DNA of 64,000 bases, taken from the NCBI GenBank assembly GCA_947584375.1, contig CANPWL010000003.1, forward strand, positions 62,001 to 126,000, given 5' to 3'. This document shows positions 1-64,000 of the stretch, one piece after another. The first letter of the stretch is position 1, and each line of letters starts with the position of its first letter. Both the position numbers and the translations under genes were made by a program. Source of the DNA: an uncultured Clostridia bacterium. Its GTDB lineage: Bacteria > Bacillota > Clostridia > Oscillospirales > Ruminococcaceae. The notes under the pieces were generated by a model. The model did not search any database, was not told the origin of the DNA, and worked only from the letters and a program-made list of their open reading frames with translations.

Positions 1-1011
1 AGACGTCAGTTTTTTAATATCTTCTTTGTCAGCAGAAACTGAGTCAAGAGAAGTTTGAATTTTCTTCAATGCACTTTTTATCTGTGCAGAGCCGCCGGTA
101 AGATTTTTTGATTGTGTATTAAGTTTATCAAGTCCGATTTGAAGTGTGTTTATACCGGATGCCAGGTCATCAACTCCATTATCAAGACTCTTTGTTCCCC
201 CATATAAATTTGAGGAGCTTTTTTTTAGAGTATTTCCTCCATTCTTCAAATCAGTAGAACCATTGTAAACCTGCTTTGCACCGTTATCGATTTTATCTAT
301 TCCATTATTGAGGGTACTTATTTTGTCTGTAATTTCACTGCTGTCGACATCTAGGTCAAGATTCATTTTTATTCCGTTAATTGAAACCGCAGACATTTCA
401 AAGTTTTTGACCTTTGCAGTTATCGTTGTATCAATTCCCTTATTAGGAAGGATCGTGTATGTAAGCTGTTTACTGCTTCCTACATTTGCAATAGTTGCGT
501 CATCAGCGGTGATTTTTGAACATAGCTTGGTGTCAAGAGTGAATGATGCCTGCAATGCATAACTGTTGAAAAAATCTGCTTTACAGTTTTCGTTTTTCTC
601 TACTGAAAACTTTATTTCCAGATCTCCGCTTTTACCTGCTATCTCATCAGCAGTCATTTCAGTTCCGTCAAGAAAATATCTAATAGATATTTTCCATGGG
701 ATCTCAACATCGGTCATAGTACCTTGCATATACGCCTTTTCGGAATCCGTAGAAAATGTTATTTTATCGCCGTCAGCGCTTATTTTATCGCTTGTGTTAA
801 GCAATTTAACATTGTTATATTCTCCGTAGTCGGTAATATTTCCTCTGTTAAAAATGCTGACTGCGTAAACCCCGTCAACCGAACCGTCAGCTTTCGTCAT
901 AATATAAATAACTTCTTCTTTTGCTGAAGATTCCGCTGATACCGGCAATGCAACAGACATAAAAATCAGCACTGAAAGCGTTAAAGAAATTATTTTGTTT
1001 AAAAGCTTCAT
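1..1011 (-). CDS. YhgE/Pip-like secreted helical-repeat protein, C-terminus cut by window edge
   Basis: The frame stays open from an ATG at 1011 to base 1 (337 codons), so the gene runs out of the window. A GAGGTGATT ribosome site lies just upstream. Residues 1-26 are a signal peptide ending PVSA. A beta-like region follows to about residue 200, then a run of degenerate repeats rich in NG, LKNG, LDNG and LASG steps with hydrophobic spacing, predicting a long helical rod. This resembles the extracellular part of YhgE/Pip and similar X-X-G repeat proteins often paired with MMPL transporters. It starts 13 bases after the MMPL gene and is surely in the same operon. The substrate is unknown. The C-terminal membrane segments expected of the family would lie outside the window. 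Confidence 0.75.
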   Translation of the reverse strand, partial: MKLLNKIISLTLSVLIFMSVALPVSAESSAKEEVIYIMTKADGSVDGVYAVSIFNRGNITDYGEYNNVKLLNTSDKISADGDKITFSTDSEKAYMQGTMTDVEIPWKISIRYFLDGTEMTADEIAGKSGDLEIKFSVEKNENCKADFFNSYALQASFTLDTKLCSKITADDATIANVGSSKQLTYTILPNKGIDTTITAKVKNFEMSAVSINGIKMNLDLDVDSSEITDKISTLNNGIDKIDNGAKQVYNGSTDLKNGGNTLKKSSSNLYGGTKSLDNGVDDLASGINTLQIGLDKLNTQSKNLTGGSAQIKSALKKIQTSLDSVSADKEDIKKLTS

Positions 1012-1024
1012 CACAATCACCTCG

Positions 1025-3085
1025 TCAATTATTATAAAAATCAATATTTTTTGTAGTTTTTCTGATGACTCCGTCTAAAAGGAAAAGAAGTCCGGGCAAT
1101 ACAAACATTACTATTGCCAATGAAAACAGCGTTCCTCTGCCTATGAAAAATCCAAGCTGGGCAAGCAGTCCGTGAGTTGAGAAACGCCCCAGGAGAAAGC
1201 CTACAACCGTAAGTACGCTTCCCGATGTTAGAACTGAAAGTGTGCATGAGGAAATCACGCTGACAATTGCTTGTTTTTTAGGCATTTTTTGGCGGAATTC
1301 CATATACCTGTCTGTCATAAGGATTGCATAATCTACTGTTGCGCCAAGCTGGATAGAGCTGATTATCAAGTAAGCAATATAGAAAATTGTACTACCGTTA
1401 AAATAAGGAATCGATAAATTCAGCCATATAGCTGTTTCAATGCCTATAACAAGGATAATCGGAAGAGTAACTGATTTCATAGTAAACAGAAGCACTATGA
1501 AAACCGCCGCAATTGCTATCAGATTGACTTTCATCATATCGCTTGTAACCGTATTCATCAAATCAAATGTACTTACTCCGTTTCCTGCAAGATAATATTC
1601 GTCTTGATAGAAGCTTTCAGCAGTGCTTCTTATTTTCTCCACGAGTTCAAACGTATCTTCACCCTCATAATCAGTATCAAGACTTATGACCATACGGCTG
1701 AAATTGTCTGAAACAAGCATCGACAGAGTATCGTCATCAATATATTCTTCAGGGATCTCCTCGCCTACTGTATCAACATATGAGAGAATGTTAGTTACCT
1801 GCGGAAGCTTTTTGAGTTCATACGAAAGCTCTTTTATTTTTGCATTATCACCGTTAGGAACCATTAATACGTATGTATCGCTTTTTCCGAAAACGTTTTC
1901 TATCAATGCGGTGTCTGCACCCAGCTTAGTTTTCTCGTTAAAAATGTGTGCAGAGCCGTAATAGTAATCGTTAGAATTAGAAGCCAGAAAAGAAGGAACA
2001 ATCACAAGAGCAAATACGCAGACAAAAGGTATCATAACTTTACTTACAAATCTGCCGAACCTTTCAAACTTCGGCAAAAAAGGACGGTGACGCGTTTTGT
2101 CGATAATTTTATATACCAGCAGAATAAAATTCGGCATAAATAGAAACACACTTATAAGACTTATTGCCACGCCTTTTGCAAGAACCATTCCCAAATCAGG
2201 ACCTATTCTAAACCTCATAAGGCAAAGCGCTGCAAATCCAATAACAGTAGTAAGTCCGCTGGAGAGTATTGAGCTTGTGGATTTACAAAGCGCGTCAACC
2301 ATGGCGTCTCTCGGATTTGAGAAATACTTTCGGCTTTCTTCAAAGCGATGAAGTAAAAATACATAGTAATCAAGTGATACGGCAAGCTGCAAAATAGCTC
2401 CGGCAGCATTTGAAACAAAGGATATTTCTCCAAAAATAACATTGCTGCCCATATTTATAAGGATAGCTATTCCCAATCCAATAAGAATAATAACAGGCTC
2501 TGCCCACGAGAGAGTATTGAGAATAAGGACCGCAAGTACAAAAATCACCGCAATTATTGCAATTTTGTATATTTCACTAACCGTACTTTCAGTAGCTACC
2601 GCAGTAGATACCGCCGAACCCTCCATAGCATTGTCATTGCCTATAATTTCTCTGATTTCTGAAACCGCGTCAATTATATGATTTTCTTCAATTGTGACAG
2701 AAAACAAAGCGGTATTATCTTTGTAATAAGTTTCAACTACATCGGGGTCCGTAGCTTCAAGCGGCTGAGTAATATCAACACTGTTATCAAGCCATGTCAC
2801 ATCAGAAACACCTTTAATATCTTTGATCTTATCCTTATATTCCAAAGCTTCAGCAACAGTTACGTCTTTAATCATTACTCTTGCATTAGGGATCCCTCCG
2901 TCAAATTCCTCGTTCATTACATCTATTGAAACTGTTGATTTGCTGTCATCGGGAAGGTAGTCGTTGATATCGTAATTTACCTCAACGAAGCCCCTTATTA
3001 GCGTGCAGAAAACTGCAATTACTATAAATGCAATTATAACAAGCTTTGGTTTTGCAGTTATTATCTCATATAACTTTTTCAACAA
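1025..3085 (-). CDS. MMPL-family (RND-type) membrane transporter
   Basis: This 686-aa protein has the RND/MMPL layout: one N-terminal membrane helix (about 13-30), a large extracellular domain, a block of helices, then a second extracellular domain and helix block ending near the C-terminus. Motifs such as the SLDYYVFLLHRFEE and ATVDYAILMTDRYMEFR segments match the paired MMPL membrane domains, where the charged residues serve proton coupling. Family members export lipids or hydrophobic compounds; the substrate here cannot be told. The start overlaps the preceding small gene by 7 bases and the next gene follows after 13 bases, so three genes form one operon divergent from a TetR regulator, which probably controls it. 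Confidence 0.88.
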   Translation of the reverse strand: MLKKLYEIITAKPKLVIIAFIVIAVFCTLIRGFVEVNYDINDYLPDDSKSTVSIDVMNEEFDGGIPNARVMIKDVTVAEALEYKDKIKDIKGVSDVTWLDNSVDITQPLEATDPDVVETYYKDNTALFSVTIEENHIIDAVSEIREIIGNDNAMEGSAVSTAVATESTVSEIYKIAIIAVIFVLAVLILNTLSWAEPVIILIGLGIAILINMGSNVIFGEISFVSNAAGAILQLAVSLDYYVFLLHRFEESRKYFSNPRDAMVDALCKSTSSILSSGLTTVIGFAALCLMRFRIGPDLGMVLAKGVAISLISVFLFMPNFILLVYKIIDKTRHRPFLPKFERFGRFVSKVMIPFVCVFALVIVPSFLASNSNDYYYGSAHIFNEKTKLGADTALIENVFGKSDTYVLMVPNGDNAKIKELSYELKKLPQVTNILSYVDTVGEEIPEEYIDDDTLSMLVSDNFSRMVISLDTDYEGEDTFELVEKIRSTAESFYQDEYYLAGNGVSTFDLMNTVTSDMMKVNLIAIAAVFIVLLFTMKSVTLPIILVIGIETAIWLNLSIPYFNGSTIFYIAYLIISSIQLGATVDYAILMTDRYMEFRQKMPKKQAIVSVISSCTLSVLTSGSVLTVVGFLLGRFSTHGLLAQLGFFIGRGTLFSLAIVMFVLPGLLFLLDGVIRKTTKNIDFYNN

Positions 3086-3402
3086 TTATCGCCTACCTTT
3101 ACAACAGACGTTCCCGTAACGATCAGATTTTTTCCCTGTGCATTGATAGTAAAGGTGATTGAGCTGTCGTCCAGATAACCCTTACCTTCACATTCTATAT
3201 TATTCGTAAGTGTTTTCAAGCGTCCGTGAATTATGAATTTACCGTAGGAATTAATTGTTCCGCTGAAGTGATTTCGATTTTTCATTACTTCAATATCACA
3301 CTCTAAAGCGTCGTTTGTAATTTCTGCGGACATAGTTCCTTTTTTATTGCCGATGGTAGTATTCAGGACTATATTGTATTTCAATAGTTTTGGTTCATTC
3401 AT
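3079..3402 (-). CDS. Small protein of unknown function, first gene of the MMPL operon
   Basis: This 107-aa soluble protein has no signal peptide or membrane segment and I do not recognise its family. It is made of alternating short hydrophobic and polar stretches, suggesting an all-beta fold. An AGGCAGGTG ribosome site precedes the ATG. It overlaps the MMPL transporter start by 7 bases, indicating translational coupling. Its position between the divergent TetR-controlled promoter and the transporter suggests a role linked to sensing or handling the transported compound, but that is inference from position only. Confidence 0.7.
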   Translation of the reverse strand: MNEPKLLKYNIVLNTTIGNKKGTMSAEITNDALECDIEVMKNRNHFSGTINSYGKFIIHGRLKTLTNNIECEGKGYLDDSSITFTINAQGKNLIVTGTSVVKVGDNC

Positions 3403-3427
3403 TTAACGCACCTGCCTTTAAAATATT

Positions 3428-3455
3428 ATTATAAATTTTAAATTTTTCAAATCAA
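3428..3455 (-). promoter_or_regulatory. Promoter of the MMPL operon
   Basis: On the minus strand, TTGATT (3450-3455) and TATAAT (3428-3433) are separated by 16 bases and point at the gene starting at 3402. Confidence 0.55.
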
Positions 3456-3500
3456 CGGTTAAATCTTTATAAATGTTGAAAAATCGGACAAAAGAGTTCA

Positions 3501-3513
3501 TTTGACGGTCAAA
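3501..3513. promoter_or_regulatory. Palindromic candidate operator for the TetR regulator
   Basis: TTTGAC-G-GTCAAA is a perfect inverted repeat in the divergent intergenic space, 17 bases upstream of the regulator's -35 box. It is the most symmetrical element between the two promoters. Binding by the adjacent TetR protein is inferred. Confidence 0.45.
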
Positions 3514-3529
3514 ACAAAAAAATCGTCCG

Positions 3530-3558
3530 TTGAAAAATTTATAGGACAGGTGTATAAT
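3530..3558 (+). promoter_or_regulatory. Promoter of the TetR gene
   Basis: TTGAAA (3530-3535), a 17-base spacer and a perfect TATAAT (3553-3558). Transcription would begin near 3565, directly at the GGAGGG ribosome site. This argues that translation starts at 3577 rather than at the upstream in-frame start at 3502. Confidence 0.65.
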
Positions 3559-3576
3559 AAATGCGGAGGGACAGAA

Positions 3577-4158
3577 ATGAAGCACGAAATCACAACATTT
3601 AATACAAAGAAAACAATAGCGGCTTCTCTCAAAAAATTTATGGAGAAAAAACCGCTTTCAAAAATAACCGTAAGTGAAATTGTTGCAGACTGCAAGATTA
3701 ACCGTAAGACGTTTTACTATCACTTTGAAAATATTCAGGATCTGCTTAAATGGACATTGGAACAGGAGGCAATAGAAGTAGTAAAGAATTTTGATTTGCT
3801 TTTAGACTACGAAGATGCGATCAATTTTGTTTTGGACTATGTAGAGGAAAACAAGCATATTCTTAATTGCGCTTATGACTCAATAGGTTCAAATGAATTA
3901 AAAAGTTTTTTTCACAATGATTTCAACAGTATTGTAATGACTATAATCAATCAATATGAAGAAATTATGGGTGTTGACGTGGGTGATGATTTTAGAATAT
4001 TCATATGCGATTTTTATACTGAGGCTATCGTCGGAAAGATAGTAAAGCTGTTAAAAAACAAGCATCCGTATGACAGAAAAAAGCTTATTGACTATGTATC
4101 TATGACGATAAGTGCGTCATTGCCTGCGGTACTGAAAGAGGCTGCGGATAATTTTTAG
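3577..4158 (+). CDS. TetR/AcrR-family transcriptional regulator
   Basis: This is a 193-aa one-domain regulator. Residues about 10-60 form the TetR helix-turn-helix; the KITVSEIVADCKINRKTFYYHF segment around residues 30-50 contains the diagnostic recognition helix with the FYYHF motif. The C-terminal ligand and dimer domain is of the DhaS-like type (TetR_C class), with no membrane segment. I chose ATG 3577 because GGAGGG ends 6 bases upstream and the promoter leaves no room for an earlier start; an in-frame start at 3502 would add 25 residues. It is divergent from the MMPL operon and probably represses it and possibly itself. Confidence 0.88.
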   Translation: MKHEITTFNTKKTIAASLKKFMEKKPLSKITVSEIVADCKINRKTFYYHFENIQDLLKWTLEQEAIEVVKNFDLLLDYEDAINFVLDYVEENKHILNCAYDSIGSNELKSFFHNDFNSIVMTIINQYEEIMGVDVGDDFRIFICDFYTEAIVGKIVKLLKNKHPYDRKKLIDYVSMTISASLPAVLKEAADNF

Positions 4159-4259
4159 CAATTTGGTTTTCTGTTCGGCTTTTTGCTATTTCACGTTGTA
4201 ATAAATTCAACCTTTCTAAATAATCTAAAGACAAATTAAAAGGTATATAAATATGACCA

Positions 4260-4296
4260 AAAGCCCTTAGCTGTATTTTTAACGGCTAAGGGCTTT
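4260..4296 (+). terminator. Terminator after the TetR gene
   Basis: A 12-bp perfect stem AAAGCCCTTAGC / GCTAAGGGCTTT with a 13-base loop, followed by weakly T-rich sequence. The rest of the 340-base gap to the next gene holds only that gene's promoter. Confidence 0.7.
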
Positions 4297-4434
4297 ATAT
4301 AATAGGGGCTTCGGTAACAAGACATCATAAAACCATTTTGATGACCGTCAATCCGTTCGGTTTTTTGACTTTCAGCAAAGGATAAAAAAGTTCAACAATG
4401 ATGTTTTTACTCTTTTTTGTATAATAAGCTTTAA

Positions 4435-4463
4435 TTGACTTATCTGTTTCTATATGATAAAAT
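4435..4463 (+). promoter_or_regulatory. Promoter of the hybrid kinase operon
   Basis: TTGACT (4435-4440), a 17-base spacer and TAAAAT (4458-4463), about 40 bases before the kinase start. Confidence 0.5.
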
Positions 4464-4501
4464 AAAACAGGTAAATTGCAGGCAAAAGAAGGTGATTGTT
4501 G

Positions 4502-7459
4502 ATGTCAAAAAGTACAGGCGTATCAAAGAAAAAATGGCTTAGAAAATTACTGCCGCCATTTTTAATGTGCATAGTTGGCATTGCTGCCATTTTAATAGGA
4601 ATTGTTTATTTTACTTTTATTTCCCAACGCATTTATGATGACAGCACCGATCACCTTACAGAGATTTACGGTCAGGTGAACCGCTCGTTCGGCGCATTTG
4701 TCGAGAGAAACTGGGGGCTGTTGGAAGGCTGGGAAGATTACATTGCAATGTCTGAGGATACAAAGGACAGAACGGTTTCTGATTTTATTTCAAAAGAACA
4801 GGATTACTGGGGATTTTCGGAATTTTATTTTCTTTCGGATGATAAGACCTGTATGACGTTGGATGGCAAAGAGTACAATATGTCGCTGGAAGGAGAATGG
4901 GATAGTCTTAATAAGAAAAAACAACCGATAATGGCAGGAGAAAAGCTGTCTTCAGGGCAGGAGGTCACTGTCTTTGCGGCACCGGTACATCATGGAAAAT
5001 ATAACGGCTTCGGTTTTGACGCTATCGCTATAAGTTATACAAATGCAGATTTGGCAAATTCCTTGAATGTGGACGCTTTTTCGGGGGAAGCCAAATGTTT
5101 TGTGATCCAAAACGACGGAGATGTACTTCTTTCTACGCAGGCAGGCGGAAGTGTATTCGGCAATTATCTCATTTATTTGAAAGCCGCTTCTGATTTGGAC
5201 AATGACAGTATGACGCAGCTTATAAATGATTTGTCGAGCACAACGGCAGGTCTGCTTCAATGTAAAATAGGCGAAGTAGACTATTGCATTTTGTATCAGC
5301 CTGTCGGATACCAGGATTATTTTATGCTGAGCGTAGTGCCGCAGAGCGCTGTCAGCAGCGGATTTTTGTCTGTTCAAAAGACTACAATGAACGTCCTTAT
5401 AGTGATTTTCCTGATAGTGGGCGCGGCTGTGATCACTCTTATCGTATTGCGCAATCATAAACAATCACGAATAAACAGGATAGAGCTTCAGTACAGAGAG
5501 CAAATGTTTGACGTTCTGTCTAATAGTGTGGACGATATCTTTATAATGCTGGATTCTGAGAAGCAAAGCGTTGATTATATCAGTCCTAATTTAGAACGTC
5601 TGCTGGGAGTTCAGGTAAAGACCGCAAGGGAAAACATCAGAGTGTTGGAAAAATGTGCGATCAACTTTAATGTTGTTATTCCGGCAGCAGAACTTGAATC
5701 TATTCCGCTTAACGGCAGCCGATACTGGGAATGTGAATATATGCACCAAATTACAGGCGAACGCCGTTGGTATCGAATGACGATATATCATATGAGTATT
5801 CAGGAAGTCATAAAATATATTGTTGTTATGTCCGACCGTACGCAGGAACAGCAGATGAATCAAAAATTACAGGAGGCGCTGACATCTGCTAAAAGCGCTA
5901 ATGAGGCAAAGAGCAATTTTCTCTCTAATATGTCACATGACATACGCACCCCAATGAATGCCATTGTAGGGTTTTCGGTACTTCTTGAAAAGGATGCGGA
6001 TAACACAGAGAAGGTACGGGAATACACTCGTAAAATAATGGCTTCAAGTCATCACCTGTTGAGTTTGATTAACGATGTTCTTGACATGAGCAAAATCGAG
6101 AGCGGAAAAACTTCTTTGAATGTGGACAGTTTCAGTTTGCCTGAGTTGTTGGAGGAGCTTAATATCATACTTATGCCTCAGGCAAAGGCAAAAGGTCAAA
6201 GCTTTACAATTCACGTTCAGGGAGCGCCGCCTGAACAGATGATAGGCGATAAGCTTCGTCTTAATCAGATTTTGATCAATTTGCTTTCAAATGCGATAAA
6301 ATATACTCCGGACGGCGGACGTATTGAATTTATAGTTAGTGAAATACCTCAATCTAAACAGCAGTATGTCAGGCTGAGATTTGTTGTGCGGGATAACGGT
6401 ATCGGAATGAGCGAAGAATTTCAGAAAAAGATCTTTGCTCCATTTAGCAGAGAAGTCAGCTCGACGACTAATAAGATACAGGGAACAGGACTTGGTATGG
6501 CGATCACTAAAAATCTGGTTGATTTGATGGGAGGTATTATCCGTGTGGAAAGTCAGCCGGAGAAGGGAAGTACTTTCACTGTGGAACTGTCCTTTGCACT
6601 TCCGGAGAATGAGGAATCAGATTTATGGTTCCGTCAGAAGATCACCCGTATGCTCGTTGCAGATGATGAGGAAGACATTTGTCTTAGCATTAAGGAAATG
6701 ATGCGTGATACCGGTGTGGATGTAACCTATGTAACAGAAGGCGCCGCCGCTGTACAGACGGCAGTTAAGGCACATCAGCTCGGAGAGGATTTCCACGTTA
6801 TATTGCTGGATTGGAAGATGCCGGGTCTGGACGGTGTAGAAACTGCCCGAATGATTCGTGAGAAAGTGGGAACGGACGTACCGATACTTGTGCTGACCTC
6901 ATATGATTGGAGCGAAATTGAAACGGAAGCGCGAATGGCAGGTATCAACGCTTTTATGCCAAAACCGTTTTTTGTTTCTACCTTATGGCAGGCTATAAAA
7001 CCGCTGTTTCTAGATTATACAGAGCAAAAAACTTATGAAGATGATACTCCTGAAGACACGATGGAAGGGCTTTTGTTCTTAGTGGCTGAGGATAATGAAC
7101 TGAACGCGGAAATACTTACAGAAATGCTTAGTATGGAGGGAGCAAGCTGTGAACTTGCAATGAACGGCTCAGAGGCTTTGGATATGTTTAAAAATTCTGA
7201 ACCCGGTCATTATGATATGATACTTATGGATGTGCAGATGCCTGTTATGAACGGTTATGAGTCTACAAGGCAGATCCGCGCCTGCGAACATCCTGAGGCA
7301 AAGACTATTCCTATCGTTGCAATGACTGCCAATACCTTTGCGGAAGATGTACGCAATGCTTTTGACGCCGGAATGAATGGGCATCTTGCAAAGCCGATCG
7401 ATATGGATGCGATGAGGGAACTGGTCGGTCGTCTTATTAACAAAAATGATAATAGATAA
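4502..7459 (+). CDS. Hybrid sensor histidine kinase with two receiver domains
   Basis: This is a 985-aa membrane sensor kinase. In order: a membrane helix (about 17-39), an extracellular Cache-like sensor domain (40-295), a second helix (297-317), a PAS domain (about 335-450), HisKA with phospho-acceptor His479 in SHDIRTP, and HATPase_c with N box NLLSNAIKYTP and G boxes DNGIGM and GTGLGMAI. Two receiver domains follow with Asp770 (LLDWKMPGLDG) and Asp910 (LMDVQMPVMNG), each with its downstream Lys-Pro. Three candidate starts (TTG-TTG-ATG) follow each other; ATG 4502 is chosen because AAGGTG lies 7 bases upstream. No DNA-binding response regulator is adjacent. The downstream binding protein is probably a co-sensor. 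Confidence 0.93.
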   Translation: MSKSTGVSKKKWLRKLLPPFLMCIVGIAAILIGIVYFTFISQRIYDDSTDHLTEIYGQVNRSFGAFVERNWGLLEGWEDYIAMSEDTKDRTVSDFISKEQDYWGFSEFYFLSDDKTCMTLDGKEYNMSLEGEWDSLNKKKQPIMAGEKLSSGQEVTVFAAPVHHGKYNGFGFDAIAISYTNADLANSLNVDAFSGEAKCFVIQNDGDVLLSTQAGGSVFGNYLIYLKAASDLDNDSMTQLINDLSSTTAGLLQCKIGEVDYCILYQPVGYQDYFMLSVVPQSAVSSGFLSVQKTTMNVLIVIFLIVGAAVITLIVLRNHKQSRINRIELQYREQMFDVLSNSVDDIFIMLDSEKQSVDYISPNLERLLGVQVKTARENIRVLEKCAINFNVVIPAAELESIPLNGSRYWECEYMHQITGERRWYRMTIYHMSIQEVIKYIVVMSDRTQEQQMNQKLQEALTSAKSANEAKSNFLSNMSHDIRTPMNAIVGFSVLLEKDADNTEKVREYTRKIMASSHHLLSLINDVLDMSKIESGKTSLNVDSFSLPELLEELNIILMPQAKAKGQSFTIHVQGAPPEQMIGDKLRLNQILINLLSNAIKYTPDGGRIEFIVSEIPQSKQQYVRLRFVVRDNGIGMSEEFQKKIFAPFSREVSSTTNKIQGTGLGMAITKNLVDLMGGIIRVESQPEKGSTFTVELSFALPENEESDLWFRQKITRMLVADDEEDICLSIKEMMRDTGVDVTYVTEGAAAVQTAVKAHQLGEDFHVILLDWKMPGLDGVETARMIREKVGTDVPILVLTSYDWSEIETEARMAGINAFMPKPFFVSTLWQAIKPLFLDYTEQKTYEDDTPEDTMEGLLFLVAEDNELNAEILTEMLSMEGASCELAMNGSEALDMFKNSEPGHYDMILMDVQMPVMNGYESTRQIRACEHPEAKTIPIVAMTANTFAEDVRNAFDAGMNGHLAKPIDMDAMRELVGRLINKNDNR

Positions 7460-7490
7460 TATTGTATTTGAAAGAAGGAGGAGATGATAT

Positions 7491-8783
7491 ATGAAAAATA
7501 AGCGTTTTTGTGTGATATTGATGCTTGCCGCAATGCTTTTTATGACATCATGCGACGGGGCTAAAGGGAAGTCGGATAATACGGAAAGCTATGCCTTGAC
7601 AATTATGGGCAGAAAAAGTGATATGGAAAAAAGCTATATGACCAGTATTTTTGAACAGTATGAAACGGCTTACAAAAAAAAGCTGAAGATCATTGCGATT
7701 GAAGATGACGAATTTGAAAAAGATGCCTCTAAGAAATTTTCAGAGGGAGAAGTTCCTGATGTGTTTATGCACTTTAATAATGCGGATTTAAACCGATTTG
7801 ACGTTTCCGAAAACTTCTACTACCTGAATAATGAAAGCTGGGTTTCAGATTTAACGAACAGTTCTAGAGCTTATTGCAAAGACAGCAAAGGTAATCTTCT
7901 CGGTTTGCCTTTTTGGGAAAGCTCGGTTTCCGGTTGTTTTTATAATAAGACCCTGCTGGACAGTCTGGGGCTGAAACCTGCAACTACACAGGCTGAATTT
8001 GACGTTTTGTGTCAAGTGCTGGCTGATATTGGCTATACTCCTATCTGTTGGCCGGCAAACGGCTGCACGTGGATGTTCCAGTTCGGTCTTGATCCAATTT
8101 TTGCGGACGATCCGTCATTACTTGAAAAGCTGAATAAAAATGAAATATCTTACTCCGATATTCCTGCTGTAAAGAATATGGTGCAGTGGATATCTGACGC
8201 AGCAGACAAAGGTTGGTTCGGATCTAATTATCTGGAAAACGGCTGGTCTGATATCAGTTTGTTAATGGGCTCCGGCAAGGCGGTTATGACTTTTATTTGG
8301 GATACTTGGTTCTATACGGATTTTGATCAGGGAAATAAATATTCCATTGACGACTTTGCTTTGATGCCGGCATTTATGAACACTGCTGACAGCGGTACCT
8401 ACGAGGGCGGAAATTTGAATATGATGATGGTAAATAAGAACAGCGACCGTTTAAAGACTGCATTGGACTTTTTGTCGTTCTGTGCGTCTTCTGAGAATTA
8501 TAACATTGCATTTGACGGCATTTCCACAGTCAGCTGCTTTAAGGGACAGACCAGCAATATTCAGTCGCCGATGGTAACAGACGCTAAAATTTCCATAGCT
8601 GAAAATGAGCGTGTATCAACTGCCGCTACTAGAATTATCGGATACAGTGCAGACGATGTGTCCGCTGCGTTTAGGAGCTTGTTCCTTGAAAAAACAGACG
8701 TACCCGGATGCGTTAAGCTTATGGATGACTACCGTATCGGAGAAGCCGGCAAGCAGGGAATTGATAGCTTTAAGAAGCAGTAG
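7491..8783 (+). CDS. Extracellular solute-binding lipoprotein (family 1, sugar type)
   Basis: This 430-aa protein has a lipoprotein signal ending MTSC, so lipidation of Cys21 is expected, followed by a family-1 (MalE-like) sugar-binding fold. Typical signs are the LGLPFWESSVSGCFYNKTLLDSLGL hinge region and a middle segment with GKAVMTFIWDTW. It follows the hybrid kinase by 31 bases with a strong AGGAGGAG site, so the two are co-transcribed. No ABC permease or ATPase is nearby, which suggests that it delivers ligand to the kinase's Cache domain rather than to a transporter, or that it serves a distant permease. That functional coupling is inference; the family call is firm. Confidence 0.88.
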   Translation: MKNKRFCVILMLAAMLFMTSCDGAKGKSDNTESYALTIMGRKSDMEKSYMTSIFEQYETAYKKKLKIIAIEDDEFEKDASKKFSEGEVPDVFMHFNNADLNRFDVSENFYYLNNESWVSDLTNSSRAYCKDSKGNLLGLPFWESSVSGCFYNKTLLDSLGLKPATTQAEFDVLCQVLADIGYTPICWPANGCTWMFQFGLDPIFADDPSLLEKLNKNEISYSDIPAVKNMVQWISDAADKGWFGSNYLENGWSDISLLMGSGKAVMTFIWDTWFYTDFDQGNKYSIDDFALMPAFMNTADSGTYEGGNLNMMMVNKNSDRLKTALDFLSFCASSENYNIAFDGISTVSCFKGQTSNIQSPMVTDAKISIAENERVSTAATRIIGYSADDVSAAFRSLFLEKTDVPGCVKLMDDYRIGEAGKQGIDSFKKQ

Positions 8784-8835
8784 TCTAGTTTATGCATTAA
8801 GGTAAAAAAGTTTGATAAATACAATAATAAAAAAC

Positions 8836-8869
8836 AGGACCTCTTTTCCACTGCCGGGAGAGAGGTCCT
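8836..8869 (-). terminator. Terminator of the DUF308 gene (minus strand), possibly bidirectional
   Basis: Stem AGGACCTCT / AGAGGTCCT. Read on the minus strand the stem is followed by GTTTTTTATT, a proper U tract. On the plus strand the tail is weak, but the hairpin also closes the binding-protein gene. Confidence 0.7.
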
Positions 8870-8887
8870 TATCAGTTGTTATTAATA

Positions 8888-9469
8888 TCAGTTGATGTCA
8901 ATAATTTCGTTTTTTGCCTCAGCTTGTCTGATAAAGTTGATTTTCTTCTGAACGTAAAGATAATTCCATATACTCGAAACCCCATACCATATGAATGCAA
9001 TTCCTAAGCATATGATTATTGCAGTTTCAACTGAAAGGGGATTGATAAGTACAAATATACCAAATGCAAAGGTTATGATCGATTCCGCCATGCTGACATG
9101 CCAGAAATAGATGTTGTTGTTTTTCAAGAATACTGATTTCTGAATTGAAGTAATACCGTCGATAATAAGTAAAATTCCCAAAACGATAGGAATAAAGGTA
9201 GACAAAAATTCAGGTTTTATGAAAATCATTATTCCGATTACAGACGCAACAACGCCTTTTAACAGGGTCAGACTGAAAGCTCCGCTGTAATATTTAGCGG
9301 TAATATAGCCTATAATATCAATAATTCCGTAAATAAGAATTGCTCCTGCAATAACATAGCAAATAACACTCATAGTCTTTTGAGGAAAGATTACCATAAT
9401 TATTCCAAGCAAAAGGCTTATTATAGACATAAGAAGTTCCATACGTCTGATTCTTTCTAAAATCTTCAT
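8888..9469 (-). CDS. DUF308/HdeD-like membrane protein
   Basis: This 193-aa protein is almost entirely hydrophobic, with six predicted helices in three pairs and repeated glycine-rich IGIMIF, LGILLIIDG and FGIFVLI segments. This matches DUF308 (HdeD-type) proteins, whose function is largely unknown; E. coli HdeD contributes to acid resistance at high cell density. The start at 9469 is preferred over an in-frame ATG at 9484 because GAGGGAC, a good ribosome site, lies 6 bases before it. A promoter upstream and a terminator downstream make it a single-gene unit. Confidence 0.8.
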   Translation of the reverse strand: MKILERIRRMELLMSIISLLLGIIMVIFPQKTMSVICYVIAGAILIYGIIDIIGYITAKYYSGAFSLTLLKGVVASVIGIMIFIKPEFLSTFIPIVLGILLIIDGITSIQKSVFLKNNNIYFWHVSMAESIITFAFGIFVLINPLSVETAIIICLGIAFIWYGVSSIWNYLYVQKKINFIRQAEAKNEIIDIN

Positions 9470-9512
9470 TATAATGTCCCTCATTTCATTTTTGTTTTAA
9501 CTGTTTTTTGTA

Positions 9513-9541
9513 AGTATAACATAAAAGCCGGTTTCTTGCAA
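9513..9541 (-). promoter_or_regulatory. Promoter of the DUF308 gene
   Basis: On the minus strand, TTGCAA (9536-9541), a 17-base spacer and TATACT (9513-9518). The -35 box touches the stop of the upstream Nif3 gene. Confidence 0.6.
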
Positions 9542-10306
9542 TTATATTATATTAACAATATCAGCATTTTTTTGACTGATTTCAATTTCCAGATCGGGGA
9601 TCTTACTAAGCAGGAATGATTTAACCAAATCATAAAAAATATTTTCGGTATAAAAATGTCCTGCGTCAATTAAAGAAATACCTGCGATCTTAGCGTCGAT
9701 AAAGTCATGATGTTTTATATCTCCCGTTATCAAAAGCTGACATCCCTTTTGAAGTGCGTCAAAGAAGTATTCCGCACCGGCGCCTGAACAAACTCCTATT
9801 CTTGAAACATTCTTTCCCGTGTCGGTGTATTTTAGAACCCTGCATCCGAGAGCTTCTTTTACTGACTTTGCAATAGAAGGAACGTCGCTTGGTATTTTAA
9901 GATTGCATATTCTTCCTATGTTTTCACTGTCACATAGTACTTCGCCTCTTTCTGAAATCAAACCAAGCTTTCTGCATAAAATGTCATTCATTCCTCCGCT
10001 GGCAATATCAAAATTTGTATGCATACAAATTGCGTTTATACCGTGTTTGGAAAGAATCACCGCAGGGTTGTGATCATCAAGCTTTTTAAGCGGAGAGAAT
10101 ATAACCGGATGATGCGAAACAACAAGGTCGGCATTGATTTTGTCGGCTTCCAAAGCCGTTTCATATGTAATGTCAAGAGTGAGCATAATTTTCTTTACCG
10201 TGTTTAGTTTGTTGCCGACTAAAATTCCGCTGTTATCCCAAGATGTTTGGAAAGAAAACGGAGCAAGCTCATCCAGAGCGTTATAAACATCGTTTACCAG
10301 TGCCAT
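9542..10306 (-). CDS. Nif3-like dinuclear metal-centre protein
   Basis: This 254-aa protein belongs to the Nif3/YqfO/YbgI family (annotated as GTP cyclohydrolase 1 type 2 homologs), which forms hexameric toroids with two metal ions per subunit. Seen here are the N-terminal SWDNSGILVGN segment, the VVSHHPVIFSP metal-binding histidines and the C-terminal DAGHFYTE motif that completes the site. ATG 10306 is chosen because AAAGGA sits 8 bases upstream; an in-frame start at 10327 would overlap the upstream methyltransferase. The next gene upstream is trmK, the usual neighbour in Firmicutes, 4 bases away. The cellular role is not settled. Confidence 0.9.
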   Translation of the reverse strand: MALVNDVYNALDELAPFSFQTSWDNSGILVGNKLNTVKKIMLTLDITYETALEADKINADLVVSHHPVIFSPLKKLDDHNPAVILSKHGINAICMHTNFDIASGGMNDILCRKLGLISERGEVLCDSENIGRICNLKIPSDVPSIAKSVKEALGCRVLKYTDTGKNVSRIGVCSGAGAEYFFDALQKGCQLLITGDIKHHDFIDAKIAGISLIDAGHFYTENIFYDLVKSFLLSKIPDLEIEISQKNADIVNII

Positions 10307-10310
10307 AAGT

Positions 10311-11015
10311 TTATTCCTTTCTAACATTGTTAAGTTTGTCTAAAATTATATTTCCGAGATGTATTTTTTCTTTGCCTTTACTAATAATGTCCGCACTTTT
10401 ATTTTCGGATCTTAACATACCCTGTCCTGCAATTATAAGCCTGTTTGCCTGAATGTGCAAGTATTCCCGGTCAGGTTCAGCTTGAAAATCAAGACCTCCT
10501 GAATATATCTCATAATCCTTATGACTATTGATTTTACCCGCATATTCAGCATTTATTACCGAATATATAAAATGCTCGCTTTTCACTGCCTTTTCGTACT
10601 TTATTGAAAATCCGTTTTGAAAAAGAAATTTTCTTAGCTCGTTAGCCTTTGTCATTGGCTGAAGAATAAGGTTTACCCTGTTAGTTTTTACCCATTCGGC
10701 TCTTGAAAGGATTTTTGCAATAAGCTCTCCGCCCATTCCTGCGATTATAATATCAGTGACCCCGTTAGAGGGTATATTGTCTAAACCGTCTGAAAGAACA
10801 GTTTGGATTTTATCCTGCAAGCCTTCACTCAGGATATGCTCTTTTGCACTTTTCAAAGGTCCTTGTCTAAGGTCGCAGGCAGTGACCTTTTTGCAAATCC
10901 CGCTTGAAACCAAGTAAGACGCAAGATACGCATGATCTGTGCCTACGTCAACTGCACATCCGTTTTTCGTTACGAACTCGGCGCAAAGTTTTAATCTGTT
11001 ATCTAAATTTATCAT
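10311..11015 (-). CDS. trmK: tRNA (adenine22-N1)-methyltransferase TrmK
   Basis: This 234-aa class I SAM-dependent methyltransferase makes m1A at position 22 of tRNA. The SAM-binding motif AVDVGTDHAYLASYL begins near residue 20, followed by the acidic loop ACDLRQGP. The TrmK signature DIIIAGMGGELIAKIL lies around residue 87, followed by LILQPMTKA. Length and order match the family, including a C-terminal helical domain. It is directly followed by the Nif3-like gene, the conserved trmK-nif3 pair of Firmicutes. Confidence 0.93.
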   Translation of the reverse strand: MINLDNRLKLCAEFVTKNGCAVDVGTDHAYLASYLVSSGICKKVTACDLRQGPLKSAKEHILSEGLQDKIQTVLSDGLDNIPSNGVTDIIIAGMGGELIAKILSRAEWVKTNRVNLILQPMTKANELRKFLFQNGFSIKYEKAVKSEHFIYSVINAEYAGKINSHKDYEIYSGGLDFQAEPDREYLHIQANRLIIAGQGMLRSENKSADIISKGKEKIHLGNIILDKLNNVRKE

Positions 11016-11045
11016 ATTACTTTACCTGTAAGTCCGGTAAAATTT

Positions 11046-11068
11046 AAGGGCGGCAGTTTGCCGCCCTT
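11046..11068 (-). terminator. Terminator after the DUF1858 gene
   Basis: A 10-bp perfect stem AAGGGCGGCA / TGCCGCCCTT with a 3-base loop, followed on the minus strand by TTAAATTTT. It separates the DUF1858 gene from trmK. Confidence 0.75.
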
Positions 11069-11079
11069 GAGTTTGGACT

Positions 11080-11283
11080 TTAGTTTCCGAAATGTGAATT
11101 AAGCTTTTCAACAAGCTCGTCTGCGTCAACGCCGTGAACAGCGCAAGCCTGTTCGATAGTTTCTCCTCTTGAAGACGGACAGCCGAGACAGTGCATGCCC
11201 ATTTCTAAAAAGAAAGGCGCCGTATCTTTGTCAGCGTCGAGAACATCGCCGATAATAGTATCTCTTTTAACTTCAAAAGCCAT
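11080..11283 (-). CDS. DUF1858 domain protein
   Basis: This 67-aa acidic protein is a single DUF1858 domain, the small helical domain found alone or in hybrid-cluster and hemerythrin-like proteins. It begins with a strand feeding TIIGDVLD, then APFFLEMGMHCLGCPSSRGETIEQACAVHG, in which the CLGC pair and a third Cys near residue 47 could bind metal or form a disulphide. The length equals the domain. It has its own promoter (11332-11360) and terminator (11046-11068). The function is unknown; a redox or regulatory role is inferred from the CxxC. Confidence 0.88.
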   Translation of the reverse strand: MAFEVKRDTIIGDVLDADKDTAPFFLEMGMHCLGCPSSRGETIEQACAVHGVDADELVEKLNSHFGN

Positions 11284-11331
11284 AGTTTATACATCCTTTC
11301 GTATTTATATAATTATCATTGATATGTTTAT

Positions 11332-11360
11332 ATTATAACCAAATAATAAATAAAATGCAA
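11332..11360 (-). promoter_or_regulatory. Promoter of the DUF1858 gene
   Basis: On the minus strand, TTGCAT (11355-11360), a 17-base spacer and a perfect TATAAT (11332-11337). Confidence 0.65.
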
Positions 11361-11368
11361 GGGTAAAT

Positions 11369-12463
11369 CTACTTATGACGAGTTAAGAGCTTGATTTTTC
11401 TCTGAAGCTCATGAAGCCCTCTGTATATTTTTTCAAAAAAGTTCACAAGCTTTTTCTTGAACGGAGAAAATGTGTAATAAAACTCTCCCGCATAGGTAAC
11501 GACTTCTCCGTTAAAGCCTTTTTTGAATTTATACACGCCGTAGTTAGGATGAGTTTCATCAGTATAAAACGGAATACCCTGAAAATCGTAAATGAAATTG
11601 TTATTCTCCAATGCCCATTGGATCATAGTCCACTGCATAAGATGGTTAGGCATAACATTTCTGTGCTTGTTTGAGGACGCTCCGTAAACGTAGCAGGTCT
11701 TTCCCGCATATTGAGTAGTAATTGCACCGGAAACAGGTGTTTCGGTTCCGTCCTCGTTCTGAAGATAACACATATACAGTCTGCAATGATTATAACCGAG
11801 CGCAGTAAGCATCTTTACAAAGTATTCTTTAGGTCTTATCGCGAAACCGTCACGCGTTCCTGTTTCAGCCATCATAGGATAAAAATCATTTATCGCCTCC
11901 GGACCGCAAGCCTTGCAGACAACTCCCTTGCGGGAAGCCAAACGTATATTATATCTCCACTTAGAGTGAAAGCTTGACATCACTTCGTCAGGAGTTTTCC
12001 CCTCGATATTTAAGAGCATATAGTTATTTCTTGCCTGAATGGTAGAAAGCTCCGGAGCGTTTTCAATATGTGAAAATCCCATATCTATAAGAATGTTTTT
12101 TGCTTCCTCATCTTTTTCCACAAAGCACGGATCCCACATAAACTCATAGCATTTGTGTTTTTTTGCAAGAACCTTTACACCCTCAAACAAATCTTCAATA
12201 ACAGCCTTGTTATGATAATCACATACAGGACCGTGTGAAGCATATAGAAATGAACAGCCGAATACAGGTATCTTTTTTACAAGAACAAGACACGTTCCCT
12301 GTATTTTACCGTCAGAATCTCTTGAAATCACAGCGTCCCAGTCCCAGTTATCCTTGACCTTAGTCCAGTTTAAGGACTGAAGAAAGTTTCCGTTTTTATT
12401 TGCGCTTGCAAAAGACTCGTACTCTTCACACAGTTCTTTATTATTTTTATCGAGTATTTCCAA
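11369..12463 (-). CDS. FemAB-family aminoacyltransferase (peptidoglycan interpeptide bridge)
   Basis: This protein of about 364 aa is of the FemA/FemB/FemX GNAT-like family. Members transfer amino acids from aminoacyl-tRNA to the stem peptide of lipid II. Characteristic segments are the N-terminal FLQSLNWTKVK, the central SSFHSKWRYNIRLASRKGV, and the C-terminal half with GASSNKHRNVMPNHLMQW and YDFQGIPF. The start is uncertain: TTG 12463 has AAAGGTGGG about 10 bases upstream, while an in-frame GTG at 12478 lies inside that ribosome site. The gene has its own promoter at 12521-12549. The amino acid added cannot be told from sequence. Confidence 0.88.
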   Translation of the reverse strand: MEILDKNNKELCEEYESFASANKNGNFLQSLNWTKVKDNWDWDAVISRDSDGKIQGTCLVLVKKIPVFGCSFLYASHGPVCDYHNKAVIEDLFEGVKVLAKKHKCYEFMWDPCFVEKDEEAKNILIDMGFSHIENAPELSTIQARNNYMLLNIEGKTPDEVMSSFHSKWRYNIRLASRKGVVCKACGPEAINDFYPMMAETGTRDGFAIRPKEYFVKMLTALGYNHCRLYMCYLQNEDGTETPVSGAITTQYAGKTCYVYGASSNKHRNVMPNHLMQWTMIQWALENNNFIYDFQGIPFYTDETHPNYGVYKFKKGFNGEVVTYAGEFYYTFSPFKKKLVNFFEKIYRGLHELQRKIKLLTRHK

Positions 12464-12520
12464 AATTAAAATTCCCACCTTTGTATATTCTTAGCTTTTT
12501 TACTTTTATTTTACTAAAAC

Positions 12521-12549
12521 ATTATACAATATCTTTTGCTAAAAATCAA
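12521..12549 (-). promoter_or_regulatory. Promoter of the FemAB gene
   Basis: On the minus strand, TTGATT (12544-12549), a 17-base spacer and a perfect TATAAT (12521-12526). Confidence 0.65.
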
Positions 12550-12571
12550 TATTGACTTTAAGGCAAATGAG

Positions 12572-13246
12572 TTAAACCTGATATTCTGATGTAATGCCCA
12601 GATATTCTTCAAGGCATATATTTTGTTTTGTGATTTCCTTTGCGTTGTTTTTTCCGACAAATCTTATATGCCAAGGCTCATAGCTGTATCCGGTAATACT
12701 TTCTTTTCCTTTCGGAAAACGAATAATAAAGCCGTATTCGGCACAATGCTTTTTGAGCCATTTCATATCCTCTTGACCTATCATACTGAAATCTGCGCCG
12801 TTTACGTCAATTGCAAGACCGGATTGATGTTCCGAATAACCTGCGCGTGCTGAAAAGGTATCAGCCTCTTTCTTTCCGTGTTCGGCTGCATACTCTTTAT
12901 ATAAAACTTTTTGTTCCTCATAGCTTCTGAAACCTGACGCTATCTCCAAAGAAATATTGTCATTAGCCGCTGCCTTTTTCATCTTATTGAAAGCTTTAAG
13001 CGTTTCATTGGTAAGTCCGTAATTATAATCCTTTGGCAGGGAATATGTTTTATTGACAATTAGAATTCCGTCAATATAAGTTACTCCGTCGATAACCTCC
13101 GTTGAATGAGCTTTTGCGTTTGCATGAACGGCAGACTGTTTTGTTGCTGCGGTTGTAACAGCCGTATCGGAATTGCTCTTACTGCTGCATGACGACGCTG
13201 ACAACAGTAAAAATACAGACAAGCATATAATTGATACTTTTTTCAT
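12572..13246 (-). CDS. D-alanyl-D-alanine carboxypeptidase, VanY family, lipoprotein
   Basis: This 224-aa protein has a lipoprotein signal (LLLSASSC, Cys20), a Ser/Thr/Ala-rich linker, and a VanY metallopeptidase domain from about residue 75. The zinc site is visible as SEHQSGLAIDVN (His and Asp ligands) and EPWHIRF (third His); IASGFRSYEEQ is the usual preceding motif. It should trim the terminal D-Ala from peptidoglycan stem peptides outside the cell. ATG 13246 is chosen because AAAGGA lies 9 bases upstream and the lipoprotein signal starts there; the frame extends 40 residues further upstream but without a signal or ribosome site. Confidence 0.9.
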   Translation of the reverse strand: MKKVSIICLSVFLLLSASSCSSKSNSDTAVTTAATKQSAVHANAKAHSTEVIDGVTYIDGILIVNKTYSLPKDYNYGLTNETLKAFNKMKKAAANDNISLEIASGFRSYEEQKVLYKEYAAEHGKKEADTFSARAGYSEHQSGLAIDVNGADFSMIGQEDMKWLKKHCAEYGFIIRFPKGKESITGYSYEPWHIRFVGKNNAKEITKQNICLEEYLGITSEYQV

Positions 13247-13328
13247 TTTTATTTTTCCTTTGTATGTAATATAAAACAATTGTATCATATTTTTTTGGTC
13301 AAGTCTATAACTGATTTTGGTTGGCGTA

Positions 13329-13357
13329 TTGATTTGAACTTTGCAATATGATACAAT
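13329..13357 (+). promoter_or_regulatory. Promoter of the araB-araD operon
   Basis: TTGATT (13329-13334), a 17-base spacer and TACAAT (13352-13357), about 70 bases before araB. No clear operator palindrome was found between it and the gene. Confidence 0.5.
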
Positions 13358-13427
13358 GTTATTCAAGGCAGATGGTAATTAGTTAAAACTTTTCATATAA
13401 ATATTTCCGACAGGGATGGTGAATATT

Positions 13428-15095
13428 ATGGGAAAATACACAATAGGAATTGACTTTGGTTCATTGTCCGGCAGAGCATTGCTTTTAGATATTTCAACCG
13501 GTGAGGAGATGGCGTCGTCAGTTTATGAATATCCTCACGGAGTAATGGACAAAGAATTGCCCGGCGGTGAAAAGCTTGGGAATGATTATGCTCTTCAGCA
13601 TCCCTTGGATTATTTAGAGGTATTGTATAATACTATACCGGCAGTTATAAAGTCGAGCGGGGCAGACCCAAAGGATATAGTTGCGATAGGAACGGATTTT
13701 ACCGCTTGTACTATGATTCCCTGTAAATCAGACGGAACTCCACTTTGTTTTTTGGATGAATATAAACACGATCCTCATGCGTGGGTAAAGCTGTGGAAAC
13801 ATCATGCCGCACAGTATGAGGCTGATAAGCTGAATGAAATCGCCGAACAAAGAGGAGAAGAGTGGCTCAAAAACTACGGCGGTAAGATATCAAGCGAGTG
13901 GGCAATACCTAAGCTTATGCAGATATGTGATGAATCTCCGGAGATCTATAAAGCAATGGACAGATGGATCGAGGCAGCAGACTGGATAGTCTGGATGATG
14001 ACAGGAGTTGAAACCAGAAATTCCTGCACGTCAGGGTATAAAGCTATTTGGAATAAGCGAAAAGGTTATCCCTCAAAGGAGTTTTTTAAAGCTTTAAATC
14101 CTATGCTTGAAAACTGCATTGAGGAAAAACTGGGAACTGTGATAACTCCGCTGGGAGAAAAGGCGGGAACGGTCACCACCGAGTTTGCAGAAAAAACCGG
14201 ACTTTCAGAGAACACGGCTGTTTGCATAGGAAATGTTGACGCTCATGTTTGCGTTCCGTCTGTATCAATAAACGGTCCGAAGAAAATGCTTGCTATCATC
14301 GGAACGTCAACCTGTCACATTCTTATGGGAGAAGAAGAAAAACAAGTTCCGGGAATGTGCGGCGTTGTCGAGGACGGCGTTATGCCTGGATTTTTCGGAT
14401 ATGAGGCAGGACAGTCCTGCGTTGGAGACCATTTTGCATGGCTGGTTGATAACTGTGTTCCTGAAAGCTATTATAAAAAAGCTGAAGAAAACGGTATGGA
14501 CATTCATCAGTATTTAACGTCGCTGGCTGAAAAGCTAAGAGTCGGTGAAAGCGGATTACTCGCTCTTGATTGGTGGAACGGCAATCGCTCAATTCTTGTT
14601 GACGCTGATTTAACAGGATGTATGCTGGGTATGACCCTTTCAACAAAGCCGGAGGAAATGTACCGTGCTTTGATAGAGGCTACTGCATACGGCACCAGAA
14701 TGATAGTTGAGAATTTCCGGGATAACGGAGTGTTTGTCGATGAGTTTTATGCAAGCGGAGGAATAGCAGTTAAAAATGAAATGGCTATGCAGATTTACAG
14801 CGACGTTTTGAATATGAATGTGAAAATTGCAGGTTCTGCGCAGGGTCCCGCTCTGGGGAGCGCTATATTTGCAAGCGTAGCGGCAGGTTCTGAAAACGGC
14901 GGTTTCGACAGTGTTTTTGAAGCTGCGCAAAAACTGGGAAAAGTCAGAGATAAGTACTATTCTCCTATAAAGGAAAACGTGAAGGTTTATGATAAGCTTT
15001 ATGCTGAATATAAAAAACTGCATGATTATTTCGGCAGGGGAGAAAACAATGTTATGAAAGTATTAAAGAAAATAAAATCACAAGGGGAAAATTAA
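13428..15095 (+). CDS. araB: Ribulokinase (FGGY family)
   Basis: This 555-aa FGGY carbohydrate kinase has an N-terminal phosphate-binding [13 protein letters not shown], a substrate-binding [11 protein letters not shown] and a C-terminal [22 protein letters not shown]-site segment. Length and motifs fit AraB, which phosphorylates L-ribulose in arabinose breakdown. ATG 13428 is preferred over the in-frame ATG 13416 because AGGGATGGTGA precedes it at proper spacing. araD begins one base after its stop, so the two form an operon. L-arabinose isomerase (araA) is not in the window. A different ketopentose substrate is possible. Confidence 0.87.
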
Positions 15096-15096
15096 T

Positions 15097-15807
15097 ATGT
15101 TAGAGGAATTAAAAGAAAGAGTTTACCGTGCAAATATGATGCTACCCGAGAATAATCTTGTTATATCAACATGGGGGAACGTATCGGAAATCGACCGTGA
15201 GAAAGGTCTTTTTGCAATCAAGCCAAGCGGAGTTGCCTATGAGGAGCTCTCACCTGATAAAATGGTCGTTTGCGACTTAAAGGGAAATGTGGTTGAGGGA
15301 GATCTAAAGCCAAGCTCCGATATGCTTACGCATCTGGAACTTTATAAGAATTTTTCAAATGCAAATGCCATTGTTCATACACATTCTAGATGGGCTACAA
15401 TATGGGCTCAGGCAGGTAAAAGCATAAGCGCTTACGGAACGACCCATGCAGATTATTTCTATGGGGCAATTCCCATTACAAGAAAAATGACAGATGAGGA
15501 GATCTCCGATAATTATGAGAAGAATACGGGAAGCGTTATTGTAGAAACCTTTGTATCCCACAGAACAAGCCCTTCTAAGATGAATGCCTGTCTTGTTTAC
15601 TCTCACGGACCGTTTCTCTGGGGAGATGACGCAATTTCAACTGTTGAAAAGGCTGTTGTTCTCGAAGAAATTGCGTTTATGGCTTGGCATACTGAAATAC
15701 TTGCATATAAAAAGGAAACTACTACTCTTAAAATGCAGCAGCAGCTTTTGGATAAACACTTCTTGAGAAAACACGGCGATAACGCTTACTATGGGCAGCA
15801 GGACTGA
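15097..15807 (+). CDS. araD: L-ribulose-5-phosphate 4-epimerase
   Basis: This 236-aa class II aldolase/adducin-fold enzyme converts L-ribulose 5-phosphate to D-xylulose 5-phosphate for entry into the pentose phosphate pathway. The zinc-binding HTHSRWATIWAQ lies near residue 95, with another ligand in YSHGPFLWG near residue 170; an N-terminal STWGNVSE and KPSGVAYEELSPDKMVV form the phosphate site. An AAGGGGA ribosome site precedes the ATG. The last three codons and the stop (15805-15807) lie inside a dispersed-repeat hairpin, so a repeat has settled exactly at the gene end and supplies the TGA. Confidence 0.93.
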   Translation: MLEELKERVYRANMMLPENNLVISTWGNVSEIDREKGLFAIKPSGVAYEELSPDKMVVCDLKGNVVEGDLKPSSDMLTHLELYKNFSNANAIVHTHSRWATIWAQAGKSISAYGTTHADYFYGAIPITRKMTDEEISDNYEKNTGSVIVETFVSHRTSPSKMNACLVYSHGPFLWGDDAISTVEKAVVLEEIAFMAWHTEILAYKKETTTLKMQQQLLDKHFLRKHGDNAYYGQQD

Positions 15808-15868
15808 ACCCTGCACGCTCTCTGCATATTAAAAGTTTAATTTAATGTTTAACTTTGTAAAACGGCAG
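15798..15868. repeat. Dispersed palindromic repeat, decayed copy
   Basis: Hairpin relic GCAGGAC-TGA-ACCCTGC (15798-15814, inner two pairs lost) followed by a diverged 46-bp core (15822-15868) ending AACGGCAG. It is in the same orientation as the copy after typA, and its TGA loop is the araD stop. Confidence 0.65.
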
Positions 15869-15891
15869 GCTTTGGTTTGTCTAAAATGTAT

Positions 15892-16104
15892 TTATTCTTC
15901 TGCTTTTTGCATAAGTTTGTAACAATGTTCGCTCAGTCTTGCGGTTTCGTCTGCTAAACATTCAAGCGCTCCTCTTAAAATGTCATCACCATATATGTGG
16001 ATAAAATACATTACACAAACTTCTGACAGTCCTTCTAGCTTTTCGGCTTTTTTCTTTATTTCTTCAAAGTCCACTAAATGAATTGCTTTGATTTTTTCTT
16101 TCAT
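15892..16104 (-). CDS. 70-aa protein of unknown function
   Basis: This small, mostly helical, slightly acidic protein begins MKEKIKAIHLVDFEEIKKKA and contains two Cys and a GALECLADETARL helix. I do not recognise the family. ATG 16104 is chosen because AGGAAGTGAC precedes it; the frame stays open upstream to 16272 but without a ribosome site and past the promoter. The promoter at 16137-16166 has a palindrome in its spacer, so it is probably repressed, perhaps by the adjacent ribbon-helix-helix or HTH protein. A 112-bp piece of this gene is repeated at 16454-16565, marking a rearranged accessory locus. Confidence 0.7.
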   Translation of the reverse strand: MKEKIKAIHLVDFEEIKKKAEKLEGLSEVCVMYFIHIYGDDILRGALECLADETARLSEHCYKLMQKAEE

Positions 16105-16136
16105 TAATGTCACTTCCTTTGTTTTTATTATTATAT

Positions 16137-16166
16137 ATAATAGCATACTGTGCATAGTATTTTCAA
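16137..16166 (-). promoter_or_regulatory. Promoter with operator palindrome in the spacer
   Basis: On the minus strand, TTGAAA (16161-16166), an 18-base spacer and TATTAT (16137-16142). The spacer holds the inverted repeat ATACT-ATGCAC-AGTAT (16145-16160), well placed to block polymerase. The binding protein is unknown; the neighbouring RHH protein is the obvious candidate. Confidence 0.5.
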
Positions 16167-16250
16167 TGGTTAAAATAAACAATTTTACAGTTTGGTTTGA
16201 GTAAGTTTTTGTTAATAAAATATATTTGTTTTGAAAGGTTGGTACTATAT

Positions 16251-16436
16251 ATGGGAAAGACATCAACAGCAAGTAAGCAAAAGTATAATAAAAAGGCTTA
16301 TGAACGAGTTGTTTTAACTGTAAAAAAGGGTGATAAAGAAAAGATCTTTAATAAAGCATCGGAGCTTGGAAAGAGTGTAAATGCATATATTAAAGACTTG
16401 ATCAACGCAGATACTAATGGAATGTTAAAGGATTAG
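16251..16436 (+). CDS. Ribbon-helix-helix (Arc-like) small protein
   Basis: This 61-aa basic protein has a Lys-rich N-terminus followed by a likely RHH fold: a strand RVVLTVKKGDKEKI and helices NKASELGKSVNAYIKDLI (about residues 20-52). Such proteins bind DNA as dimers and often act as antitoxins or plasmid and island regulators. The GTG/ATG-rich region upstream was rejected because GAAAGG and the lysine-rich start favour ATG 16251. It lies divergent from the 70-aa gene and between two copies of a 112-bp sequence derived from that gene. No toxin partner is evident. Confidence 0.72.
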   Translation: MGKTSTASKQKYNKKAYERVVLTVKKGDKEKIFNKASELGKSVNAYIKDLINADTNGMLKD

Positions 16437-16453
16437 CGGAGGCGGTAAAAATT

Positions 16454-16565
16454 TCATCACCATATATGTGGATAAAATACATTACACAAACTTCGGACAG
16501 TCCTTCTAGCTTTTCGGCTTTTTTCTTTATTTCTTCAAAGTCCACTAAATGAATAGCTTTGATTT
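16454..16565 (-). pseudogene. Duplicated fragment of the 70-aa gene
   Basis: 112 bp matching 15983-16094 in direct orientation with 110 identities (differences at the TCTGAC/TCGGAC and AATTGC/AATAGC sites). It covers roughly codons 4-41 of the 70-aa gene but lacks its start, promoter and 3' end, so it is a non-functional relic. The two copies bracket the RHH gene at a 471-bp spacing. Confidence 0.85.
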
Positions 16566-16687
16566 ATTTATATAACACACTAAAATATAGTGAAAATCAA
16601 TGTGTGATATTAAACAAAAATGTGAAAAGATTATTGTTTGTTTTACACATTAATCTAGTGAATATTGTTAAGGCAGGTGTTAACTGT

Positions 16688-16894
16688 ATGTCTATTCAGT
16701 ATAAGATTAATGTTTTAGCAGAATTAAAAGCCAAAGGCTATAACACATCACGTTTAAGAAAGGAAAAAATATTAGGAGAAGCTACATTGCAAAGATTAAG
16801 GCACAACAAAAGTGTATCTTATGCTGTCCTATCTAAGCTTTGCAGTTTACTTGAATGTGATATAGGCGATATTTTAGAGTATAGGGAAGATTAA
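16688..16894 (+). CDS. Small XRE/Cro-type helix-turn-helix protein
   Basis: This 68-aa protein consists of a single Cro/CI-like domain: NVLAELKAKGYNTSRLRKEK, then the recognition region ATLQRLRHNKSVSYAVLSKL, and CDIGDILEYRED at the end. This is the compact HTH type (HTH_26 class) common in mobile elements of Firmicutes. An AGGTG ribosome site lies 8 bases before ATG 16688; the frame upstream runs through the duplicated fragment and is not likely translated. It is the last gene of the small accessory locus and may regulate it. Confidence 0.82.
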   Translation: MSIQYKINVLAELKAKGYNTSRLRKEKILGEATLQRLRHNKSVSYAVLSKLCSLLECDIGDILEYRED

Positions 16895-16932
16895 ACAGAT
16901 ATAAAGTTGTTTATAATATATTATTGTTCTAA

Positions 16933-17112
16933 CTGCCGAGCCGGCAGGGGCTCTCTGCCTTTGGATAATTTGATTAATGTTTAACTTAGTGCAACGGCAG
17001 ACTAGTACTTAGAGACAAGAACTTATATTTCCAACAGAGTTCTGATAGTAATATCTTGTATCTTGCTTCTAATTTCTTGCCTCTAATAGCAAAACCACCG
17101 GCGGTTCGCCGG
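16933..17112. repeat. Composite of dispersed repeats
   Basis: Contains hairpin CTGCCG-AGC-CGGCAG (16933-16947), a 46-bp palindromic core (16955-17000), a 65-bp stretch (17016-17080) perfectly repeated in inverse orientation at 24678-24742, and hairpin CCGGCG-GTT-CGCCGG (17098-17112). The last hairpin ends 2 bases before the -35 box of the following gene. Confidence 0.8.
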
Positions 17113-17114
17113 TC

Positions 17115-17143
17115 TTGACAAGATCGTAATAATAGGTTAACAT
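17115..17143 (+). promoter_or_regulatory. Promoter of the CBS-domain gene
   Basis: TTGACA (17115-17120), a 17-base spacer and TAACAT (17138-17143), directly after a repeat hairpin. Confidence 0.5.
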
Positions 17144-17187
17144 ATATTTAAAAATTAAAACTAATCTCGAAAGGATATGATTATTTA

Positions 17188-18018
17188 ATGGATGACTCAG
17201 CGGGGCAGTCAGGTGGATTATTTTCAAGGCTTTTCAGCAAGAGGAAGAACTCTTTGACCGAAGATGAAATTATGGAGCTTTTAAATGGTGAAGACGCTGA
17301 CGATATAGATGAAAGTCAAAAAGAAATGATAAGCAACATTTTTGAGTTTGACGATATAGAAATAAAAGATGTTATGACGCACAGAATGGACATATCGGCA
17401 GTTGATATAAAGAGTAATTTAAAAGACGCCGTATCGCTGATAATTGAAAAAGGATTTTCCCGTATCCCTGTTTATGAGGATACGATAGATAATATTTGCG
17501 GAGTTATCTATGCAAAGGATTTACTTGCGTTGATTTTTGATGAAGACCCTGCAAGCCATAGTCTGTCTGAATTTGTAAGGGAGATAATATTTATCCCTGA
17601 AACTAATAGCTGCTTTGAACTGTTTGACAGCTTTACATCAAAAAAGTTACAGATAGCGGTTGCTGTTGACGAATATGGGGGAACTGCGGGTATTGTCACA
17701 ATGGAGGACTTGCTGGAGGCGATTGTCGGGAATATTCAGGACGAGTATGACAATGAGCTTGAAGAAATCCAAAAAATATCAAAAAGCGTTTACGAGGTTT
17801 TGGGAACAGCGGATACTGAGGATATTGCAGATGAGCTTGGATTTGAGCTGTCGGAGGATAACGATTGTGACACCATAGGCGGATTTGTAATAAGTCTTAT
17901 AGGACGTATCCCGAATAAAGATGAAAACACGTCGGTAGAGTACGGAGGAGTAAAGTTTACAGTAATATCAGCGGATGACAAACGCATAAAAAAGTTGAGA
18001 GTTGAAAAGCTTGACTGA
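17188..18018 (+). CDS. CorC/HlyC-like CBS-domain protein
   Basis: This 276-aa soluble protein has a tandem CBS pair (about 60-185), introduced by EIKDVMTHRMDISAVD, with GFSRIPVYEDTIDNICGVIYAKDLL in the first CBS and VDEYGGTAGIVTMEDLLEAIVG in the second. A C-terminal transporter-associated (CorC_HlyC) domain (about 195-270) includes DTIGGFVISLIGRIP. The DUF21 membrane domain of full CNNM/hemolysin C proteins is absent, as in CorC. The family is linked to magnesium and cobalt efflux and adenosyl-nucleotide sensing. The N-terminal 30 residues are low-complexity and basic. The promoter abuts a repeat hairpin. Confidence 0.87.
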   Translation: MDDSAGQSGGLFSRLFSKRKNSLTEDEIMELLNGEDADDIDESQKEMISNIFEFDDIEIKDVMTHRMDISAVDIKSNLKDAVSLIIEKGFSRIPVYEDTIDNICGVIYAKDLLALIFDEDPASHSLSEFVREIIFIPETNSCFELFDSFTSKKLQIAVAVDEYGGTAGIVTMEDLLEAIVGNIQDEYDNELEEIQKISKSVYEVLGTADTEDIADELGFELSEDNDCDTIGGFVISLIGRIPNKDENTSVEYGGVKFTVISADDKRIKKLRVEKLD

Positions 18019-18062
18019 TAATAAATCACAAGAAAATTATATTAGAGTAGGTGGGAAACATA

Positions 18063-19541
18063 ATGCCAAACCCGTTTTTAAAATTAAAAAATAAGGCGTA
18101 TGTTGAATTTGCCGTTGCCGCGGTCATAATCACACTTATGGTGGTTGCTCTGTGTTTGTTTCCTGTTGACAACGGCGTTGAAGGAATTACCGATCAAACG
18201 GCTGATGCTTCTTTAGTATCAAGCACAGAAATCAGCGGTGCGCTGAAAAGCACAGGCAGCCGGACGATAAAAACAAAATCCTACGGGGATAAAACCGATA
18301 AAAATGAATTAACGTCTGAAGCAGACGAGCAAAGCATTATAGAAAATAACAAGGCAAAGCAAACAACAACGGGGAAAACAGTAAGTAAACAAATAAAAGG
18401 TCAGAAGACTACGACATGGTCTTTTAAAGAAAGCAGTAATAATACAGGGGACCCGGTAAGAAATTTTAATTCAGTTGACAATTTTGAAAAGTATATGACG
18501 AGCGGTCTGACTGATGATCAGGCTATTGTGTTAAATCAGATTTTAGAAGGTATAAGCAATTTTCAAACTGATATAGCTATAAAAGAAAATGTTTTTAAAA
18601 AGAACGATTTAGAAAGCTTAAAAAGCCTGTTTGTTTTAATAAAGATTGCTTGTATTGAGAACAGCTCTTTAGATTCAACATATAGATATGCGGGAAATAA
18701 CGATTACATAACAGCTATACAGCTTACATATACAAAATCAAAGGAAAAAGCTTTGGCTGAGAAAGATCAGTTGATGAAAAAGGTTGATTCGGTTTTAAAG
18801 GGAATCACAACTGATATGAATGAGTTTGAAAGAGTAGAGTATATCCATGACACGATAAACAAAACGTGCGTATACGGAGAGTCGGACACAGGAAATCAGG
18901 ATTCTGCTTATGGATGCTTGGTTGAGGGCAAGGCTATCTGTGAGGGATATTCAAAAGCATTTCTGCTGCTGTGCAATAAAGCGGGTATAGATTGCACTAT
19001 CGTAACGGGTACAGCATTAAGCGACAGCGGTGAAAATGTTTCGCATATGTGGAATATGGTCATGGTTGACGGAAAGTGGTATCATATTGATCTGACATGG
19101 GATGACCCTACGCTTAAACCTCTGGATAAAAGTTATGTAAGACATGATTTTTTCAATCTTACAGATTCTGAAATATCAAAGACTCATACAAGTATAAAAA
19201 ATGAGTTTTATGATTATCCTAAAGCTAATTCTTTAAAGAATAATTATTTTGTTTATTATGATTATTCCGCATATGACTATGATTCTGCTGTTTACGCAAT
19301 GAAAAAGGCTGTAACCAAAGCGGCTAAAAGCGGGAATAAATATGCTGCAATAAAGCTTAACAACAATAAAACCTTTAGTTATGTCAAGAAAAAGCTTTTT
19401 GAAACATCAAACGGGAAAACTCCGATCTTTACTATTTTAAAGGAAGTTAAGAAAAAAACAAAAGCTGAATTTTCAACTGCGGAGATAAGCAAAATTTTTA
19501 TGGAGGAAACCGGAGTAATAACAGTTGTTTTAAAATATTAA
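18063..19541 (+). CDS. Membrane-anchored transglutaminase-like protein
   Basis: This 492-aa protein has an N-terminal membrane anchor (about 10-32), a long Ser/Thr/Lys-rich linker to about residue 135, a helical region, and a transglutaminase-like core. The catalytic triad is visible: Cys293 (GKAICEGYSKAF), His328 (VSHMWNMV) and Asp343 (WYHIDLTWDDP). Such extracellular enzymes act as cysteine peptidases or crosslinkers on the cell surface. The residues after about 350 are not part of the core and I do not recognise them. ATG 18063 follows AGGTGGG by 7 bases; an in-frame GTG 18051 is within that site. A strong terminator follows. Confidence 0.87.
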   Translation: MPNPFLKLKNKAYVEFAVAAVIITLMVVALCLFPVDNGVEGITDQTADASLVSSTEISGALKSTGSRTIKTKSYGDKTDKNELTSEADEQSIIENNKAKQTTTGKTVSKQIKGQKTTTWSFKESSNNTGDPVRNFNSVDNFEKYMTSGLTDDQAIVLNQILEGISNFQTDIAIKENVFKKNDLESLKSLFVLIKIACIENSSLDSTYRYAGNNDYITAIQLTYTKSKEKALAEKDQLMKKVDSVLKGITTDMNEFERVEYIHDTINKTCVYGESDTGNQDSAYGCLVEGKAICEGYSKAFLLLCNKAGIDCTIVTGTALSDSGENVSHMWNMVMVDGKWYHIDLTWDDPTLKPLDKSYVRHDFFNLTDSEISKTHTSIKNEFYDYPKANSLKNNYFVYYDYSAYDYDSAVYAMKKAVTKAAKSGNKYAAIKLNNNKTFSYVKKKLFETSNGKTPIFTILKEVKKKTKAEFSTAEISKIFMEETGVITVVLKY

Positions 19542-19556
19542 AAATAAAAATAAAAG

Positions 19557-19596
19557 GACGCTTGAACTTGCGGATAAGTCAAGCGTCTTGTTTTTT
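19557..19596 (+). terminator. Terminator after the transglutaminase gene
   Basis: Perfect 9-bp stem GACGCTTGA / TCAAGCGTC with a 13-base loop, then TTGTTTTTTG. Confidence 0.85.
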
Positions 19597-19609
19597 GTTG
19601 GACGATAAA

Positions 19610-20620
19610 TCAGTTTTCGGTTATCGACATTGTTGCGGCGGCATTAAGGCTTTCGTCTGCGCGTTTTCCCGCAAGAAAATCAAAATATCCCTGACTTGCT
19701 ATCATAGCGCCGTTGTCACCGCAGTATTTAAGCTCAGGACAGAAAAATTCAAATCCGTGTTTTTTACACTCGTCAGATAATAGACTTCTTATTCCCGAAT
19801 TTGCAGAAACTCCCCCTGAAACTGCAATAGTTTTATATTTTAAATTAGATGCCGCTTTGATAGTTTTTGATATTAAAATTTCCGAAATTGTCTTTTGAAA
19901 CGACGCACAAAGGTCGTCAAAGCTTAACTGCTCTCCTTTTTGAGAAGCGTTATGCACAAGATTTATAACAGCGGTTTTTAAACCTGAAAATGAAAAGTCA
20001 TACTCACTGCCTGCAACATGAGGGTGTGGAAGCGGGTATGCATTGGGATCTCCTCTTAAAGACGCTTCATCAATGCTCTTTCCGCCGGGATACGGATAAC
20101 CTATTGTTCTTGCGACCTTATCAAAACATTCACCGGCGGCGTCATCTCTTGTACGTCCCAGAATGCGATACTTTGTATAATCCAAAACTTCGATAATATG
20201 ACTGTGTCCTCCGCTTACTACCAAAGCAAGATAAGGAGGTTTAAGACTTGGATTTGATATATAATTAGCGGCTATGTGTCCTGATATATGGTGTACAGGA
20301 ATAAGCGGAAGCCCCGTATCCATAGCAAGACCTTTTGCAAATGAAACGCCTACCAGCAAAGCGCCTATCAGACCCGGAGCATATGTTACTGCAATTGCGT
20401 CGATATCTTCAAGACTGCAATCAGCCTCGCATAAAGCGTTTGTCACAACTGTATGAATGTTTTCACAGTGGCGCCGAGAGGCTATTTCAGGAACAACTCC
20501 GCCGTAAAGCTTGTGCTCGTCGATCTGAGAAGCAACGACATTTGAGAGTACAGCTTTTCCGTTCTCTACAACAGCGGCGGCTGTTTCATCGCAAGAGCTC
20601 TCTATACCTAAAATTTTCAT
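19610..20620 (-). CDS. tsaD: tRNA t6A threonylcarbamoyltransferase TsaD
   Basis: This 336-aa enzyme transfers the threonylcarbamoyl group to A37 of ANN-decoding tRNAs, working with TsaB/TsaE. The N-terminus MKILGIESSCDETAAAV is diagnostic, the metal-binding PVHHISGHIAANY lies near residue 110, and nucleotide-site motifs VSGGHSHI and AVSGGVSANSGIR follow. The length is normal. It follows rimI and rsmI on the same strand. TsaB and TsaE, often adjacent, are not in this window. The gene faces the transglutaminase gene, with a terminator between. Confidence 0.96.
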   Translation of the reverse strand: MKILGIESSCDETAAAVVENGKAVLSNVVASQIDEHKLYGGVVPEIASRRHCENIHTVVTNALCEADCSLEDIDAIAVTYAPGLIGALLVGVSFAKGLAMDTGLPLIPVHHISGHIAANYISNPSLKPPYLALVVSGGHSHIIEVLDYTKYRILGRTRDDAAGECFDKVARTIGYPYPGGKSIDEASLRGDPNAYPLPHPHVAGSEYDFSFSGLKTAVINLVHNASQKGEQLSFDDLCASFQKTISEILISKTIKAASNLKYKTIAVSGGVSANSGIRSLLSDECKKHGFEFFCPELKYCGDNGAMIASQGYFDFLAGKRADESLNAAATMSITEN

Positions 20621-20649
20621 ATATACCTTCCTATGCTTTAATTTTTAAT

Positions 20650-21120
20650 TTAATTGAGTTCTTTAGTCATCAACACAGCGTTCTCTGTGGGATCTCTGTA
20701 AAATCTTTTGCGTAACCCGGCATATTTATATCCGAGGGTCTTATATAGAGATATCGCAGCTGAATTTGATTCCCTCACTTCAAGGGTAATAAACAATGCG
20801 CCTTTATTGCGTACAGTGTTTTCAAGGCTTGTCAAAAGACCCTTTCCTATACCCTTTTGCCGATAAACCTTTGAAACGGCAATATTGTTTATATAAACCT
20901 CGCCGTTTATTATTCTTGCATTTACAAAGCCTGCAACGTGTTTCTTATCTGTCATCAACGGGACGTTGTCTGTCAGCATTGCGACAATCGTCAAAGACAG
21001 CGGATTATCAAGCTCATCATAAAATGCGTCCTCACTCCACGGATGACAAAAACATTCCTTTTCAATTTGCGCAACAGCATTTATATGCTCTTTGCACATA
21101 GGGCTATATTTTACTGTCAT
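20650..21120 (-). CDS. rimI: Ribosomal protein S18-alanine N-acetyltransferase (RimI-like GNAT)
   Basis: This 156-aa GNAT-fold acetyltransferase begins with the RimI-like AQIEKECFCHPWSEDAFYDEL. Its acetyl-CoA motif A is YINNIAVSKVYRQKGIGKGLL near residue 80, and LEVRESNSAAISLYKTLGYK near residue 110 is characteristic of RimI. It lies between rsmI and tsaD; rimI-tsaD adjacency is widespread. AGAGGA precedes the ATG at good spacing. Its true substrate in Firmicutes may differ from S18. Confidence 0.9.
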   Translation of the reverse strand: MTVKYSPMCKEHINAVAQIEKECFCHPWSEDAFYDELDNPLSLTIVAMLTDNVPLMTDKKHVAGFVNARIINGEVYINNIAVSKVYRQKGIGKGLLTSLENTVRNKGALFITLEVRESNSAAISLYKTLGYKYAGLRKRFYRDPTENAVLMTKELN

Positions 21121-21136
21121 ATAAGAATCCTCTGTA

Positions 21137-21970
21137 TTATAAGTTTTTATTTAAAATCTCCGAGTACAATTCGCTTTTTGAAAAGCTTGTGATTTTTGCA
21201 ATTTGCTTGCAGGCTTCAGCCGCCCTAACGCCTTTGCTTATGAGTTCATTCACCTGAATGACGGCATTTTCGATATTGTCAATAACTTCATTTTCCTTTG
21301 GCTTTCCCTCTATAACCAGAACAAACTCGCCCTTTGGAGAAATCAATTCATACTTTTCTATCGCACCCGAAAGAGTTGTTCTTATTACTTCCTCGTGTAA
21401 TTTTGTAAGTTCTCTGCAAATAGAGATCTTTCTGTCGCCAAAGAACTCAAGCATATCTTTTAGAGTATATATAAGCTTATGGGGAGCTTCATAAAAAATC
21501 ATAGTCCTTGTTTCATTTACAAGGCTTGATAAATGTTCAAGACGCTGTTTTTTTGTTGTCGATAAAAACCCCTCGAAAGTAAATCTAGAGGTTGAAAGTC
21601 CGCTTATTGCAAGCGCAGATACTGCCGCTGACGCAAGGGGTACAACAACTGTTTCGATCCCGTTTTCAGCACAAAGTTTTACTAAATCTTCTCCGGGGTC
21701 TGATATGCAGGGCATTCCTGCGTCGGTGACAACAGCGCAGCTTTCGCCTGACATTAATCTGTCTATTATATTCTTTCCGCTCTGCGAAGCATTGTGCTTA
21801 TGATAACTGATAAGCGATTTTTTTATTTCAAAGTGATTTAATAATTTAGCTGTGACCCTTGTGTCCTCAGCACAGATAAAATCTACTGTTTTAAGGGTTT
21901 CAACAGCTCTCATTGTCATATCTGAAAGATTCCCGATAGGAGTTCCTACAACATAAAGCTTACCTGCCAT
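21137..21970 (-). CDS. rsmI: 16S rRNA (cytidine1402-2'-O)-methyltransferase RsmI
   Basis: This 277-aa SAM-dependent methyltransferase of the tetrapyrrole-methylase (SPOUT-unlike) fold has the N-terminal LYVVGTPIGNLSDMTMRA and the ICAEDTRVTAKLL motif, then VVTDAGMPCISDPGEDLV for SAM binding and RFTFEGFLSTTKKQR in the middle. It methylates C1402 in the ribosomal decoding centre. A CAGGAG ribosome site precedes the ATG. It is the first gene of the rsmI-rimI-tsaD run. A near-perfect palindrome CATTAA-GCGCT-TTAATG at 22013-22029 lies in its upstream region and may be regulatory. Confidence 0.95.
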   Translation of the reverse strand: MAGKLYVVGTPIGNLSDMTMRAVETLKTVDFICAEDTRVTAKLLNHFEIKKSLISYHKHNASQSGKNIIDRLMSGESCAVVTDAGMPCISDPGEDLVKLCAENGIETVVVPLASAAVSALAISGLSTSRFTFEGFLSTTKKQRLEHLSSLVNETRTMIFYEAPHKLIYTLKDMLEFFGDRKISICRELTKLHEEVIRTTLSGAIEKYELISPKGEFVLVIEGKPKENEVIDNIENAVIQVNELISKGVRAAEACKQIAKITSFSKSELYSEILNKNL

Positions 21971-22134
21971 TTTAGTTCTCCTGAATTAATATATATATAT
22001 CTTAGACTTTTACATTAAGCGCTTTAATGCAACTATATCATATTTTTAAAAAAAAGTCTATGATTTTTATTAAAAATATGTTAGAATTAAAATATATATG
22101 ATTCTTACTCAATAAAGAAAGCAGGAAAGCTGAG

Positions 22135-24198
22135 GTGAGAAATACTCCATACGGAGTAGCAGAAGTGTTGACTAAGCTTGAAAGCGATATAAAATATCTA
22201 AAAGGAGTAGGTCCTAAAAGAGCCGAGTATTATCAAAAGCTTGGGGTATCAACCGTTTCGGACTTATTAGGTCATTACCCGCGTTCATATATGGATTTTT
22301 CAAGTCCTGTTTCTATAAAAGACGCAGTGCTTGAAGAAAACAATATAATAAAGGGGCGGATCGTAAAAAGACTTCCTGTTGCAAGAATACGCAAGGGAAT
22401 GACTATATATAAAGCAGTTATGACTGATGACGAAAGCGATATTACCATTGTAATCTACAACAGTGAATTTGCTTTTAACAAGCTTATCGAGGGAAAAGAA
22501 TTTCTGCTTTACGGGAAAGTAACAGGTAATCTTGTCAGAAAGGAAATATCATCTCCCGTTATTTTGGACGCTGACATTAATAATAAAATCCAGCCTGTGT
22601 ATCCTCTGACAGAGGGACTTACCCAGTCGCTTGTAAGAACAACTGTTCAGAATGCTTTAAAGTATCTCGACGGTGAGATATATGAAACCATACCCAAAGA
22701 GATAGCCGCAAGACGTGGGCTTTGTTCTTTGAACTTTGCGCTAGAGAATATACATTTTCCTAAAGATTTTCTAAGTTTTTCAATTGCAAAAAACAGGCTT
22801 GTGTTTGATGAATTTCTCATTCTTGGTCTCGGTATGCTGAAGCTAAGGGGCAGAAGCCGTGACAAGACAGGGTGTGAAATGAAAGATATTTCAATTGACG
22901 AATTTTATGATGGTCTGCCTTTTCAGCTAACTGACGCACAGCTTAATGCAATTAACGATTGCATATCGGATATGAAAAAGAGTTTTCCTATGAACAGGCT
23001 TGTTCAGGGAGACGTAGGTTCGGGGAAGACCGCCGTTGCGGCAGCTTGTGCGTTTTTCGCTTATAAAAACGGCTGCCAGACTGCTCTTATGGCGCCTACT
23101 GAAATACTTGCAAATCAGCATCACAAGACCCTTTCCGATTTTCTGTCGCCCTTTGGCGTTAAAATATGTCTGCTGACAGGTTCGCTGACCGCCAAAGCTA
23201 AGCGCGAAATAAAGGAAAGCATAAAGTCGGGCGAGGTTTCGGTAATTGTCGGCACACACGCACTTGTTCAGGAATCGACTGAGTTTGATGATCTCGGTCT
23301 TGTCATTACTGACGAACAGCACAGATTTGGCGTTGAACAGCGGGCAAACCTATCAAACAAGGGAAATAATCCGCATTGTATGGTTATGTCGGCAACGCCT
23401 ATTCCCAGAACTCTTGCGCTTATGATTTACGGTGATTTGGATATTTCTATAATCAACGAATTTCCGAAGGGCAGAAAGCCTATTGAGACCTTTGCTATAA
23501 CGGGAAAGGGAAGAGAGAGGGCATTTGGCTTTGTAGCACAAAGGCTGAAAGAAGGCAGACAGGCTTATATAGTCTGTCCCATGATCGAGGAAAACGATTT
23601 AGAGCTTCAGTCGGTCAAGGAATATGCAGATAAGATTTCAAAGTCGTATTTTAAGGATTACAATATAGGACTTTTGCACGGTAAGCTTAAGCCTAAGCAA
23701 AAGGACGCTATTATGAAAGCGTTCAAGGACGGTGATATTGACATTCTGGTTTCTACAACGGTGGTTGAGGTCGGGGTCGATGTACCTAACGCTGCCGTTA
23801 TGGTTATTGAAAACTCCGAACGGTTCGGGCTTTCACAGCTTCATCAGCTGAGAGGCCGTGTCGGACGCGGCAGTGAGAAGTCATATTGTATTCTTATAAC
23901 CGATAACCCGACTGAGGAATGTGTTAAAAGGCTTAAAATAATGTCTAAAATATCCGACGGCTTTAAGATATCGGAAGAGGACTTAAAGCTTAGAGGTCCG
24001 GGTGACTTTTTCGGAAGCCGTCAGCACGGACTTCCCGCTTTGAAAATTGCTGATATGGCGGAGGATATGGAAATACTAAAACAGGCTCAGGAGGAGGCAA
24101 GGGCGATCATAAAGAACGACCCGACTCTTTCAAAGCCTGAAAACAAACGATTGGCTGAACTGGTTGATAAGCTGTTCAGCAGAACAATTGACAATTGA
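22135..24198 (+). CDS. recG: ATP-dependent DNA helicase RecG
   Basis: This 687-aa branched-DNA helicase rescues stalled forks. The wedge domain starts with YLKGVGPKRAEYYQKLGV (about 22-39). Walker A is GDVGSGKTAVAAA near residue 297, the DExH box is TDEQHRFGVEQR, motif III is SATPIPRTLA, and QLRGRVGRG is motif VI. The start is uncertain: GTG 22135 follows AGGAAAG, but GTG 22165 or TTG 22168 after GGAG are alternatives. The final codons and the stop fall inside a CAATTGACAATTGA tandem repeat, so the C-terminus is repeat-derived. Confidence 0.95.
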   Translation: MRNTPYGVAEVLTKLESDIKYLKGVGPKRAEYYQKLGVSTVSDLLGHYPRSYMDFSSPVSIKDAVLEENNIIKGRIVKRLPVARIRKGMTIYKAVMTDDESDITIVIYNSEFAFNKLIEGKEFLLYGKVTGNLVRKEISSPVILDADINNKIQPVYPLTEGLTQSLVRTTVQNALKYLDGEIYETIPKEIAARRGLCSLNFALENIHFPKDFLSFSIAKNRLVFDEFLILGLGMLKLRGRSRDKTGCEMKDISIDEFYDGLPFQLTDAQLNAINDCISDMKKSFPMNRLVQGDVGSGKTAVAAACAFFAYKNGCQTALMAPTEILANQHHKTLSDFLSPFGVKICLLTGSLTAKAKREIKESIKSGEVSVIVGTHALVQESTEFDDLGLVITDEQHRFGVEQRANLSNKGNNPHCMVMSATPIPRTLALMIYGDLDISIINEFPKGRKPIETFAITGKGRERAFGFVAQRLKEGRQAYIVCPMIEENDLELQSVKEYADKISKSYFKDYNIGLLHGKLKPKQKDAIMKAFKDGDIDILVSTTVVEVGVDVPNAAVMVIENSERFGLSQLHQLRGRVGRGSEKSYCILITDNPTEECVKRLKIMSKISDGFKISEEDLKLRGPGDFFGSRQHGLPALKIADMAEDMEILKQAQEEARAIIKNDPTLSKPENKRLAELVDKLFSRTIDN

Positions 24199-24298
24199 CA
24201 ATTGATAATTGATAATTAATTGTCCATTGTCCATTATCCATTGTCCATTATCCATTATCCATTGTCCATTATCCATTATCCATTGTTCATTATTCCGA
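24184..24298. repeat. Simple tandem repeats, first block
   Basis: CAATTGA(C/T)AATTGATAATT repeats that overlap the recG stop, running into 7-base TCCATTA/TCCATTG units. The stretch can fold back on itself (CAATTGACAATT against AATTGTCC). The open frames across it are repeats of one short peptide and are not genes. Confidence 0.85.
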
Positions 24299-24299
24299 T

Positions 24300-24437
24300 C
24301 TGCCGTTGCTCAAACTTTAAAATTAATCAAATTACCCAAAGGCAGAGTGGATGCAACGTCACCGTTGCCCGGCGAACCGCCGGTGGATTTGCCGCCTTTG
24401 GATAGCTTGATAAATGTTTTAGTATGTACAACGGCGG
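24300..24437. repeat. Inverted pair of dispersed palindromic repeats
   Basis: Forward core 24300-24345, hairpin CCGGCG-AAC-CGCCGG (24369-24383) and a reverse core 24392-24437 with CCGCC/GGCGG ends (compensatory to the usual CTGCC/GGCAG). Confidence 0.8.
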
Positions 24438-24443
24438 GCTTAT

Positions 24444-24742
24444 CAATTGACAATTGATAATTGATAATTGATAATTAATTGTCCATTGTCCATTATCCAT
24501 TGTCCATTATCCATTATCCATTATCCATTATCCATTATCCATTATCCATTGTCCATTATCCATTGTCCATTATTCCGATCTGCCGTTGCTCAAACTATAA
24601 AATTAATCAAATTACCCAAAGGCATAGAGCCGGCGGCGGCTCGCCGCTCTTACATCTTACATCTAAAAGGAGTATAGGCAAGAAATTAGAAGCAAGATAC
24701 AAGATATTACTATCAGAACTCTGTTGGAAATATAAGTTCTTG
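24444..24742. repeat. Second copy of the tandem-repeat block plus dispersed repeats
   Basis: CAATTGACAATTGATAATT and TCCATTA/TCCATTG repeats (24444-24578) duplicate the block at 24184-24298, with the same 17-base junction into a palindromic core (24580-24624). Then come hairpin GCGGCG-GCT-CGCCGC (24633-24647) and the 65-bp inverted copy (24678-24742) of 17016-17080. No gene is present from 24199 to 24783. Confidence 0.82.
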
Positions 24743-24783
24743 CCTCTGGTCTCTTGCATCTTATATCTAAAAGGAGGATTTTT

Positions 24784-25446
24784 ATGGAACAAGCATTAAG
24801 AGCAAAACTAGAAAGCGTAGCAGAAAATTTGAGAAAAAACAGTATGGAGGCTTACATTGCCGAGGATAAAGCAGAAGCGAAGAAAATTGTGCAATCGCTT
24901 TTAAAAGAGGGAATGAGCGTTGCGACCGGCGGCTCGGTAACGCTTAGCGAATGCGGAATCAATGATCTATTAACAAGCGGAAAGTATAATTTTATTGACC
25001 GTTCAAAGGGCAGTACGCCTGAGGAGATCCGCAGTTTGTACGGAGAGCAATATTTATGCGATACATATCTTTGTTCCAGCAACGCTGTAACAGAGGACGG
25101 CGTTTTGTATAACGTCGATGGAAATTCCAACAGAGTTTCTATGATAGCTTACGGACCGTCAAGCGTTATAATGGTTGTTGGGTATAACAAGATAGTTAAG
25201 GATTTAAGTGAGGCAATTTTAAGGGTAAAAACTATTGCCGCGCCAAAGAACACTGTCCGCTTGGGTATAGACACATATTGCAGTAAATGCGGAGAGTGCC
25301 TGTCAATTTCTCAGGGCAGGGGAGATGAGATGACGGCAGGCTGTGCAAGTGATTTCAGGATATGTTGCAGTTATCTTATATCTGCAAAACAACGCCATAA
25401 GGGAAGAATAAAGGTCATTCTGGTAGGCGAGGAGCTTGGCTATTAA
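24784..25446 (+). CDS. LUD-domain protein (LutC/YkgG-like lactate utilization family)
   Basis: This 220-aa protein is a single LUD (DUF162) domain. It begins with a helix [21 protein letters not shown], then [15 protein letters not shown], and carries the family core [33 protein letters not shown]. Several Cys lie near the C-terminus ([23 protein letters not shown]), compatible with a metal site. LutC-type proteins take part in lactate oxidation with LutA/LutB, but single LUD proteins are common in Clostridia without a known role, and lutAB are not here. GGAGG lies 6 bases before ATG 24784. Confidence 0.87.
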
Positions 25447-25478
25447 GCCAAATTTTTAAGGACTTTGGGAGAATACTT

Positions 25479-26480
25479 TTGATAGAAGAATTAAAGATAG
25501 GCAATGTCAAAATAAAAAAGACCGCCGCTTTAGCGCCTATGGCGTCGGTAGCCGACAGAGCGTACAGACTTATGTGTAAAGAGTACGGAGCGTCATATCT
25601 GGTAAGCGAGATGATTTCTTCAAAGGGGCTGTGCTTTTCGGATAAAAAGACAAGGACTTTTTGTGAGATAGATAAAAGAGAACGTCCCTTTGCACTTCAG
25701 CTTTTCGGCGAAGATCCTGTTTATATGGCAAGAGCAGCAGAGATATTGAACGATTTTAAGCCGGATATAATAGATATAAATATGGGATGTCCTGTTCCTA
25801 AAATTGCAGGAAACGGCAGCGGCTCGGCTTTGATGAAGTCACCTAAAACTGCTGAGATAATAGCGAGCGCGGTCGTAAAGGCTGCTGATTGTCCTGTTAC
25901 GGTGAAGATACGTTCGGGCTGGGACAGCGAAAGCGTAAACGCTCCCGAACTGGCAAAGCGGCTTGAAGGGGTAGGAGCGTCCGCTGTGGCTGTTCACGCA
26001 AGGACAAAAACGCAGATGTATTCGGGGAAAGCCGATTGGAGTATAATAAGACAGGTCAAAGAAGCGGTTTCAATACCTGTTATAGGCAACGGAGATGTAA
26101 AGTGCGGTATTGACGCTAAAGCTATGTATAATGAAACAGGCTGCGACCTTGTTATGGTCGGCAGGGGTTCATACGGCAGACCTTGGGTGTTTGAGGAAAT
26201 AGAGCATTATATAAAAACCGGTGAAAGCCTTCCCGAACCGACCTTAAAAGAGCGTATTGAGGTTATGAAACGCCATATATCAATGATAGTTGATTTTAAA
26301 GGCGAGCGTCAGGGAATGAAAGAGGCAAGAAAGAATGTTGCATGGTATATAAAGGGCATAAAGAATGCCGCAAGCTTCAGAAACGTCTGCGGAGGGCTTT
26401 CGACCTATGATGAGTTTTTAAGCTTTTGCGATTCGGTTTTAAAAACCGCAGAGGAACAAAATGAAGACTGTGAAAAATGA
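25479..26480 (+). CDS. dusB: tRNA-dihydrouridine synthase (DusB-type)
   Basis: This 333-aa FMN TIM-barrel reductase makes dihydrouridine in tRNA. The Dus signature is [21 protein letters not shown] with the catalytic Cys; the FMN site appears in [25 protein letters not shown] and [10 protein letters not shown], and [11 protein letters not shown] is the phosphate-binding motif. The start is TTG 25479 with GGGAG 7 bases upstream; there is no better ATG. It follows the LUD gene by 32 bases. The usual Firmicute partner (nifR3 position near lysS) is not seen. Confidence 0.93.
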
Positions 26481-26503
26481 GTAAAAGACTAAAAGTTTTC
26501 GGT

Positions 26504-26660
26504 CAAGCCTTTTTCAAAAGGCTTGCAGGTCAAGGGCGGAGCCCTGTCGCTGGCATCAGCCGGAGAAATCCATACGTAGTGCGCTCCGAAAAGGGTGAAT
26601 TTAAAATCAATCCGGTGGATTGATTTTAAAGAGGGGAAGCCCTGCAAGAGAGGGCTTCCC
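26504..26660. repeat. Cluster of strong hairpins in the gap after dusB
   Basis: Three perfect or near-perfect inverted repeats: AAGCCTTTT/AAAAGGCTT (26505-26524), a 14-bp stem TTTAAAATCAATCC/GGATTGATTTTAAA with loop GGT (26600-26630) and GGGAAGCCCT/AGGGCTTCCC (26634-26660), with a small AGGGC/GCCCT between. None has a clear U tract. This looks like a structured intergenic repeat rather than an ordinary terminator. Confidence 0.65.
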
Positions 26661-26747
26661 ATTAAAAAATAGATGTAATATATATTACTAAACTATAAAT
26701 ACTTTACTTAAGAAAGAACCCTTTGCAAGCAAAGGTTGGTGATAAAT

Positions 26748-27479
26748 ATGCAGTATAACGATCTATCCTATGAAAAACTGTCTGATAGAATTTATGTTTG
26801 TATATCTAATGAGCATAGGTTCGGAACAGATGCTTTTTTGCTTGCTCACTTTGCAAAGGCAAGACGCAAGGATGTTGCAGCCGATTTTTGTTCGGGAAAC
26901 GGAATAGCCGCACTTTTGCTTGAACGTGATTATTCCCCGAAAAGGATATATGCACTGGAAATTCAAAAGAAGGCTTATGACCAGTTATGCTTGTCGGCGG
27001 AGAAGTCGGATATAGAAAATGATAAAATAATACCTGTGCTTGGCGATTTAAAGGAGTTCAAATCAGATGAAGAGTTAGATTTGATCATTTGCAATCCGCC
27101 TTATAAGGCGGACGGAGCAGGCATAAAAAATGATACTGAGGCAAGCTCAATAGCACGTCACGAAATGCTCTGTACTATTGACGATGTCTGTAAATCGGCT
27201 TCGCGTAATTTGAAGTTTGGCGGCAGACTTTGTGTTTGCAACCGTCCTGAACGGCTGTGTGATATAATGGTTGCTATGAGGAAGAATAACCTAGAGCCCA
27301 AAAGGGCGAGATTTGTTTCTAAAAATAAAAAAACATCTCCTTGGCTGGTTCTTGTTGAAGGGAAGAAAGGCTCAAAGCCTTTTATGAAGATAGAACCGCA
27401 GTTTTATACACAGTCTGAAGACGGAACAGGTTTCTCTGACGAGCTTAAAGCACTATATAAATTAGAGGTTAGAAGTTAG
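26748..27479 (+). CDS. tRNA1(Val) A37-N6 methyltransferase-like protein (TrmN6/YfiC family)
   Basis: This 243-aa class I SAM methyltransferase has the SAM motif AADFCSGNGIAALLL (about residue 44) and the catalytic NPPY motif in DLIICNPPYKADG (about residue 117) of N6-adenine enzymes. Family members methylate A37 of tRNA1(Val) in E. coli; in Firmicutes the gene is often found beside rsmI. ATG 26748 is chosen because GGTGAT precedes it, with a TTG 12 bases earlier rejected. The final codons (LEVRS) and stop fall in a GTTAGAA repeat, so the C-terminus was overwritten by the repeat. Confidence 0.87.
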   Translation: MQYNDLSYEKLSDRIYVCISNEHRFGTDAFLLAHFAKARRKDVAADFCSGNGIAALLLERDYSPKRIYALEIQKKAYDQLCLSAEKSDIENDKIIPVLGDLKEFKSDEELDLIICNPPYKADGAGIKNDTEASSIARHEMLCTIDDVCKSASRNLKFGGRLCVCNRPERLCDIMVAMRKNNLEPKRARFVSKNKKTSPWLVLVEGKKGSKPFMKIEPQFYTQSEDGTGFSDELKALYKLEVRS

Positions 27480-27515
27480 AAGTTAGAAGTTAGAGGTTAG
27501 AGATTAGAAGTAATA
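27466..27515. repeat. Short tandem repeat of AGTTAGA units
   Basis: Units of 8-9 bases (TTAGAGGTTAGAAGTTAGAA pattern) overlapping the 3' end of the methyltransferase gene. Similar units occur near 62960-63035. Confidence 0.75.
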
Positions 27516-27588
27516 AGCAGGAAGTAAGAGGGAAATTTAAAATAATATATTCTTGCTTTTTGTAATCCGGAAGTTGAGGTTATGAATA

Positions 27589-30156
27589 ATGAAAATACTT
27601 GCTATTGACGGAAACAGTATAATGAACAGAGCTTTTTACGGAATTCGTTTGCTTTCAAACAGTAAAGGCTTTTTTACAAATGCAATAACCGGCTTTATGA
27701 ATATATATTTAAAAGAGCTGGAAACAGTCAGACCTGACTGCGTTGCTGTTGCGTTTGATCTCAAAGCTCCCACATTCCGTCATAAGGCTGTATCAAGCTA
27801 TAAAGCTAACAGAAAGGGAATGCCAAACGAGCTTGCTATGCAAATGCCGAAAATCAAAGAGATTTTAGCAAATCTCGGAGTGAAGATTTTAGAGACTGAG
27901 GGCTATGAGGCAGATGATATTCTGGGTACGATTTCTTATATATTTTCTAAAAGCGGAAATGAGTGTTTTATACTGACAGGCGACAGAGACAGCTTTCAGC
28001 TTGTTAGGGATAATGTTACTGTTAGGCTGGCAGGTACCGGAGAAACAAAAGTTTATACTCCCGAAAGAATTATGGAGGAGTATGGAGTTGAACCTCGTCA
28101 GATGATAGAGGTAAAAGCTTTGATGGGTGATTCCAGCGATAATATATCAGGCGTTAAAGGAATAGGTGAAAAGACAGCGTTAAGTCTGATACAAAGGTTT
28201 GGAAATATTGATAGGCTCTATGAGGAGTTCGGCTGCTCGGATTTGTCTAACGGAATCAAGTCAAAGCTTGAAGTTGGAAAAGATACTGCATTTGAAAGCA
28301 GGTTTTTGGGTACTATTGTTTTAAACGCACCTATCGATACCGACGTTAATGCTTATAAGACAGGGAAAATTAATAAACCGGCATTGGCTGAAATTCTTTC
28401 TGAGCTTGAAATGTTTAAGCTTTTAGACAAGCTTGATATAAAAGAAATATCTGCCGATGACGGCGTTCAATCTTCGGTTTTTGATATGCCGAAGGTTGAT
28501 TTGCCTGATGTTAAAGTATCTTCTTTGACAGAGAAAATAACGAACGATATTATAAATAATAAGAATGAACTGTATTTTATTTATAAAAACAAAGAAGGCA
28601 GCGCCTATCTTGAAATAATGTCAGAGAATAATGCGTATTATACCCAAGATAAAGAACTTATTAAAAAGATATTTGAATCTGACAATGAAAAGCTTTGCTT
28701 TGAGGGCAAGGAAGCATATAAGTTTGCATTTTTAAACGGCTGCGAGCTGCTCAATGTAAAATTTATATGCGACTTAGCCGGATATTTATTAAATTCGCAG
28801 GCAAGTGATTATTCTGTTGAAAATCTGTGTTCGGTTTATAAGGTGACATACCGCCGGGATATGGAGAAGTATGCTGATATTTCTTCTCTTAAGAGTTTGT
28901 GTATAAGGCTAAAAGCCGAAATTGAGCTTAAAGAAATGAAATCGCTTTTATATGATGTTGAACAGCCTCTTTGCGAGGTACTTGCTTCGATGGAGTGTGC
29001 AGGCGTTAAAGTGGATAAGGGCGGAGTAGAGGAATTCGGCACAGGTCTTAAAGAACAGATAAACGAGCTTGAGAAAGGTATTTATAAGCTTGCCGGAAAA
29101 GAGTTCAACATTTCCTCGCCAAAACAGTTGGGGATAGTGTTGTTTGAAGATCTTTCTCTTCCGCATAAAAAGAAAACAAAAAGCGGCTATTCAACTAATG
29201 CCGACGTTCTTGAATCACTCAGGGACATTCATCCGATAGTTTCAATGATATTGGAATACAGAACGCTTACTAAGCTGAGTTCGACTTATGTTGACGGACT
29301 GTTAAAGCTGGTTCGTGATGACGGCAGGGTCCACTCGGTATTTAAGCAGACAGAAACAAGAACAGGAAGAATATCTTCAACCGAGCCAAATATGCAGAAT
29401 ATCCCTGTAAGAAAAGAGCTTGGAAGAAATATGAGAAAGTTCTTTGTTGCAGACGATGGCAGCGTATTGCTGGACGCTGATTACAGTCAGATAGAGCTTA
29501 GGGTATTAGCGTCAGTATGCGGGGATGAGAATATGCAGAAGTCTTTTATCAACGGCGAGGATATCCACACATCCACAGCGGCAAAGGTTTTTGATATGCC
29601 GGAGGATTTTGTGACCTCTGAAATGAGAAGAACGGCTAAAGCGGTAAACTTCGGTATTATTTACGGAATAGGTGCGTTTTCGCTCTCGCAGGATATAGGA
29701 GTATCAGTTTTAAGGGCAAAAGAATATATCAACGATTATTTAAGTCATTATCCTAAGGTCAAGGAATTTATGGATAAAACTGTGAAAGACGGAATCAAAA
29801 ACGGCTATGTGGAAACAGTATTCGGCAGAAGAAGATATATCCCCGAACTGTCAGCTTCAAACAAAAAGCTTCAGGCGTTTGGAAAAAGAGCCGCTATGAA
29901 CGCTCCTATTCAGGGGGCTGCGGCGGATATTATAAAAATCGCTATGGTGAAGGTTTATAAAAGGCTCAAAGCTGAAAAGCTAAATGCAAGGCTGATCTTA
30001 CAAGTCCACGACGAGCTTATTATCGAGTCTTCAGTTAAGGATAAGAATAAGGCAAAGGCTATTCTCGGTGAGGAAATGAGAAATGCGGTTGAGCTGAAGG
30101 TCCCGCTTACGGCTGACGTAAACGAGGGCAAAAGCTGGTATGACGCAAAGAATTAG
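27589..30156 (+). CDS. polA: DNA polymerase I
   Basis: This 855-aa polymerase has an N-terminal 5' nuclease (1-290: MKILAIDGNSIMNRAFYG, EGYEADDILGTI, LTGDRDSFQLV, DSSDNISGVKGIGEKTA), a middle 3'-5' exonuclease-like domain, and the polymerase domain with motif A LDADYSQIELRVLA, motif B RRTAKAVNFGIIYGI and motif C LQVHDELIIES. The middle domain lacks the usual DTE metal-binding triad, so proofreading is probably absent, as in many Gram-positive PolA. GAGG lies about 9 bases before ATG 27589. It is followed after 39 bases by rqcH and probably co-transcribed. Confidence 0.97.
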   Translation: MKILAIDGNSIMNRAFYGIRLLSNSKGFFTNAITGFMNIYLKELETVRPDCVAVAFDLKAPTFRHKAVSSYKANRKGMPNELAMQMPKIKEILANLGVKILETEGYEADDILGTISYIFSKSGNECFILTGDRDSFQLVRDNVTVRLAGTGETKVYTPERIMEEYGVEPRQMIEVKALMGDSSDNISGVKGIGEKTALSLIQRFGNIDRLYEEFGCSDLSNGIKSKLEVGKDTAFESRFLGTIVLNAPIDTDVNAYKTGKINKPALAEILSELEMFKLLDKLDIKEISADDGVQSSVFDMPKVDLPDVKVSSLTEKITNDIINNKNELYFIYKNKEGSAYLEIMSENNAYYTQDKELIKKIFESDNEKLCFEGKEAYKFAFLNGCELLNVKFICDLAGYLLNSQASDYSVENLCSVYKVTYRRDMEKYADISSLKSLCIRLKAEIELKEMKSLLYDVEQPLCEVLASMECAGVKVDKGGVEEFGTGLKEQINELEKGIYKLAGKEFNISSPKQLGIVLFEDLSLPHKKKTKSGYSTNADVLESLRDIHPIVSMILEYRTLTKLSSTYVDGLLKLVRDDGRVHSVFKQTETRTGRISSTEPNMQNIPVRKELGRNMRKFFVADDGSVLLDADYSQIELRVLASVCGDENMQKSFINGEDIHTSTAAKVFDMPEDFVTSEMRRTAKAVNFGIIYGIGAFSLSQDIGVSVLRAKEYINDYLSHYPKVKEFMDKTVKDGIKNGYVETVFGRRRYIPELSASNKKLQAFGKRAAMNAPIQGAAADIIKIAMVKVYKRLKAEKLNARLILQVHDELIIESSVKDKNKAKAILGEEMRNAVELKVPLTADVNEGKSWYDAKN

Positions 30157-30195
30157 CTTTACATTCTGAAAAATAAGATCAAAGGAAGTGCTTAA

Positions 30196-31959
30196 ATGGC
30201 TCTTGACGGTGTATATTTGAATATAATAAAAAAAGAGCTTGAAAGCGTTTTGATTAACGGCAGAGCAGAAAAGATCCATCAGCCGTCCAAGGAGGAGATA
30301 CTCTTCACTATTCGTACCCGTGATGGAGCATATAAGCTTATTTTTAATACCAATGCAGGAACAGCCAGAGTTCACATAACTAATATGCAGATAGAAAATC
30401 CAAAGACTCCGCCTATGTTCTGTATGCTTATGAGAAAACATTTGTTAAGCGGAAAGCTTATATCAATAAGACAGGACGGCTTTGAAAGAATACTTTATTT
30501 TGACTTTGATTCTGCAAACGAAATGGGAGATATCTGCCGATTTACGTTAGCAGTTGAAATTATGGGAAGACATTCTAATCTGATTTTGATAAATGACGAG
30601 GGCAAGATCATAGACAGCATAAAGCGTGTAGGTCATGATATGTCAAGCGTTCGTATGGTCCTTCCGGGAATGACTTATAAGGTACCGCCTAAGGACAAAA
30701 GGTTGTCGATATTTGATTTTACCATTGATGAGTTTAAGAACGGTCTTTATAAATACGAAAATCAGATTTTTTCTAAGTCTCTCACAAAGATATTCGAGGG
30801 GATTTCCCCTGTGTTTGCGCGGGAAATCGAGTTTTTTGCGCTGAGGGGCAAAGAGAAGATATGCTCTGAGCTTAGCGGTGATGAAATAGACAGAGCGCTG
30901 TTCTTTATAAATAAAACGGCAGAGGAAGTATCAGCCCATAAAAACAGATTTACGGTCTTAAGGACTAAAGAGGGTCAGTTGAAGGACTTTTGCTTTTGCA
31001 ATATAATGCAGTACGGAAATTTGATGGTAACGAGAGATTTTGCATCCGCCTGCGAGCTTTTAGACTTCTTCTATTCTTCAAGAGACAGAATGGCAAGAAC
31101 AAAACAAAGAGCGTCCGATTTATTTAAGTTTCTTATTAATACGTCGGATAGGATATCAAGACGTGTAGCCAATCAGCGCGAGGAGCTTAAGGAATGTGCA
31201 GAACGTGATATGCTGAAGCTTTACGGCGACCTTATTATGTCAAACATATACAGGCTTGAAAAGGGAATGGGATATGCCGAAGTTGAGGATTACACAAAAG
31301 AAGGAATGCCAACCGTTAAAATAAAGCTTGACAAACGTCTTACTCCGTCGCAGAATGCGCAGAAATATTATGCCGAATACAGAAAGGCGGATACTGCCGA
31401 GAAAATGCTGACCTCGCTTATTAAGAGCGGCGAAGAGGAAATGAGATATATAGACAGCGTGTTTGACGCACTGACCCGTGCGGATTCTGAGAGCGACATT
31501 AATGAACTTCGTGCAGAGCTTGCAGAGCAGGGATATATAAAAAGCTCACGCATAAAGGGCAAGCCGCCAAAAGCACTTCCGCCTATAAGATTTATTTCAT
31601 CTGACGGCTATGAGATCCTTGTAGGCAGAAACAACAGGCAGAATGATAAGCTTACCTTAAAGGAAAGCAATAAGACGGATATATGGCTTCACACGCAGAA
31701 AATCACAGGCTCGCATACTGTTATCAGGTGCAGGGGCGAAATTCCGCCGGAGAGAACTGTTAAGGAGGCTTGTATGATAGCCGCATACCATTCAAGCGCT
31801 AAGGAATCGTCGAATGTTCCTGTTGATTACACCGAGATAAGGTATGTTAAAAAGCCGAGCGGAGCTAAGCCCGGAATGGTCATTTTCACAAATTACCGCA
31901 CGGTTTATGTAACGCCGGATGAAGAGTTTGTTGAAAAGCTGAGAGTAAAACAAAAGTAA
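30196..31959 (+). CDS. rqcH: Ribosome quality-control protein RqcH (NFACT family)
   Basis: This 587-aa NEMF/Rqc2 homolog adds alanine tails to peptides stalled on 50S subunits. The NFACT-N domain starts MALDGVYLNIIKKELESVLI, with CMLMRKHLLSGKLISI near residue 77. Coiled-coil segments lie around 290-345 and 375-455. The NFACT-R (DUF814) domain near 460-570 includes TDIWLHTQKITGSHTVI and VDYTEIRYVKKPSGAKPGMV. The length is normal. The gene was formerly annotated as fibronectin-binding protein A. It lies between polA and the 3-methyladenine glycosylase gene in the same direction. Confidence 0.95.
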   Translation: MALDGVYLNIIKKELESVLINGRAEKIHQPSKEEILFTIRTRDGAYKLIFNTNAGTARVHITNMQIENPKTPPMFCMLMRKHLLSGKLISIRQDGFERILYFDFDSANEMGDICRFTLAVEIMGRHSNLILINDEGKIIDSIKRVGHDMSSVRMVLPGMTYKVPPKDKRLSIFDFTIDEFKNGLYKYENQIFSKSLTKIFEGISPVFAREIEFFALRGKEKICSELSGDEIDRALFFINKTAEEVSAHKNRFTVLRTKEGQLKDFCFCNIMQYGNLMVTRDFASACELLDFFYSSRDRMARTKQRASDLFKFLINTSDRISRRVANQREELKECAERDMLKLYGDLIMSNIYRLEKGMGYAEVEDYTKEGMPTVKIKLDKRLTPSQNAQKYYAEYRKADTAEKMLTSLIKSGEEEMRYIDSVFDALTRADSESDINELRAELAEQGYIKSSRIKGKPPKALPPIRFISSDGYEILVGRNNRQNDKLTLKESNKTDIWLHTQKITGSHTVIRCRGEIPPERTVKEACMIAAYHSSAKESSNVPVDYTEIRYVKKPSGAKPGMVIFTNYRTVYVTPDEEFVEKLRVKQK

Positions 31960-31979
31960 AAGGGAGAAAAGTTAAAATA

Positions 31980-32540
31980 ATGAAGCTTGGATATGATTTT
32001 TTCAACAGAGATGTTTTAAAGGTGGCGCCAATGCTTGTCGGTAAGTTTCTTGTTCACGTAGTTGACGGCGAGGAAAGACGCTTGATGATAACAGAAACGG
32101 AGGCATACAAGGGAACAGACGACACAGCCTGTCATGCCCATAAGGGAAAAACCGAAAGAACAAAGATCCTTTGGGAACGTGCAGGAACGGTCTATGTTTA
32201 TATTTGCTACGGCGTTCATTATCTTATTAACATTGTAACAGGCGACGAGGGCGATCCGCAGGCGGTTTTGATTCGTGCATGTGAAGGGAAATATAACGGT
32301 CCGGGAAAGCTTACAAAGCAGTTAGGCATTGATATGAGCGCAAACCGTCAGAAGATTTATGATAATGAAACGATGTGGATAGAGGATACCGGCATAAAGG
32401 CTTTAATAAAGCGTGAAAAACGTGTGGGAATAGGATATGCAAGACAAAAGGATATAGACCGTCCATGGCGGTATGTAATGAAAACAAAGCCGAAAAAGCA
32501 GAGCAATAAAAAATCAAGTAAACGCTATAAGTTAGGCTAA
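31980..32540 (+). CDS. DNA-3-methyladenine glycosylase (Aag/MPG family)
   Basis: This 186-aa glycosylase removes alkylated purines in base-excision repair. The family signs are VLKVAPMLVGKFLVH, the catalytic region ITETEAYKGTDDTACHAHKGKT, YVYICYGVHYLINIVTG for base flipping, GPGKLTKQLGID for binding, and IDRPWRYV near the C-terminus. The C-terminal 15 residues are Lys/Ser-rich and variable. AGGGAG lies about 12 bases before ATG 31980, a slightly long gap. It follows rqcH by 20 bases. Confidence 0.94.
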   Translation: MKLGYDFFNRDVLKVAPMLVGKFLVHVVDGEERRLMITETEAYKGTDDTACHAHKGKTERTKILWERAGTVYVYICYGVHYLINIVTGDEGDPQAVLIRACEGKYNGPGKLTKQLGIDMSANRQKIYDNETMWIEDTGIKALIKREKRVGIGYARQKDIDRPWRYVMKTKPKKQSNKKSSKRYKLG

Positions 32541-32578
32541 AAATATTATGGGAGGAGTGTTCCCGTTTTGGGACGTAT

Positions 32579-33928
32579 ATGTTTATGAGATTATATAACT
32601 TTTTGACATTGCAGTTTGGAAAGCTGATAGTAAAGGTCTTGCAGTTTTTTCATAAGGGCGCGGGAAATCTCCCGGGACTTATCCTGCTTGGGATAAACAA
32701 AGGCATTCTTGGTTATTTTAAGGTGGACTGTCCGATTATTGCCGTAACAGGAACAAACGGAAAAACCTCTGTCACTAACTTTGTAAATCATATTTTTGAA
32801 GAAAGCGGAAAGAATGTTATTACAAACAAGCTGGGAAACAATCTCGACACGGGAATAGTTTCGCTGTTTTTGAAACTGTGTTCTCCAACCGGGAAAATTC
32901 ATGCAGATTATCTTGTCCTTGAAATAGATGAATCGCACGTACCTGTGATATTCAAAAAACTGAAGCTGGAGACCCTTGTTGTTCTGAACTTTTTCAGAGA
33001 CCAGCTTGACAGAAACGGCGAGGTTGAAACGCTTATACTAAAGGTAAAAGGCTTTTTGGAGACCTTTCAGGGGAATGTCATTTTAAATGCCGACGACCCC
33101 AATGTTGCCCGTCTTGGACAAGCTAATCCTAAGAATAAAAACGTAAAGTATTTCAGTGTTGATAAGTATAAATACGCAACGGATAAAATACACGAGGTCG
33201 GCGAGGGAAAGTTTTGTCCGATGTGCGGAGAACCGCTTGATTATGAGTATTATCAGTATTCTCATATAGGGCGATTTAAATGTCCCGCTTGCGGATTTGG
33301 GGATAATGAAATTTATCTTAAAGTCGAGGATGTAGACCTTGAAAACCGCCGCTTTACAGTTGAGGGAAGAGAGTATAACATAAACAACCAGAGCATTTAT
33401 TATGTATACAATATGGCGGCTGTATGTGCGGTTGCTAAGCTGTATAACATAGACGGTGATATTCTGAGAGATACCCTGGACACATTTGAAGTAAACAACG
33501 GAAGAATGGAGAAGTTCAGTATAGGAAAGAGCAATGCGGTAATAAATCTTGCTAAAAATCCTGTCGGAGCTAATATGACTATCCGTGTTATGAATGAGAC
33601 CGACTGCGAGAAAGAGCTTATGTTTGTTTTAAATGATAATCTTGCCGACGGCTATGACGTTTCGTGGATATGGGATATAAACTTTGAAGTTTTTAAAGAT
33701 GTTACAAGGGTGATAACAAGCGGAAGGCGAGCTTATGACATTGCTATAAGAATAAAAACAAGCGGATATGATGCTTCCAAAATTGAGGTATGCCCCGATT
33801 TGGACGAGGCGGTTGAAAATCTGTTCTCAACAGAGGGAAAAAAGTTTATAATTGCGAACTATACCTCAGTTCAGCCTACAAGGACTGCTGTAATTAATTA
33901 TATAGAGAAAAACCAAAGGGAAGAATGA
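32579..33928 (+). CDS. murT: Lipid II isoglutaminyl synthase, MurT subunit
   Basis: This is a 449-aa Mur-ligase-like subunit. It activates the alpha-carboxyl of D-Glu in lipid II, which GatD then amidates. The Mur nucleotide motif AVTGTNGKTSVTNFVNHIF lies near residue 55, then ETLVVLNFFRDQLDRNGE. The MurT-specific Cys4 zinc ribbon is visible as CPMCGEPL and CPACGFGDNE (about 211-240), followed by a C-terminal DUF1727 domain. ATG 32579 or the in-frame ATG 32585 could start it. The 3' end overlaps gatD by 4 bases (ATGA), so they are translationally coupled. Confidence 0.95.
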   Translation: MFMRLYNFLTLQFGKLIVKVLQFFHKGAGNLPGLILLGINKGILGYFKVDCPIIAVTGTNGKTSVTNFVNHIFEESGKNVITNKLGNNLDTGIVSLFLKLCSPTGKIHADYLVLEIDESHVPVIFKKLKLETLVVLNFFRDQLDRNGEVETLILKVKGFLETFQGNVILNADDPNVARLGQANPKNKNVKYFSVDKYKYATDKIHEVGEGKFCPMCGEPLDYEYYQYSHIGRFKCPACGFGDNEIYLKVEDVDLENRRFTVEGREYNINNQSIYYVYNMAAVCAVAKLYNIDGDILRDTLDTFEVNNGRMEKFSIGKSNAVINLAKNPVGANMTIRVMNETDCEKELMFVLNDNLADGYDVSWIWDINFEVFKDVTRVITSGRRAYDIAIRIKTSGYDASKIEVCPDLDEAVENLFSTEGKKFIIANYTSVQPTRTAVINYIEKNQREE

Positions 33929-34668
33929 TTATGAGAGAGATAAGAATATTGCATATGTATTCGGATATGCTTGATCTTTACGGGGACAACGGAAACATTG
34001 AGGTTTTGCGTTACCGTGCAAAGGCGAGGGGCATTGAAACGGTCGTTGAGCATCACAGCGTCGGAACTAAGGACACTGACTTTTCAAGCTATGATTTGAT
34101 CTATCTCGGCGGAGGTGCGGATTTCGAGCAGCAGCTTTTAGCAGAGGATCTGCAAAGCTGCCGTGACGAGATAATGAAAGCCCTTGATAACGGTACTTTC
34201 TTTTTGCTAATCTGCGGAGGGTATCAGCTGATGGGCGAATATTATAAGGATTCTAACGATAAAGTTATAGAAGGTCTCGGAATGTTTCCATATCACACTG
34301 TGTCGTCGCTGAATAAAAATAAGAGGTGCATAGGAAATATCATTATTGAGGCAGAGCTTAACGGAGAAAAGTATAAGATAATAGGCTTTGAAAATCACGG
34401 CGGACAGACATCAAATACGGATAAGACGTTCGGCAGAGTTATTTATGGTAACGGAAACCGTTTTGATAGCGAGGATGAGGGTTACTTTGACAAAAATGTT
34501 ATTGCAACTTACCTTCACGGACCTCTGCTTTCTAAGAACCCGAAGCTTGCCGATCATATAATAAAATACTGTGCAGAGCGTGATGGCGATTCGGTTGAGA
34601 TGACGCCTCTTGACGATACGCTGGAAGAAAAGGCGAGAGAAGTTTTGTTTGAAAGATTAGATAAATAA
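33925..34668 (+). CDS. gatD: Lipid II isoglutaminyl synthase, glutaminase subunit GatD
   Basis: This 247-aa class I glutamine amidotransferase of the CobB/CobQ type supplies ammonia to MurT. The nucleophile is Cys97 in LLICGGYQLMGEYY; the catalytic His is in ATYLHGPLLSKNP near residue 193, and YLGGGADFEQQLL is the substrate-side motif. The start overlaps the murT stop (ATGA); an ATG 6 bases on (33931) has better spacing to AAGGGA and may be used instead. Amidated D-isoglutamine is needed for normal cross-linking in many Gram-positives, consistent with the FemAB protein in this window. Confidence 0.94.
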   Translation: MIMREIRILHMYSDMLDLYGDNGNIEVLRYRAKARGIETVVEHHSVGTKDTDFSSYDLIYLGGGADFEQQLLAEDLQSCRDEIMKALDNGTFFLLICGGYQLMGEYYKDSNDKVIEGLGMFPYHTVSSLNKNKRCIGNIIIEAELNGEKYKIIGFENHGGQTSNTDKTFGRVIYGNGNRFDSEDEGYFDKNVIATYLHGPLLSKNPKLADHIIKYCAERDGDSVEMTPLDDTLEEKAREVLFERLDK

Positions 34669-34719
34669 TAAAAATATGCTGCGGCTTGACAAATGAAAAA
34701 TATATGTTATAATATAGAT

Positions 34720-34830
34720 GTAAAAAGAAAAAGAGAGTACTGTACACGGCAAATTAATGCCTGGGCGGTATCTCCCATTGAGTTGTTGAACAACCGTATC
34801 CTGGAAAGATAGGCGGTTGTTCTTTTTTAT
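34720..34830 (+). ncRNA. Putative antitoxin RNA, type I module copy A
   Basis: A strong extended promoter, TTGACA (34686-34691), 16 bases, TG-T-TATAAT (34708-34713), starts a short RNA near 34720. It carries a leader AGAGTACTGTACA, a small hairpin GGCA/TGCC, then GGGCGGTATCTCCC, and ends at the terminator stem GAACAACCG/CGGTTGTTC (34788-34822) with a TTTTTT tail. No open frame is present. The peptide gene lies just beyond on the opposite strand (34849-34938), converging on it. The antitoxin role is inferred from this architecture, repeated in four other copies. Confidence 0.72.
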
Positions 34831-34848
34831 GTATAAATAAAAAAGCTT

Positions 34849-34938
34849 CTAATTTTTCTTATTAAATATAAGAAAAGCTAGAGTGATAATCTCGGTTATC
34901 ATGCTAATGAATGAAAACAATTCATAATATGATACCAC
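34849..34938 (-). CDS. Putative type I toxin peptide, copy A (29 aa)
   Basis: A 29-aa peptide, N-terminus VSYYELFSFISM after a GTG start, C-terminus TLAFLIFNKKN: one hydrophobic helix with a basic tail, as in Hol_Tox/TxpA-like toxins. The promoter on the minus strand is TTGACA (35022-35027), 17 bases, TATAAT (34999-35004). The leader begins AAGAGTACTGTACA. The ribosome site GGGGGTGG (34943-34950) sits in a hairpin CCCC-GAAA-GGGG with a GNRA loop, so translation is self-limited. A longer reading frame upstream in the same phase lacks any ribosome site. Copies C and E are near-identical in design. Confidence 0.72.
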   Translation of the reverse strand: MVSYYELFSFISMITEIITLAFLIFNKKN

Positions 34939-35059
34939 ATTACCACCCCCTTTCGGGGAGAAACCGCTTGCCCTTTTATGTACAGTACTCTTATATATAT
35001 TATAAAACAAAATAAATACTCTGTCAAATAATGACGAACGGTAATGGAACGTCACCATA

Positions 35060-35097
35060 CTAAAAGCCCCCACAGAAATTCCGTGAGGGTCTTTTAG
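35060..35097 (-). terminator. Terminator of the feo operon
   Basis: Imperfect long stem with CTAAAAG / CTTTTAG outer arms and GACCCTCACGG / CTGTGGGGGC inner arms read on the minus strand, followed by CTTTTAG. It lies 27 bases after the last feo gene. Confidence 0.65.
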
Positions 35098-35124
35098 AAC
35101 ACCAAATATTGAGGAAGCTTATTA

Positions 35125-35301
35125 TCAGTTGTCTTTGTGACAGGAACTTGCCTGCGGACAGCCCGAACAGCCGCATCCGCAGGAGCAGGACTTTCCTGTC
35201 TTTTTACTTTTTCTCATTTTAATAATGATGTATACGATTACGAAAAGTAATATAAGACTTATTATTATTGTTGATATATTTGTCTTTAAAAAATCAATCA
35301 T
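35125..35301 (-). CDS. FeoB-associated Cys-rich membrane protein
   Basis: This 58-aa peptide has one membrane helix (about residues 9-30), a basic stretch KMRKSKKTGK, and a Cys-rich tail CSCGCGCSGCPQASSC with seven cysteines. This is the FeoB-associated Cys-rich family (FeoC-like position), thought to help ferrous iron transfer. ATG 35301 is preferred over the in-frame GTG 35310 because GCGGTGAT precedes it. It follows feoB by 26 bases at the end of the operon. Confidence 0.88.
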   Translation of the reverse strand: MIDFLKTNISTIIISLILLFVIVYIIIKMRKSKKTGKSCSCGCGCSGCPQASSCHKDN

Positions 35302-35336
35302 TAAAATCACCGCTTTACATTTAAGCTGATAAATAT

Positions 35337-37769
35337 TTAAGCTTTAGCCTTTATTTTAAGCTTATCAGCAGATTTGCAAGGCTTAACAAGCATATAGAGC
35401 ATAAATGCTGCAACGAGAATCGCCGCAATAAGTCCGATAATGTTAAGACTGCCTGTTAATGCATTTCCTATTTGGTAGATCATAAGAGATACTGCATAAG
35501 CAAATACACATTGATAAGCTATCGCAAATGCCGTCCACTTGGGACTGTTCATTTCTCGTCTGATTGCACCGATTGCCGCAAAGCAAGGCGCACAGAGAAG
35601 ATTGAAAGCTAAGAACGCATAACCTGCAAGCCGTGTCATACCCTCAAAGTCGAGAACTCCGAATACTCCGACGACCTCTTCTTTAGCAACAAGTCCCATT
35701 ATTGTAGCAATAGCAGCCTTGATGTTGCCGAAGCCGAGAGGCGTGAATATCCAACAGATGGCGTTTCCGACAATTCCGAGTATACTGTCCTCGATCTCCA
35801 TATCGGAGCTGAATGTAAATATCCCGTCCACGATACCGAAACATGAACCTGCCCAGATAACGATTGACGAAAGAAGAATAATAGTTCCTGCTTTCTTTAT
35901 AAACGATGAAGCACGTTCCCACATTGAACGCAGAATATTGCCTATTGTAGGCAAGTGATATGCAGGAAGCTCCATTACAAACGGTGCAGGATCACCTGCG
36001 AACATCTTTGTTTTCTTCAGAATAATTCCGGATATGATTATTGCCGCAATGCCTAAGAAGTATGCGCTCGGCGCAACCCACCACGTTCCGTTAAAGAGAG
36101 CGGCTGAGATAAGTGCAATGATAGGCAGTTTAGCACCGCATGGGATAAATGTTGTAGTCATGATAGTCATACGGCGGTCACGTTCGTTTTCAATAGTACG
36201 TGAAGCCATAATTCCCGGAACTCCGCAGCCCGAACCTATAAGCATAGGAATGAACGACTTTCCGGATAAGCCGAATTTGCGGAATATCCTGTCCATAATA
36301 AATGCAATTCTCGCCATATATCCGCATGATTCTAAAAAAGCAAGGAAAATAAACAATACCAGCATCTGAGGAACAAATCCGAGTACCGCGCCTACGCCGC
36401 CTACAATACCGTCTAAAATCAAGCCCTGAAGCCAGTCTGCACAATTTATTGCAGTAAGACCTTTTTCAGCTAAAACGGGTATTCCCGGTACCCATACGCC
36501 GTATTCGGAAGGGTCGGGAGCGTCTGCAAACCCGCCATCCTCGTCAAGAGGGAGCATAGGAGCTATGTCATACTTACCGTTTTCTTTTACTGCAAGCTCC
36601 TCACCGTATGATCCGTAAGCCTCTTCAAAAGCGCCGAAATCTTTTTCCTTAACAGTTGTTAAAAGCTCGTCTGCACCGGTTATGCCTGCTTTGTTTGCAT
36701 CTTCGAGAGCTTTTTTTATTTCAGGCAGGAATATTTTATTTTCTGCATACTCGCTTGCGGCGTCGTCATATTCGCTTGAACCAATGCCGAATAAGTGCCA
36801 GCCTTCGCCGAACAAGCCGTCGTTAGCCCAGTCTGTTGCCCAAGTTCCTACCGTAGTGACCGAAACATAGTAAACTATGATCATAACTATTGCAAATATA
36901 GGAAGTGCAAGCCAGCGGTTTGTAACTATCTTATCAATTTTATCGGTTACAGTCAGTTTTCCTCTGTTTCTTTTTGTATAACAGCTGCCTATGATAGATG
37001 CTATGTATGTATATCTTTCACTGGTTATGATGCTTTCCGAGTCGTCGTCAAGCTCGTCTTCACAGCTTTTGATATCAGTTTCTATATGTGAAATGATTTT
37101 GCTGTCTAAATTCAGTCTTTCAATTACCTTTTCGTCACGCTCAAAAAGCTTGATTGCAAGAAATCTTTGCTCGTTCTCAGGCATATCGTGCAAAACTGCC
37201 TCTTCAATGTGTGCAAGAGCGTGTTCGACACTTCCGTCAAAGCTGTGTTGAGCAACCATTCTTTTACCGCTTTTTGCAACGCCTATCGCCCTTTCAATAA
37301 GATCATTTATGCCTTCTCCTTTAAGAGCCGAGATCTCAATGACCTCACAGCCGAGCTCCTTAGAAAGCTTTTGAGTGTCCAGCTTATCGCCGTTTTTCCT
37401 TACTATATCCATCATATTGACTGCTGCGATAACAGGTATGCCTAGTTCTACAAGCTGGGTTGTGAGATACAGATTTCTCTCCAGGTTTGAGCCGTCAATG
37501 ATGTTGATGATAGCATTGGGCTTTTCATCTAAAAGAAAGTTTCTTGAAACGACCTCTTCAAGCGTATATGGTGAGAGAGAATAGATACCCGGAAGGTCAA
37601 CGAGGACGACCTCGTCGTCTCTGGAGCTGTGTCCTTTGATTTTTCCTTCTTTTTTTTCTACTGTAACGCCCGGCCAGTTGCCTACAAACTGATTAGAACC
37701 TGTCAAAGCGTTGAACAGTGTAGTTTTACCGCTGTTGGGGTTTCCCGCAAGAGCTATTTTAATACTCAT
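35337..37769 (-). CDS. feoB: Ferrous iron transporter FeoB
   Basis: This 810-aa protein has an N-terminal G domain (G1 GNPNSGKT at residues 9-16, FVGNWPGVTVEKKEG switch I, DLPGIYSL as G3, NMMD as G4), a helical spacer, and a membrane domain with gate motifs such as GSGCGVPGIMASRTI and ERDRRMTIM. An unusual acidic segment of about 130 residues (roughly 305-440) lies between the first and second membrane helices, rich in DEADELL-type helices and DEDGG turns, predicted extracellular. The gene is fourth from the promoter after two feoA copies; a palindrome upstream may give it separate control. Confidence 0.95.
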   Translation of the reverse strand: MSIKIALAGNPNSGKTTLFNALTGSNQFVGNWPGVTVEKKEGKIKGHSSRDDEVVLVDLPGIYSLSPYTLEEVVSRNFLLDEKPNAIINIIDGSNLERNLYLTTQLVELGIPVIAAVNMMDIVRKNGDKLDTQKLSKELGCEVIEISALKGEGINDLIERAIGVAKSGKRMVAQHSFDGSVEHALAHIEEAVLHDMPENEQRFLAIKLFERDEKVIERLNLDSKIISHIETDIKSCEDELDDDSESIITSERYTYIASIIGSCYTKRNRGKLTVTDKIDKIVTNRWLALPIFAIVMIIVYYVSVTTVGTWATDWANDGLFGEGWHLFGIGSSEYDDAASEYAENKIFLPEIKKALEDANKAGITGADELLTTVKEKDFGAFEEAYGSYGEELAVKENGKYDIAPMLPLDEDGGFADAPDPSEYGVWVPGIPVLAEKGLTAINCADWLQGLILDGIVGGVGAVLGFVPQMLVLFIFLAFLESCGYMARIAFIMDRIFRKFGLSGKSFIPMLIGSGCGVPGIMASRTIENERDRRMTIMTTTFIPCGAKLPIIALISAALFNGTWWVAPSAYFLGIAAIIISGIILKKTKMFAGDPAPFVMELPAYHLPTIGNILRSMWERASSFIKKAGTIILLSSIVIWAGSCFGIVDGIFTFSSDMEIEDSILGIVGNAICWIFTPLGFGNIKAAIATIMGLVAKEEVVGVFGVLDFEGMTRLAGYAFLAFNLLCAPCFAAIGAIRREMNSPKWTAFAIAYQCVFAYAVSLMIYQIGNALTGSLNIIGLIAAILVAAFMLYMLVKPCKSADKLKIKAKA

Positions 37770-37822
37770 AATTAATGACCATTCCTTTCTTGCGTAAAAA
37801 ATAATTCACGCTATATATTCAC

Positions 37823-37838
37823 GTTAGGTATAGCTAAC
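37823..37838. promoter_or_regulatory. Palindrome upstream of feoB, candidate iron-regulator box
   Basis: GTTAG-GTATAG-CTAAC between feoA and feoB. The arms match the element at 38386-38401 exactly, suggesting one regulator (DtxR or Fur family) binds both. Confidence 0.45.
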
Positions 37839-37860
37839 TTATATGCAAAAAGATATATGT

Positions 37861-38082
37861 TTATTCTATCTCTATCATTTCTGAGTCAGCCTTTCTCAAA
37901 GACAGCTCATAGCCTCTTACAGTAACCTCTATCGGGTCACCCAAAGGAGCAACCTTTCTGATATGCACTTCTACGCCCTTTGTAATGCCCATATCCATAA
38001 TTCTGCGCTTGACCGCACCCTCGCCGTGAAGCCGTTTTACTTTGACAGTCTGACCTATTCCGGCGTCCTTTAATGTTTGCAT
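37861..38082 (-). CDS. feoA: FeoA-domain protein (second copy)
   Basis: A 73-aa SH3-like FeoA protein; VKRLHGEGAVKRRIMDMGITKGVEVHIRKVAPLGDPIEV is the family core with the conserved DMG and PLGDPIEV turns. FeoA helps FeoB-dependent ferrous uptake at the membrane. GGAGAG precedes the ATG. It is 44 bases downstream of another feoA and about 90 bases before feoB. Of the two copies, this one is the closer match to the classical FeoA. Confidence 0.92.
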   Translation of the reverse strand: MQTLKDAGIGQTVKVKRLHGEGAVKRRIMDMGITKGVEVHIRKVAPLGDPIEVTVRGYELSLRKADSEMIEIE

Positions 38083-38126
38083 AAAATCTCTCCTTTAACA
38101 GTATTTAATAAAGTATATGTAAAAAA

Positions 38127-38342
38127 TTAAGAAACTATAATTTTATTAGCCATTTCACGGCTTATTGCAACACGTGTATTTTTTACGTTTACTATAAGAT
38201 TTCCGCCGTTGTCCGAAACAATTATTATTTCTCCGCCCTCGACAAAGCCGAGGTTGCCTAAAAAACGTCTTGTTTCGTCTTTGCCCTTGATTTTTTTAAT
38301 AGAAATCTTTTCACCGACATTTGCAAAGGTTAAAGGTATCAT
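38127..38342 (-). CDS. feoA: FeoA-domain protein (first copy)
   Basis: A 71-aa FeoA-like protein, with MIPLTFANVGEKISIKKI, then the turn LGNLGFVEGGEIIIVSDNGGNLIV and VAISREMANKIIV at the end. It is more diverged than the following copy and lacks the PLGDPIEV turn (NGGNLIVNV instead), so the two may have separate roles. It is the first gene of the feo operon, just below the promoter and an overlapping palindrome. Confidence 0.9.
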   Translation of the reverse strand: MIPLTFANVGEKISIKKIKGKDETRRFLGNLGFVEGGEIIIVSDNGGNLIVNVKNTRVAISREMANKIIVS

Positions 38343-38385
38343 TATTCATCTTTCTTTCTATAAATACAGTGGTAAGTAAAATTGA

Positions 38386-38438
38386 GTTAGCGAAAACTAA
38401 CCGATAATTAGAATATCATTTTACAAGTAATTTGTCAA
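38386..38438 (-). promoter_or_regulatory. feo promoter with overlapping operator
   Basis: TTGACA (38433-38438), a 17-base spacer and TATTCT (38410-38415) on the minus strand. The palindrome GTTAG-CGAAAA-CTAAC (38386-38401) covers the expected start of transcription, so a bound repressor would block the feo operon. Confidence 0.6.
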
Positions 38439-38475
38439 CGTATGCATAATAAGTTTGTAGATTTATACAAAAATA

Positions 38476-38493
38476 AGTTAGCATACGCAAACT
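38476..38493. promoter_or_regulatory. Second upstream box near the feo promoter
   Basis: AGTTAGC-ATAC-GCAAACT is a palindrome with 6 of 7 matching bases per arm, sharing AGTTAGC with the element at 38386. It lies about 40 bases upstream of the -35 box. Between here and 38700 the 430-base gap is AT-rich and I see nothing else certain. Confidence 0.4.
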
Positions 38494-38708
38494 AAAATTG
38501 TTAAATTTGCTTGTGAAAATAAAAGGGAATATAACATCGTTAAAATAAATATTATTAAAATTCAGATATTGAATAAAATTCAAGTAAAATTAATTATTAT
38601 AGTCATACTGATAAGGAGGATACTGATTTTGACAATATCATTATATGTATAAAATCGTAAGAGAATATGTAATATGCCGTTCAATTATTAAAAGTAGATA
38701 AAAAACTA

Positions 38709-38737
38709 TTGAAAAACAAGAAGTTTTATGGTAATAT
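38709..38737 (+). promoter_or_regulatory. Promoter of the type IV pilus operon
   Basis: TTGAAA (38709-38714), a 17-base spacer and TAATAT (38732-38737), 40 bases before pilC. Confidence 0.5.
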
Positions 38738-38776
38738 TAATATATATAAACTAATTTTTAAGTGAAGGAGAGAGCC

Positions 38777-40015
38777 ATGCCGGAATATCGTTACAGTGCA
38801 ACAGATATGTCTGGAAAAATCATCAGAGGAAGAAAAACTTTCAATACTCCCGAACAGCTTAAGAGAATGTTAAACGATGAGGGAAAGATACTGGTTGATT
38901 TTACGGAAACTGTTGATAAGGATAAAAGCAAAAAGATGAAAAGCGGCGAGCTTGCAGATTTCTGCCGTGAGCTTGGCTCTATGCTTGAATCCGGAGTTTC
39001 TCTTGTAAGGGCTTTGAATATTATAGGAAGCAGAAATCTTGAACCTAAGATTAAGAACGCTTTTATTGATTTGAATTCTCAGATAAAAAAGGGCGTGGCT
39101 TTGTCGGACGCTATGGAAATGCAGGGTAAAAAGTTTCCGCCCATATTGATAAATATGGTAAAAGTCGGAGAGGCTACCGGACGTCTTGATGATTCTATGA
39201 ATAAAATGGCGGCATATTTTGAAAAAGAAAAAAGATTGAACGGCAGTATCAAAAGTGCGCTTACATATCCGCTGATACTCGGAGTTCTTACGTTTTTAGT
39301 TGTTATTCTTTTGTTTACATTTGTAATTCCTACGTTTACATCTGTGTTTGACGGAATGAGTATTCCGAAAATAACTGAGATAATGCTTTCAATCAGCAAC
39401 TTTTTTACTCACCACTATTTTATTGCATTGGTAATAGCGCTGTGCATTGCTTTGATAGTATATATTCTGAGGAAGAATGAAAAATTCAGATTTTGGTTTG
39501 ATAAGAAAAAGATCAGGCTCCCTAAAATCGGCAATCTGCTTAAAATAATATATACAGCAAGGTTTTCACGGACTTTAGCGTCGCTTTATTCAAGCGGTCT
39601 GACAATTATAAATGCACTGCAAATTTCAAAGGATACAATAGGAAACAGATATATTACTTCGCAGTTTGACGAGGTGATCAAAAATGTAAGAGCCGGAAAT
39701 CCGCTTTCCGATTCTCTTATGTTAATAGATGGGTTTGACCCTAAGCTTGCACAGACAATTGCCGTCGGAGAAGAAACAGGACAGCTCGACAGTCTGCTTG
39801 TTTCTACGGCAGATACGTTTGATTATGAGTCTGAAATGGCTACAAAGCGTATGGTTCAGTTTATTGAACCTGTAATGATAGTGATAATGGCGGCGGTTGT
39901 ATGTACGGTAATGCTTTCGGTTATGCTTCCTATTTATAATATGTACAGCCAAATCGACAGCCAGGGACGTATGGCGAAATTGGTAGAGCTTGCTATTGAC
40001 TTGTGCCGTCTGTGA
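38777..40015 (+). CDS. pilC: Type IV pilus inner-membrane platform protein PilC
   Basis: This 412-aa protein has two T2SSF domains. It starts PEYRYSATDMSGKIIRGRK, typical of PilC/GspF, then LADFCRELGSMLESGVSLVRAL in the first domain (about 70-190), two membrane helices (about 165-190 and 210-235), a second domain (TARFSRTLASLYSSGLTIINAL) and a final helix near 370-395. It anchors the pilus motor ATPases. ATG 38777 follows GGAG by 6 bases; an in-frame GTG 38762 lacks a site. It opens the pilus gene cluster. Confidence 0.92.
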   Translation: MPEYRYSATDMSGKIIRGRKTFNTPEQLKRMLNDEGKILVDFTETVDKDKSKKMKSGELADFCRELGSMLESGVSLVRALNIIGSRNLEPKIKNAFIDLNSQIKKGVALSDAMEMQGKKFPPILINMVKVGEATGRLDDSMNKMAAYFEKEKRLNGSIKSALTYPLILGVLTFLVVILLFTFVIPTFTSVFDGMSIPKITEIMLSISNFFTHHYFIALVIALCIALIVYILRKNEKFRFWFDKKKIRLPKIGNLLKIIYTARFSRTLASLYSSGLTIINALQISKDTIGNRYITSQFDEVIKNVRAGNPLSDSLMLIDGFDPKLAQTIAVGEETGQLDSLLVSTADTFDYESEMATKRMVQFIEPVMIVIMAAVVCTVMLSVMLPIYNMYSQIDSQGRMAKLVELAIDLCRL

Positions 40016-40077
40016 TATAATTAAGTGTTTGCTTTAGACCGTTTTTAATATAGAATGAAAACCGCTAGGGACGTGCT

Positions 40078-40205
40078 AAGAGCGTGCAGGGGTCTACCCC
40101 AAAAAAGTTAAGTTGGTTTTAAACGAAATAAAGCCGCGTGAAATGGAAGTTGACTAAAATTTGAAAATAATAAGCGCGAAGAGCGTGCAGGGGTCTACCC
40201 CTGCA
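40078..40205. repeat. Duplicated GC-rich hairpin in the pilC-pilM gap
   Basis: The 22-base string around AGAGCGTGCAGGGG occurs at 40078-40100 and 40179-40201. The second copy forms a perfect stem TGCAGGGG/CCCCTGCA (40186-40205, loop TCTA), the first only GGGG/CCCC. It resembles hairpins of the dispersed repeat family. Confidence 0.6.
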
Positions 40206-40222
40206 TTAGGAAGGTGTGAATT

Positions 40223-41104
40223 ATGGCTACTTCAATATACATTTCCAATGAAAAAATAGATATAGTTAAAGGGTCTGTCAAATCTAAGAAGATCAAAATC
40301 AAGAATGTGATAGATATACCTATTACGGAAGGCTCGATCATCAACGGTATTATCACCGATGAAAATGAGATAACGCAAAAGCTTAGAGAAACTTTTGAAA
40401 AAAATCCGTCGCTTGATAAAAAGATACGTCTTACAGTTGACAGTGGTTCTATCTATGTAAAAAGGCTTATTGTTCCTGAGCTGAAGGTAAGAAAGCTTAG
40501 TGGGATCATAAAGGACAATTTTTCTGAAATTGAAGGCTATGAAGATTTGCTTTACGATTTTGCCACGCTTGATATGCAGGATAAAAAGGACGGGGTTTTG
40601 GTTCTTGCATGTGCGGTAGAAAGGGAGCTTATTCAGAGCTATTATGATATATTCGATAAGCTTGACATCAAAATTGAGAAGATAAATATTTCACATGCCT
40701 GTGCGATAAGCCTTATTTCAAAGGTGGGAACTCTTTCAAAAAACACCTTTGTTATTTCCATACTTGATAAGAATAACATAAACAATCTTCTGTTTGTAAA
40801 CGGTATTTACAGTTATTCAAACCGTACAAGGCTGGTTCAACAAAGGGGCACTGATGAATGTGAGTCGGAAATTGCAAGCAACTTGTCATCGCTCATTCAG
40901 TTTAACAAGTCGGAGAAAAACGGAACGGATATTGAAAACTTTTATTTCTGCGGAACAAATGAAAACGAAGAAGGTCTGTTTGACGCTTTGTCAAAGGACC
41001 TTGAGCGAAGTGTATCTGAATTTAAAACCCGTGGCAATATAATTTTCAGCAATGATAAATTCAATGTTGCAGAACACTTTTATGCTATCGGAAATCTGAT
41101 TTAG
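40223..41104 (+). CDS. PilM-like actin-fold pilus assembly protein
   Basis: This 293-aa protein is predicted to have the actin-like (ASKHA) fold of PilM: it begins with a strand ATSIYISNEKIDIVKG, has a middle KKIRLTVDSGSIYVKRL, VKLDI-type strands and a LVLACAVERELIQSYYDIFDKLDIKIEKI segment. Sequence identity to characterised PilM is low, so the assignment rests on length, fold pattern and position between pilC and the PilN/O-like genes. PilM binds the cytoplasmic tail of PilN and links the platform to PilB. AGGAAGGTGTG precedes the ATG. Confidence 0.72.
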   Translation: MATSIYISNEKIDIVKGSVKSKKIKIKNVIDIPITEGSIINGIITDENEITQKLRETFEKNPSLDKKIRLTVDSGSIYVKRLIVPELKVRKLSGIIKDNFSEIEGYEDLLYDFATLDMQDKKDGVLVLACAVERELIQSYYDIFDKLDIKIEKINISHACAISLISKVGTLSKNTFVISILDKNNINNLLFVNGIYSYSNRTRLVQQRGTDECESEIASNLSSLIQFNKSEKNGTDIENFYFCGTNENEEGLFDALSKDLERSVSEFKTRGNIIFSNDKFNVAEHFYAIGNLI

Positions 41105-41231
41105 AAGGATCAAACTGATTTATTATGCTGCCTTGTAACGCGGGGATGTATGTTCTGTATGTACATTCAACAGGCATAAAAGACCGGCATAGTATGCAGC
41201 AGTAATGCAGCAGGAAAGGATGAAAATAATA

Positions 41232-41798
41232 ATGAGCTTGAAAAATAAAAGTATAAACCTTGCTGACAGCTTTAATAAAAAGGATGAACGAGTTTTAAAA
41301 AGACAAAAAACGCTGTTATTTATAAGTCCTGCGGTATTACTTGTTATCATTTTAGCGGGAGTTTATACAAGTATTCTGATTAAAACGAACGGAGTAAAAA
41401 ATGATAAGCAGACTCTTAAAGACGATTTGAGTATTTTAAATAATCAGCAGCAGGAAGCGATCGAGATCGAAAAGAACAATCGAATTCTTTTCAACGATGC
41501 CGAAAAAATGAAGCTTGCAAATGAAGAGAAGGATATATATAACACTAAGAACAACTATTTTGAAAGAGAGCTTTTTTCAAATATAAAAAAATGCGGCAAT
41601 TCTAAGATAAAAATAAGCGGATGTACATTTTCAGGCGGAATGATGTCTATGACTTTGACATCTTCGGGGAACGATCCGTCAAACATATCAGACTTTGTAA
41701 GAGAACTGAAAAAGCTTGAATATTTTTCGTCGGTCGATTATACCGGATATACGGGCGGAGAAGAGTATACATTTACAGTAGTATGTATATTTAAGTAA
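41232..41798 (+). CDS. PilN-like pilus alignment protein
   Basis: This 188-aa bitopic protein has a basic cytoplasmic tail with NLADSFNKKDERVLKRQK, one membrane helix (about 35-58), a coiled coil (about 65-110) and a small ferredoxin-like C-terminal domain with KISGCTFSGGMMSMTL. The layout equals PilN, whose N-terminus is bound by PilM. ATG 41232 is preferred; ATG 41220 lies too near AGGAAAGG. It stands between the PilM- and PilO-like genes. Sequence similarity alone is weak; context carries the call. Confidence 0.7.
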   Translation: MSLKNKSINLADSFNKKDERVLKRQKTLLFISPAVLLVIILAGVYTSILIKTNGVKNDKQTLKDDLSILNNQQQEAIEIEKNNRILFNDAEKMKLANEEKDIYNTKNNYFERELFSNIKKCGNSKIKISGCTFSGGMMSMTLTSSGNDPSNISDFVRELKKLEYFSSVDYTGYTGGEEYTFTVVCIFK

Positions 41799-41917
41799 AA
41801 GCAAATAAAATCTGCCTGAGATTAATCGAAGCGTTCAGCTTCGGTTTAGGGAAATTACGGTGCGGAATTAAAAATGGATTTTGCTGTCTGTTAAGGCAGG
41901 AAAGGAATGATAGATTA

Positions 41918-42655
41918 ATGAAAGATATTACCCCAAAGCAAATGCTTATGCTGTATGTGCTTGTTTGCGTATTATTGACAGTTGTTTCGGTAAAATATCT
42001 TATACTTCCGGCAAACGATAATTATAAAAAAGAACAGAAAAGCTATAATTCTGTTCAAACAGAATATGAAAAGCTTGAACAAAAGATCAGTAAAGCGTCT
42101 GCTTATAAAGCAAGCAATGAAAGAATGGCAGTTAATATTAATGAATTGAAATCAGGATTTCAGCCTTTGCTTGCAGATGAGGATATAGATAAGTTAATAA
42201 CGGATTTGATTTATAAAAATTCAATGAAAACAGAAATGCTGTATATAAATAAGGCGGTAGAATATTCGGAAGATAGTCTTAAAGCGGTTCAGGAAACAAC
42301 ACAAGCTAATATTGATAACGCTCAGCCGACTACTTCAGTAACAACAACTACTGCAACAACCACCACCACAACAACAAGCGAAAATAAGAAAAACGCTCAG
42401 GATGATAAGACTGAGAAGTTAGAAGAAAATGTTAAGATATCGTCTGTTAATGTGACAGTTAACGGGAAGTATGTAAACTTTGTAAATCTTATCAATAATA
42501 TTAAGTCCACAAAGGGAATGACCGTTTCGGACGTTAATTTTTCTACCGACGATAACGCATCTCCTATGTCAAATATAGTAGTATCGTTTTCGGTCAAGAT
42601 ATATATGTATGACGATTCAAGACTGAATGAGGTCACAGCAAATCAGCAAAGTTAA
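41918..42655 (+). CDS. PilO-like pilus alignment protein with Thr-rich linker
   Basis: This 245-aa protein has a short cytoplasmic tail, one membrane helix (about 10-30), a coiled coil (about 38-70), and a C-terminal ferredoxin-like domain beginning near 165 (VKISSVNVTVNGKYVNFV). An almost pure threonine linker (residues 138-154) precedes it, which is unusual for PilO. PilO pairs with PilN in the periplasm or cell-wall space to align the platform. It follows the PilN-like gene after a 119-base gap with no evident feature. Confidence 0.72.
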   Translation: MKDITPKQMLMLYVLVCVLLTVVSVKYLILPANDNYKKEQKSYNSVQTEYEKLEQKISKASAYKASNERMAVNINELKSGFQPLLADEDIDKLITDLIYKNSMKTEMLYINKAVEYSEDSLKAVQETTQANIDNAQPTTSVTTTTATTTTTTTSENKKNAQDDKTEKLEENVKISSVNVTVNGKYVNFVNLINNIKSTKGMTVSDVNFSTDDNASPMSNIVVSFSVKIYMYDDSRLNEVTANQQS

Positions 42656-42806
42656 GTCTTGTTCTTTAGGACGGAAAGTCGTTTGATATGCTTTCGGGCA
42701 AGAGATAAGCGCGCTGTTCTAATGCGTATGAAAACAGTTCGGCATATCAACAACGGCAGCAGTGGACAAAGCAGCGGCAACGCTGTTTAAAAAGGGGTGT
42801 GCTTAA

Positions 42807-43247
42807 ATGAAAAATTTAAAGGGGTCGGCGCTTGTATGGGCAATGGTGACCGTGTCTATGCTTGTTATCATTGTAGGCGGGATCCTGACATTAAGCATGG
42901 TATATTACAATAAAAACTCTGAAACAGTTAAAGATACACAGGCATATTTCAATGCAAAATCAGGAATAGATTTTGTAAGAACTCAGCTTGAATCGAATGA
43001 CACTGAGTTTCGCGACGGATTTTTGACAAAAAAGGATGATGTTACATACAAGGACGAAACCGGAGAAATTGTTTTTACAGCAAAAAATTCAAAGGTTTCC
43101 GATACAGGGAAATATCTGTATGTTACATCAGAGGGAAAGGACGGAGAACACGCTGTGGCGTTGACAGTCCGCTTTGTAAAAACGGGAAAGGGAACTGCGG
43201 AAGACCCGTCTTTATATGTTTTTGACGGATATATCAACGAAGAGTAA
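42807..43247 (+). CDS. PilX-like minor pilin
   Basis: This 146-aa protein starts MKNLKGSALVWAMVTVSMLV, with a Gly6 processing site and a long hydrophobic helix but no Glu at mature position 5 (Trp is there), as in PilX/GspK-type minor pilins that cap or prime the pilus. A small beta-rich domain follows, with DETGEIVFTAKNSKVSDTGK. AAGGGG precedes the ATG. The gene stands between pilO and the two larger prepilin genes, which supports the minor-pilin call. Confidence 0.72.
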   Translation: MKNLKGSALVWAMVTVSMLVIIVGGILTLSMVYYNKNSETVKDTQAYFNAKSGIDFVRTQLESNDTEFRDGFLTKKDDVTYKDETGEIVFTAKNSKVSDTGKYLYVTSEGKDGEHAVALTVRFVKTGKGTAEDPSLYVFDGYINEE

Positions 43248-43297
43248 CGCTTATTAGATGAAGTGTATTATTTATTTGAAAGGAGCTGATTTGAGCA

Positions 43298-45214
43298 ATG
43301 GCAGCCGGATTTAAAAATTTAAAAGCAATGACTATCGTTGAGGTTGTTGTTGCTATGGCAATTATATCAGTTTCTACGGCGGTTATGTGCAGCGGTATAT
43401 CAACGTCTTTGAATATAATAAGAAAATCCGCTGATTTGATAAATAATAATGCTGAAAACAAAAGCAGTCTTTTTGAGAACATTTCTGATAATAAGACGGA
43501 AAGCATAAATGAAAGCTCCGTTTTGTTTAACGGAAAGAATTACAAGGTCTATGAGCTTAAGTCGGAAAATGATTCCGGCAAGCTTCTTTACTATTCAACA
43601 AAAGAAGCGTCTTTGAACACCAGAGGTATGATACAATGCTTTATAGAATCTTATGAAAAAATATCGAGCGGCTCTTTGGGAGTTATACTCACTAAGAACA
43701 GTATAGATTATTCAGAAAACTCTGATGTTTCAAACGCTTTTATACATTATCTGAGCGATACATACGGAATAGACGCAAATAAGTTTTACTGGAGAATAGT
43801 AAAAGATATTTCAGACGGGACATATAAAATTGCTATGACTCAGGAGCGCAGTCCTTATGTTGGCGACAAATATTTCACCAAGGTGGATTTGGTCAGCATT
43901 AAAATCGGTTCTACCAATTACAGCAATATCACGGAGGGATATTGTCAGTTTAAAAATGTTCATCCCGGCAATAACAGCTTTAACAGCGGAAACGACTATA
44001 TTATTTTAGATACCATAAACGGTCCTGATGTTGATATTGATACATTTTTCACTAAAAATGCATTTGACCCTTCAGAGAACAGAACGCTGATGTTCAATTT
44101 ATTTGACAGCCTGTGCGTTTTAAATAATCTGGATGGGAACGTCAATTCGGATAATTGCCCCGAAGTAATAAAACAGGATCTGAAAAATCACGGCATAGAT
44201 ACAGACAAGGTCGTATTCGACTATAATTATAACGACGGCAAACCGATTATTTTATTAGCCGAAGACGTTGAAAAATCGGATATAAATAATAACGATTATG
44301 TTTTGGCTGAGATCTCCCGCATTGCAAGCGGAGAGGTAACTGTTGAATCAGGAGTTTCTAAAGTTCAGAAGAACAGCGGCGGAATAACTCTCGCAAGCAA
44401 GCTTATGTCAATGAGCGTTTTTGACGATAGGACCATATTTAAGGATAAAGAGTATTCTTCTACTTTAAAGAATATGTATAGGTATTTCATACTGAAGGAA
44501 AGAATGAGCAGCAGCGCTGATTCTGAAAAAGCATCCGAAAAGATTAAAAACGGTCTTAAAGAGGCAACGGGTATCGATCATGAGAATTCGATGTGGATGT
44601 TTAAGCGTGATAAGGAAAATGATAATCTGATATTTAAGTATTCGACTGCTTTGCCGCTTACTGAAATGAAGTATGGAAGCAATTATAAAAAGTACAGTGA
44701 CATTCTGGTGAGGACAATAAGCGCCGAGTATGATAATAATGCCGGCGAGTGGAAATATACAAACGGATATTCCCAAATAAAATATAAAGACGGTGTATTT
44801 GTGCTTTCTGATAAGGATATAGCATTGGATAAGCTGTCAGATGAAGAGGTAATGGTTGTTTCCGCAATAGAAAACGGTTGGTCGCAATACGGAATGCCTG
44901 ACACGGTAGACGGTGAAAGCGGATATAATGCTGACAACGGCAGTAAGACCGTTAATGATACGGCAGCAGGAAGAATAATCAAAAATGCAAGTGAGAATTT
45001 CAAGGTCGATCTATCTGCATTTTACTGGAGTATTTCGGATAAGGGAGATTTAGTCACATTTGTTAAAAGGTCCGGCGTTCCGACAGACAGTGAGGGCAAT
45101 CCCGACTCTTCAAAACCTGTTAAAGCCGTACAGATAAAGCTGAGTACTTTGAAAAAGAAAGAAGTTGAGGCAAGCATTATTCTAAAAAATGATATATATG
45201 TCTTGAACTTTTAG
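43298..45214 (+). CDS. Large prepilin-like protein (638 aa)
   Basis: The N-terminus MAAGFKNLKAMTIVEVVVAM is a class III signal: cleavage after Ala10 would give a mature start MTIVE with Glu5. An Ala rather than Gly before the cut and Met rather than Phe after it are unusual but allowed. A hydrophobic helix follows to about residue 33, then nearly 600 residues of mostly soluble sequence that I do not recognise, with two similar DxxxFYWRI/DLSAFYWSI segments suggesting an internal duplication. It would be a very large minor pilin or tip protein. Ribosome site AAAGGAGCTG. Confidence 0.72.
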   Translation: MAAGFKNLKAMTIVEVVVAMAIISVSTAVMCSGISTSLNIIRKSADLINNNAENKSSLFENISDNKTESINESSVLFNGKNYKVYELKSENDSGKLLYYSTKEASLNTRGMIQCFIESYEKISSGSLGVILTKNSIDYSENSDVSNAFIHYLSDTYGIDANKFYWRIVKDISDGTYKIAMTQERSPYVGDKYFTKVDLVSIKIGSTNYSNITEGYCQFKNVHPGNNSFNSGNDYIILDTINGPDVDIDTFFTKNAFDPSENRTLMFNLFDSLCVLNNLDGNVNSDNCPEVIKQDLKNHGIDTDKVVFDYNYNDGKPIILLAEDVEKSDINNNDYVLAEISRIASGEVTVESGVSKVQKNSGGITLASKLMSMSVFDDRTIFKDKEYSSTLKNMYRYFILKERMSSSADSEKASEKIKNGLKEATGIDHENSMWMFKRDKENDNLIFKYSTALPLTEMKYGSNYKKYSDILVRTISAEYDNNAGEWKYTNGYSQIKYKDGVFVLSDKDIALDKLSDEEVMVVSAIENGWSQYGMPDTVDGESGYNADNGSKTVNDTAAGRIIKNASENFKVDLSAFYWSISDKGDLVTFVKRSGVPTDSEGNPDSSKPVKAVQIKLSTLKKKEVEASIILKNDIYVLNF

Positions 45215-45238
45215 CGGAAAATCAGGAGGTGAACCGCT

Positions 45239-45895
45239 TTGCAATTTAAAAAACTGAACAAAAACAAAAGCGGATTTACCCTTGTTGAGGTAATAGTTGC
45301 TCTTGTTTTGTTTATAATATTGATTGGTTCTGCAGCTGCTATTCTGCTTTCGAGTCAGAAGATATTTGCAAACAATGCAAATTCAGTCAAAGCTATGGAT
45401 ATTGCAAATTCAGCATTCAGGGTTTTGGATGAAAGGATAAAGTATTCAACCAATCTTATTATTTCGGCAAGTGATGAAACAATTTCGGGCGGTCTTTTGG
45501 ATAATTCAACCGAATCGGGCAAAAAGGAGTATCCTTATGTTGAGTGTATAAGAGTTACACAAAACGGTGACGTGCAGATAGCCAGAAACGGAAGCGGAAG
45601 CTTTGATAATGTTCTGGATAAGGGAAAATACAAGGTCGTTCTTCATATTGAGGGTATGCCTGAAAATGAAAGTGTTAAAAGTCTTAACTGTATGTCGGTG
45701 AAGATTGAAATTATAGACAGCAGAAACGGCAGGACCGTTTATACTATCTCACCTGAAACGGGTAAGGTGGAACTCCTTAATTTTAAAAAGGACAGTACAT
45801 TCTTCCCAAACGGAGATGTTGAAAGTCAGAAGGATTTATACACGGTGGATAATACTTCAGGAGATTTATATTTGAATTATTCCTACATAGAATAA
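45239..45895 (+). CDS. Type IV prepilin-like protein (218 aa)
   Basis: A clear class III prepilin signal: NKNKSGFTLVEVIVALVLF, with cleavage after Gly12 and Glu5 in the mature protein, followed by the hydrophobic N-helix and a beta-rich globular domain. The start is TTG 45239 with an excellent AGGAGGTGA site 6 bases upstream. It resembles PilV/PilW-type minor pilins; it is larger than typical major pilins. The stop TAA (45893-45895) overlaps the stem of a repeat hairpin, AACGGCG-AGC-CGCCGTT (45894-45910), so a repeat starts at the gene end. Confidence 0.82.
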   Translation: MQFKKLNKNKSGFTLVEVIVALVLFIILIGSAAAILLSSQKIFANNANSVKAMDIANSAFRVLDERIKYSTNLIISASDETISGGLLDNSTESGKKEYPYVECIRVTQNGDVQIARNGSGSFDNVLDKGKYKVVLHIEGMPENESVKSLNCMSVKIEIIDSRNGRTVYTISPETGKVELLNFKKDSTFFPNGDVESQKDLYTVDNTSGDLYLNYSYIE

Positions 45896-46367
45896 CGGCG
45901 AGCCGCCGTTGGCATTTCTGCCTTTGGAAAGTTTGATTAACGCAAAGCTTTGATAAACGGCAGGTCAGGCTTTGTAAAAAGTATGCCAAGCAAAACAAAT
46001 CTACGCTGAGCCCTGCACTCGGTCTGCCTTTGGAAAGTTTGATTAATGCAAAGCTTTGATAAACGGCAGGTCAGGCTTTGTAAAAAGTATGCTATTGAGT
46101 TTTGCACTCGGTCTGCCTTTGGAAAGTTTGATTAACGCAAAGCTTTGATAAACGGCAGGTAAGGTTTTGTAAAAAGTATGCTATTGAGCTTTGCACTCGG
46201 TCTGCCTTTGGAAAGTTTGATTAACGCAAAGCTTTGATAGACGGCAGGTCAGGCTTTGTAAAAAGTATGCCAAGCAAAACAAATCTACGCTGAGCCCTGC
46301 ACTCGGTCTGCCTTTGGAAAGTTTGATTAATGCAAAGCTTTGGTAAACGGCAGGTCAGGCTTTGTAT
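45894..46367. repeat. Tandem array of five palindromic repeats inside the pilus operon
   Basis: After hairpin 45894-45910, the TCTGCCTTTGGAAAGTTT core begins at 45917, 46023, 46112, 46201 and 46307. The intervals are 106, 89, 89 and 106 bases. The 17-base difference is the presence of a CCAAGCAAAACAAATCTACG-type insert in the long units. All units are in the same orientation and end in AAACGGCAGG. The 573-base gap between prepilin and pilB holds nothing else. Confidence 0.88.
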
Positions 46368-46468
46368 AAAAAACTTAATGCAGCAGAAATTTTCATATAG
46401 ATATTTGTTAAAGAAAATATAATTTTTAAGTTTAATATACGGTTACTTATGATAAGAAGGTGTATAAA

Positions 46469-48142
46469 TTGAAGAATGTTCCTATCGGCGAGGTGCTGAA
46501 AGAATACGGGTACATAACGGAAGATAATATAAAAGAAGCTTTGGATTATCAGAAAACTGATAACGGCAAGGGTAAAAGGCTTGGAGATTTACTTCTTGAG
46601 CTGGGTTTTGTAACTGAGCATCAGGTTTTAGAGGCTTTAGGCAAAAAGTTCAATTATCCGCTTATTGAATTTAACGATATTGATGTTGATTCGGAATGTG
46701 TAGCTAAAATCCCGAAACAGCTTGCTCAAAGTTACAGTCTTATTGCGGTAAAGGATAATAACGGACGTTTGATTGTTGTTATGAGCGATCCTCTTAATTT
46801 CTATGCTCAGGAGGATGTAAAACAGATCACCAGAATGCCTCTTGAAATTGCGCTGGCGGAAAAGAACAAAATTGAAAAGGCAATAGAGCTTTACTATTCG
46901 GAGGTTGAGTCAAAAAAGGCGGCGAAAAAAGCTAATATTTCTGCTGTTGAAGTTGAAGTTCCGTCTATGGATGTAGATGAAGCTGATGACGACGCACCTA
47001 TTATCAATCTTATAAACAGTCTTTTGGCAAGGGGATACTCAATAAACGTAAGCGATATTCACATTGAGCCTTTTGAAGAAGAAACAAAGGTAAGGATGCG
47101 TGTTGACGGAATAATTCTTGATTATGTAACTTTACAGAAATCACTTCACTCTTCTATCGTTGCCAGAATAAAAATTATGTCTAATCTGGATATTGCTGAA
47201 AAGAGAATACCGCAGGACGGAAACTTCAGAGTAATTGTTGAGGGCTTTGATATAAGCGTGCGTGTGTCTATAATACCTACTGTTCACGGAGAAAAGGTAG
47301 TGCTCAGGTTTTTATCATCCAATGCTGTTATTGATAAGGCTGGAAACTTTGGTATGGAACCCGACGATTATGAAAAGTTCAGCCGTATGCTAAAAGCTCC
47401 TAACGGAATTATTTATATTACAGGTCCCACGGGAAGCGGAAAGACGACTACTCTTTATATGGTTTTGGGAGAGATATCAAAACGAGCAGTAAATATTTCA
47501 ACGATAGAAGACCCTGTTGAAAAAGCTCTTCCAAAAATAAATCAGATGTCTGTAAATGTGGCTGCCGGGCTTACGTTTGAAAAAGGACTGAGAGCGCTTT
47601 TACGTCAGGATCCCGACGTTATAATGCTGGGAGAAACCCGTGACGCAGAAACCGCTTCAATTTCAGTAAGGGCGGCTATTACCGGACACCTTGTATTTTC
47701 AACGCTTCATACAAACGACGCTATATCTTCTATTGTTCGTCTTGAGGATATGGGACTTGAACCGTATTTGGTTGCGAACTCGGTCGTGGGGATTGTTGCA
47801 CAGCGTTTGGTTCGGAAGGTTTGTAATAACTGTGCATATGAGTGTGAGCCCACCGAGGAGGAAAAAGCAATTATAGGAAATGACATTCCGATAATACGCA
47901 AGGGCAGAGGATGCAGAAACTGCAATAATACCGGATATAAGGGAAGAGTTGCGATTCACGAGATAGTTGAGATAGACAAGACACTAAAGAGGATGATAGC
48001 AAACGGTGCGGAAACAGAGGAAATGCAGGTTTATGCAAAAAACCGTGGTATGAAAACGCTTGCCGAAAGCGCTGTTGACCTTGTCAGAAAGGGCATTACA
48101 ACCCCTGAGGAAGTATTAAAGGTAGCATACTATTCAGATTGA
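46469..48142 (+). CDS. pilB: Type IV pilus extension ATPase PilB
   Basis: This 557-aa ATPase drives pilus assembly. An N-terminal MshEN-type domain (about 5-145) precedes the secretion ATPase: ISDIHIEPFEEETKVRMRVDG, Walker A GPTGSGKTTTLYMVLG (about residues 317-332), Asp box TIEDPVEKALPKINQM, and RQDPDVIMLGETRDAETA with Walker B. The C-terminal zinc site CNNCAYEC plus CRNCNNTGYKGR distinguishes PilB/GspE. TTG 46469 is the likely start, with AAGGTG 6 bases upstream; GTG 46460 sits inside that site. Confidence 0.94.
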   Translation: MKNVPIGEVLKEYGYITEDNIKEALDYQKTDNGKGKRLGDLLLELGFVTEHQVLEALGKKFNYPLIEFNDIDVDSECVAKIPKQLAQSYSLIAVKDNNGRLIVVMSDPLNFYAQEDVKQITRMPLEIALAEKNKIEKAIELYYSEVESKKAAKKANISAVEVEVPSMDVDEADDDAPIINLINSLLARGYSINVSDIHIEPFEEETKVRMRVDGIILDYVTLQKSLHSSIVARIKIMSNLDIAEKRIPQDGNFRVIVEGFDISVRVSIIPTVHGEKVVLRFLSSNAVIDKAGNFGMEPDDYEKFSRMLKAPNGIIYITGPTGSGKTTTLYMVLGEISKRAVNISTIEDPVEKALPKINQMSVNVAAGLTFEKGLRALLRQDPDVIMLGETRDAETASISVRAAITGHLVFSTLHTNDAISSIVRLEDMGLEPYLVANSVVGIVAQRLVRKVCNNCAYECEPTEEEKAIIGNDIPIIRKGRGCRNCNNTGYKGRVAIHEIVEIDKTLKRMIANGAETEEMQVYAKNRGMKTLAESAVDLVRKGITTPEEVLKVAYYSD

Positions 48143-48274
48143 TTTTATACAAACACAATAATGTTTTACTTATGAGCTTTTTAAGAATATCATCTAATCT
48201 TAGATTGTAAAACGGTTTGCAGCCGAAGAAAGGAAGCCTTTTATATTTTATATAACGAAGGCATGGTGATTATT

Positions 48275-49324
48275 ATGACTATACATGAGCTTGTTATGGA
48301 TGCAAGAGGGAGAAGGTGTTCCGACGTGCATATCTCGTCAGGAATACCTACGGCATTCCGCATTAACGGAAAGCTGATAGACTGCGGGTTTAACTTTTCT
48401 GCCGATGAGGCTGAAGATATGATTTATTCTCTTTTGAACGATAAGCAGAAAAGGGAGCTTGACGGTGGGAATGATGTTGATTTTGCATTTGAAACACCTG
48501 ACGGATTCAGACAGAGAGTAAATGTTTTCAGATATAAAGGTAAGGTCGCAGCAACTATCCGTTTGCTGAACGATTATATACCAAATCTTTCAGAACTCAG
48601 GCTTCCTGAGGTTTTGCAGACCTTAGCCGATGAACCAAGAGGACTTATTCTGGTTACCGGTCCCACGGGAAGCGGAAAGTCCACAACACTTGCCGCTATG
48701 ATAAATTATATAAATCATACAAGGGCGGAGCATATTCTTACGGTTGAAGACCCGATAGAGTATGTATATAATCAGGATAGATCTACCATTCACCAAAGAG
48801 AGGTAGGAGAAGATGTAACCAGCTTTGCCGCCGCTTTAAGAAGTGCTTTGCGTGAAGACCCGGATATTATTCTTGTAGGAGAGATGCGTGACTATGAAAC
48901 TATTTCGGCAGCCGTTACCGCCGCTGAAACAGGACACCTTGTTATGTCAACTCTTCATACGATAGGAGCGGCTCAGACAATTGACAGGATTATAGACTCG
49001 TGTCCTCCGGAAAAACAGAATCAGATAAGAACTCAGCTTTCGAGCATATTAAGAGGAGTTATTACCCAGTCGCTTATTCCTACCGTTGACGGAATGGGAA
49101 GGATTGCGGCGACAGAGATACTTGTGGGAAATGACGCCGCATGCAATCTTATCCGTGAGAATAAATGTCATCAGCTGAATACGGTTATGCAGTCGGGAAA
49201 AGCTTTAGGAATGCATACTCTTAACAATGATCTGGCAAGGCTTGTAGCAAGCGGTCTTATAACAAAAGAAAATGCGTTAAAGGTTTCTCCTGACAAAACA
49301 GACCTTAAACAGTATATATATTAA
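48275..49324 (+). CDS. pilT: Type IV pilus retraction ATPase PilT
   Basis: This 349-aa ATPase powers pilus retraction and twitching. The N-terminal ARGRRCSDVHISSG is the PilT PAS-like domain, then Walker A GPTGSGKSTTLAAM (about residue 128), EDPIEYVYNQDRSTIHQREVG, REDPDIILVGEMRDYETI (Walker B and Asp/Glu residues), and STLHTIGAAQTIDRIID. The zinc cysteines of PilB are absent, as expected. The PilT-specific C-terminal ATEILVGNDAACNLIRE is present. ATG 48275 is chosen. Retraction capability implies a dynamic pilus, for adhesion or DNA uptake. Confidence 0.94.
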   Translation: MTIHELVMDARGRRCSDVHISSGIPTAFRINGKLIDCGFNFSADEAEDMIYSLLNDKQKRELDGGNDVDFAFETPDGFRQRVNVFRYKGKVAATIRLLNDYIPNLSELRLPEVLQTLADEPRGLILVTGPTGSGKSTTLAAMINYINHTRAEHILTVEDPIEYVYNQDRSTIHQREVGEDVTSFAAALRSALREDPDIILVGEMRDYETISAAVTAAETGHLVMSTLHTIGAAQTIDRIIDSCPPEKQNQIRTQLSSILRGVITQSLIPTVDGMGRIAATEILVGNDAACNLIRENKCHQLNTVMQSGKALGMHTLNNDLARLVASGLITKENALKVSPDKTDLKQYIY

Positions 49325-49382
49325 GGATAAAGCTGTTGGATTCTATATTGCATTAAATAATTATATAAAGGGGTGAAGCTTT

Positions 49383-51281
49383 ATGGACAATGAGGAGTTT
49401 TTAAATGTTGATTTTACAAAGAAAAATCCGCTGTCAAAAAAGGTACTTGCAAACAACAGCGAAATTGTTCTTAACGCGCTTGAAACATTCACTCCCGAAG
49501 CCTTTATAAAGGAGCTTTCTGCCCTTGGATTTAATTTCGCACAATATGTTGAAAAGTACCGTACCGTTATAGAGCAATGCGGTATGGTGCTTTTTGAATG
49601 TGAAACAGAAAAGGATAACTTTTATGTTTTTGATGATAAGTTTTTAAATATGTTTGGCTGCATACCGAAAAATTACGGCGAGTTTTATAATATGCTGACA
49701 GAGAGATCGCCGGAAAAAAAGGAAGAAATAGAAAATGTACTTAGCATAAAAGGTATATTCAAAGCAAGCGATCTCGGTAAAAAGTGGATAACTGTTACGG
49801 GAAGATTTAATAATATTTACGGTAAGGACAATGTTTTTCTGACGGTGTCTCTTTCGCCGTTTATCGATAAGAATAATTTAGTTAGGATAATCGGCTATGT
49901 CAGAGATGAAAATAAAAACGCGCAAGAGCTTGAACGTGAAATAAAGCTTTCAGGATTCACAAAGAGCATAGAAGCTGTTTATGAAGCAGCGTTTGAGATA
50001 GATACAGAAGAAAATTCTGTTTATGATATTTTTATTAAAAAGGGAACAGTTCTGCATAAAGAGTTTTTTAACAGAAAAATGTCATATTCAAGGCTGTGCA
50101 GAATAATCATTACAGAGATAGCTGACAGTGCAGACGTAGAAGCGCTGACAGAGTTTTTCGGTCCTGCAAGAATAAAAGAAGTAAGCTGTGATAAAACCCA
50201 AAATAATGAGGAAAGGATACAGTTCCGCGTCAGGAATACCGATCCTGTTCTGTGGAAAGAGTGCAGGGTAGTATACTATCGCGATGAGAAGCCTATAAAA
50301 CTGATATGTACTCTAAAGGATATTACATATGAAAAAAATTACGAGCTTAAATACACTGCACAGTCGGAGCTTTTATATGCAACGCGAAAATCCGAACGTG
50401 AGATCAGAGAGAAGTTTATTTATGCTGTCAAAAATACGTATGACATAATTGCAGAATATAATTATACTTCTTTAGAATGTTTTGAATATGATTTTTCAAG
50501 TAATAATATAAACAAGAAAAGGGCAGCAGATCTAAAGGAGAATTTTAATTATCTTGCAAAAGAAGTTATATATATTGATGACGTCAACAAATTTTTGAAT
50601 TTATACAGTGTCAGCAATATATTAAAGCTTGCAGAAAGCGGTATAAAAAACGTCGATGTTAAATTAAGATTAAAAATTAATAATAAATCCGAATCGGAAT
50701 ATGAATGGTACTTCTTGATGGGTATTATTTCAAGAAACGAGAACAATGAAATAATTCTTACTGTGTTTTGCAAGAATATAAATAATGATGAAACTGAAAG
50801 AATAAAAGATATGAACAGTCTTGAGAGTTCTTTGCGGATGTCAAGGGATTCGCTTTTGAAGGAAGGGCAGTTCAAGAAAGCATTGGAGTCCTGTGCTTAT
50901 TTCAGTTTCTCAGCTAATATTGATAAGGACTTGATTAAAAATGAGTTCTTTGACGCAAACGAAAACGGACTTTTAAAGGCGGTAGGTTTAACTGCTCCTT
51001 GCAGTCTGTCTATGTTTGCAAAAAGATGGATAGACAGATATGTTATCAAGTGTGAAAGTTCAGATATTGACTTAGCCGGATTTGATTTAGAAGCTTTAAG
51101 GGATAATTACAGAAACGGCAGACGCTTTTATAAAACTTCGTGTCAGGTGATTTCGACTGCGGGAAAAATTATTTGGCTTGAATGTTACACATTGCTTGTA
51201 AAAACGGAATACGAAAACGATTTGGCAATGCTTCATTATGCAATTGATATAACGAATGAAAAAAGAAAGAATAAAATATAA
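49383..51281 (+). CDS. PAS-repeat protein with no recognisable output domain
   Basis: This 632-aa soluble protein is built from at least three PAS-like modules: one near 70-170 (GMVLFECETEKDNFYVFDDKFLNMFGC), one near 195-320 and one near 345-480 (KNTYDIIAEYNY ... EWYFLMGIISRNENNEIILTVFCKNI). A fourth sits at the end with the closing WLECYTLLVKTEYENDLAML segment. These are the sort of sensor domains that precede GGDEF or EAL domains, but the protein ends after the last PAS (DITNEKRKNKI). It follows pilT by 58 bases in the same direction, and GGGGTG precedes the ATG. It may partner another regulator of pilus activity; no ligand is evident. Confidence 0.68.
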   Translation: MDNEEFLNVDFTKKNPLSKKVLANNSEIVLNALETFTPEAFIKELSALGFNFAQYVEKYRTVIEQCGMVLFECETEKDNFYVFDDKFLNMFGCIPKNYGEFYNMLTERSPEKKEEIENVLSIKGIFKASDLGKKWITVTGRFNNIYGKDNVFLTVSLSPFIDKNNLVRIIGYVRDENKNAQELEREIKLSGFTKSIEAVYEAAFEIDTEENSVYDIFIKKGTVLHKEFFNRKMSYSRLCRIIITEIADSADVEALTEFFGPARIKEVSCDKTQNNEERIQFRVRNTDPVLWKECRVVYYRDEKPIKLICTLKDITYEKNYELKYTAQSELLYATRKSEREIREKFIYAVKNTYDIIAEYNYTSLECFEYDFSSNNINKKRAADLKENFNYLAKEVIYIDDVNKFLNLYSVSNILKLAESGIKNVDVKLRLKINNKSESEYEWYFLMGIISRNENNEIILTVFCKNINNDETERIKDMNSLESSLRMSRDSLLKEGQFKKALESCAYFSFSANIDKDLIKNEFFDANENGLLKAVGLTAPCSLSMFAKRWIDRYVIKCESSDIDLAGFDLEALRDNYRNGRRFYKTSCQVISTAGKIIWLECYTLLVKTEYENDLAMLHYAIDITNEKRKNKI

Positions 51282-51337
51282 ACATAATATAATAAAGTCC
51301 TTTTACAGTTAAAGGGCAAATAAAAGGAGAGGTATTT

Positions 51338-51571
51338 ATGCCGCATATTTCACTTAAAATGTTAAAGGGAAGAACAGATGAACAAAAAAAGCTTGCAGCC
51401 GATAAGCTGGCTGAAGCTTTATGCGATGCGATAGGCTGCACACCCAATCATATTTCAGTATCAGTAGAGGATTATACTGCTGAAGAGTGGCAGGAAGTAT
51501 TTAAAAAAGAAATAGCAGGTAACGACAGCATTGTCAGAAAACCTGACTATGATCCTAAGGATTTATTGTGA
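51338..51571 (+). CDS. 4-oxalocrotonate tautomerase-like protein
   Basis: This 77-aa protein of the tautomerase superfamily has the catalytic Pro2 after the initiator Met (MPHISLKMLKGRTDEQK), a helix AADKLAEALCDAIG and the SVSVEDYTAEEWQE strand-helix. The length is typical of a single-domain 4-OT homohexamer subunit. AAAGGAGAGG precedes the ATG. The physiological substrate cannot be told. It stands 56 bases after the PAS protein and before maf. Confidence 0.9.
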   Translation: MPHISLKMLKGRTDEQKKLAADKLAEALCDAIGCTPNHISVSVEDYTAEEWQEVFKKEIAGNDSIVRKPDYDPKDLL

Positions 51572-51640
51572 TCAGGACAAAATAATCTGAATTTAAAATC
51601 TGCAAAGGAGGATCGCTTCTAACGGAGCATAGCGTAAGGA

Positions 51641-52228
51641 ATGATTATACAAACTGATAGAAAAGTAATTTTAGCGTCGGCGTCGCCCAGAAGAAAAACG
51701 CTGATAAAATATCTGTTCAGCAACTATGAGGTAGTGCCGTCAAGCGTAAACGAGGACGACTATAAAATGCTTTCTCCATATGAGATGCCTGAGTTTCTTG
51801 CAGCTCAAAAAGCAAAGGATATTGCAAAAACTCATCCTGATACTATCGTTATAGGCTGCGACACTTCAGTTGTTTTGGGCGAAAGGGTTTTAGGAAAACC
51901 CAAAGACGAGATTCAGGCTAAAAATATGCTTTCGCTTTTATCAGACAAGACCCATAAGGTCATAACGGGCATTTGTATTATCTGCGGAGATAAATCTATG
52001 TCGTTTTCAGTATCCACTGACGTTACCTTTTATGAGCTTGATAATGAGGAGATAGACGAGTATGTTCAATCTAAAGAGCCGTATGACAAGGCAGGCGGAT
52101 ATGGCATACAGGGTTTAGGCTCTGTATTTGTAAAAGAAATTTCCGGAGACTTTTATAATGTAGTAGGGCTTCCCGTTTCAAGACTATACAGAGAGATGAT
52201 TGAATTTTTAAATCTCATTGACGGATAG
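51641..52228 (+). CDS. maf: Maf-family nucleotide pyrophosphatase
   Basis: This 195-aa Maf/YhdE protein hydrolyses non-canonical or pyrimidine dNTPs (dTTP/UTP pyrophosphatase). Signature segments are VILASASPRRKTLIKYL, VIGCDTSVVLGERVLGKPKDE with the metal-binding Asp, and the C-terminal DKAGGYGIQGLGSVFVKEISGDFYNVVGLP. The ribosome site is poor: TAAGGA touches the ATG and AAAGGAGG lies farther upstream. It is convergent with the DUF421 gene, 8 bases away. Confidence 0.92.
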   Translation: MIIQTDRKVILASASPRRKTLIKYLFSNYEVVPSSVNEDDYKMLSPYEMPEFLAAQKAKDIAKTHPDTIVIGCDTSVVLGERVLGKPKDEIQAKNMLSLLSDKTHKVITGICIICGDKSMSFSVSTDVTFYELDNEEIDEYVQSKEPYDKAGGYGIQGLGSVFVKEISGDFYNVVGLPVSRLYREMIEFLNLIDG

Positions 52229-52236
52229 GCGTTAAT

Positions 52237-52950
52237 TTAGTCAAAGATATTTTTAAGATTTTTTTCATTTTGGTATTCGTAGATGTGAAGGGTGTTATTC
52301 TGGTCAAGAGTGGCTAGAAAAATGTCCTTTACCTTTTTTCCTCTTGCTGAAAGCTCTTTATTGAGCCATGTTTCGTCAACTCCGCAGTATTTGAGGTTTT
52401 GGCTCATAATTTTGCCGTCAATGATAATATTGATATTAAGGTATTCGGGCTTAGGCATAGGAGAGAGCTTTAAATCGCCTGCGGTAACAGGTCGGTATTC
52501 GGAACAAGGGAAAAAGCTTATTTCACCGTTGTTTTCCATAATGGCGTAATTTATTTGGGAAATATCAAAATATCCGTTTGTTCTTGCCTTTGTAAGAAGG
52601 TCGTTGATATCGAGCTTTGCTTTAAGAAGGTTTTTGCTGTAAATTTTCCCGTTTTCTATCAAAAGCAGTGTTCTGCCTGAGAAAAAGCGTCGGCATTTTA
52701 TTGATTTTATAGTTAGAATTGAAAACAGAAAAACTACAATACCGTAAACGATCATTGCGATAATAGCAGTTATTATCTCATCTGCCTGACGTGATACGGA
52801 AAGCTCTGCGGCAATAGAACCTATGGTTATTCCATTTATATAGTCAAACATATTTAGCTCGGATATCTGCTTGTTTCCCAAGAGCTTTGAGATTAAAAAC
52901 ATAATTATAATTGAAAGTAAAGACGCTCCGATAACTTTAATAACTAACAT
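52237..52950 (-). CDS. DUF421 membrane protein (YetF-like)
   Basis: This 237-aa protein has three N-terminal membrane helices (IKVIGASLLSIIIMFLISKLLG, FDYINGITIGSIAAELSV, IITAIIAMIVYGIVVFLFS), then a cytoplasmic DUF421 domain with RTLLLIENGKIYSKNLLKAKLDINDLLTKAR. It matches the YetF/YdfR family, whose spore-related members help germination in Bacillus; the general role is unknown. ATG 52950 is chosen because AAAGGA lies 8 bases upstream. A perfect inverted repeat sits upstream. Confidence 0.88.
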   Translation of the reverse strand: MLVIKVIGASLLSIIIMFLISKLLGNKQISELNMFDYINGITIGSIAAELSVSRQADEIITAIIAMIVYGIVVFLFSILTIKSIKCRRFFSGRTLLLIENGKIYSKNLLKAKLDINDLLTKARTNGYFDISQINYAIMENNGEISFFPCSEYRPVTAGDLKLSPMPKPEYLNINIIIDGKIMSQNLKYCGVDETWLNKELSARGKKVKDIFLATLDQNNTLHIYEYQNEKNLKNIFD

Positions 52951-52977
52951 AATAATCATCCTTTATCTGTTTAATGA

Positions 52978-53000
52978 AATACTGATCAATAATCAGTATT
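52978..53000. promoter_or_regulatory. Perfect inverted repeat upstream of the DUF421 gene
   Basis: AATACTGAT-CAATA-ATCAGTATT, 9-bp arms, 28 bases before the DUF421 start in the divergent gap. It could be an operator. No strong promoter matches were found beside it. Confidence 0.4.
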
Positions 53001-53092
53001 TAGTCATATATGTTAGTATTTTCAGGACGCTTAAAAATATACAGAGCAATGACAAGTTAAAATATTAGTCTGTTTAAGATGCGGTGAATATT

Positions 53093-53401
53093 ATGGGATT
53101 ATTTAAAAAAAGTCAAAAGGGTATGTCGATAAAAGAGCTTTTGCCGTACAACGGCAAGGGTATATCTTATGCGGCTGAGCGTATAAACGGAGAGGAAGTA
53201 ACGCTGGGGAAATCCGGAGCAATAACGGTGACCGAAAAGGAAATCATCATAGTATGCGACGGTAAAGAAGTTTTCAGGTGTTTAACAAAGGGGGCAACAA
53301 TAGCGACGCTTCTAAGCGGAAACGGCTGTGACATAAAGGGCATAGACAAAAGCGGTCAAAGACGGCATATTACAGCACATTATGCACAGTTTAAAGAATA
53401 G
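53093..53401 (+). CDS. Small protein of unknown function (102 aa)
   Basis: This basic, mostly beta-stranded protein has an N-terminal GLFKKSQKGMSIKEL, then EEVTLGKSGAITVTEKEIIIVCDGKEVFRCL and a Gly-rich TIATLLSGNGCDIKGID. The pattern recalls small PH-like or C2-type domains, but I do not recognise the family. ATG 53093 follows GCGGTGA at proper spacing; the in-frame GTG 53084 is part of that site. A repeat hairpin and a strong terminator follow. Confidence 0.7.
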   Translation: MGLFKKSQKGMSIKELLPYNGKGISYAAERINGEEVTLGKSGAITVTEKEIIIVCDGKEVFRCLTKGATIATLLSGNGCDIKGIDKSGQRRHITAHYAQFKE

Positions 53402-53415
53402 AAGGAAGAGAGCCC

Positions 53416-53489
53416 CTGCCGGCTCGGCAGTCTAGCCTCTTGCTTCTGAAAATCTTGTATCTAGTTGCACTGAAACGTGCAACTTTTTT
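53416..53489 (+). terminator. Repeat hairpin plus strong terminator
   Basis: Dispersed-repeat hairpin CTGCCG-GCT-CGGCAG (53416-53430), then stem GTTGCAC / GTGCAAC (53464-53483) followed by TTTTTTGCTTTTT. The latter closes the 102-aa gene. Confidence 0.85.
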
Positions 53490-53536
53490 GCTTTTTATAG
53501 GTATAAGTGAAAGCCAATAACAAGGAGGAATATATT

Positions 53537-54382
53537 ATGGCACGTCCGATAAAAAGCGGACTTGATTATTTTCCTCTTGATTGTCAGCTTAATGATAAAT
53601 ACGAATTGATCGAGGCAGAGTTCGGACTGACAGGATTTGCGGTAGTCGTCAAGCTCTTGCAAAAAATTTACGCAGGGCAAGGTTACTACTGTGAATGGAC
53701 AAATGAGGTTGCATTGCTGTTCAGCAAAAAGATAGGCTTGGGTCGCAATGCCGTTTCTGAAATAGTAGAGGCTTCAATCAAAAGAGGTATATTTGACGGA
53801 AAACTTTATGAAAAGTATAATATCCTGACGTCAAAGGAAATACAGGAAGTTTACTTAGAGGCAGTCAGCCGCCGTAAAAAAGTCGAAGTCAAAAAAGAGT
53901 ACCTCTTAATAAAGTATACCCAAAATAATGATAATGCTGACAATTCAGGAGTAAATGCATACATAAACCCGATTAATGATTACATTAATCAACAAAGTAA
54001 AGTAAAGGAAAGTAAAGAAAAGTATAGTAAAGGAGAGAAAGAAATTCATATTTCCCCACACCCGCAGAAATCAGAAAGCTCTGATTTATATTCTGTTAAG
54101 AAGTATGGAAAATACAAAAAGGTCAAATTGAATGATAATCAGTATTCAAGCCTTGTTAAAGACTTCGGTAAACATAAGACTGATAAGTATATAAGAAAGG
54201 TCGATGAATATTGTCAGCAGAACGGAAAGTATTATAATGATTATGACTTGACTATAAGAAAATGGATAGCAGAGGACAAGAGCAAACAAGCCGAACCCTC
54301 ATACGACTTAGACGAGTTTGATGAGTTTACAATAAACTGCGTTCCTAAAATCGAAGGCAGAGAAAATACCGGGTCTGTATAA
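53537..54382 (+). CDS. DUF4373 protein (Lin1244/Lin1753-like, phage replication type)
   Basis: This 281-aa protein starts with a DUF4373 domain: RPIKSGLDYFPLDCQLNDKYELIEAEFGLTGFAVVVKLLQKIY, then GRNAVSEIVEASIKRGIFD. Such N-terminal domains are found in phage and conjugative-element replication or DnaD-like proteins. The C-terminal half (SSLVKDFGKHKTDKYIRKVDEYCQQNGK) resembles the DnaB2/DnaD primosome-loading tail. AAGGAGG lies 8 bases before ATG 53537. No other phage gene is nearby, so this is an isolated, domesticated or remnant copy. Confidence 0.85.
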   Translation: MARPIKSGLDYFPLDCQLNDKYELIEAEFGLTGFAVVVKLLQKIYAGQGYYCEWTNEVALLFSKKIGLGRNAVSEIVEASIKRGIFDGKLYEKYNILTSKEIQEVYLEAVSRRKKVEVKKEYLLIKYTQNNDNADNSGVNAYINPINDYINQQSKVKESKEKYSKGEKEIHISPHPQKSESSDLYSVKKYGKYKKVKLNDNQYSSLVKDFGKHKTDKYIRKVDEYCQQNGKYYNDYDLTIRKWIAEDKSKQAEPSYDLDEFDEFTINCVPKIEGRENTGSV

Positions 54383-54514
54383 TACCAAATAAGACATTCC
54401 TATTTAGGCAATTTGCATTATTAAAAAATTTCTGATATAATAAAAAAGTTATGCAGTAGCAAATAATGAATTTAATTATCAATGTATGAAATAAATTCGG
54501 AGGTAAGTTAAGGA

Positions 54515-56335
54515 ATGTTAAGAGAGGATTTAAGGAATATTGCAATTATCGCTCACGTTGACCACGGAAAAACTACGCTTGTTGACGAGATGCTGAAGCA
54601 AAGCGGAACATTCAGAGAAAATCAGGTCGTAAACGAGAGGGTTATGGACAACAACGATATAGAGCGAGAACGTGGAATTACTATACTTGCAAAGAACACG
54701 TCTGTTGTTTATAAGAATGTTAAGATAAATATTATTGACACGCCCGGTCACGCAGATTTCGGCGGAGAGGTAGAGCGTGTTCTGAAGATGGTAGACGGCG
54801 TTATCCTTCTTGTCGATGCGGCAGAGGGTACAATGCCTCAGACGAGATTTGTTTTGCAGAAATCTCTTGAATTAGGGCATAAGGTCATTGTGGTCGTCAA
54901 CAAGATAGACAGACCGGATTCAAGGCTGGGCGAGGTAGAGGACGAGGTTTTAGAACTCTTGATGGACCTCGACGCTACCGATGAACAGCTTGACAGTCCG
55001 TTTTTATATTGTTCGGGCAGAGACGGAACGGCTTCATATACTGCGGATAAGGTCGGGACCGATCTAATACCGCTTTTTGATACTATTTTAAACTACATTC
55101 CCGCACCTGAGGGAGATGAGAACGGAAGTCTGCAAATGCTTGTTTCTTCTATCGACTATAACGATTATGTGGGAAGAATTGCTATCGGACGTATTGAGCG
55201 TGGCGAGATAAGAGTAAATCAGGATGTTTCTGTCGGTGATTATCACGAAACTAAAAAAGAATACAGAGGAAAGATAGTTTCTCTGTATCAGATAGAGGGT
55301 CTTAACCGTGTTGCCTGTGAAAGCGCAAAGGCAGGAGATATTGTCTGCATAAGCGGAATTGAGAACATCTATATCGGCGATACTATTTGTGAGTTTGGAA
55401 AGTTTGAGCCTATACCTTTTGTAAAGATATCCGAGCCGACTGTTGAGATGACCTTTTCTGTAAACAACAGTCCGTTTGCCGGCAGAGAGGGAAAGTATGT
55501 TACCTCCCGCCAGCTCAGAGACAGGCTGTTTAAAGAGCTTTTAAAGGACGTGTCGCTAAGAGTTTCCGACGGCGAGACGACCGACAGCTTTAGGGTCGCG
55601 GGACGAGGTGAAATGCACTTGTCCATTCTGATTGAGAATATGCGCAGAGAGGGGTATGAGCTTTCAGTTTCAACGCCTAGAGTTTTGTTCAAGGAAATGG
55701 GAGGAAAGCTTAACGAGCCTATTGAGCGTCTTGTTGTAGATGTTCCTGCCGATAACGTGGGAGCCGTTATGGAAAAGCTGGGTTCAAGAAAAGGCGAGCT
55801 TCAGGAGATGACCCCTGTGGGAAGCCGAATGAAGTTAGAGTTTTTAATTCCTGCCAGAGGACTTTTCGGATACAAGAGCGAGTTTTTGACCGATACCAAG
55901 GGCGAGGGCATAATGAGTTCTGTTTTTGCTGAATATCAGCCGTATAAGGGCGAGATTTCCAGAAGAAATACAGGCTCGCTTGTAGCCTTTGAGGCGGGTA
56001 CTGCGGTAGGCTACGGTCTTTTCAACGCTCAGGAAAGAGGAGAGCTGTTTATAACTCCCGGCACAGAAGTCTATGAGGGAATGGTTGTAGGAGCGTCGCC
56101 TAAGTCTGACGATCTGGTGGTGAACGTCTGCAAGAAAAAGCACTTAACAAACACCCGTGCAAGCGGAAGCGACGACGCGCTCAGACTTATTCCGCCGAGA
56201 ATACTGTCTCTTGAGGATTGTCTTGAGTTTTTAGCCGACGACGAGCTTTTGGAGGTAACCCCAGAAAGCCTTAGAATAAGAAAAAGAACCCTTAACAACA
56301 GTTTAAGGGCTAAAGAAAGAGCAAAGCAGGGCTGA
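54515..56335 (+). CDS. typA: Translational GTPase TypA/BipA
   Basis: This 606-aa ribosome-associated GTPase, needed for 50S assembly and stress adaptation, has G1 AHVDHGKT, switch II DTPGHADFGGEVERVL, G4 NKIDRPDSRL, domain II, and the two C-terminal domains with SELV-like GEGIMSSVF and the BipA-specific RIRKRTL near the end. The ATG follows GGAGG by 11 bases. The stop TGA (56333-56335) is the loop of a perfect repeat hairpin, so the final two codons (CAG GGC) and the stop are repeat-derived. Confidence 0.97.
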   Translation: MLREDLRNIAIIAHVDHGKTTLVDEMLKQSGTFRENQVVNERVMDNNDIERERGITILAKNTSVVYKNVKINIIDTPGHADFGGEVERVLKMVDGVILLVDAAEGTMPQTRFVLQKSLELGHKVIVVVNKIDRPDSRLGEVEDEVLELLMDLDATDEQLDSPFLYCSGRDGTASYTADKVGTDLIPLFDTILNYIPAPEGDENGSLQMLVSSIDYNDYVGRIAIGRIERGEIRVNQDVSVGDYHETKKEYRGKIVSLYQIEGLNRVACESAKAGDIVCISGIENIYIGDTICEFGKFEPIPFVKISEPTVEMTFSVNNSPFAGREGKYVTSRQLRDRLFKELLKDVSLRVSDGETTDSFRVAGRGEMHLSILIENMRREGYELSVSTPRVLFKEMGGKLNEPIERLVVDVPADNVGAVMEKLGSRKGELQEMTPVGSRMKLEFLIPARGLFGYKSEFLTDTKGEGIMSSVFAEYQPYKGEISRRNTGSLVAFEAGTAVGYGLFNAQERGELFITPGTEVYEGMVVGASPKSDDLVVNVCKKKHLTNTRASGSDDALRLIPPRILSLEDCLEFLADDELLEVTPESLRIRKRTLNNSLRAKERAKQG

Positions 56336-56395
56336 GCCCTGCATGCAGTCTGCCTTTGTATAGTTTGATTAATGTTACAGTTTGTACAACGGCGG
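56326..56395. repeat. Dispersed palindromic repeat at the typA stop
   Basis: Perfect hairpin GCAGGGC-TGA-GCCCTGC (56326-56342), whose loop is the typA stop, followed by a 46-bp core (56350-56395) with CTGCC/GGCGG ends in reverse orientation. Confidence 0.85.
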
Positions 56396-56439
56396 GACAA
56401 AACGCTTGACAAAGTAAAATTATGTGTTATAATATAAGT

Positions 56440-56549
56440 ACAAAAAAGAGAGTACTGCACATGGGTAACTAAGTTACCTTGGCGGTCTCCCCCATTGATG
56501 TTTTAGAAACACCGTGCTATGGAAGAGTGGCGGTGTTTCTTATTTTTAT
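56440..56549 (+). ncRNA. Putative antitoxin RNA, type I module copy B
   Basis: Promoter TTGACA (56406-56411), 16 bases, TG-T-TATAAT (56428-56433); start near 56440. The RNA has leader AGAGTACTGCACA, hairpin GGTAAC-TAA-GTTACC, then GGCGGTCTCCCCC, and terminator stem AGAAACACCG/CGGTGTTTCT (56505-56540) with a TATTTTTATG tail. Its terminator stem differs from copy A by paired changes. It converges on a peptide gene whose leader was split by an insertion. Confidence 0.72.
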
Positions 56550-56562
56550 GTAAGAAACTCTA

Positions 56563-56721
56563 TTATTTCTTATAAAAAATAATTAATAACAGAGAGATAG
56601 TGCTGATAATAACATTCGTATAGTAAAATAGCTCCGAGTAACTTATCATGGTCATCCGATGTTTTGTGCGGTTTTGTGAAGCAAAATTTCGGACATTGTC
56701 CGAAAAGCATAAAACTCGCAT
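56563..56721 (-). CDS. Type I toxin peptide, copy B, N-terminally extended by an insertion
   Basis: The original 28-aa toxin (56563-56649) begins MISYSELFYYTN and ends LLLIIFYKK. A roughly 97-bp insertion (about 56650-56746) separates it from its ribosome site GGGGGAGGTG. An ATG inside the insertion (56721) is in frame, giving a 52-aa fusion starting MRVLCFSDNVRNFASQNRTK. A perfect stem between GGAGGTGA and this ATG (TTTGAAAATC-GTA-GATTTTCAAA) could loop out and bring the ribosome site next to it. Toxin promoter: TTGACA (56828-56833), 17 bases, TACTAT (56805-56810). Whether it is active is unknown. Confidence 0.55.
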   Translation of the reverse strand: MRVLCFSDNVRNFASQNRTKHRMTMISYSELFYYTNVIISTISLLLIIFYKK

Positions 56722-56746
56722 TTGAAAATCGTAGATTTTCAAATTT
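56650..56746. mobile_element. Approximately 97-bp palindromic insertion in toxin copy B
   Basis: Present only in this one of five copies, between ribosome site and toxin start. It contains two perfect palindromes: TTTGAAAATC-GTA-GATTTTCAAA (56721-56743) and TTTCGGACA-T-TGTCCGAAA (56687-56705). It has no transposase, so it is a MITE-like or REP-like element. The exact edges are estimated from the uninterrupted copies. Confidence 0.6.
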
Positions 56747-56937
56747 CACCTCCCCCTTTTAGGGAGAAACCGCCATACCGTTTGTGTACAGTACTCTTGA
56801 ACTAATAGTACTGTATAATTTAGAAAATGTCAAGTTTTGTCGATTACTAGGATTTAGGTCAGTGAGGTTTTAAACAAATAATGCGAAGAGCATACATTTA
56901 AACTTGACAAAATAAAATTATGTGTTATAATATAAGT

Positions 56938-57046
56938 ACAAAAAAGAGAGTACTGCACATGGGTAACTAAGTTACCTTGGCGGTTTCTCCCAAAGTATTG
57001 TTTAAAGAACAACTGACCTTTGGAGAGTGGCGGTTGTTCTTATTTT
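56938..57046 (+). ncRNA. Putative antitoxin RNA, type I module copy C
   Basis: Promoter TTGACA (56904-56909), 16 bases, TG-T-TATAAT (56926-56931). Leader AGAGTACTGCACA, hairpin GGTAAC-TAA-GTTACC, then GGCGGTTTCTCCC, which matches the toxin mRNA's anti-Shine-Dalgarno arm. Terminator stem AAGAACAAC/GTTGTTCTT (57005-57041) then ATTTTATG. No coding capacity. The spacing between the copy B and C promoters is about 500 bases, and between C and D 411. Confidence 0.74.
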
Positions 57047-57062
57047 ATGAAATAAAGAACTT

Positions 57063-57152
57063 CTAATTTTTCTTGTTAAATATAAGAAAAGCTAGAGTGA
57101 TAACCCCAGTAAGCATACTGATAAATGAAATCAATTCAGAATATGTTACCAT
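57063..57152 (-). CDS. Putative type I toxin peptide, copy C (29 aa)
   Basis: N-terminus MVTYSELISFISM, C-terminus TLAFLIFNKKN; one hydrophobic helix and a basic tail. Promoter on the minus strand: TTGACA (57239-57244), 17 bases, TACTAT (57216-57221). The ribosome site GGGGGGTG (57159-57166) pairs in the leader with CTCCC (57172-57176, across a TAAAAA loop), which would hide it. ATG 57152 is 8 bases after the G run. This is the cleanest copy of the family and the best to use as reference. The family resembles Hol_Tox/TxpA-like type I toxins; this is inferred. Confidence 0.76.
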   Translation of the reverse strand: MVTYSELISFISMLTGVITLAFLIFNKKN

Positions 57153-57348
57153 AGCTATCACCCCCCTTTTTAGGGAGAAACCGCCATACCGTTTGTGTAC
57201 AGTACTCTTGAATTAATAGTACTGTATAATTTAAAAAATGTCAAGTTTTGTCGATTACTAGGGTTTAGGTCAGTGAGGTTTTAAACAAATAATGCGAAGA
57301 GCATGCATTTAAACTTGACAAAGTAAAATTATGTGTTATAATATAAGT

Positions 57349-57461
57349 ACAAAAAAGAGAGTACTGCACACAGGCAATTAAATTGCCTTGGCGGTTTCTC
57401 CCTAAGTATTAGTGTTTAAGAAACACCGCAACATTGGAAGCGTGGCGGCGTTTCTTATTTT
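57349..57461 (+). ncRNA. Putative antitoxin RNA, type I module copy D
   Basis: Promoter TTGACA (57315-57320), 16 bases, TG-T-TATAAT (57337-57342). Leader AGAGTACTGCACA, hairpin AGGCAAT-TAA-ATTGCCT (a full stem replacement relative to copies B and C with the same UAA loop), GGCGGTTTCTCCC, and terminator with CGGCGTTTCTT arm (57418-57456) then ATTTTTATG. The different hairpin stem with preserved pairing supports a structured RNA product. Confidence 0.74.
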
Positions 57462-57477
57462 TATGTAAGAAACTCTA

Positions 57478-57564
57478 TTATTTCTTATAAAAAATAATTA
57501 ATAACAGAGAGATAGTGCTGATAATTGTATTCGTATATATGAATAAATCCGAATATGTTACCAT
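57478..57564 (-). CDS. Putative type I toxin peptide, copy D (28 aa)
   Basis: N-terminus MVTYSDLFIYTN, C-terminus LLLIIFYKK; closest to copy B. Promoter on the minus strand: TTGACA then TACTAT with a 17-base spacer near 57626-57655. Leader hairpin CTCCC-TAAAAA-GGGGGG covers the ribosome site. ATG 57564 follows GGGGGGTGATAGCT. Its C-terminal half differs from copies A, C and E, so two toxin subtypes alternate in the tandem block. Confidence 0.74.
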   Translation of the reverse strand: MVTYSDLFIYTNTIISTISLLLIIFYKK

Positions 57565-57684
57565 AGCTATCACCCCCCTTTTTAGGGAGAAACCGCCATA
57601 CCGTTTGTGTACAGTACTCTTGAACTAATAGTACTGTATAATTTAGAAAATGTCAAGTTTTGTCGATTGAGGTCAGCAGAGTCC

Positions 57685-57910
57685 CCAGCGGTTCGCTGGT
57701 TTTGCCTATAATTTTTTTGTATATAGGTACTAGCCTGCCGTTTTGCTAACCGTCACATTATACAAACCTCCCAAAGGCAGCAGAGCCCCCAGCGTCACGC
57801 TGGTTACCGTTGCTTGCTTTCCAATTAAACAAAGTAAAGCCTGCCGTTGTACAAACTATAACATTAATCAAACTATCCAAAGGCAGCGGAGCCACCGCCG
57901 GCTCGGCGGT
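57685..57910. repeat. Cluster of dispersed palindromic repeats upstream of lepA
   Basis: Hairpin CCAGCG-GTT-CGCTGG (57685-57699), core 57735-57780, hairpin CCAGCG-TCA-CGCTGG (57789-57803), core 57841-57886 and hairpin ACCGCCG-GCT-CGGCGGT (57894-57910). The last base of this hairpin is the first of the lepA -35 box. Confidence 0.85.
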
Positions 57911-57938
57911 TGAATTTTTATTGCGTTTATGGTAAAAT
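57910..57938 (+). promoter_or_regulatory. lepA promoter abutting a repeat hairpin
   Basis: TTGAAT (57910-57915), a 17-base spacer and TAAAAT (57933-57938). Confidence 0.5.
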
Positions 57939-57973
57939 AAATTAGTATATATAAAACGATTGGATGAAAATTA

Positions 57974-59776
57974 ATGAAAAAAGAACAGATAAGAAATTTT
58001 TGCATAATCGCACATATAGATCATGGTAAATCCACGCTTGCTGACAGGATATTAGAGCTTACCTCATCGGTCGAGCTGAGAGATATGGAGGAACAGCTCT
58101 TAGACAATATGGACATCGAGCGTGAGCGTGGCATAACCATAAAGGCAAGAGCCGTAAGGCTTAACTATAAGGCAAAGGACGGGGAAACTTATGTCTTTAA
58201 TTTGATAGATACTCCCGGTCATGTTGACTTTAACTACGAGGTTTCACGTTCTCTTGCAGCGTGTGAGGGAGCAATTTTGGTCGTTGACGCATCTCAGGGA
58301 ATAGAGGCTCAGACCCTTGCTAATACCTATCTCGCTATTGAGCATGACCTCGAAGTTCTTCCTGTGGTGAACAAGATAGATCTCCCAAGCGCCGACCCTC
58401 AAAGTGCGTGCGAGGAGATAGAAAATGTTATCGGCATACCTGCCCTTGACGCACCTAGAATTTCCGCTAAAATGGGAACGAATATAGAGGAGGTATTAGA
58501 AAGGGTAATTACCGATATCCCCGCGCCAAAGGGCGACGATAACGCTCCTTTAAAGGCTCTTATCTTCGACAGCTACTACGACCAGTATAAGGGCGTAATC
58601 ATATTCGTAAGAGTCAAGGAGGGAACGCTGAAGGTCGGCGAGACTATAAAGATGTTTGCAACAGGAGCAGAGTTCCAGACCGTTGAGATAGGTTATATGG
58701 GTGCGACAAGCTTAGTGCCGTCGGGCGAGCTTAAATCTGGTGAGGTAGGCTATATAGCTGCTTCAATAAAGGATATCGGCGATACCCGTGTGGGCGATAC
58801 GGTAACATCGGTTGAGCATACTTGCTCAGAACCGCTGGAGGGTTACAAAAAAGTCAATCCTATGGTGTATTCGGGAATTTATCCAACAGACGGCGCTAAA
58901 TATCCGGACCTGCGCGACGCTCTGGAAAAGCTTAGACTAAACGATGCGTCTTTGTCGTTTGAGCCTGAAACGTCGATAGCTCTTGGGTTTGGCTTTAGAT
59001 GCGGATTTTTGGGTCTTTTGCATATGGAGATAATTGCAGAACGCCTTGAACGTGAATATAACCTTGATTTGATTACAACTGCACCGTCTGTTATTTATAA
59101 GGTGAATATGACAAACGGAGATGTGCTTTATATAGATAACCCGACAAACTATCCCGATCCCGGACTTATTGCGTCTGCCGAGGAGCCTGTTGTAAGCGCA
59201 AACATTCTTGCTCCGAGCGAGTTTGTGGGAAATATTATGGAGCTTTGTCAGGACAGACGAGGTACATTCAAGGATATGAAGTATCTGGACGAAACAAGGG
59301 TCGAGCTTCACTATGAGCTTCCGCTGAATGAGATAGTTTATGACTTCTTTGACGCTTTGAAGTCGCGCACAAGAGGGTATGCCTCTTTTGACTATGAGAT
59401 GAAGGGCTATCAGGTGAGCAAGCTTGTCAAGCTGGATATTCTCTTAAACGGCGAGGTCGTAGACGCACTTTCATTTATAGTTCATACAGATAAGGCTTAT
59501 GCAAGAGGCAGGCGTATCTGCGAAAAGCTAAAGGAAACTATTCCCCGTCAGCTGTTTGAGGTTCCTATTCAGGCGGCAATAGGCGGAAAGATAATTGCAA
59601 GAGAAACCGTTAAGGCTATGAGAAAGGATGTTCTGGCTAAGTGCTACGGCGGAGATATAACCAGAAAGAAAAAGCTTTTGGAAAAGCAAAAGGAAGGTAA
59701 AAAGAAAATGCGCCAGCTAGGCTCGGTAGAAGTTCCGCAGGAGGCTTTTATGAGCGTTCTGAAGTTGGATGAGTAG
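57974..59776 (+). CDS. lepA: Elongation factor 4 (LepA)
   Basis: This 600-aa translational GTPase back-translocates or remodels stalled ribosomes. G1 is [16 protein letters not shown], then [38 protein letters not shown] and [12 protein letters not shown]. The LepA-specific C-terminal domain includes [26 protein letters not shown]. The length is normal. The ribosome site is weak (GGATG). It is followed by a small membrane protein and hemW, the conserved lepA-hemW arrangement of Firmicutes. Confidence 0.97.
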
Positions 59777-59807
59777 CTTAAATCACTGAAAGGATATTCA
59801 CTGTTTA

Positions 59808-60269
59808 ATGACTAATATTCAAAAAGTAATAAAATATTCGCTTATTTGTGGATTTATCGGGGCTGTGTTATTTCCGTTTATTCATGAGAGCTATGCAAAT
59901 ATAGGCAAAACCTTTTCGCTTGCGGTTTTAGCGGTTCTTGTTTTGGCTATGACAATAAGGCTTTCTACGTTCAGCTTAAAGGAAGCTCTGTTCGGAATAA
60001 CAGTAACATTAGCAGTTTCTTCCGTTTTGGGTTCAAGCCTGTATTTCATTGTCCACGAAAGTATAGTTGATTTCTTGGAGAAAAATTCACGGTATTTTTA
60101 TCTGGGTATGGATGAGCATTTCAGATATTATGCTTTTGTGTCGCTGATTTTGCTGTCAAGCTATATACTGTGTTTACTGGTGTTCGGGGTCAAACGTCTT
60201 ATAAAAAACCGGTCGGCGGTGAAAGATTATATCGATAATGCGTTTGATAACATTGACGCAGAGGGTTAG
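59808..60269 (+). CDS. Four-helix membrane protein of unknown function
   Basis: This 153-aa protein has about four hydrophobic helices (near residues 10-27, 34-50, 60-82 and 106-127) and a charged C-terminal tail (KNRSAVKDYIDNAFDNIDAEG). I do not recognise its family. It lies between lepA and hemW in the same direction, with spacers of 31 and 5 bases, so it is surely part of that operon. AAAGGA lies about 13 bases before the ATG. Confidence 0.75.
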   Translation: MTNIQKVIKYSLICGFIGAVLFPFIHESYANIGKTFSLAVLAVLVLAMTIRLSTFSLKEALFGITVTLAVSSVLGSSLYFIVHESIVDFLEKNSRYFYLGMDEHFRYYAFVSLILLSSYILCLLVFGVKRLIKNRSAVKDYIDNAFDNIDAEG

Positions 60270-60274
60270 ATAGA

Positions 60275-61414
60275 ATGTGCGGAGTTTATATTCACGTTCC
60301 GTTTTGCAAAAGGAAATGTATATATTGCGATTTCTATTCGGTTTGCAGTGACGATAAGCTTTACAGCGATTTTGTCAATGCGCTGAACAGGTCTGTTGAA
60401 AACCGTGCCGATAATAGAATTAAGGTCGATACCGTATATTTCGGCGGAGGTACGCCTACGGTATTGGAAAGCAGTCAGCTGGCGTCAATTCTTAACACTG
60501 TTAAAAACAGCTTTGATGTTTCTCATAACGCCGAGATAACCGTTGAGGCTAATCCCTGCACCGTTACATTAGAAAGTTTGAGAGAGCTTTTAAAAGGCGG
60601 TTTCAACAGGATATCATTTGGTATTCAGTCTGCAATGGACGATGAACTGTCGGCACTTTCAAGACTTCATAATTACAAGCAGGCAAGAGAAGCTGTTTTA
60701 AATGCGAAAAAGGCAGGCTTTACAAATATATCGGCTGATATTATGATAGGTATTATCAATCAGACAAGGGAAAGTCTTATTGACACAATAGAAAAGATAA
60801 CCTCGCTTCCTGTTTGTCACATATCCGCTTATATGCTGAAGGTTGAGGAAAATACCCCGCTTTATGATATGATAAAAAGAGACGGCAATATTTTAAAAAG
60901 CATTGCAGATGACGACGAGCTTTCAGAAAGGTATCTGCTTATGTGCAGGCTGCTTGAGGAAAAAGGATTTTTGCAGTATGAGATATCTAACTTTGCAAAG
61001 CCGGGCTTTGAAAGCAGGCACAATTTAAAGTACTGGAGATGTGAGGAGTATTTAGGCTTCGGACCGCACGCTCACTCATACCTTGACGGCAAAAGATACT
61101 TATATGACTGTGACGTATTAACCTTTATCGATTGTAACGGCAGACCTGAAATCACTTACACAGATACCGATGTTGATAAGGCGGAGGAGTATATTATGCT
61201 TTCGTTAAGGCTTGCGGAGGGGTTAGATACTGTTATGCTTGCAAGCTTGGATAAGAAAGGCAGATACGGAAATATTATTTCAAACGCAGTTGAGATAAAC
61301 AGGCTTTCGGATGAAAAGCTTATCAACATTTCACAAAACGGAAAGCATATTTCGCTTACCAAGAGGGGTTTTCTGGTTTCAAACACAGTTATATCAAGGC
61401 TGTTAAACCGATAG
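60275..61414 (+). CDS. hemW: Radical SAM heme chaperone HemW
   Basis: This 379-aa radical SAM protein is related to HemN. The 4Fe-4S cluster ligands are Cys11, Cys15 and Cys18 in HVPFCKRKCIYCDFYS, followed by VDTVYFGGGTPTVLE, and GFNRISFGIQSAMDDELSALSRLHNY. The C-terminal HemN_C-type domain is present. HemW lacks coproporphyrinogen oxidase activity and is thought to deliver heme to respiratory enzymes. It follows the four-helix protein by 5 bases in the lepA operon. Confidence 0.93.
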   Translation: MCGVYIHVPFCKRKCIYCDFYSVCSDDKLYSDFVNALNRSVENRADNRIKVDTVYFGGGTPTVLESSQLASILNTVKNSFDVSHNAEITVEANPCTVTLESLRELLKGGFNRISFGIQSAMDDELSALSRLHNYKQAREAVLNAKKAGFTNISADIMIGIINQTRESLIDTIEKITSLPVCHISAYMLKVEENTPLYDMIKRDGNILKSIADDDELSERYLLMCRLLEEKGFLQYEISNFAKPGFESRHNLKYWRCEEYLGFGPHAHSYLDGKRYLYDCDVLTFIDCNGRPEITYTDTDVDKAEEYIMLSLRLAEGLDTVMLASLDKKGRYGNIISNAVEINRLSDEKLINISQNGKHISLTKRGFLVSNTVISRLLNR

Positions 61415-61442
61415 TTGATTTTGAATAAAGGAGTGTAAATGT

Positions 61443-62471
61443 ATGAAAAGATCTTTATTGGCTTTTTTGGCGCTGACGGTTTTATGTTTTAGCTTATTTG
61501 TTTCCGGTTGTGAAGAGCAAAGCAAATCGGCAGATGTTTCAAAGGAGATTTACACACCGCAGACTAACGCTGAAAACTATAAGGACAATATTGTTGAAGC
61601 AAAAATAGGAACAATGAATCAAAAATATTATCATGAAGCGTCTTATGACAATCCTTATATTGAAACGGTAGCTTTTGAAACTGACGGAGTGGTTTCTTCA
61701 ATCAATGTAGAAAACGGCGATAAGGTAAAGAAAGGAGCAGTTCTGGCACGTCTTAATACCGATGAAATAGATAAGAGGATCGAAGAACAAGAGATGAGAC
61801 TTTCTTCGGCAAAGAAAACCTTGTCCAAAATCAATAAGGATAAAAAGGCTGATAAGTCGGAAAAGATTTCTGCAAAATACGACGTTCAGATAGAGCAGAA
61901 CGCTTATGACAAGCTTTTGTTTGAACGTGAAAGATATACTGTTAAAGCTCCTTATAAGGGAGAGATAAGCATTCAGTTTGAAGAGGGCAAGGAAATAAAA
62001 AAAGGCTCGCAGGTTTCAAAAGGACAGCCTCTTTGCACTATGAAGGATCCTAAGGGCGAAAGGCTATGCATAATTTTATATGACGACGAAAAGCTTGAGG
62101 ACGTAAGCTTTGGTATGAATGTTACTCTTACACAAGGGAAAACAATTGAAAACGGAAAAATCACCGATATAGTTTTCAGTGACGGCGGCGGAAGCTACGA
62201 CGCATATTATTATGTAATAACTCCTGAAAAGAAAAATACCGAGCTGGTTAGTTACGGGGATAAGATAAATGCTTCAATTGACGTTTACTCAAAGGAAAAT
62301 GCAGTTATTGTTCCTACTGAGGCAATAAAGAAAGTTAATGATACAAACTATGTAGATGTTCTTGTGGACGGAATGAAAATCCAGACTGATGTTGAGATAG
62401 GTATTCAGGATGATACGGAAACTGAAATAGTAAGCGGTCTGTCAGGCGGAGAGCAGATAATAGTAGATTAA
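61443..62471 (+). CDS. Efflux-pump periplasmic-adaptor-like lipoprotein (HlyD/MacA type)
   Basis: This 342-aa protein has a lipoprotein signal ending VSGC (Cys23), a split lipoyl-like domain (VVSSINVENGDKVKKGAVLARLNTDEI and the partner YTVKAPYKGEISIQFEEGKEIKKGSQV), a short coiled coil between them (about 108-160) and a beta-barrel end with AVIVPTEAIKKVNDTNYVDV. It is the adaptor of a MacAB-like ABC exporter or RND pump, but no ABC gene follows; a type I toxin-antitoxin copy and repeats come next. It follows hemW by 28 bases and may belong to its operon. Confidence 0.87.
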   Translation: MKRSLLAFLALTVLCFSLFVSGCEEQSKSADVSKEIYTPQTNAENYKDNIVEAKIGTMNQKYYHEASYDNPYIETVAFETDGVVSSINVENGDKVKKGAVLARLNTDEIDKRIEEQEMRLSSAKKTLSKINKDKKADKSEKISAKYDVQIEQNAYDKLLFERERYTVKAPYKGEISIQFEEGKEIKKGSQVSKGQPLCTMKDPKGERLCIILYDDEKLEDVSFGMNVTLTQGKTIENGKITDIVFSDGGGSYDAYYYVITPEKKNTELVSYGDKINASIDVYSKENAVIVPTEAIKKVNDTNYVDVLVDGMKIQTDVEIGIQDDTETEIVSGLSGGEQIIVD

Positions 62472-62523
62472 ATGTTTATTATTTTCTTCTTGACTTTACG
62501 TATATTTGTGATATAATATAGGT

Positions 62524-62630
62524 ATAAAAGGAGTACTGTACATGGGTAAACTAAGTTACCGTGGCAGTTTCTCCCTAAGTTGTGTTATAGAAACACCGTA
62601 ACTTGGGATCGTTGGCGGTGTTTCTTTTTA
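62524..62630 (+). ncRNA. Putative antitoxin RNA, type I module copy E
   Basis: Promoter TTGACT (62490-62495), 16 bases, TATAAT (62512-62517). Leader GGAGTACTGTACA, hairpin with GGTAA/TTACC arms, then GGCAGTTTCTCCC, and terminator AGAAACACCG/CGGTGTTTCT (62589-62625) followed by TTTTA. This copy sits alone, 20 bases after the adaptor gene. Confidence 0.72.
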
Positions 62631-62649
62631 TGTATAATAAAAAGAATTT

Positions 62650-62736
62650 CTAATTTTTTTTATTAAATAATAAAATTAGAGTGATAACTTCAGCAAGCAT
62701 ACTGATAAAAATAAATAATTCAGAATGTGTTACCAT
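62650..62736 (-). CDS. Putative type I toxin peptide, copy E (28 aa)
   Basis: N-terminus MVTHSELFIFISM, C-terminus LILLFNKKN. Promoter on the minus strand: TTGACA (62821-62826), 17 bases, TATAAT (62798-62803). The ribosome site GAGGTGATAACT before ATG 62736 is strong; the leader hairpin CTCCC-TTTGA-GGGGAGG is shorter than in other copies. Convergent with antitoxin RNA E. Divergence from the other copies is greatest here, but all architectural elements are kept. Confidence 0.74.
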   Translation of the reverse strand: MVTHSELFIFISMLAEVITLILLFNKKN

Positions 62737-62842
62737 AGTTATCACCTCCCCTCAAAGGGAGAAACCGCCCTACCGTTCATGTACAGTACTCGGATATATT
62801 ATATAAGATTCATTTATAGCTGTCAAGCTAGGCAGAGAGCCC

Positions 62843-63232
62843 CTGCCGGCTCGGCAGTCTAGCCTCTTGCCACTAGGTACTAGCCTGCCGTTGCACTAAG
62901 TTAAACATTAATCAAATTATCCAAAGGCAGAGAGCCCCTGCCGGCTCGGCAGTCTAGCCTCTTGCTTCTAATCTCTAACTTCTAATCGGGCAGATTGGAT
63001 GCAACGTCACTTATTAGAGGATAGAAGTTAGAGGTAAGAGCAGGGCTGAGCCCTGCACGCAGTCCGCCTTTGGGTAGTTTGATAAGTGTTATAGTTTAAG
63101 AAACGGCAGACTTATACTTTGTTGGAAAAATTAGTTTTAGCCTCTTGCCACTAGGTACTAACCTGCCGTTTTGCAAAGTATACACATTATACAAACTTTT
63201 CAAAGGCAGCAGAGCCCCCAGCGGCTCGCTGG
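62843..63232. repeat. Cluster of dispersed palindromic repeats before the last gene
   Basis: Hairpin CTGCCG-GCT-CGGCAG (62843-62857), core 62885-62930, the same hairpin (62938-62952), short GTTAGA-type repeats (62960-63035), hairpin GCAGGGC-TGA-GCCCTGC (63040-63056), reverse core 63064-63109, forward core 63163-63209 and hairpin CCAGCG-GCT-CGCTGG (63218-63232), which ends at the -35 box of the next gene. No gene is present from 62827 to 63330. Confidence 0.87.
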
Positions 63233-63261
63233 TTGACAAAGCGGTATATGTAAAGTATAAT
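63233..63261 (+). promoter_or_regulatory. Promoter of the NfnA/SudB-like gene
   Basis: TTGACA (63233-63238), a 17-base spacer and perfect TATAAT (63256-63261). The -35 box starts at the base after a repeat hairpin. Confidence 0.65.
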
Positions 63262-63330
63262 TAGTAACGGTGTGATTATGAGGATTTAACACTAATTTTA
63301 TAATTAATATTTTAAGTGGTGAAGGAACAA

Positions 63331-64000
63331 ATGTATAAAATCATTAAGAAAAAAGAGCTTAACCCTACGGTTACGCTTATGGAAATAGACGCTCCTTTGG
63401 TTGCAAAAAAGGCTGAACCGGGACAGTTTATCATACTTCGTGTTGACGATGAGGGAGAGCGTATTCCGCTAACTGTTGCAGATTTTGACAGGAAGGCAGG
63501 TACTGTTACGATTATTTTTCAGATCGTCGGCAGTACAACAGAAAAGCTCAATCACTTAGACGAGGGCGACGAGATAAAGGATTTTGTGGGTCCGCTGGGA
63601 GTTCCGACACATACGCAGGGGCTTAAAAAGGTCGCTGTTGTGGGCGGCGGAGTAGGCTGTGCGATTGCATATCCTGTTGCAAAGAAGCTGCATAACTCAG
63701 GCTGTGAGGTTCACTCGGTAGTGGGATTTAGAAATAAAGACCTGCTTATTCTCGAGGACGAGTTTAAGGCTGTCAGCGACAAATATGTTGTGATGACGGA
63801 CGACGGAAGCTATGGCGAAAAGGGTCTTGTGACCGACGCATTGAAAAAGCTTATCGAAAGCGGAGAGAAGTATGACGAGGTCATTGCAATAGGACCGCTT
63901 GTTATGATGAAGTTTGTTTGCAAGCTTACAAAAGAATATGATATAAAGACTATGGTTTCTATGAATCCCATTATGATAGACGGTACGGGTATGTGCGGAG
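63331..64000 (+). CDS. Sulfide/dihydroorotate dehydrogenase-like FAD/NAD-binding protein (NfnA/SudB type), 3' end cut
   Basis: This partial gene (223 codons) continues past the window. It begins MYKIIKKKELNPTVTLMEID, has the flavin-binding GQFIILRVDDEGERIPLTVAD with the RxxxEx motif, and the nucleotide-binding VAVVGGGVGCAIAYPVAKKL, ending at MIDGTGMCG where the cluster-binding cysteines start. This matches the small subunit of NADPH:ferredoxin oxidoreductases (NfnA/SudB) and PyrK-like proteins; its usual partner, a GltD-like NfnB/SudA, would lie downstream outside the window. GAAGGA precedes ATG 63331. Confidence 0.9.
   Translation, partial: MYKIIKKKELNPTVTLMEIDAPLVAKKAEPGQFIILRVDDEGERIPLTVADFDRKAGTVTIIFQIVGSTTEKLNHLDEGDEIKDFVGPLGVPTHTQGLKKVAVVGGGVGCAIAYPVAKKLHNSGCEVHSVVGFRNKDLLILEDEFKAVSDKYVVMTDDGSYGEKGLVTDALKKLIESGEKYDEVIAIGPLVMMKFVCKLTKEYDIKTMVSMNPIMIDGTGMCG

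Follow-up and report, generated by a model that had tools for sequence, protein, structure and literature searches.

Layout of the S70 locus

The window, the whole stretch of 64,000 nucleotides analysed here, carries three small genes flanked by what we take, following the names given in a first-pass annotation, to be araD on one side and a CBS-domain gene on the other. One gene, on the minus strand, encodes a 70-residue protein, here called S70; the other two, on the plus strand, encode an RHH protein and an HTH protein. All three had been called in the first-pass annotation and are present as described (Table 1). The S70 promoter, TTGAAA-18-TATTAT (16166-16137, minus strand), scores 10/12 and is the joint best among 10 promoter-like matches in 15800-17200, where shuffled sequences lead one to expect 6.6 (sd 2.5). 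The palindrome noticed earlier in its -35/-10 spacer is indeed there, with the 5-bp arms ATACT and AGTAT. At gathering scores, Rfam gave no match in the window.

Table 1. Features of the S70 locus in the window.
Feature	Position	Strand	Remarks
S70 gene	15892..16104	-	70 aa; antiparallel helical hairpin predicted; family has 1-2 copies per locus
S70 ribosome-binding region, AAAGGAAGTGA on the minus strand	16110..16120	-	kept in most sister loci
S70 promoter, -10 box	16137..16142	-	promoter scan
Palindrome ATACTGTGCATAGTAT in the -35/-10 spacer	16145..16160		putative operator of the RHH protein
S70 promoter, -35 box	16161..16166	-	promoter scan
RHH protein gene, 61 aa	16251..16436	+	putative S70 repressor; profile and Foldseek matches
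Second S70 gene, a relic with only its 5' part	16448..16568	-	117/121 identity with 15977-16097
TTTGATTT, junction of a 36-bp deletion	16558..16565		seen on aligning the relic with C7
Palindrome CACTAAAATATAGTG in the promoter of the relic	16578..16592		putative operator of the HTH protein; sister module L120 (G005), 310/337
Second copy of the HTH-type palindrome, CACATTAATCTAGTG	16646..16660		5' of the HTH gene
HTH_26 protein gene, 68 aa	16688..16894	+	putative regulator of the older module; Pfam HTH_26, 50.5 bits

Immediately 5' of the S70 -35 box is a conserved A/T-rich stretch (16167-16180, about TAGGCAAAATATACAAAT), found at the same place in sister loci. It is common to loci with different regulator types, is partly repeated in RHH promoters and may serve as an UP element or bind a shared factor.

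An interspersed repeat of 46-73 bp with inverted ends, CTGCCTTTG...CAACGGCAG, occurs at about 50 places in the genome. Copies in the window lie at 15815-15871, 16931-17003, 24290-24350, 24575-24650, 45995-46360, 53402-53431, 56349-56393, 57838-57911, 62830-62953 and 63063-63119, and at 46007-46270 the repeat forms an 89-bp tandem array. It is hairpin-forming (z of -1.9 and -2.2 for two copies) and has no match in Rfam. Two copies flank the S70 locus, the left one being present 3' of araD also in genomes that have no S70 there. Heptanucleotide tandem repeats (ATTATCC, ACAATTG, AATTGAT) occupy 24184-24293 and 24445-24573, between interspersed-repeat copies, and similar TTGATAATGGATAAT strings adjoin S70 modules elsewhere.

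The duplicated fragment is a broken S70 gene

Part of the S70 gene is repeated 471 bases away, start to start (15977-16097 and 16448-16568), with 117 of 121 positions identical, far beyond chance; the best 112-base stretch, 15983-16094, holds the 110/112 identity first described. The RHH gene lies between the intact S70 gene and the second copy. Alignment to an intact S70-HTH module at contig C7 of the same genome shows the fragment to be collinear with it save for 36 missing bases, a deletion between two TTTGATTT copies that took the start codon and the ribosome-binding site. The alignment identifies the fragment as a broken S70 gene from another module, the one to which the HTH gene belonged. 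Reading it as a control repeat or as mobile-element sequence was rejected on account of the same collinearity. Beside araD in another genome (G005), the HTH module is 310/337 identical to that of the window. The locus is best read, from these alignments, as an older HTH module with an RHH module later placed beside S70.

S70 is a multi-copy family found in one genus

S70 is predicted to fold as an antiparallel helical hairpin (pLDDT 81, pTM 0.63). Pfam, NCBIfam, PHROG and PADLOC gave no match at E<=1, an absence that does not exclude a toxin, and the best hit in a profile search of solved structures was a designed coiled coil (E=0.027). Naming S70 from its fold was attempted and given up; only generic hairpins were returned, and Foldseek gave no match below E=1. 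The profile search that had been proposed for the 70-residue protein matched no database family and did uncover a multi-copy family within the genus.

A scan of the host genome (1.72 Mb, 38 contigs) with S70 found nine places at E<=0.001, comprising eight intact copies and the relic in the window. Each intact copy is divergent from at least one RHH or HTH_26 gene, and the neighbouring genes differ from copy to copy. Ten of the 15 genomes of the genus carry S70, with 2-15 matches each, including fragments and a few weak matches in long frames. The carriers, gut bacteria, look like one subclade, because AraD of the other nine carriers is 91-93% identical to that of the window and AraD of the five S70-less members only 58-62%. 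Outside the genus, S70 was not found among the sampled genomes on which this absence rests: of 197 genomes of the family, spanning 125 genera, 3 had it, all in its own genus, and of 391 genomes of the class the host genome alone did. Phage records gave no match, plasmid records a single weak one over half of the query (E=0.1), and in IMG/VR none of 464 pattern stretches was confirmed, in a scan that reaches only matches to a conserved pattern. Eight loci from the scan with one S70 paralogue come from uncultured Clostridia metagenome bins labelled Lapin, a label that suggests a rabbit origin.

Regulators of two unrelated folds

The RHH protein has an Arc-like match in PHROG (E=0.0019), and a profile search with an alignment (A5) gave AmrZ at E=0.0015. 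Its structural model is modest (pLDDT 74); Foldseek returned mostly RHH proteins (Arc, AmrZ, CopG, AtaR and KacA-type complexes), with Arc, AmrZ and CopG in the best rows, the top one at E 0.14 and none below 0.1. The HTH protein exceeds the curated cut-off for Pfam HTH_26, which is 22 bits, by a wide margin (Table 1). Both regulators amount to little beyond a DNA-binding domain. Of the three genes, whose functions the first-pass annotation had left unassigned, S70 matched no family, and the RHH and HTH_26 folds of the two regulators could be assigned by profile.

In the wider family, 26 of 119 genomes (25 of 118 genera) match the RHH profile. Twenty-eight RHH loci were inspected, the carrier genus contributing two, and Pfam domains encoded downstream were one Zeta_toxin (L207), two ParE_toxin (L208, L211) and one HTH_26; a fifth downstream protein, RelE-like by eye, had no Pfam match. 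The RHH profile matched nothing in four of the five S70-less relatives of the genus and gave two partial matches in the fifth. None of 35 pattern stretches for RHH relatives was confirmed in IMG/VR, again in a scan limited to conserved-pattern matches. HTH relatives (29-60% identity) were found there at 80 loci, and a Pfam phage integrase adjoined the HTH gene at 2 of the 13 inspected. Judged by these matches, the regulators resemble those of toxin-antitoxin modules and of phages. The resemblance to a toxin-antitoxin or mobile-element control region pointed out in the first-pass annotation stands as kinship only, through RHH relatives beside ParE and Zeta genes and HTH relatives beside integrases. 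In one array (L153:2842-3204) an HTH_26 domain is fused to an RHH domain, apparently two joined regulator units.

S70 faces arrays of regulators

To survey the architecture, 63 regions were fetched around most, though not all, S70 matches (8 of 20 host-genome regions and 55 others), and some contig-end fragments of G003 were left out of the array set. Together with the window they hold 76 S70 clusters. In 73 of these, S70 faces an array of regulators on the opposite strand, which is how an array was defined; the three clusters with no detected regulator (L157, L160, L165) stand outside this set. There is one regulator in 40 arrays, two in 12, three in 9, four in 5 and five in 7. Some loci have a tandem S70 pair, and the RHH and HTH units are ordered in many ways. 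Of the 73 gaps between regulators, 21 are longer than 100 bases; 9 of the 21 retain the S70 ribosome-binding motif, and several others contain S70 coding remnants by eye. Growth of the arrays from one end, with the newest unit beside S70 as in CRISPR arrays, was considered after nested arrays had been noticed and is unsupported by the counts. The shorter array was a distal suffix in 22 same-site pairs and a proximal prefix in 15, and among all pairs the numbers were 32 and 40. For 101 same-site pairs with a common regulator, only the distal end agreed in 21, only the proximal end in 16, both in 41 and neither in 23.

These arrangements bear on a strict toxin-antitoxin module, in which the RHH or HTH protein, as antitoxin, would bind and neutralise the toxin S70 as well as repress its promoter. 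The genes are small and paired, as expected of such a module, and RHH relatives lie upstream of Zeta and ParE toxin genes. However, S70 is divergent and outside the regulator operon, the single operon of type II systems being replaced by opposite strands in the 73 arrays. S70 proteins of the same kinds are found with regulators of two unrelated folds, an observation not easily squared with direct binding. The regulators are scarcely more than DNA-binding domains, and S70 matched no toxin family in Pfam, NCBIfam, PHROG or PADLOC. We regard this explanation as distinctly improbable.

Loci occupy shared sites where regulators are exchanged

Grouping by flanking genes places 74 of the 76 clusters in 10 groups, each with several species, the largest of which (11) probably merges more than one site. 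When flanks on the same side were compared, 73 loci fell on 11 sites; when both flanks were required, 13 loci stood alone and the rest formed 12 groups of 2-8. Regulator types were delimited at 88% over a core segment, and a regulator counted as shared at 82%. Under the both-flank grouping, 32 of 162 same-site pairs have the adjacent regulator type in common, compared to 40 of 2203 different-site pairs, yet one site holds 7 regulator types in 8 genomes. The loci are thus inherited site by site, with frequent replacement of the regulator. Beside araD, S70 is present in four genomes (G000, G003, G005, G009) and absent in six (1.5 kb fetched). The varied insertion sites among relatives that would characterise a mobile element were not seen in the 10 flank groups. 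By eye, no integrase, transposase or relaxase was recognised in the ORF listings around the host-genome loci. Contrary to the proposed mobile-element resemblance, the window locus is one of eight intact S70 loci of its genome, at sites common to related species, and not a lone mobile element.

In three genomes (G004, G006, G012; L187, L190, L193) the araD slot contains a different small element, as judged by eye. That at L193 includes a 29-residue hydrophobic ORF with no Pfam match, which is reminiscent of type I toxins.

Palindromes in S70 promoters follow the adjacent regulator

S70 promoters share a constant frame, consisting of a -10 box, about 17 bases, a -35 box and an upstream A/T-rich stretch, and it is the spacer that holds the palindrome. 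Symmetry was assessed over the 34 regulator types found across 73 loci, using for each type the best-anchored promoter by an anchoring score free of symmetry. The S70-HTH pair of the window's relic, which has no ribosome-binding motif, was left out of the promoter tests (74 reduced to 73 pairs). Dyad symmetry of the spacer at one register averages 0.58, compared to 0.30 at other positions, and at least 5 of 7 pairs match at that register in 16 of the 34 types, as against 3.8% elsewhere (Wilcoxon P=5e-5). The register is the maximum over 65 positions, so that multiplication by 65 gives a P of about 0.003, and related types are not independent. The same register emerged under an earlier anchoring of the same data. 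A test against dinucleotide shuffles across the 34 types gave a Fisher P of 1e-4. Over the 34 types, the placement of the palindrome is fit to block the S70 promoter, the window's dyad lying at a different register: it is among 18 types whose dyad is elsewhere in the spacer or weaker, and it scores 0.14 at the common register.

By itself, the window palindrome is not significant (P=0.82 against dinucleotide shuffles, as tested on sister locus L114, which has the same 16 bases). Its meaning comes from comparison alone: ATACTGTGCAYAGTAT is kept at all four loci of the window's regulator type. Elsewhere in the host genome no other site lies within 1 mismatch of the palindrome, and five lie at 2 mismatches.

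Spacer identity is 0.81 for pairs with the same regulator type and S70 proteins below 60% identity (38 pairs, not independent of one another), and 0.36 for pairs with different regulator types and S70 proteins at least 85% identical (183 pairs, likewise not independent). The putative operator sequence follows the adjacent regulator, not S70. Since operator and regulator lie side by side, such pairing could be partly linkage without function; the position of the palindrome, where it would block the promoter, makes an operator likely. The first-pass annotation had named either the RHH or the HTH protein as repressor of the 70-residue protein. This comparison points to RHH as the likely repressor; the HTH protein has palindromes of its own and probably regulates the older module.

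Selection on S70 and its regulators

Ratios of dN/dS were calculated for pairs from different genomes with dS of at least 0.1. The median is 0.20 for S70, where 66 of 67 pairs lie below 1. It is 0.19 both for the regulators adjacent to S70 (49 of 53 pairs below 1) and for those later in the arrays (52 of 52). By this measure S70 and its regulators show purifying selection.

The conservation of later regulators, which have no S70 of their own, is what would be expected if the arrays were kept as a stock of repressors that silence phage, plasmid or toxin-module genes with the same operators, S70 being secondary. Only 6 of 73 later regulators have an S70 locus of the same type elsewhere in the genome, a rate not below that between genomes, and HTH relatives occur in IMG/VR contigs, at times beside a phage integrase. 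Anti-addiction by chromosomal antitoxins, described in PMC3920263, provides a precedent. However, it is S70 promoters that hold the palindromes, S70 is conserved as well, and none of the 35 pattern stretches for RHH relatives was confirmed in IMG/VR. A repressor stock with S70 in a secondary role is, in our judgement, improbable.

Loci of one genome appear to have distinct operators

Within a genome, none of 263 pairs of S70 loci has an operator in common. Shuffling the contents within sites leads one to expect 3.5 such pairs (P=0.016), and free shuffling 6.4 (P=0.0006); between genomes 28 of 2117 pairs at different sites share one. S70 proteins that are at least 80% identical do recur within a genome (27 of 263 pairs). 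At the protein level the contrast is weaker, with the same regulator in 2 of 263 pairs within a genome and 36 of 2117 between genomes, and later regulators do not avoid the type of an S70-adjacent regulator (7 of 567 within a genome, 60 of 4180 between). The support for exclusivity is modest, and the counts are suggestive of distinct locks being kept within one genome.

Exclusive operators would follow automatically if the modules were selfish and formed incompatibility groups, S70 aiding establishment or copying and a resident repressor of the same type blocking the newcomer, much as in superinfection immunity. Movement of units between sites and species is in keeping with this, and, according to PMC3874152, the C proteins of restriction-modification systems form incompatibility groups that are set by operator specificity. 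However, S70 occupies shared sites with no sign of free insertion; it has no match in phage records, is unconfirmed in IMG/VR and is represented among plasmids by one weak partial match (E=0.1), and later regulators do not exclude loci of the same type elsewhere in the genome. Selfish modules of this kind are, in our view, an unlikely explanation.

A proposed repressor-operator lock on S70

We lean towards a reading in which a small effector, S70, is locked at each locus by a repressor and its operator, with locks exchanged by recombination. Its best-supported part is that each S70 gene is likely to be under a dedicated, exchangeable repressor, as judged from the comparisons above. The adjacent regulator, RHH in the window, would sit as a dimer on the palindrome in the -35/-10 spacer of the divergent S70 promoter, blocking RNA polymerase, so that S70 would be made only after the repressor is lost, inactivated or titrated. 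The recombining unit may be an operator with its regulator or an entire S70-operator-regulator module. Recombination between paralogous loci would bring a new unit beside S70, and the older regulator would stay downstream behind a decaying S70 relic, which in the window is the duplicated fragment. Selection preserves S70 and the regulators and probably also the differences between the locks of a genome, each locus answering to its own repressor. The architecture, the operator-regulator linkage, purifying selection, regulator turnover at sites and the origin of the relic are the parts of this reading that comparison of the loci demonstrates, repression being inferred.

As to what S70 does, the conjecture that we favour is a growth-limiting or anti-invader effector, freed once one of the repressors is disturbed by an invader or by some genetic accident. 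Taken further, the set of loci might form a clade-specific alarm, with effector copies each behind a different captured repressor of phage or antitoxin type, locks traded between loci and species, and no lock shared within a cell, such that an invader disturbing any one of them frees the effector. We consider this possible but doubtful. If true, it would be a case of trigger diversification for one defence effector, which was not met in the literature searched. That literature also contained no description of the present arrangement, and this is weak evidence of absence, most subscription journals being beyond reach.

About 34 natural types of RHH and HTH repressor, with predicted operators in one promoter frame, allow the evolution of DNA specificity in RHH and HTH_26 proteins to be studied, as well as the reason why one small protein is kept under mutually different control. 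Should S70 turn out to be benign, these loci would still supply small repressors that may be orthogonal.

Comparison with known systems

Several known systems share features with the S70 loci. The S70 model superposes on variants of Rop-like helical hairpins (1f4n, Z 8.9, rmsd 1.5, 59 residues aligned), but the identity is 8% and many unrelated helical proteins tie with them, so that this likeness supports no inference of function. The window's HTH protein is a clear member of the phage-type Cro/C1 family (Pfam HTH_26), some of its relatives lying beside phage integrases; at S70 loci, however, the HTH gene faces S70, and no integrase was seen among the ORFs listed beside the host-genome loci.

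C-protein groups (PMC3874152) resemble the S70 loci in that small DNA-binding proteins, together with their operators, define specificity groups and keep further systems of the same type out of a cell. They differ in that C proteins also activate and belong to restriction-modification systems, whereas repression is proposed for S70 loci, where no restriction-modification genes were seen.

A parallel in fold is with Omega of epsilon-zeta and PaaR of PaaA-ParE, which PMC3874152 presents as RHH third-component repressors of toxin-antitoxin operons. The window's regulator has the RHH fold of these repressors, and in both cases a small RHH-type repressor sits on an accessory module, with relatives of the window's RHH protein beside Zeta and ParE genes. 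Omega and PaaR head an antitoxin-toxin operon, an arrangement seen only for those relatives in other genera; the neighbours at S70 loci are regulators or ordinary genes. Set against these systems, the S70 target is divergent, single and not recognisable as toxin or antitoxin, and many regulator types of two folds act, on our reading, on one target family.
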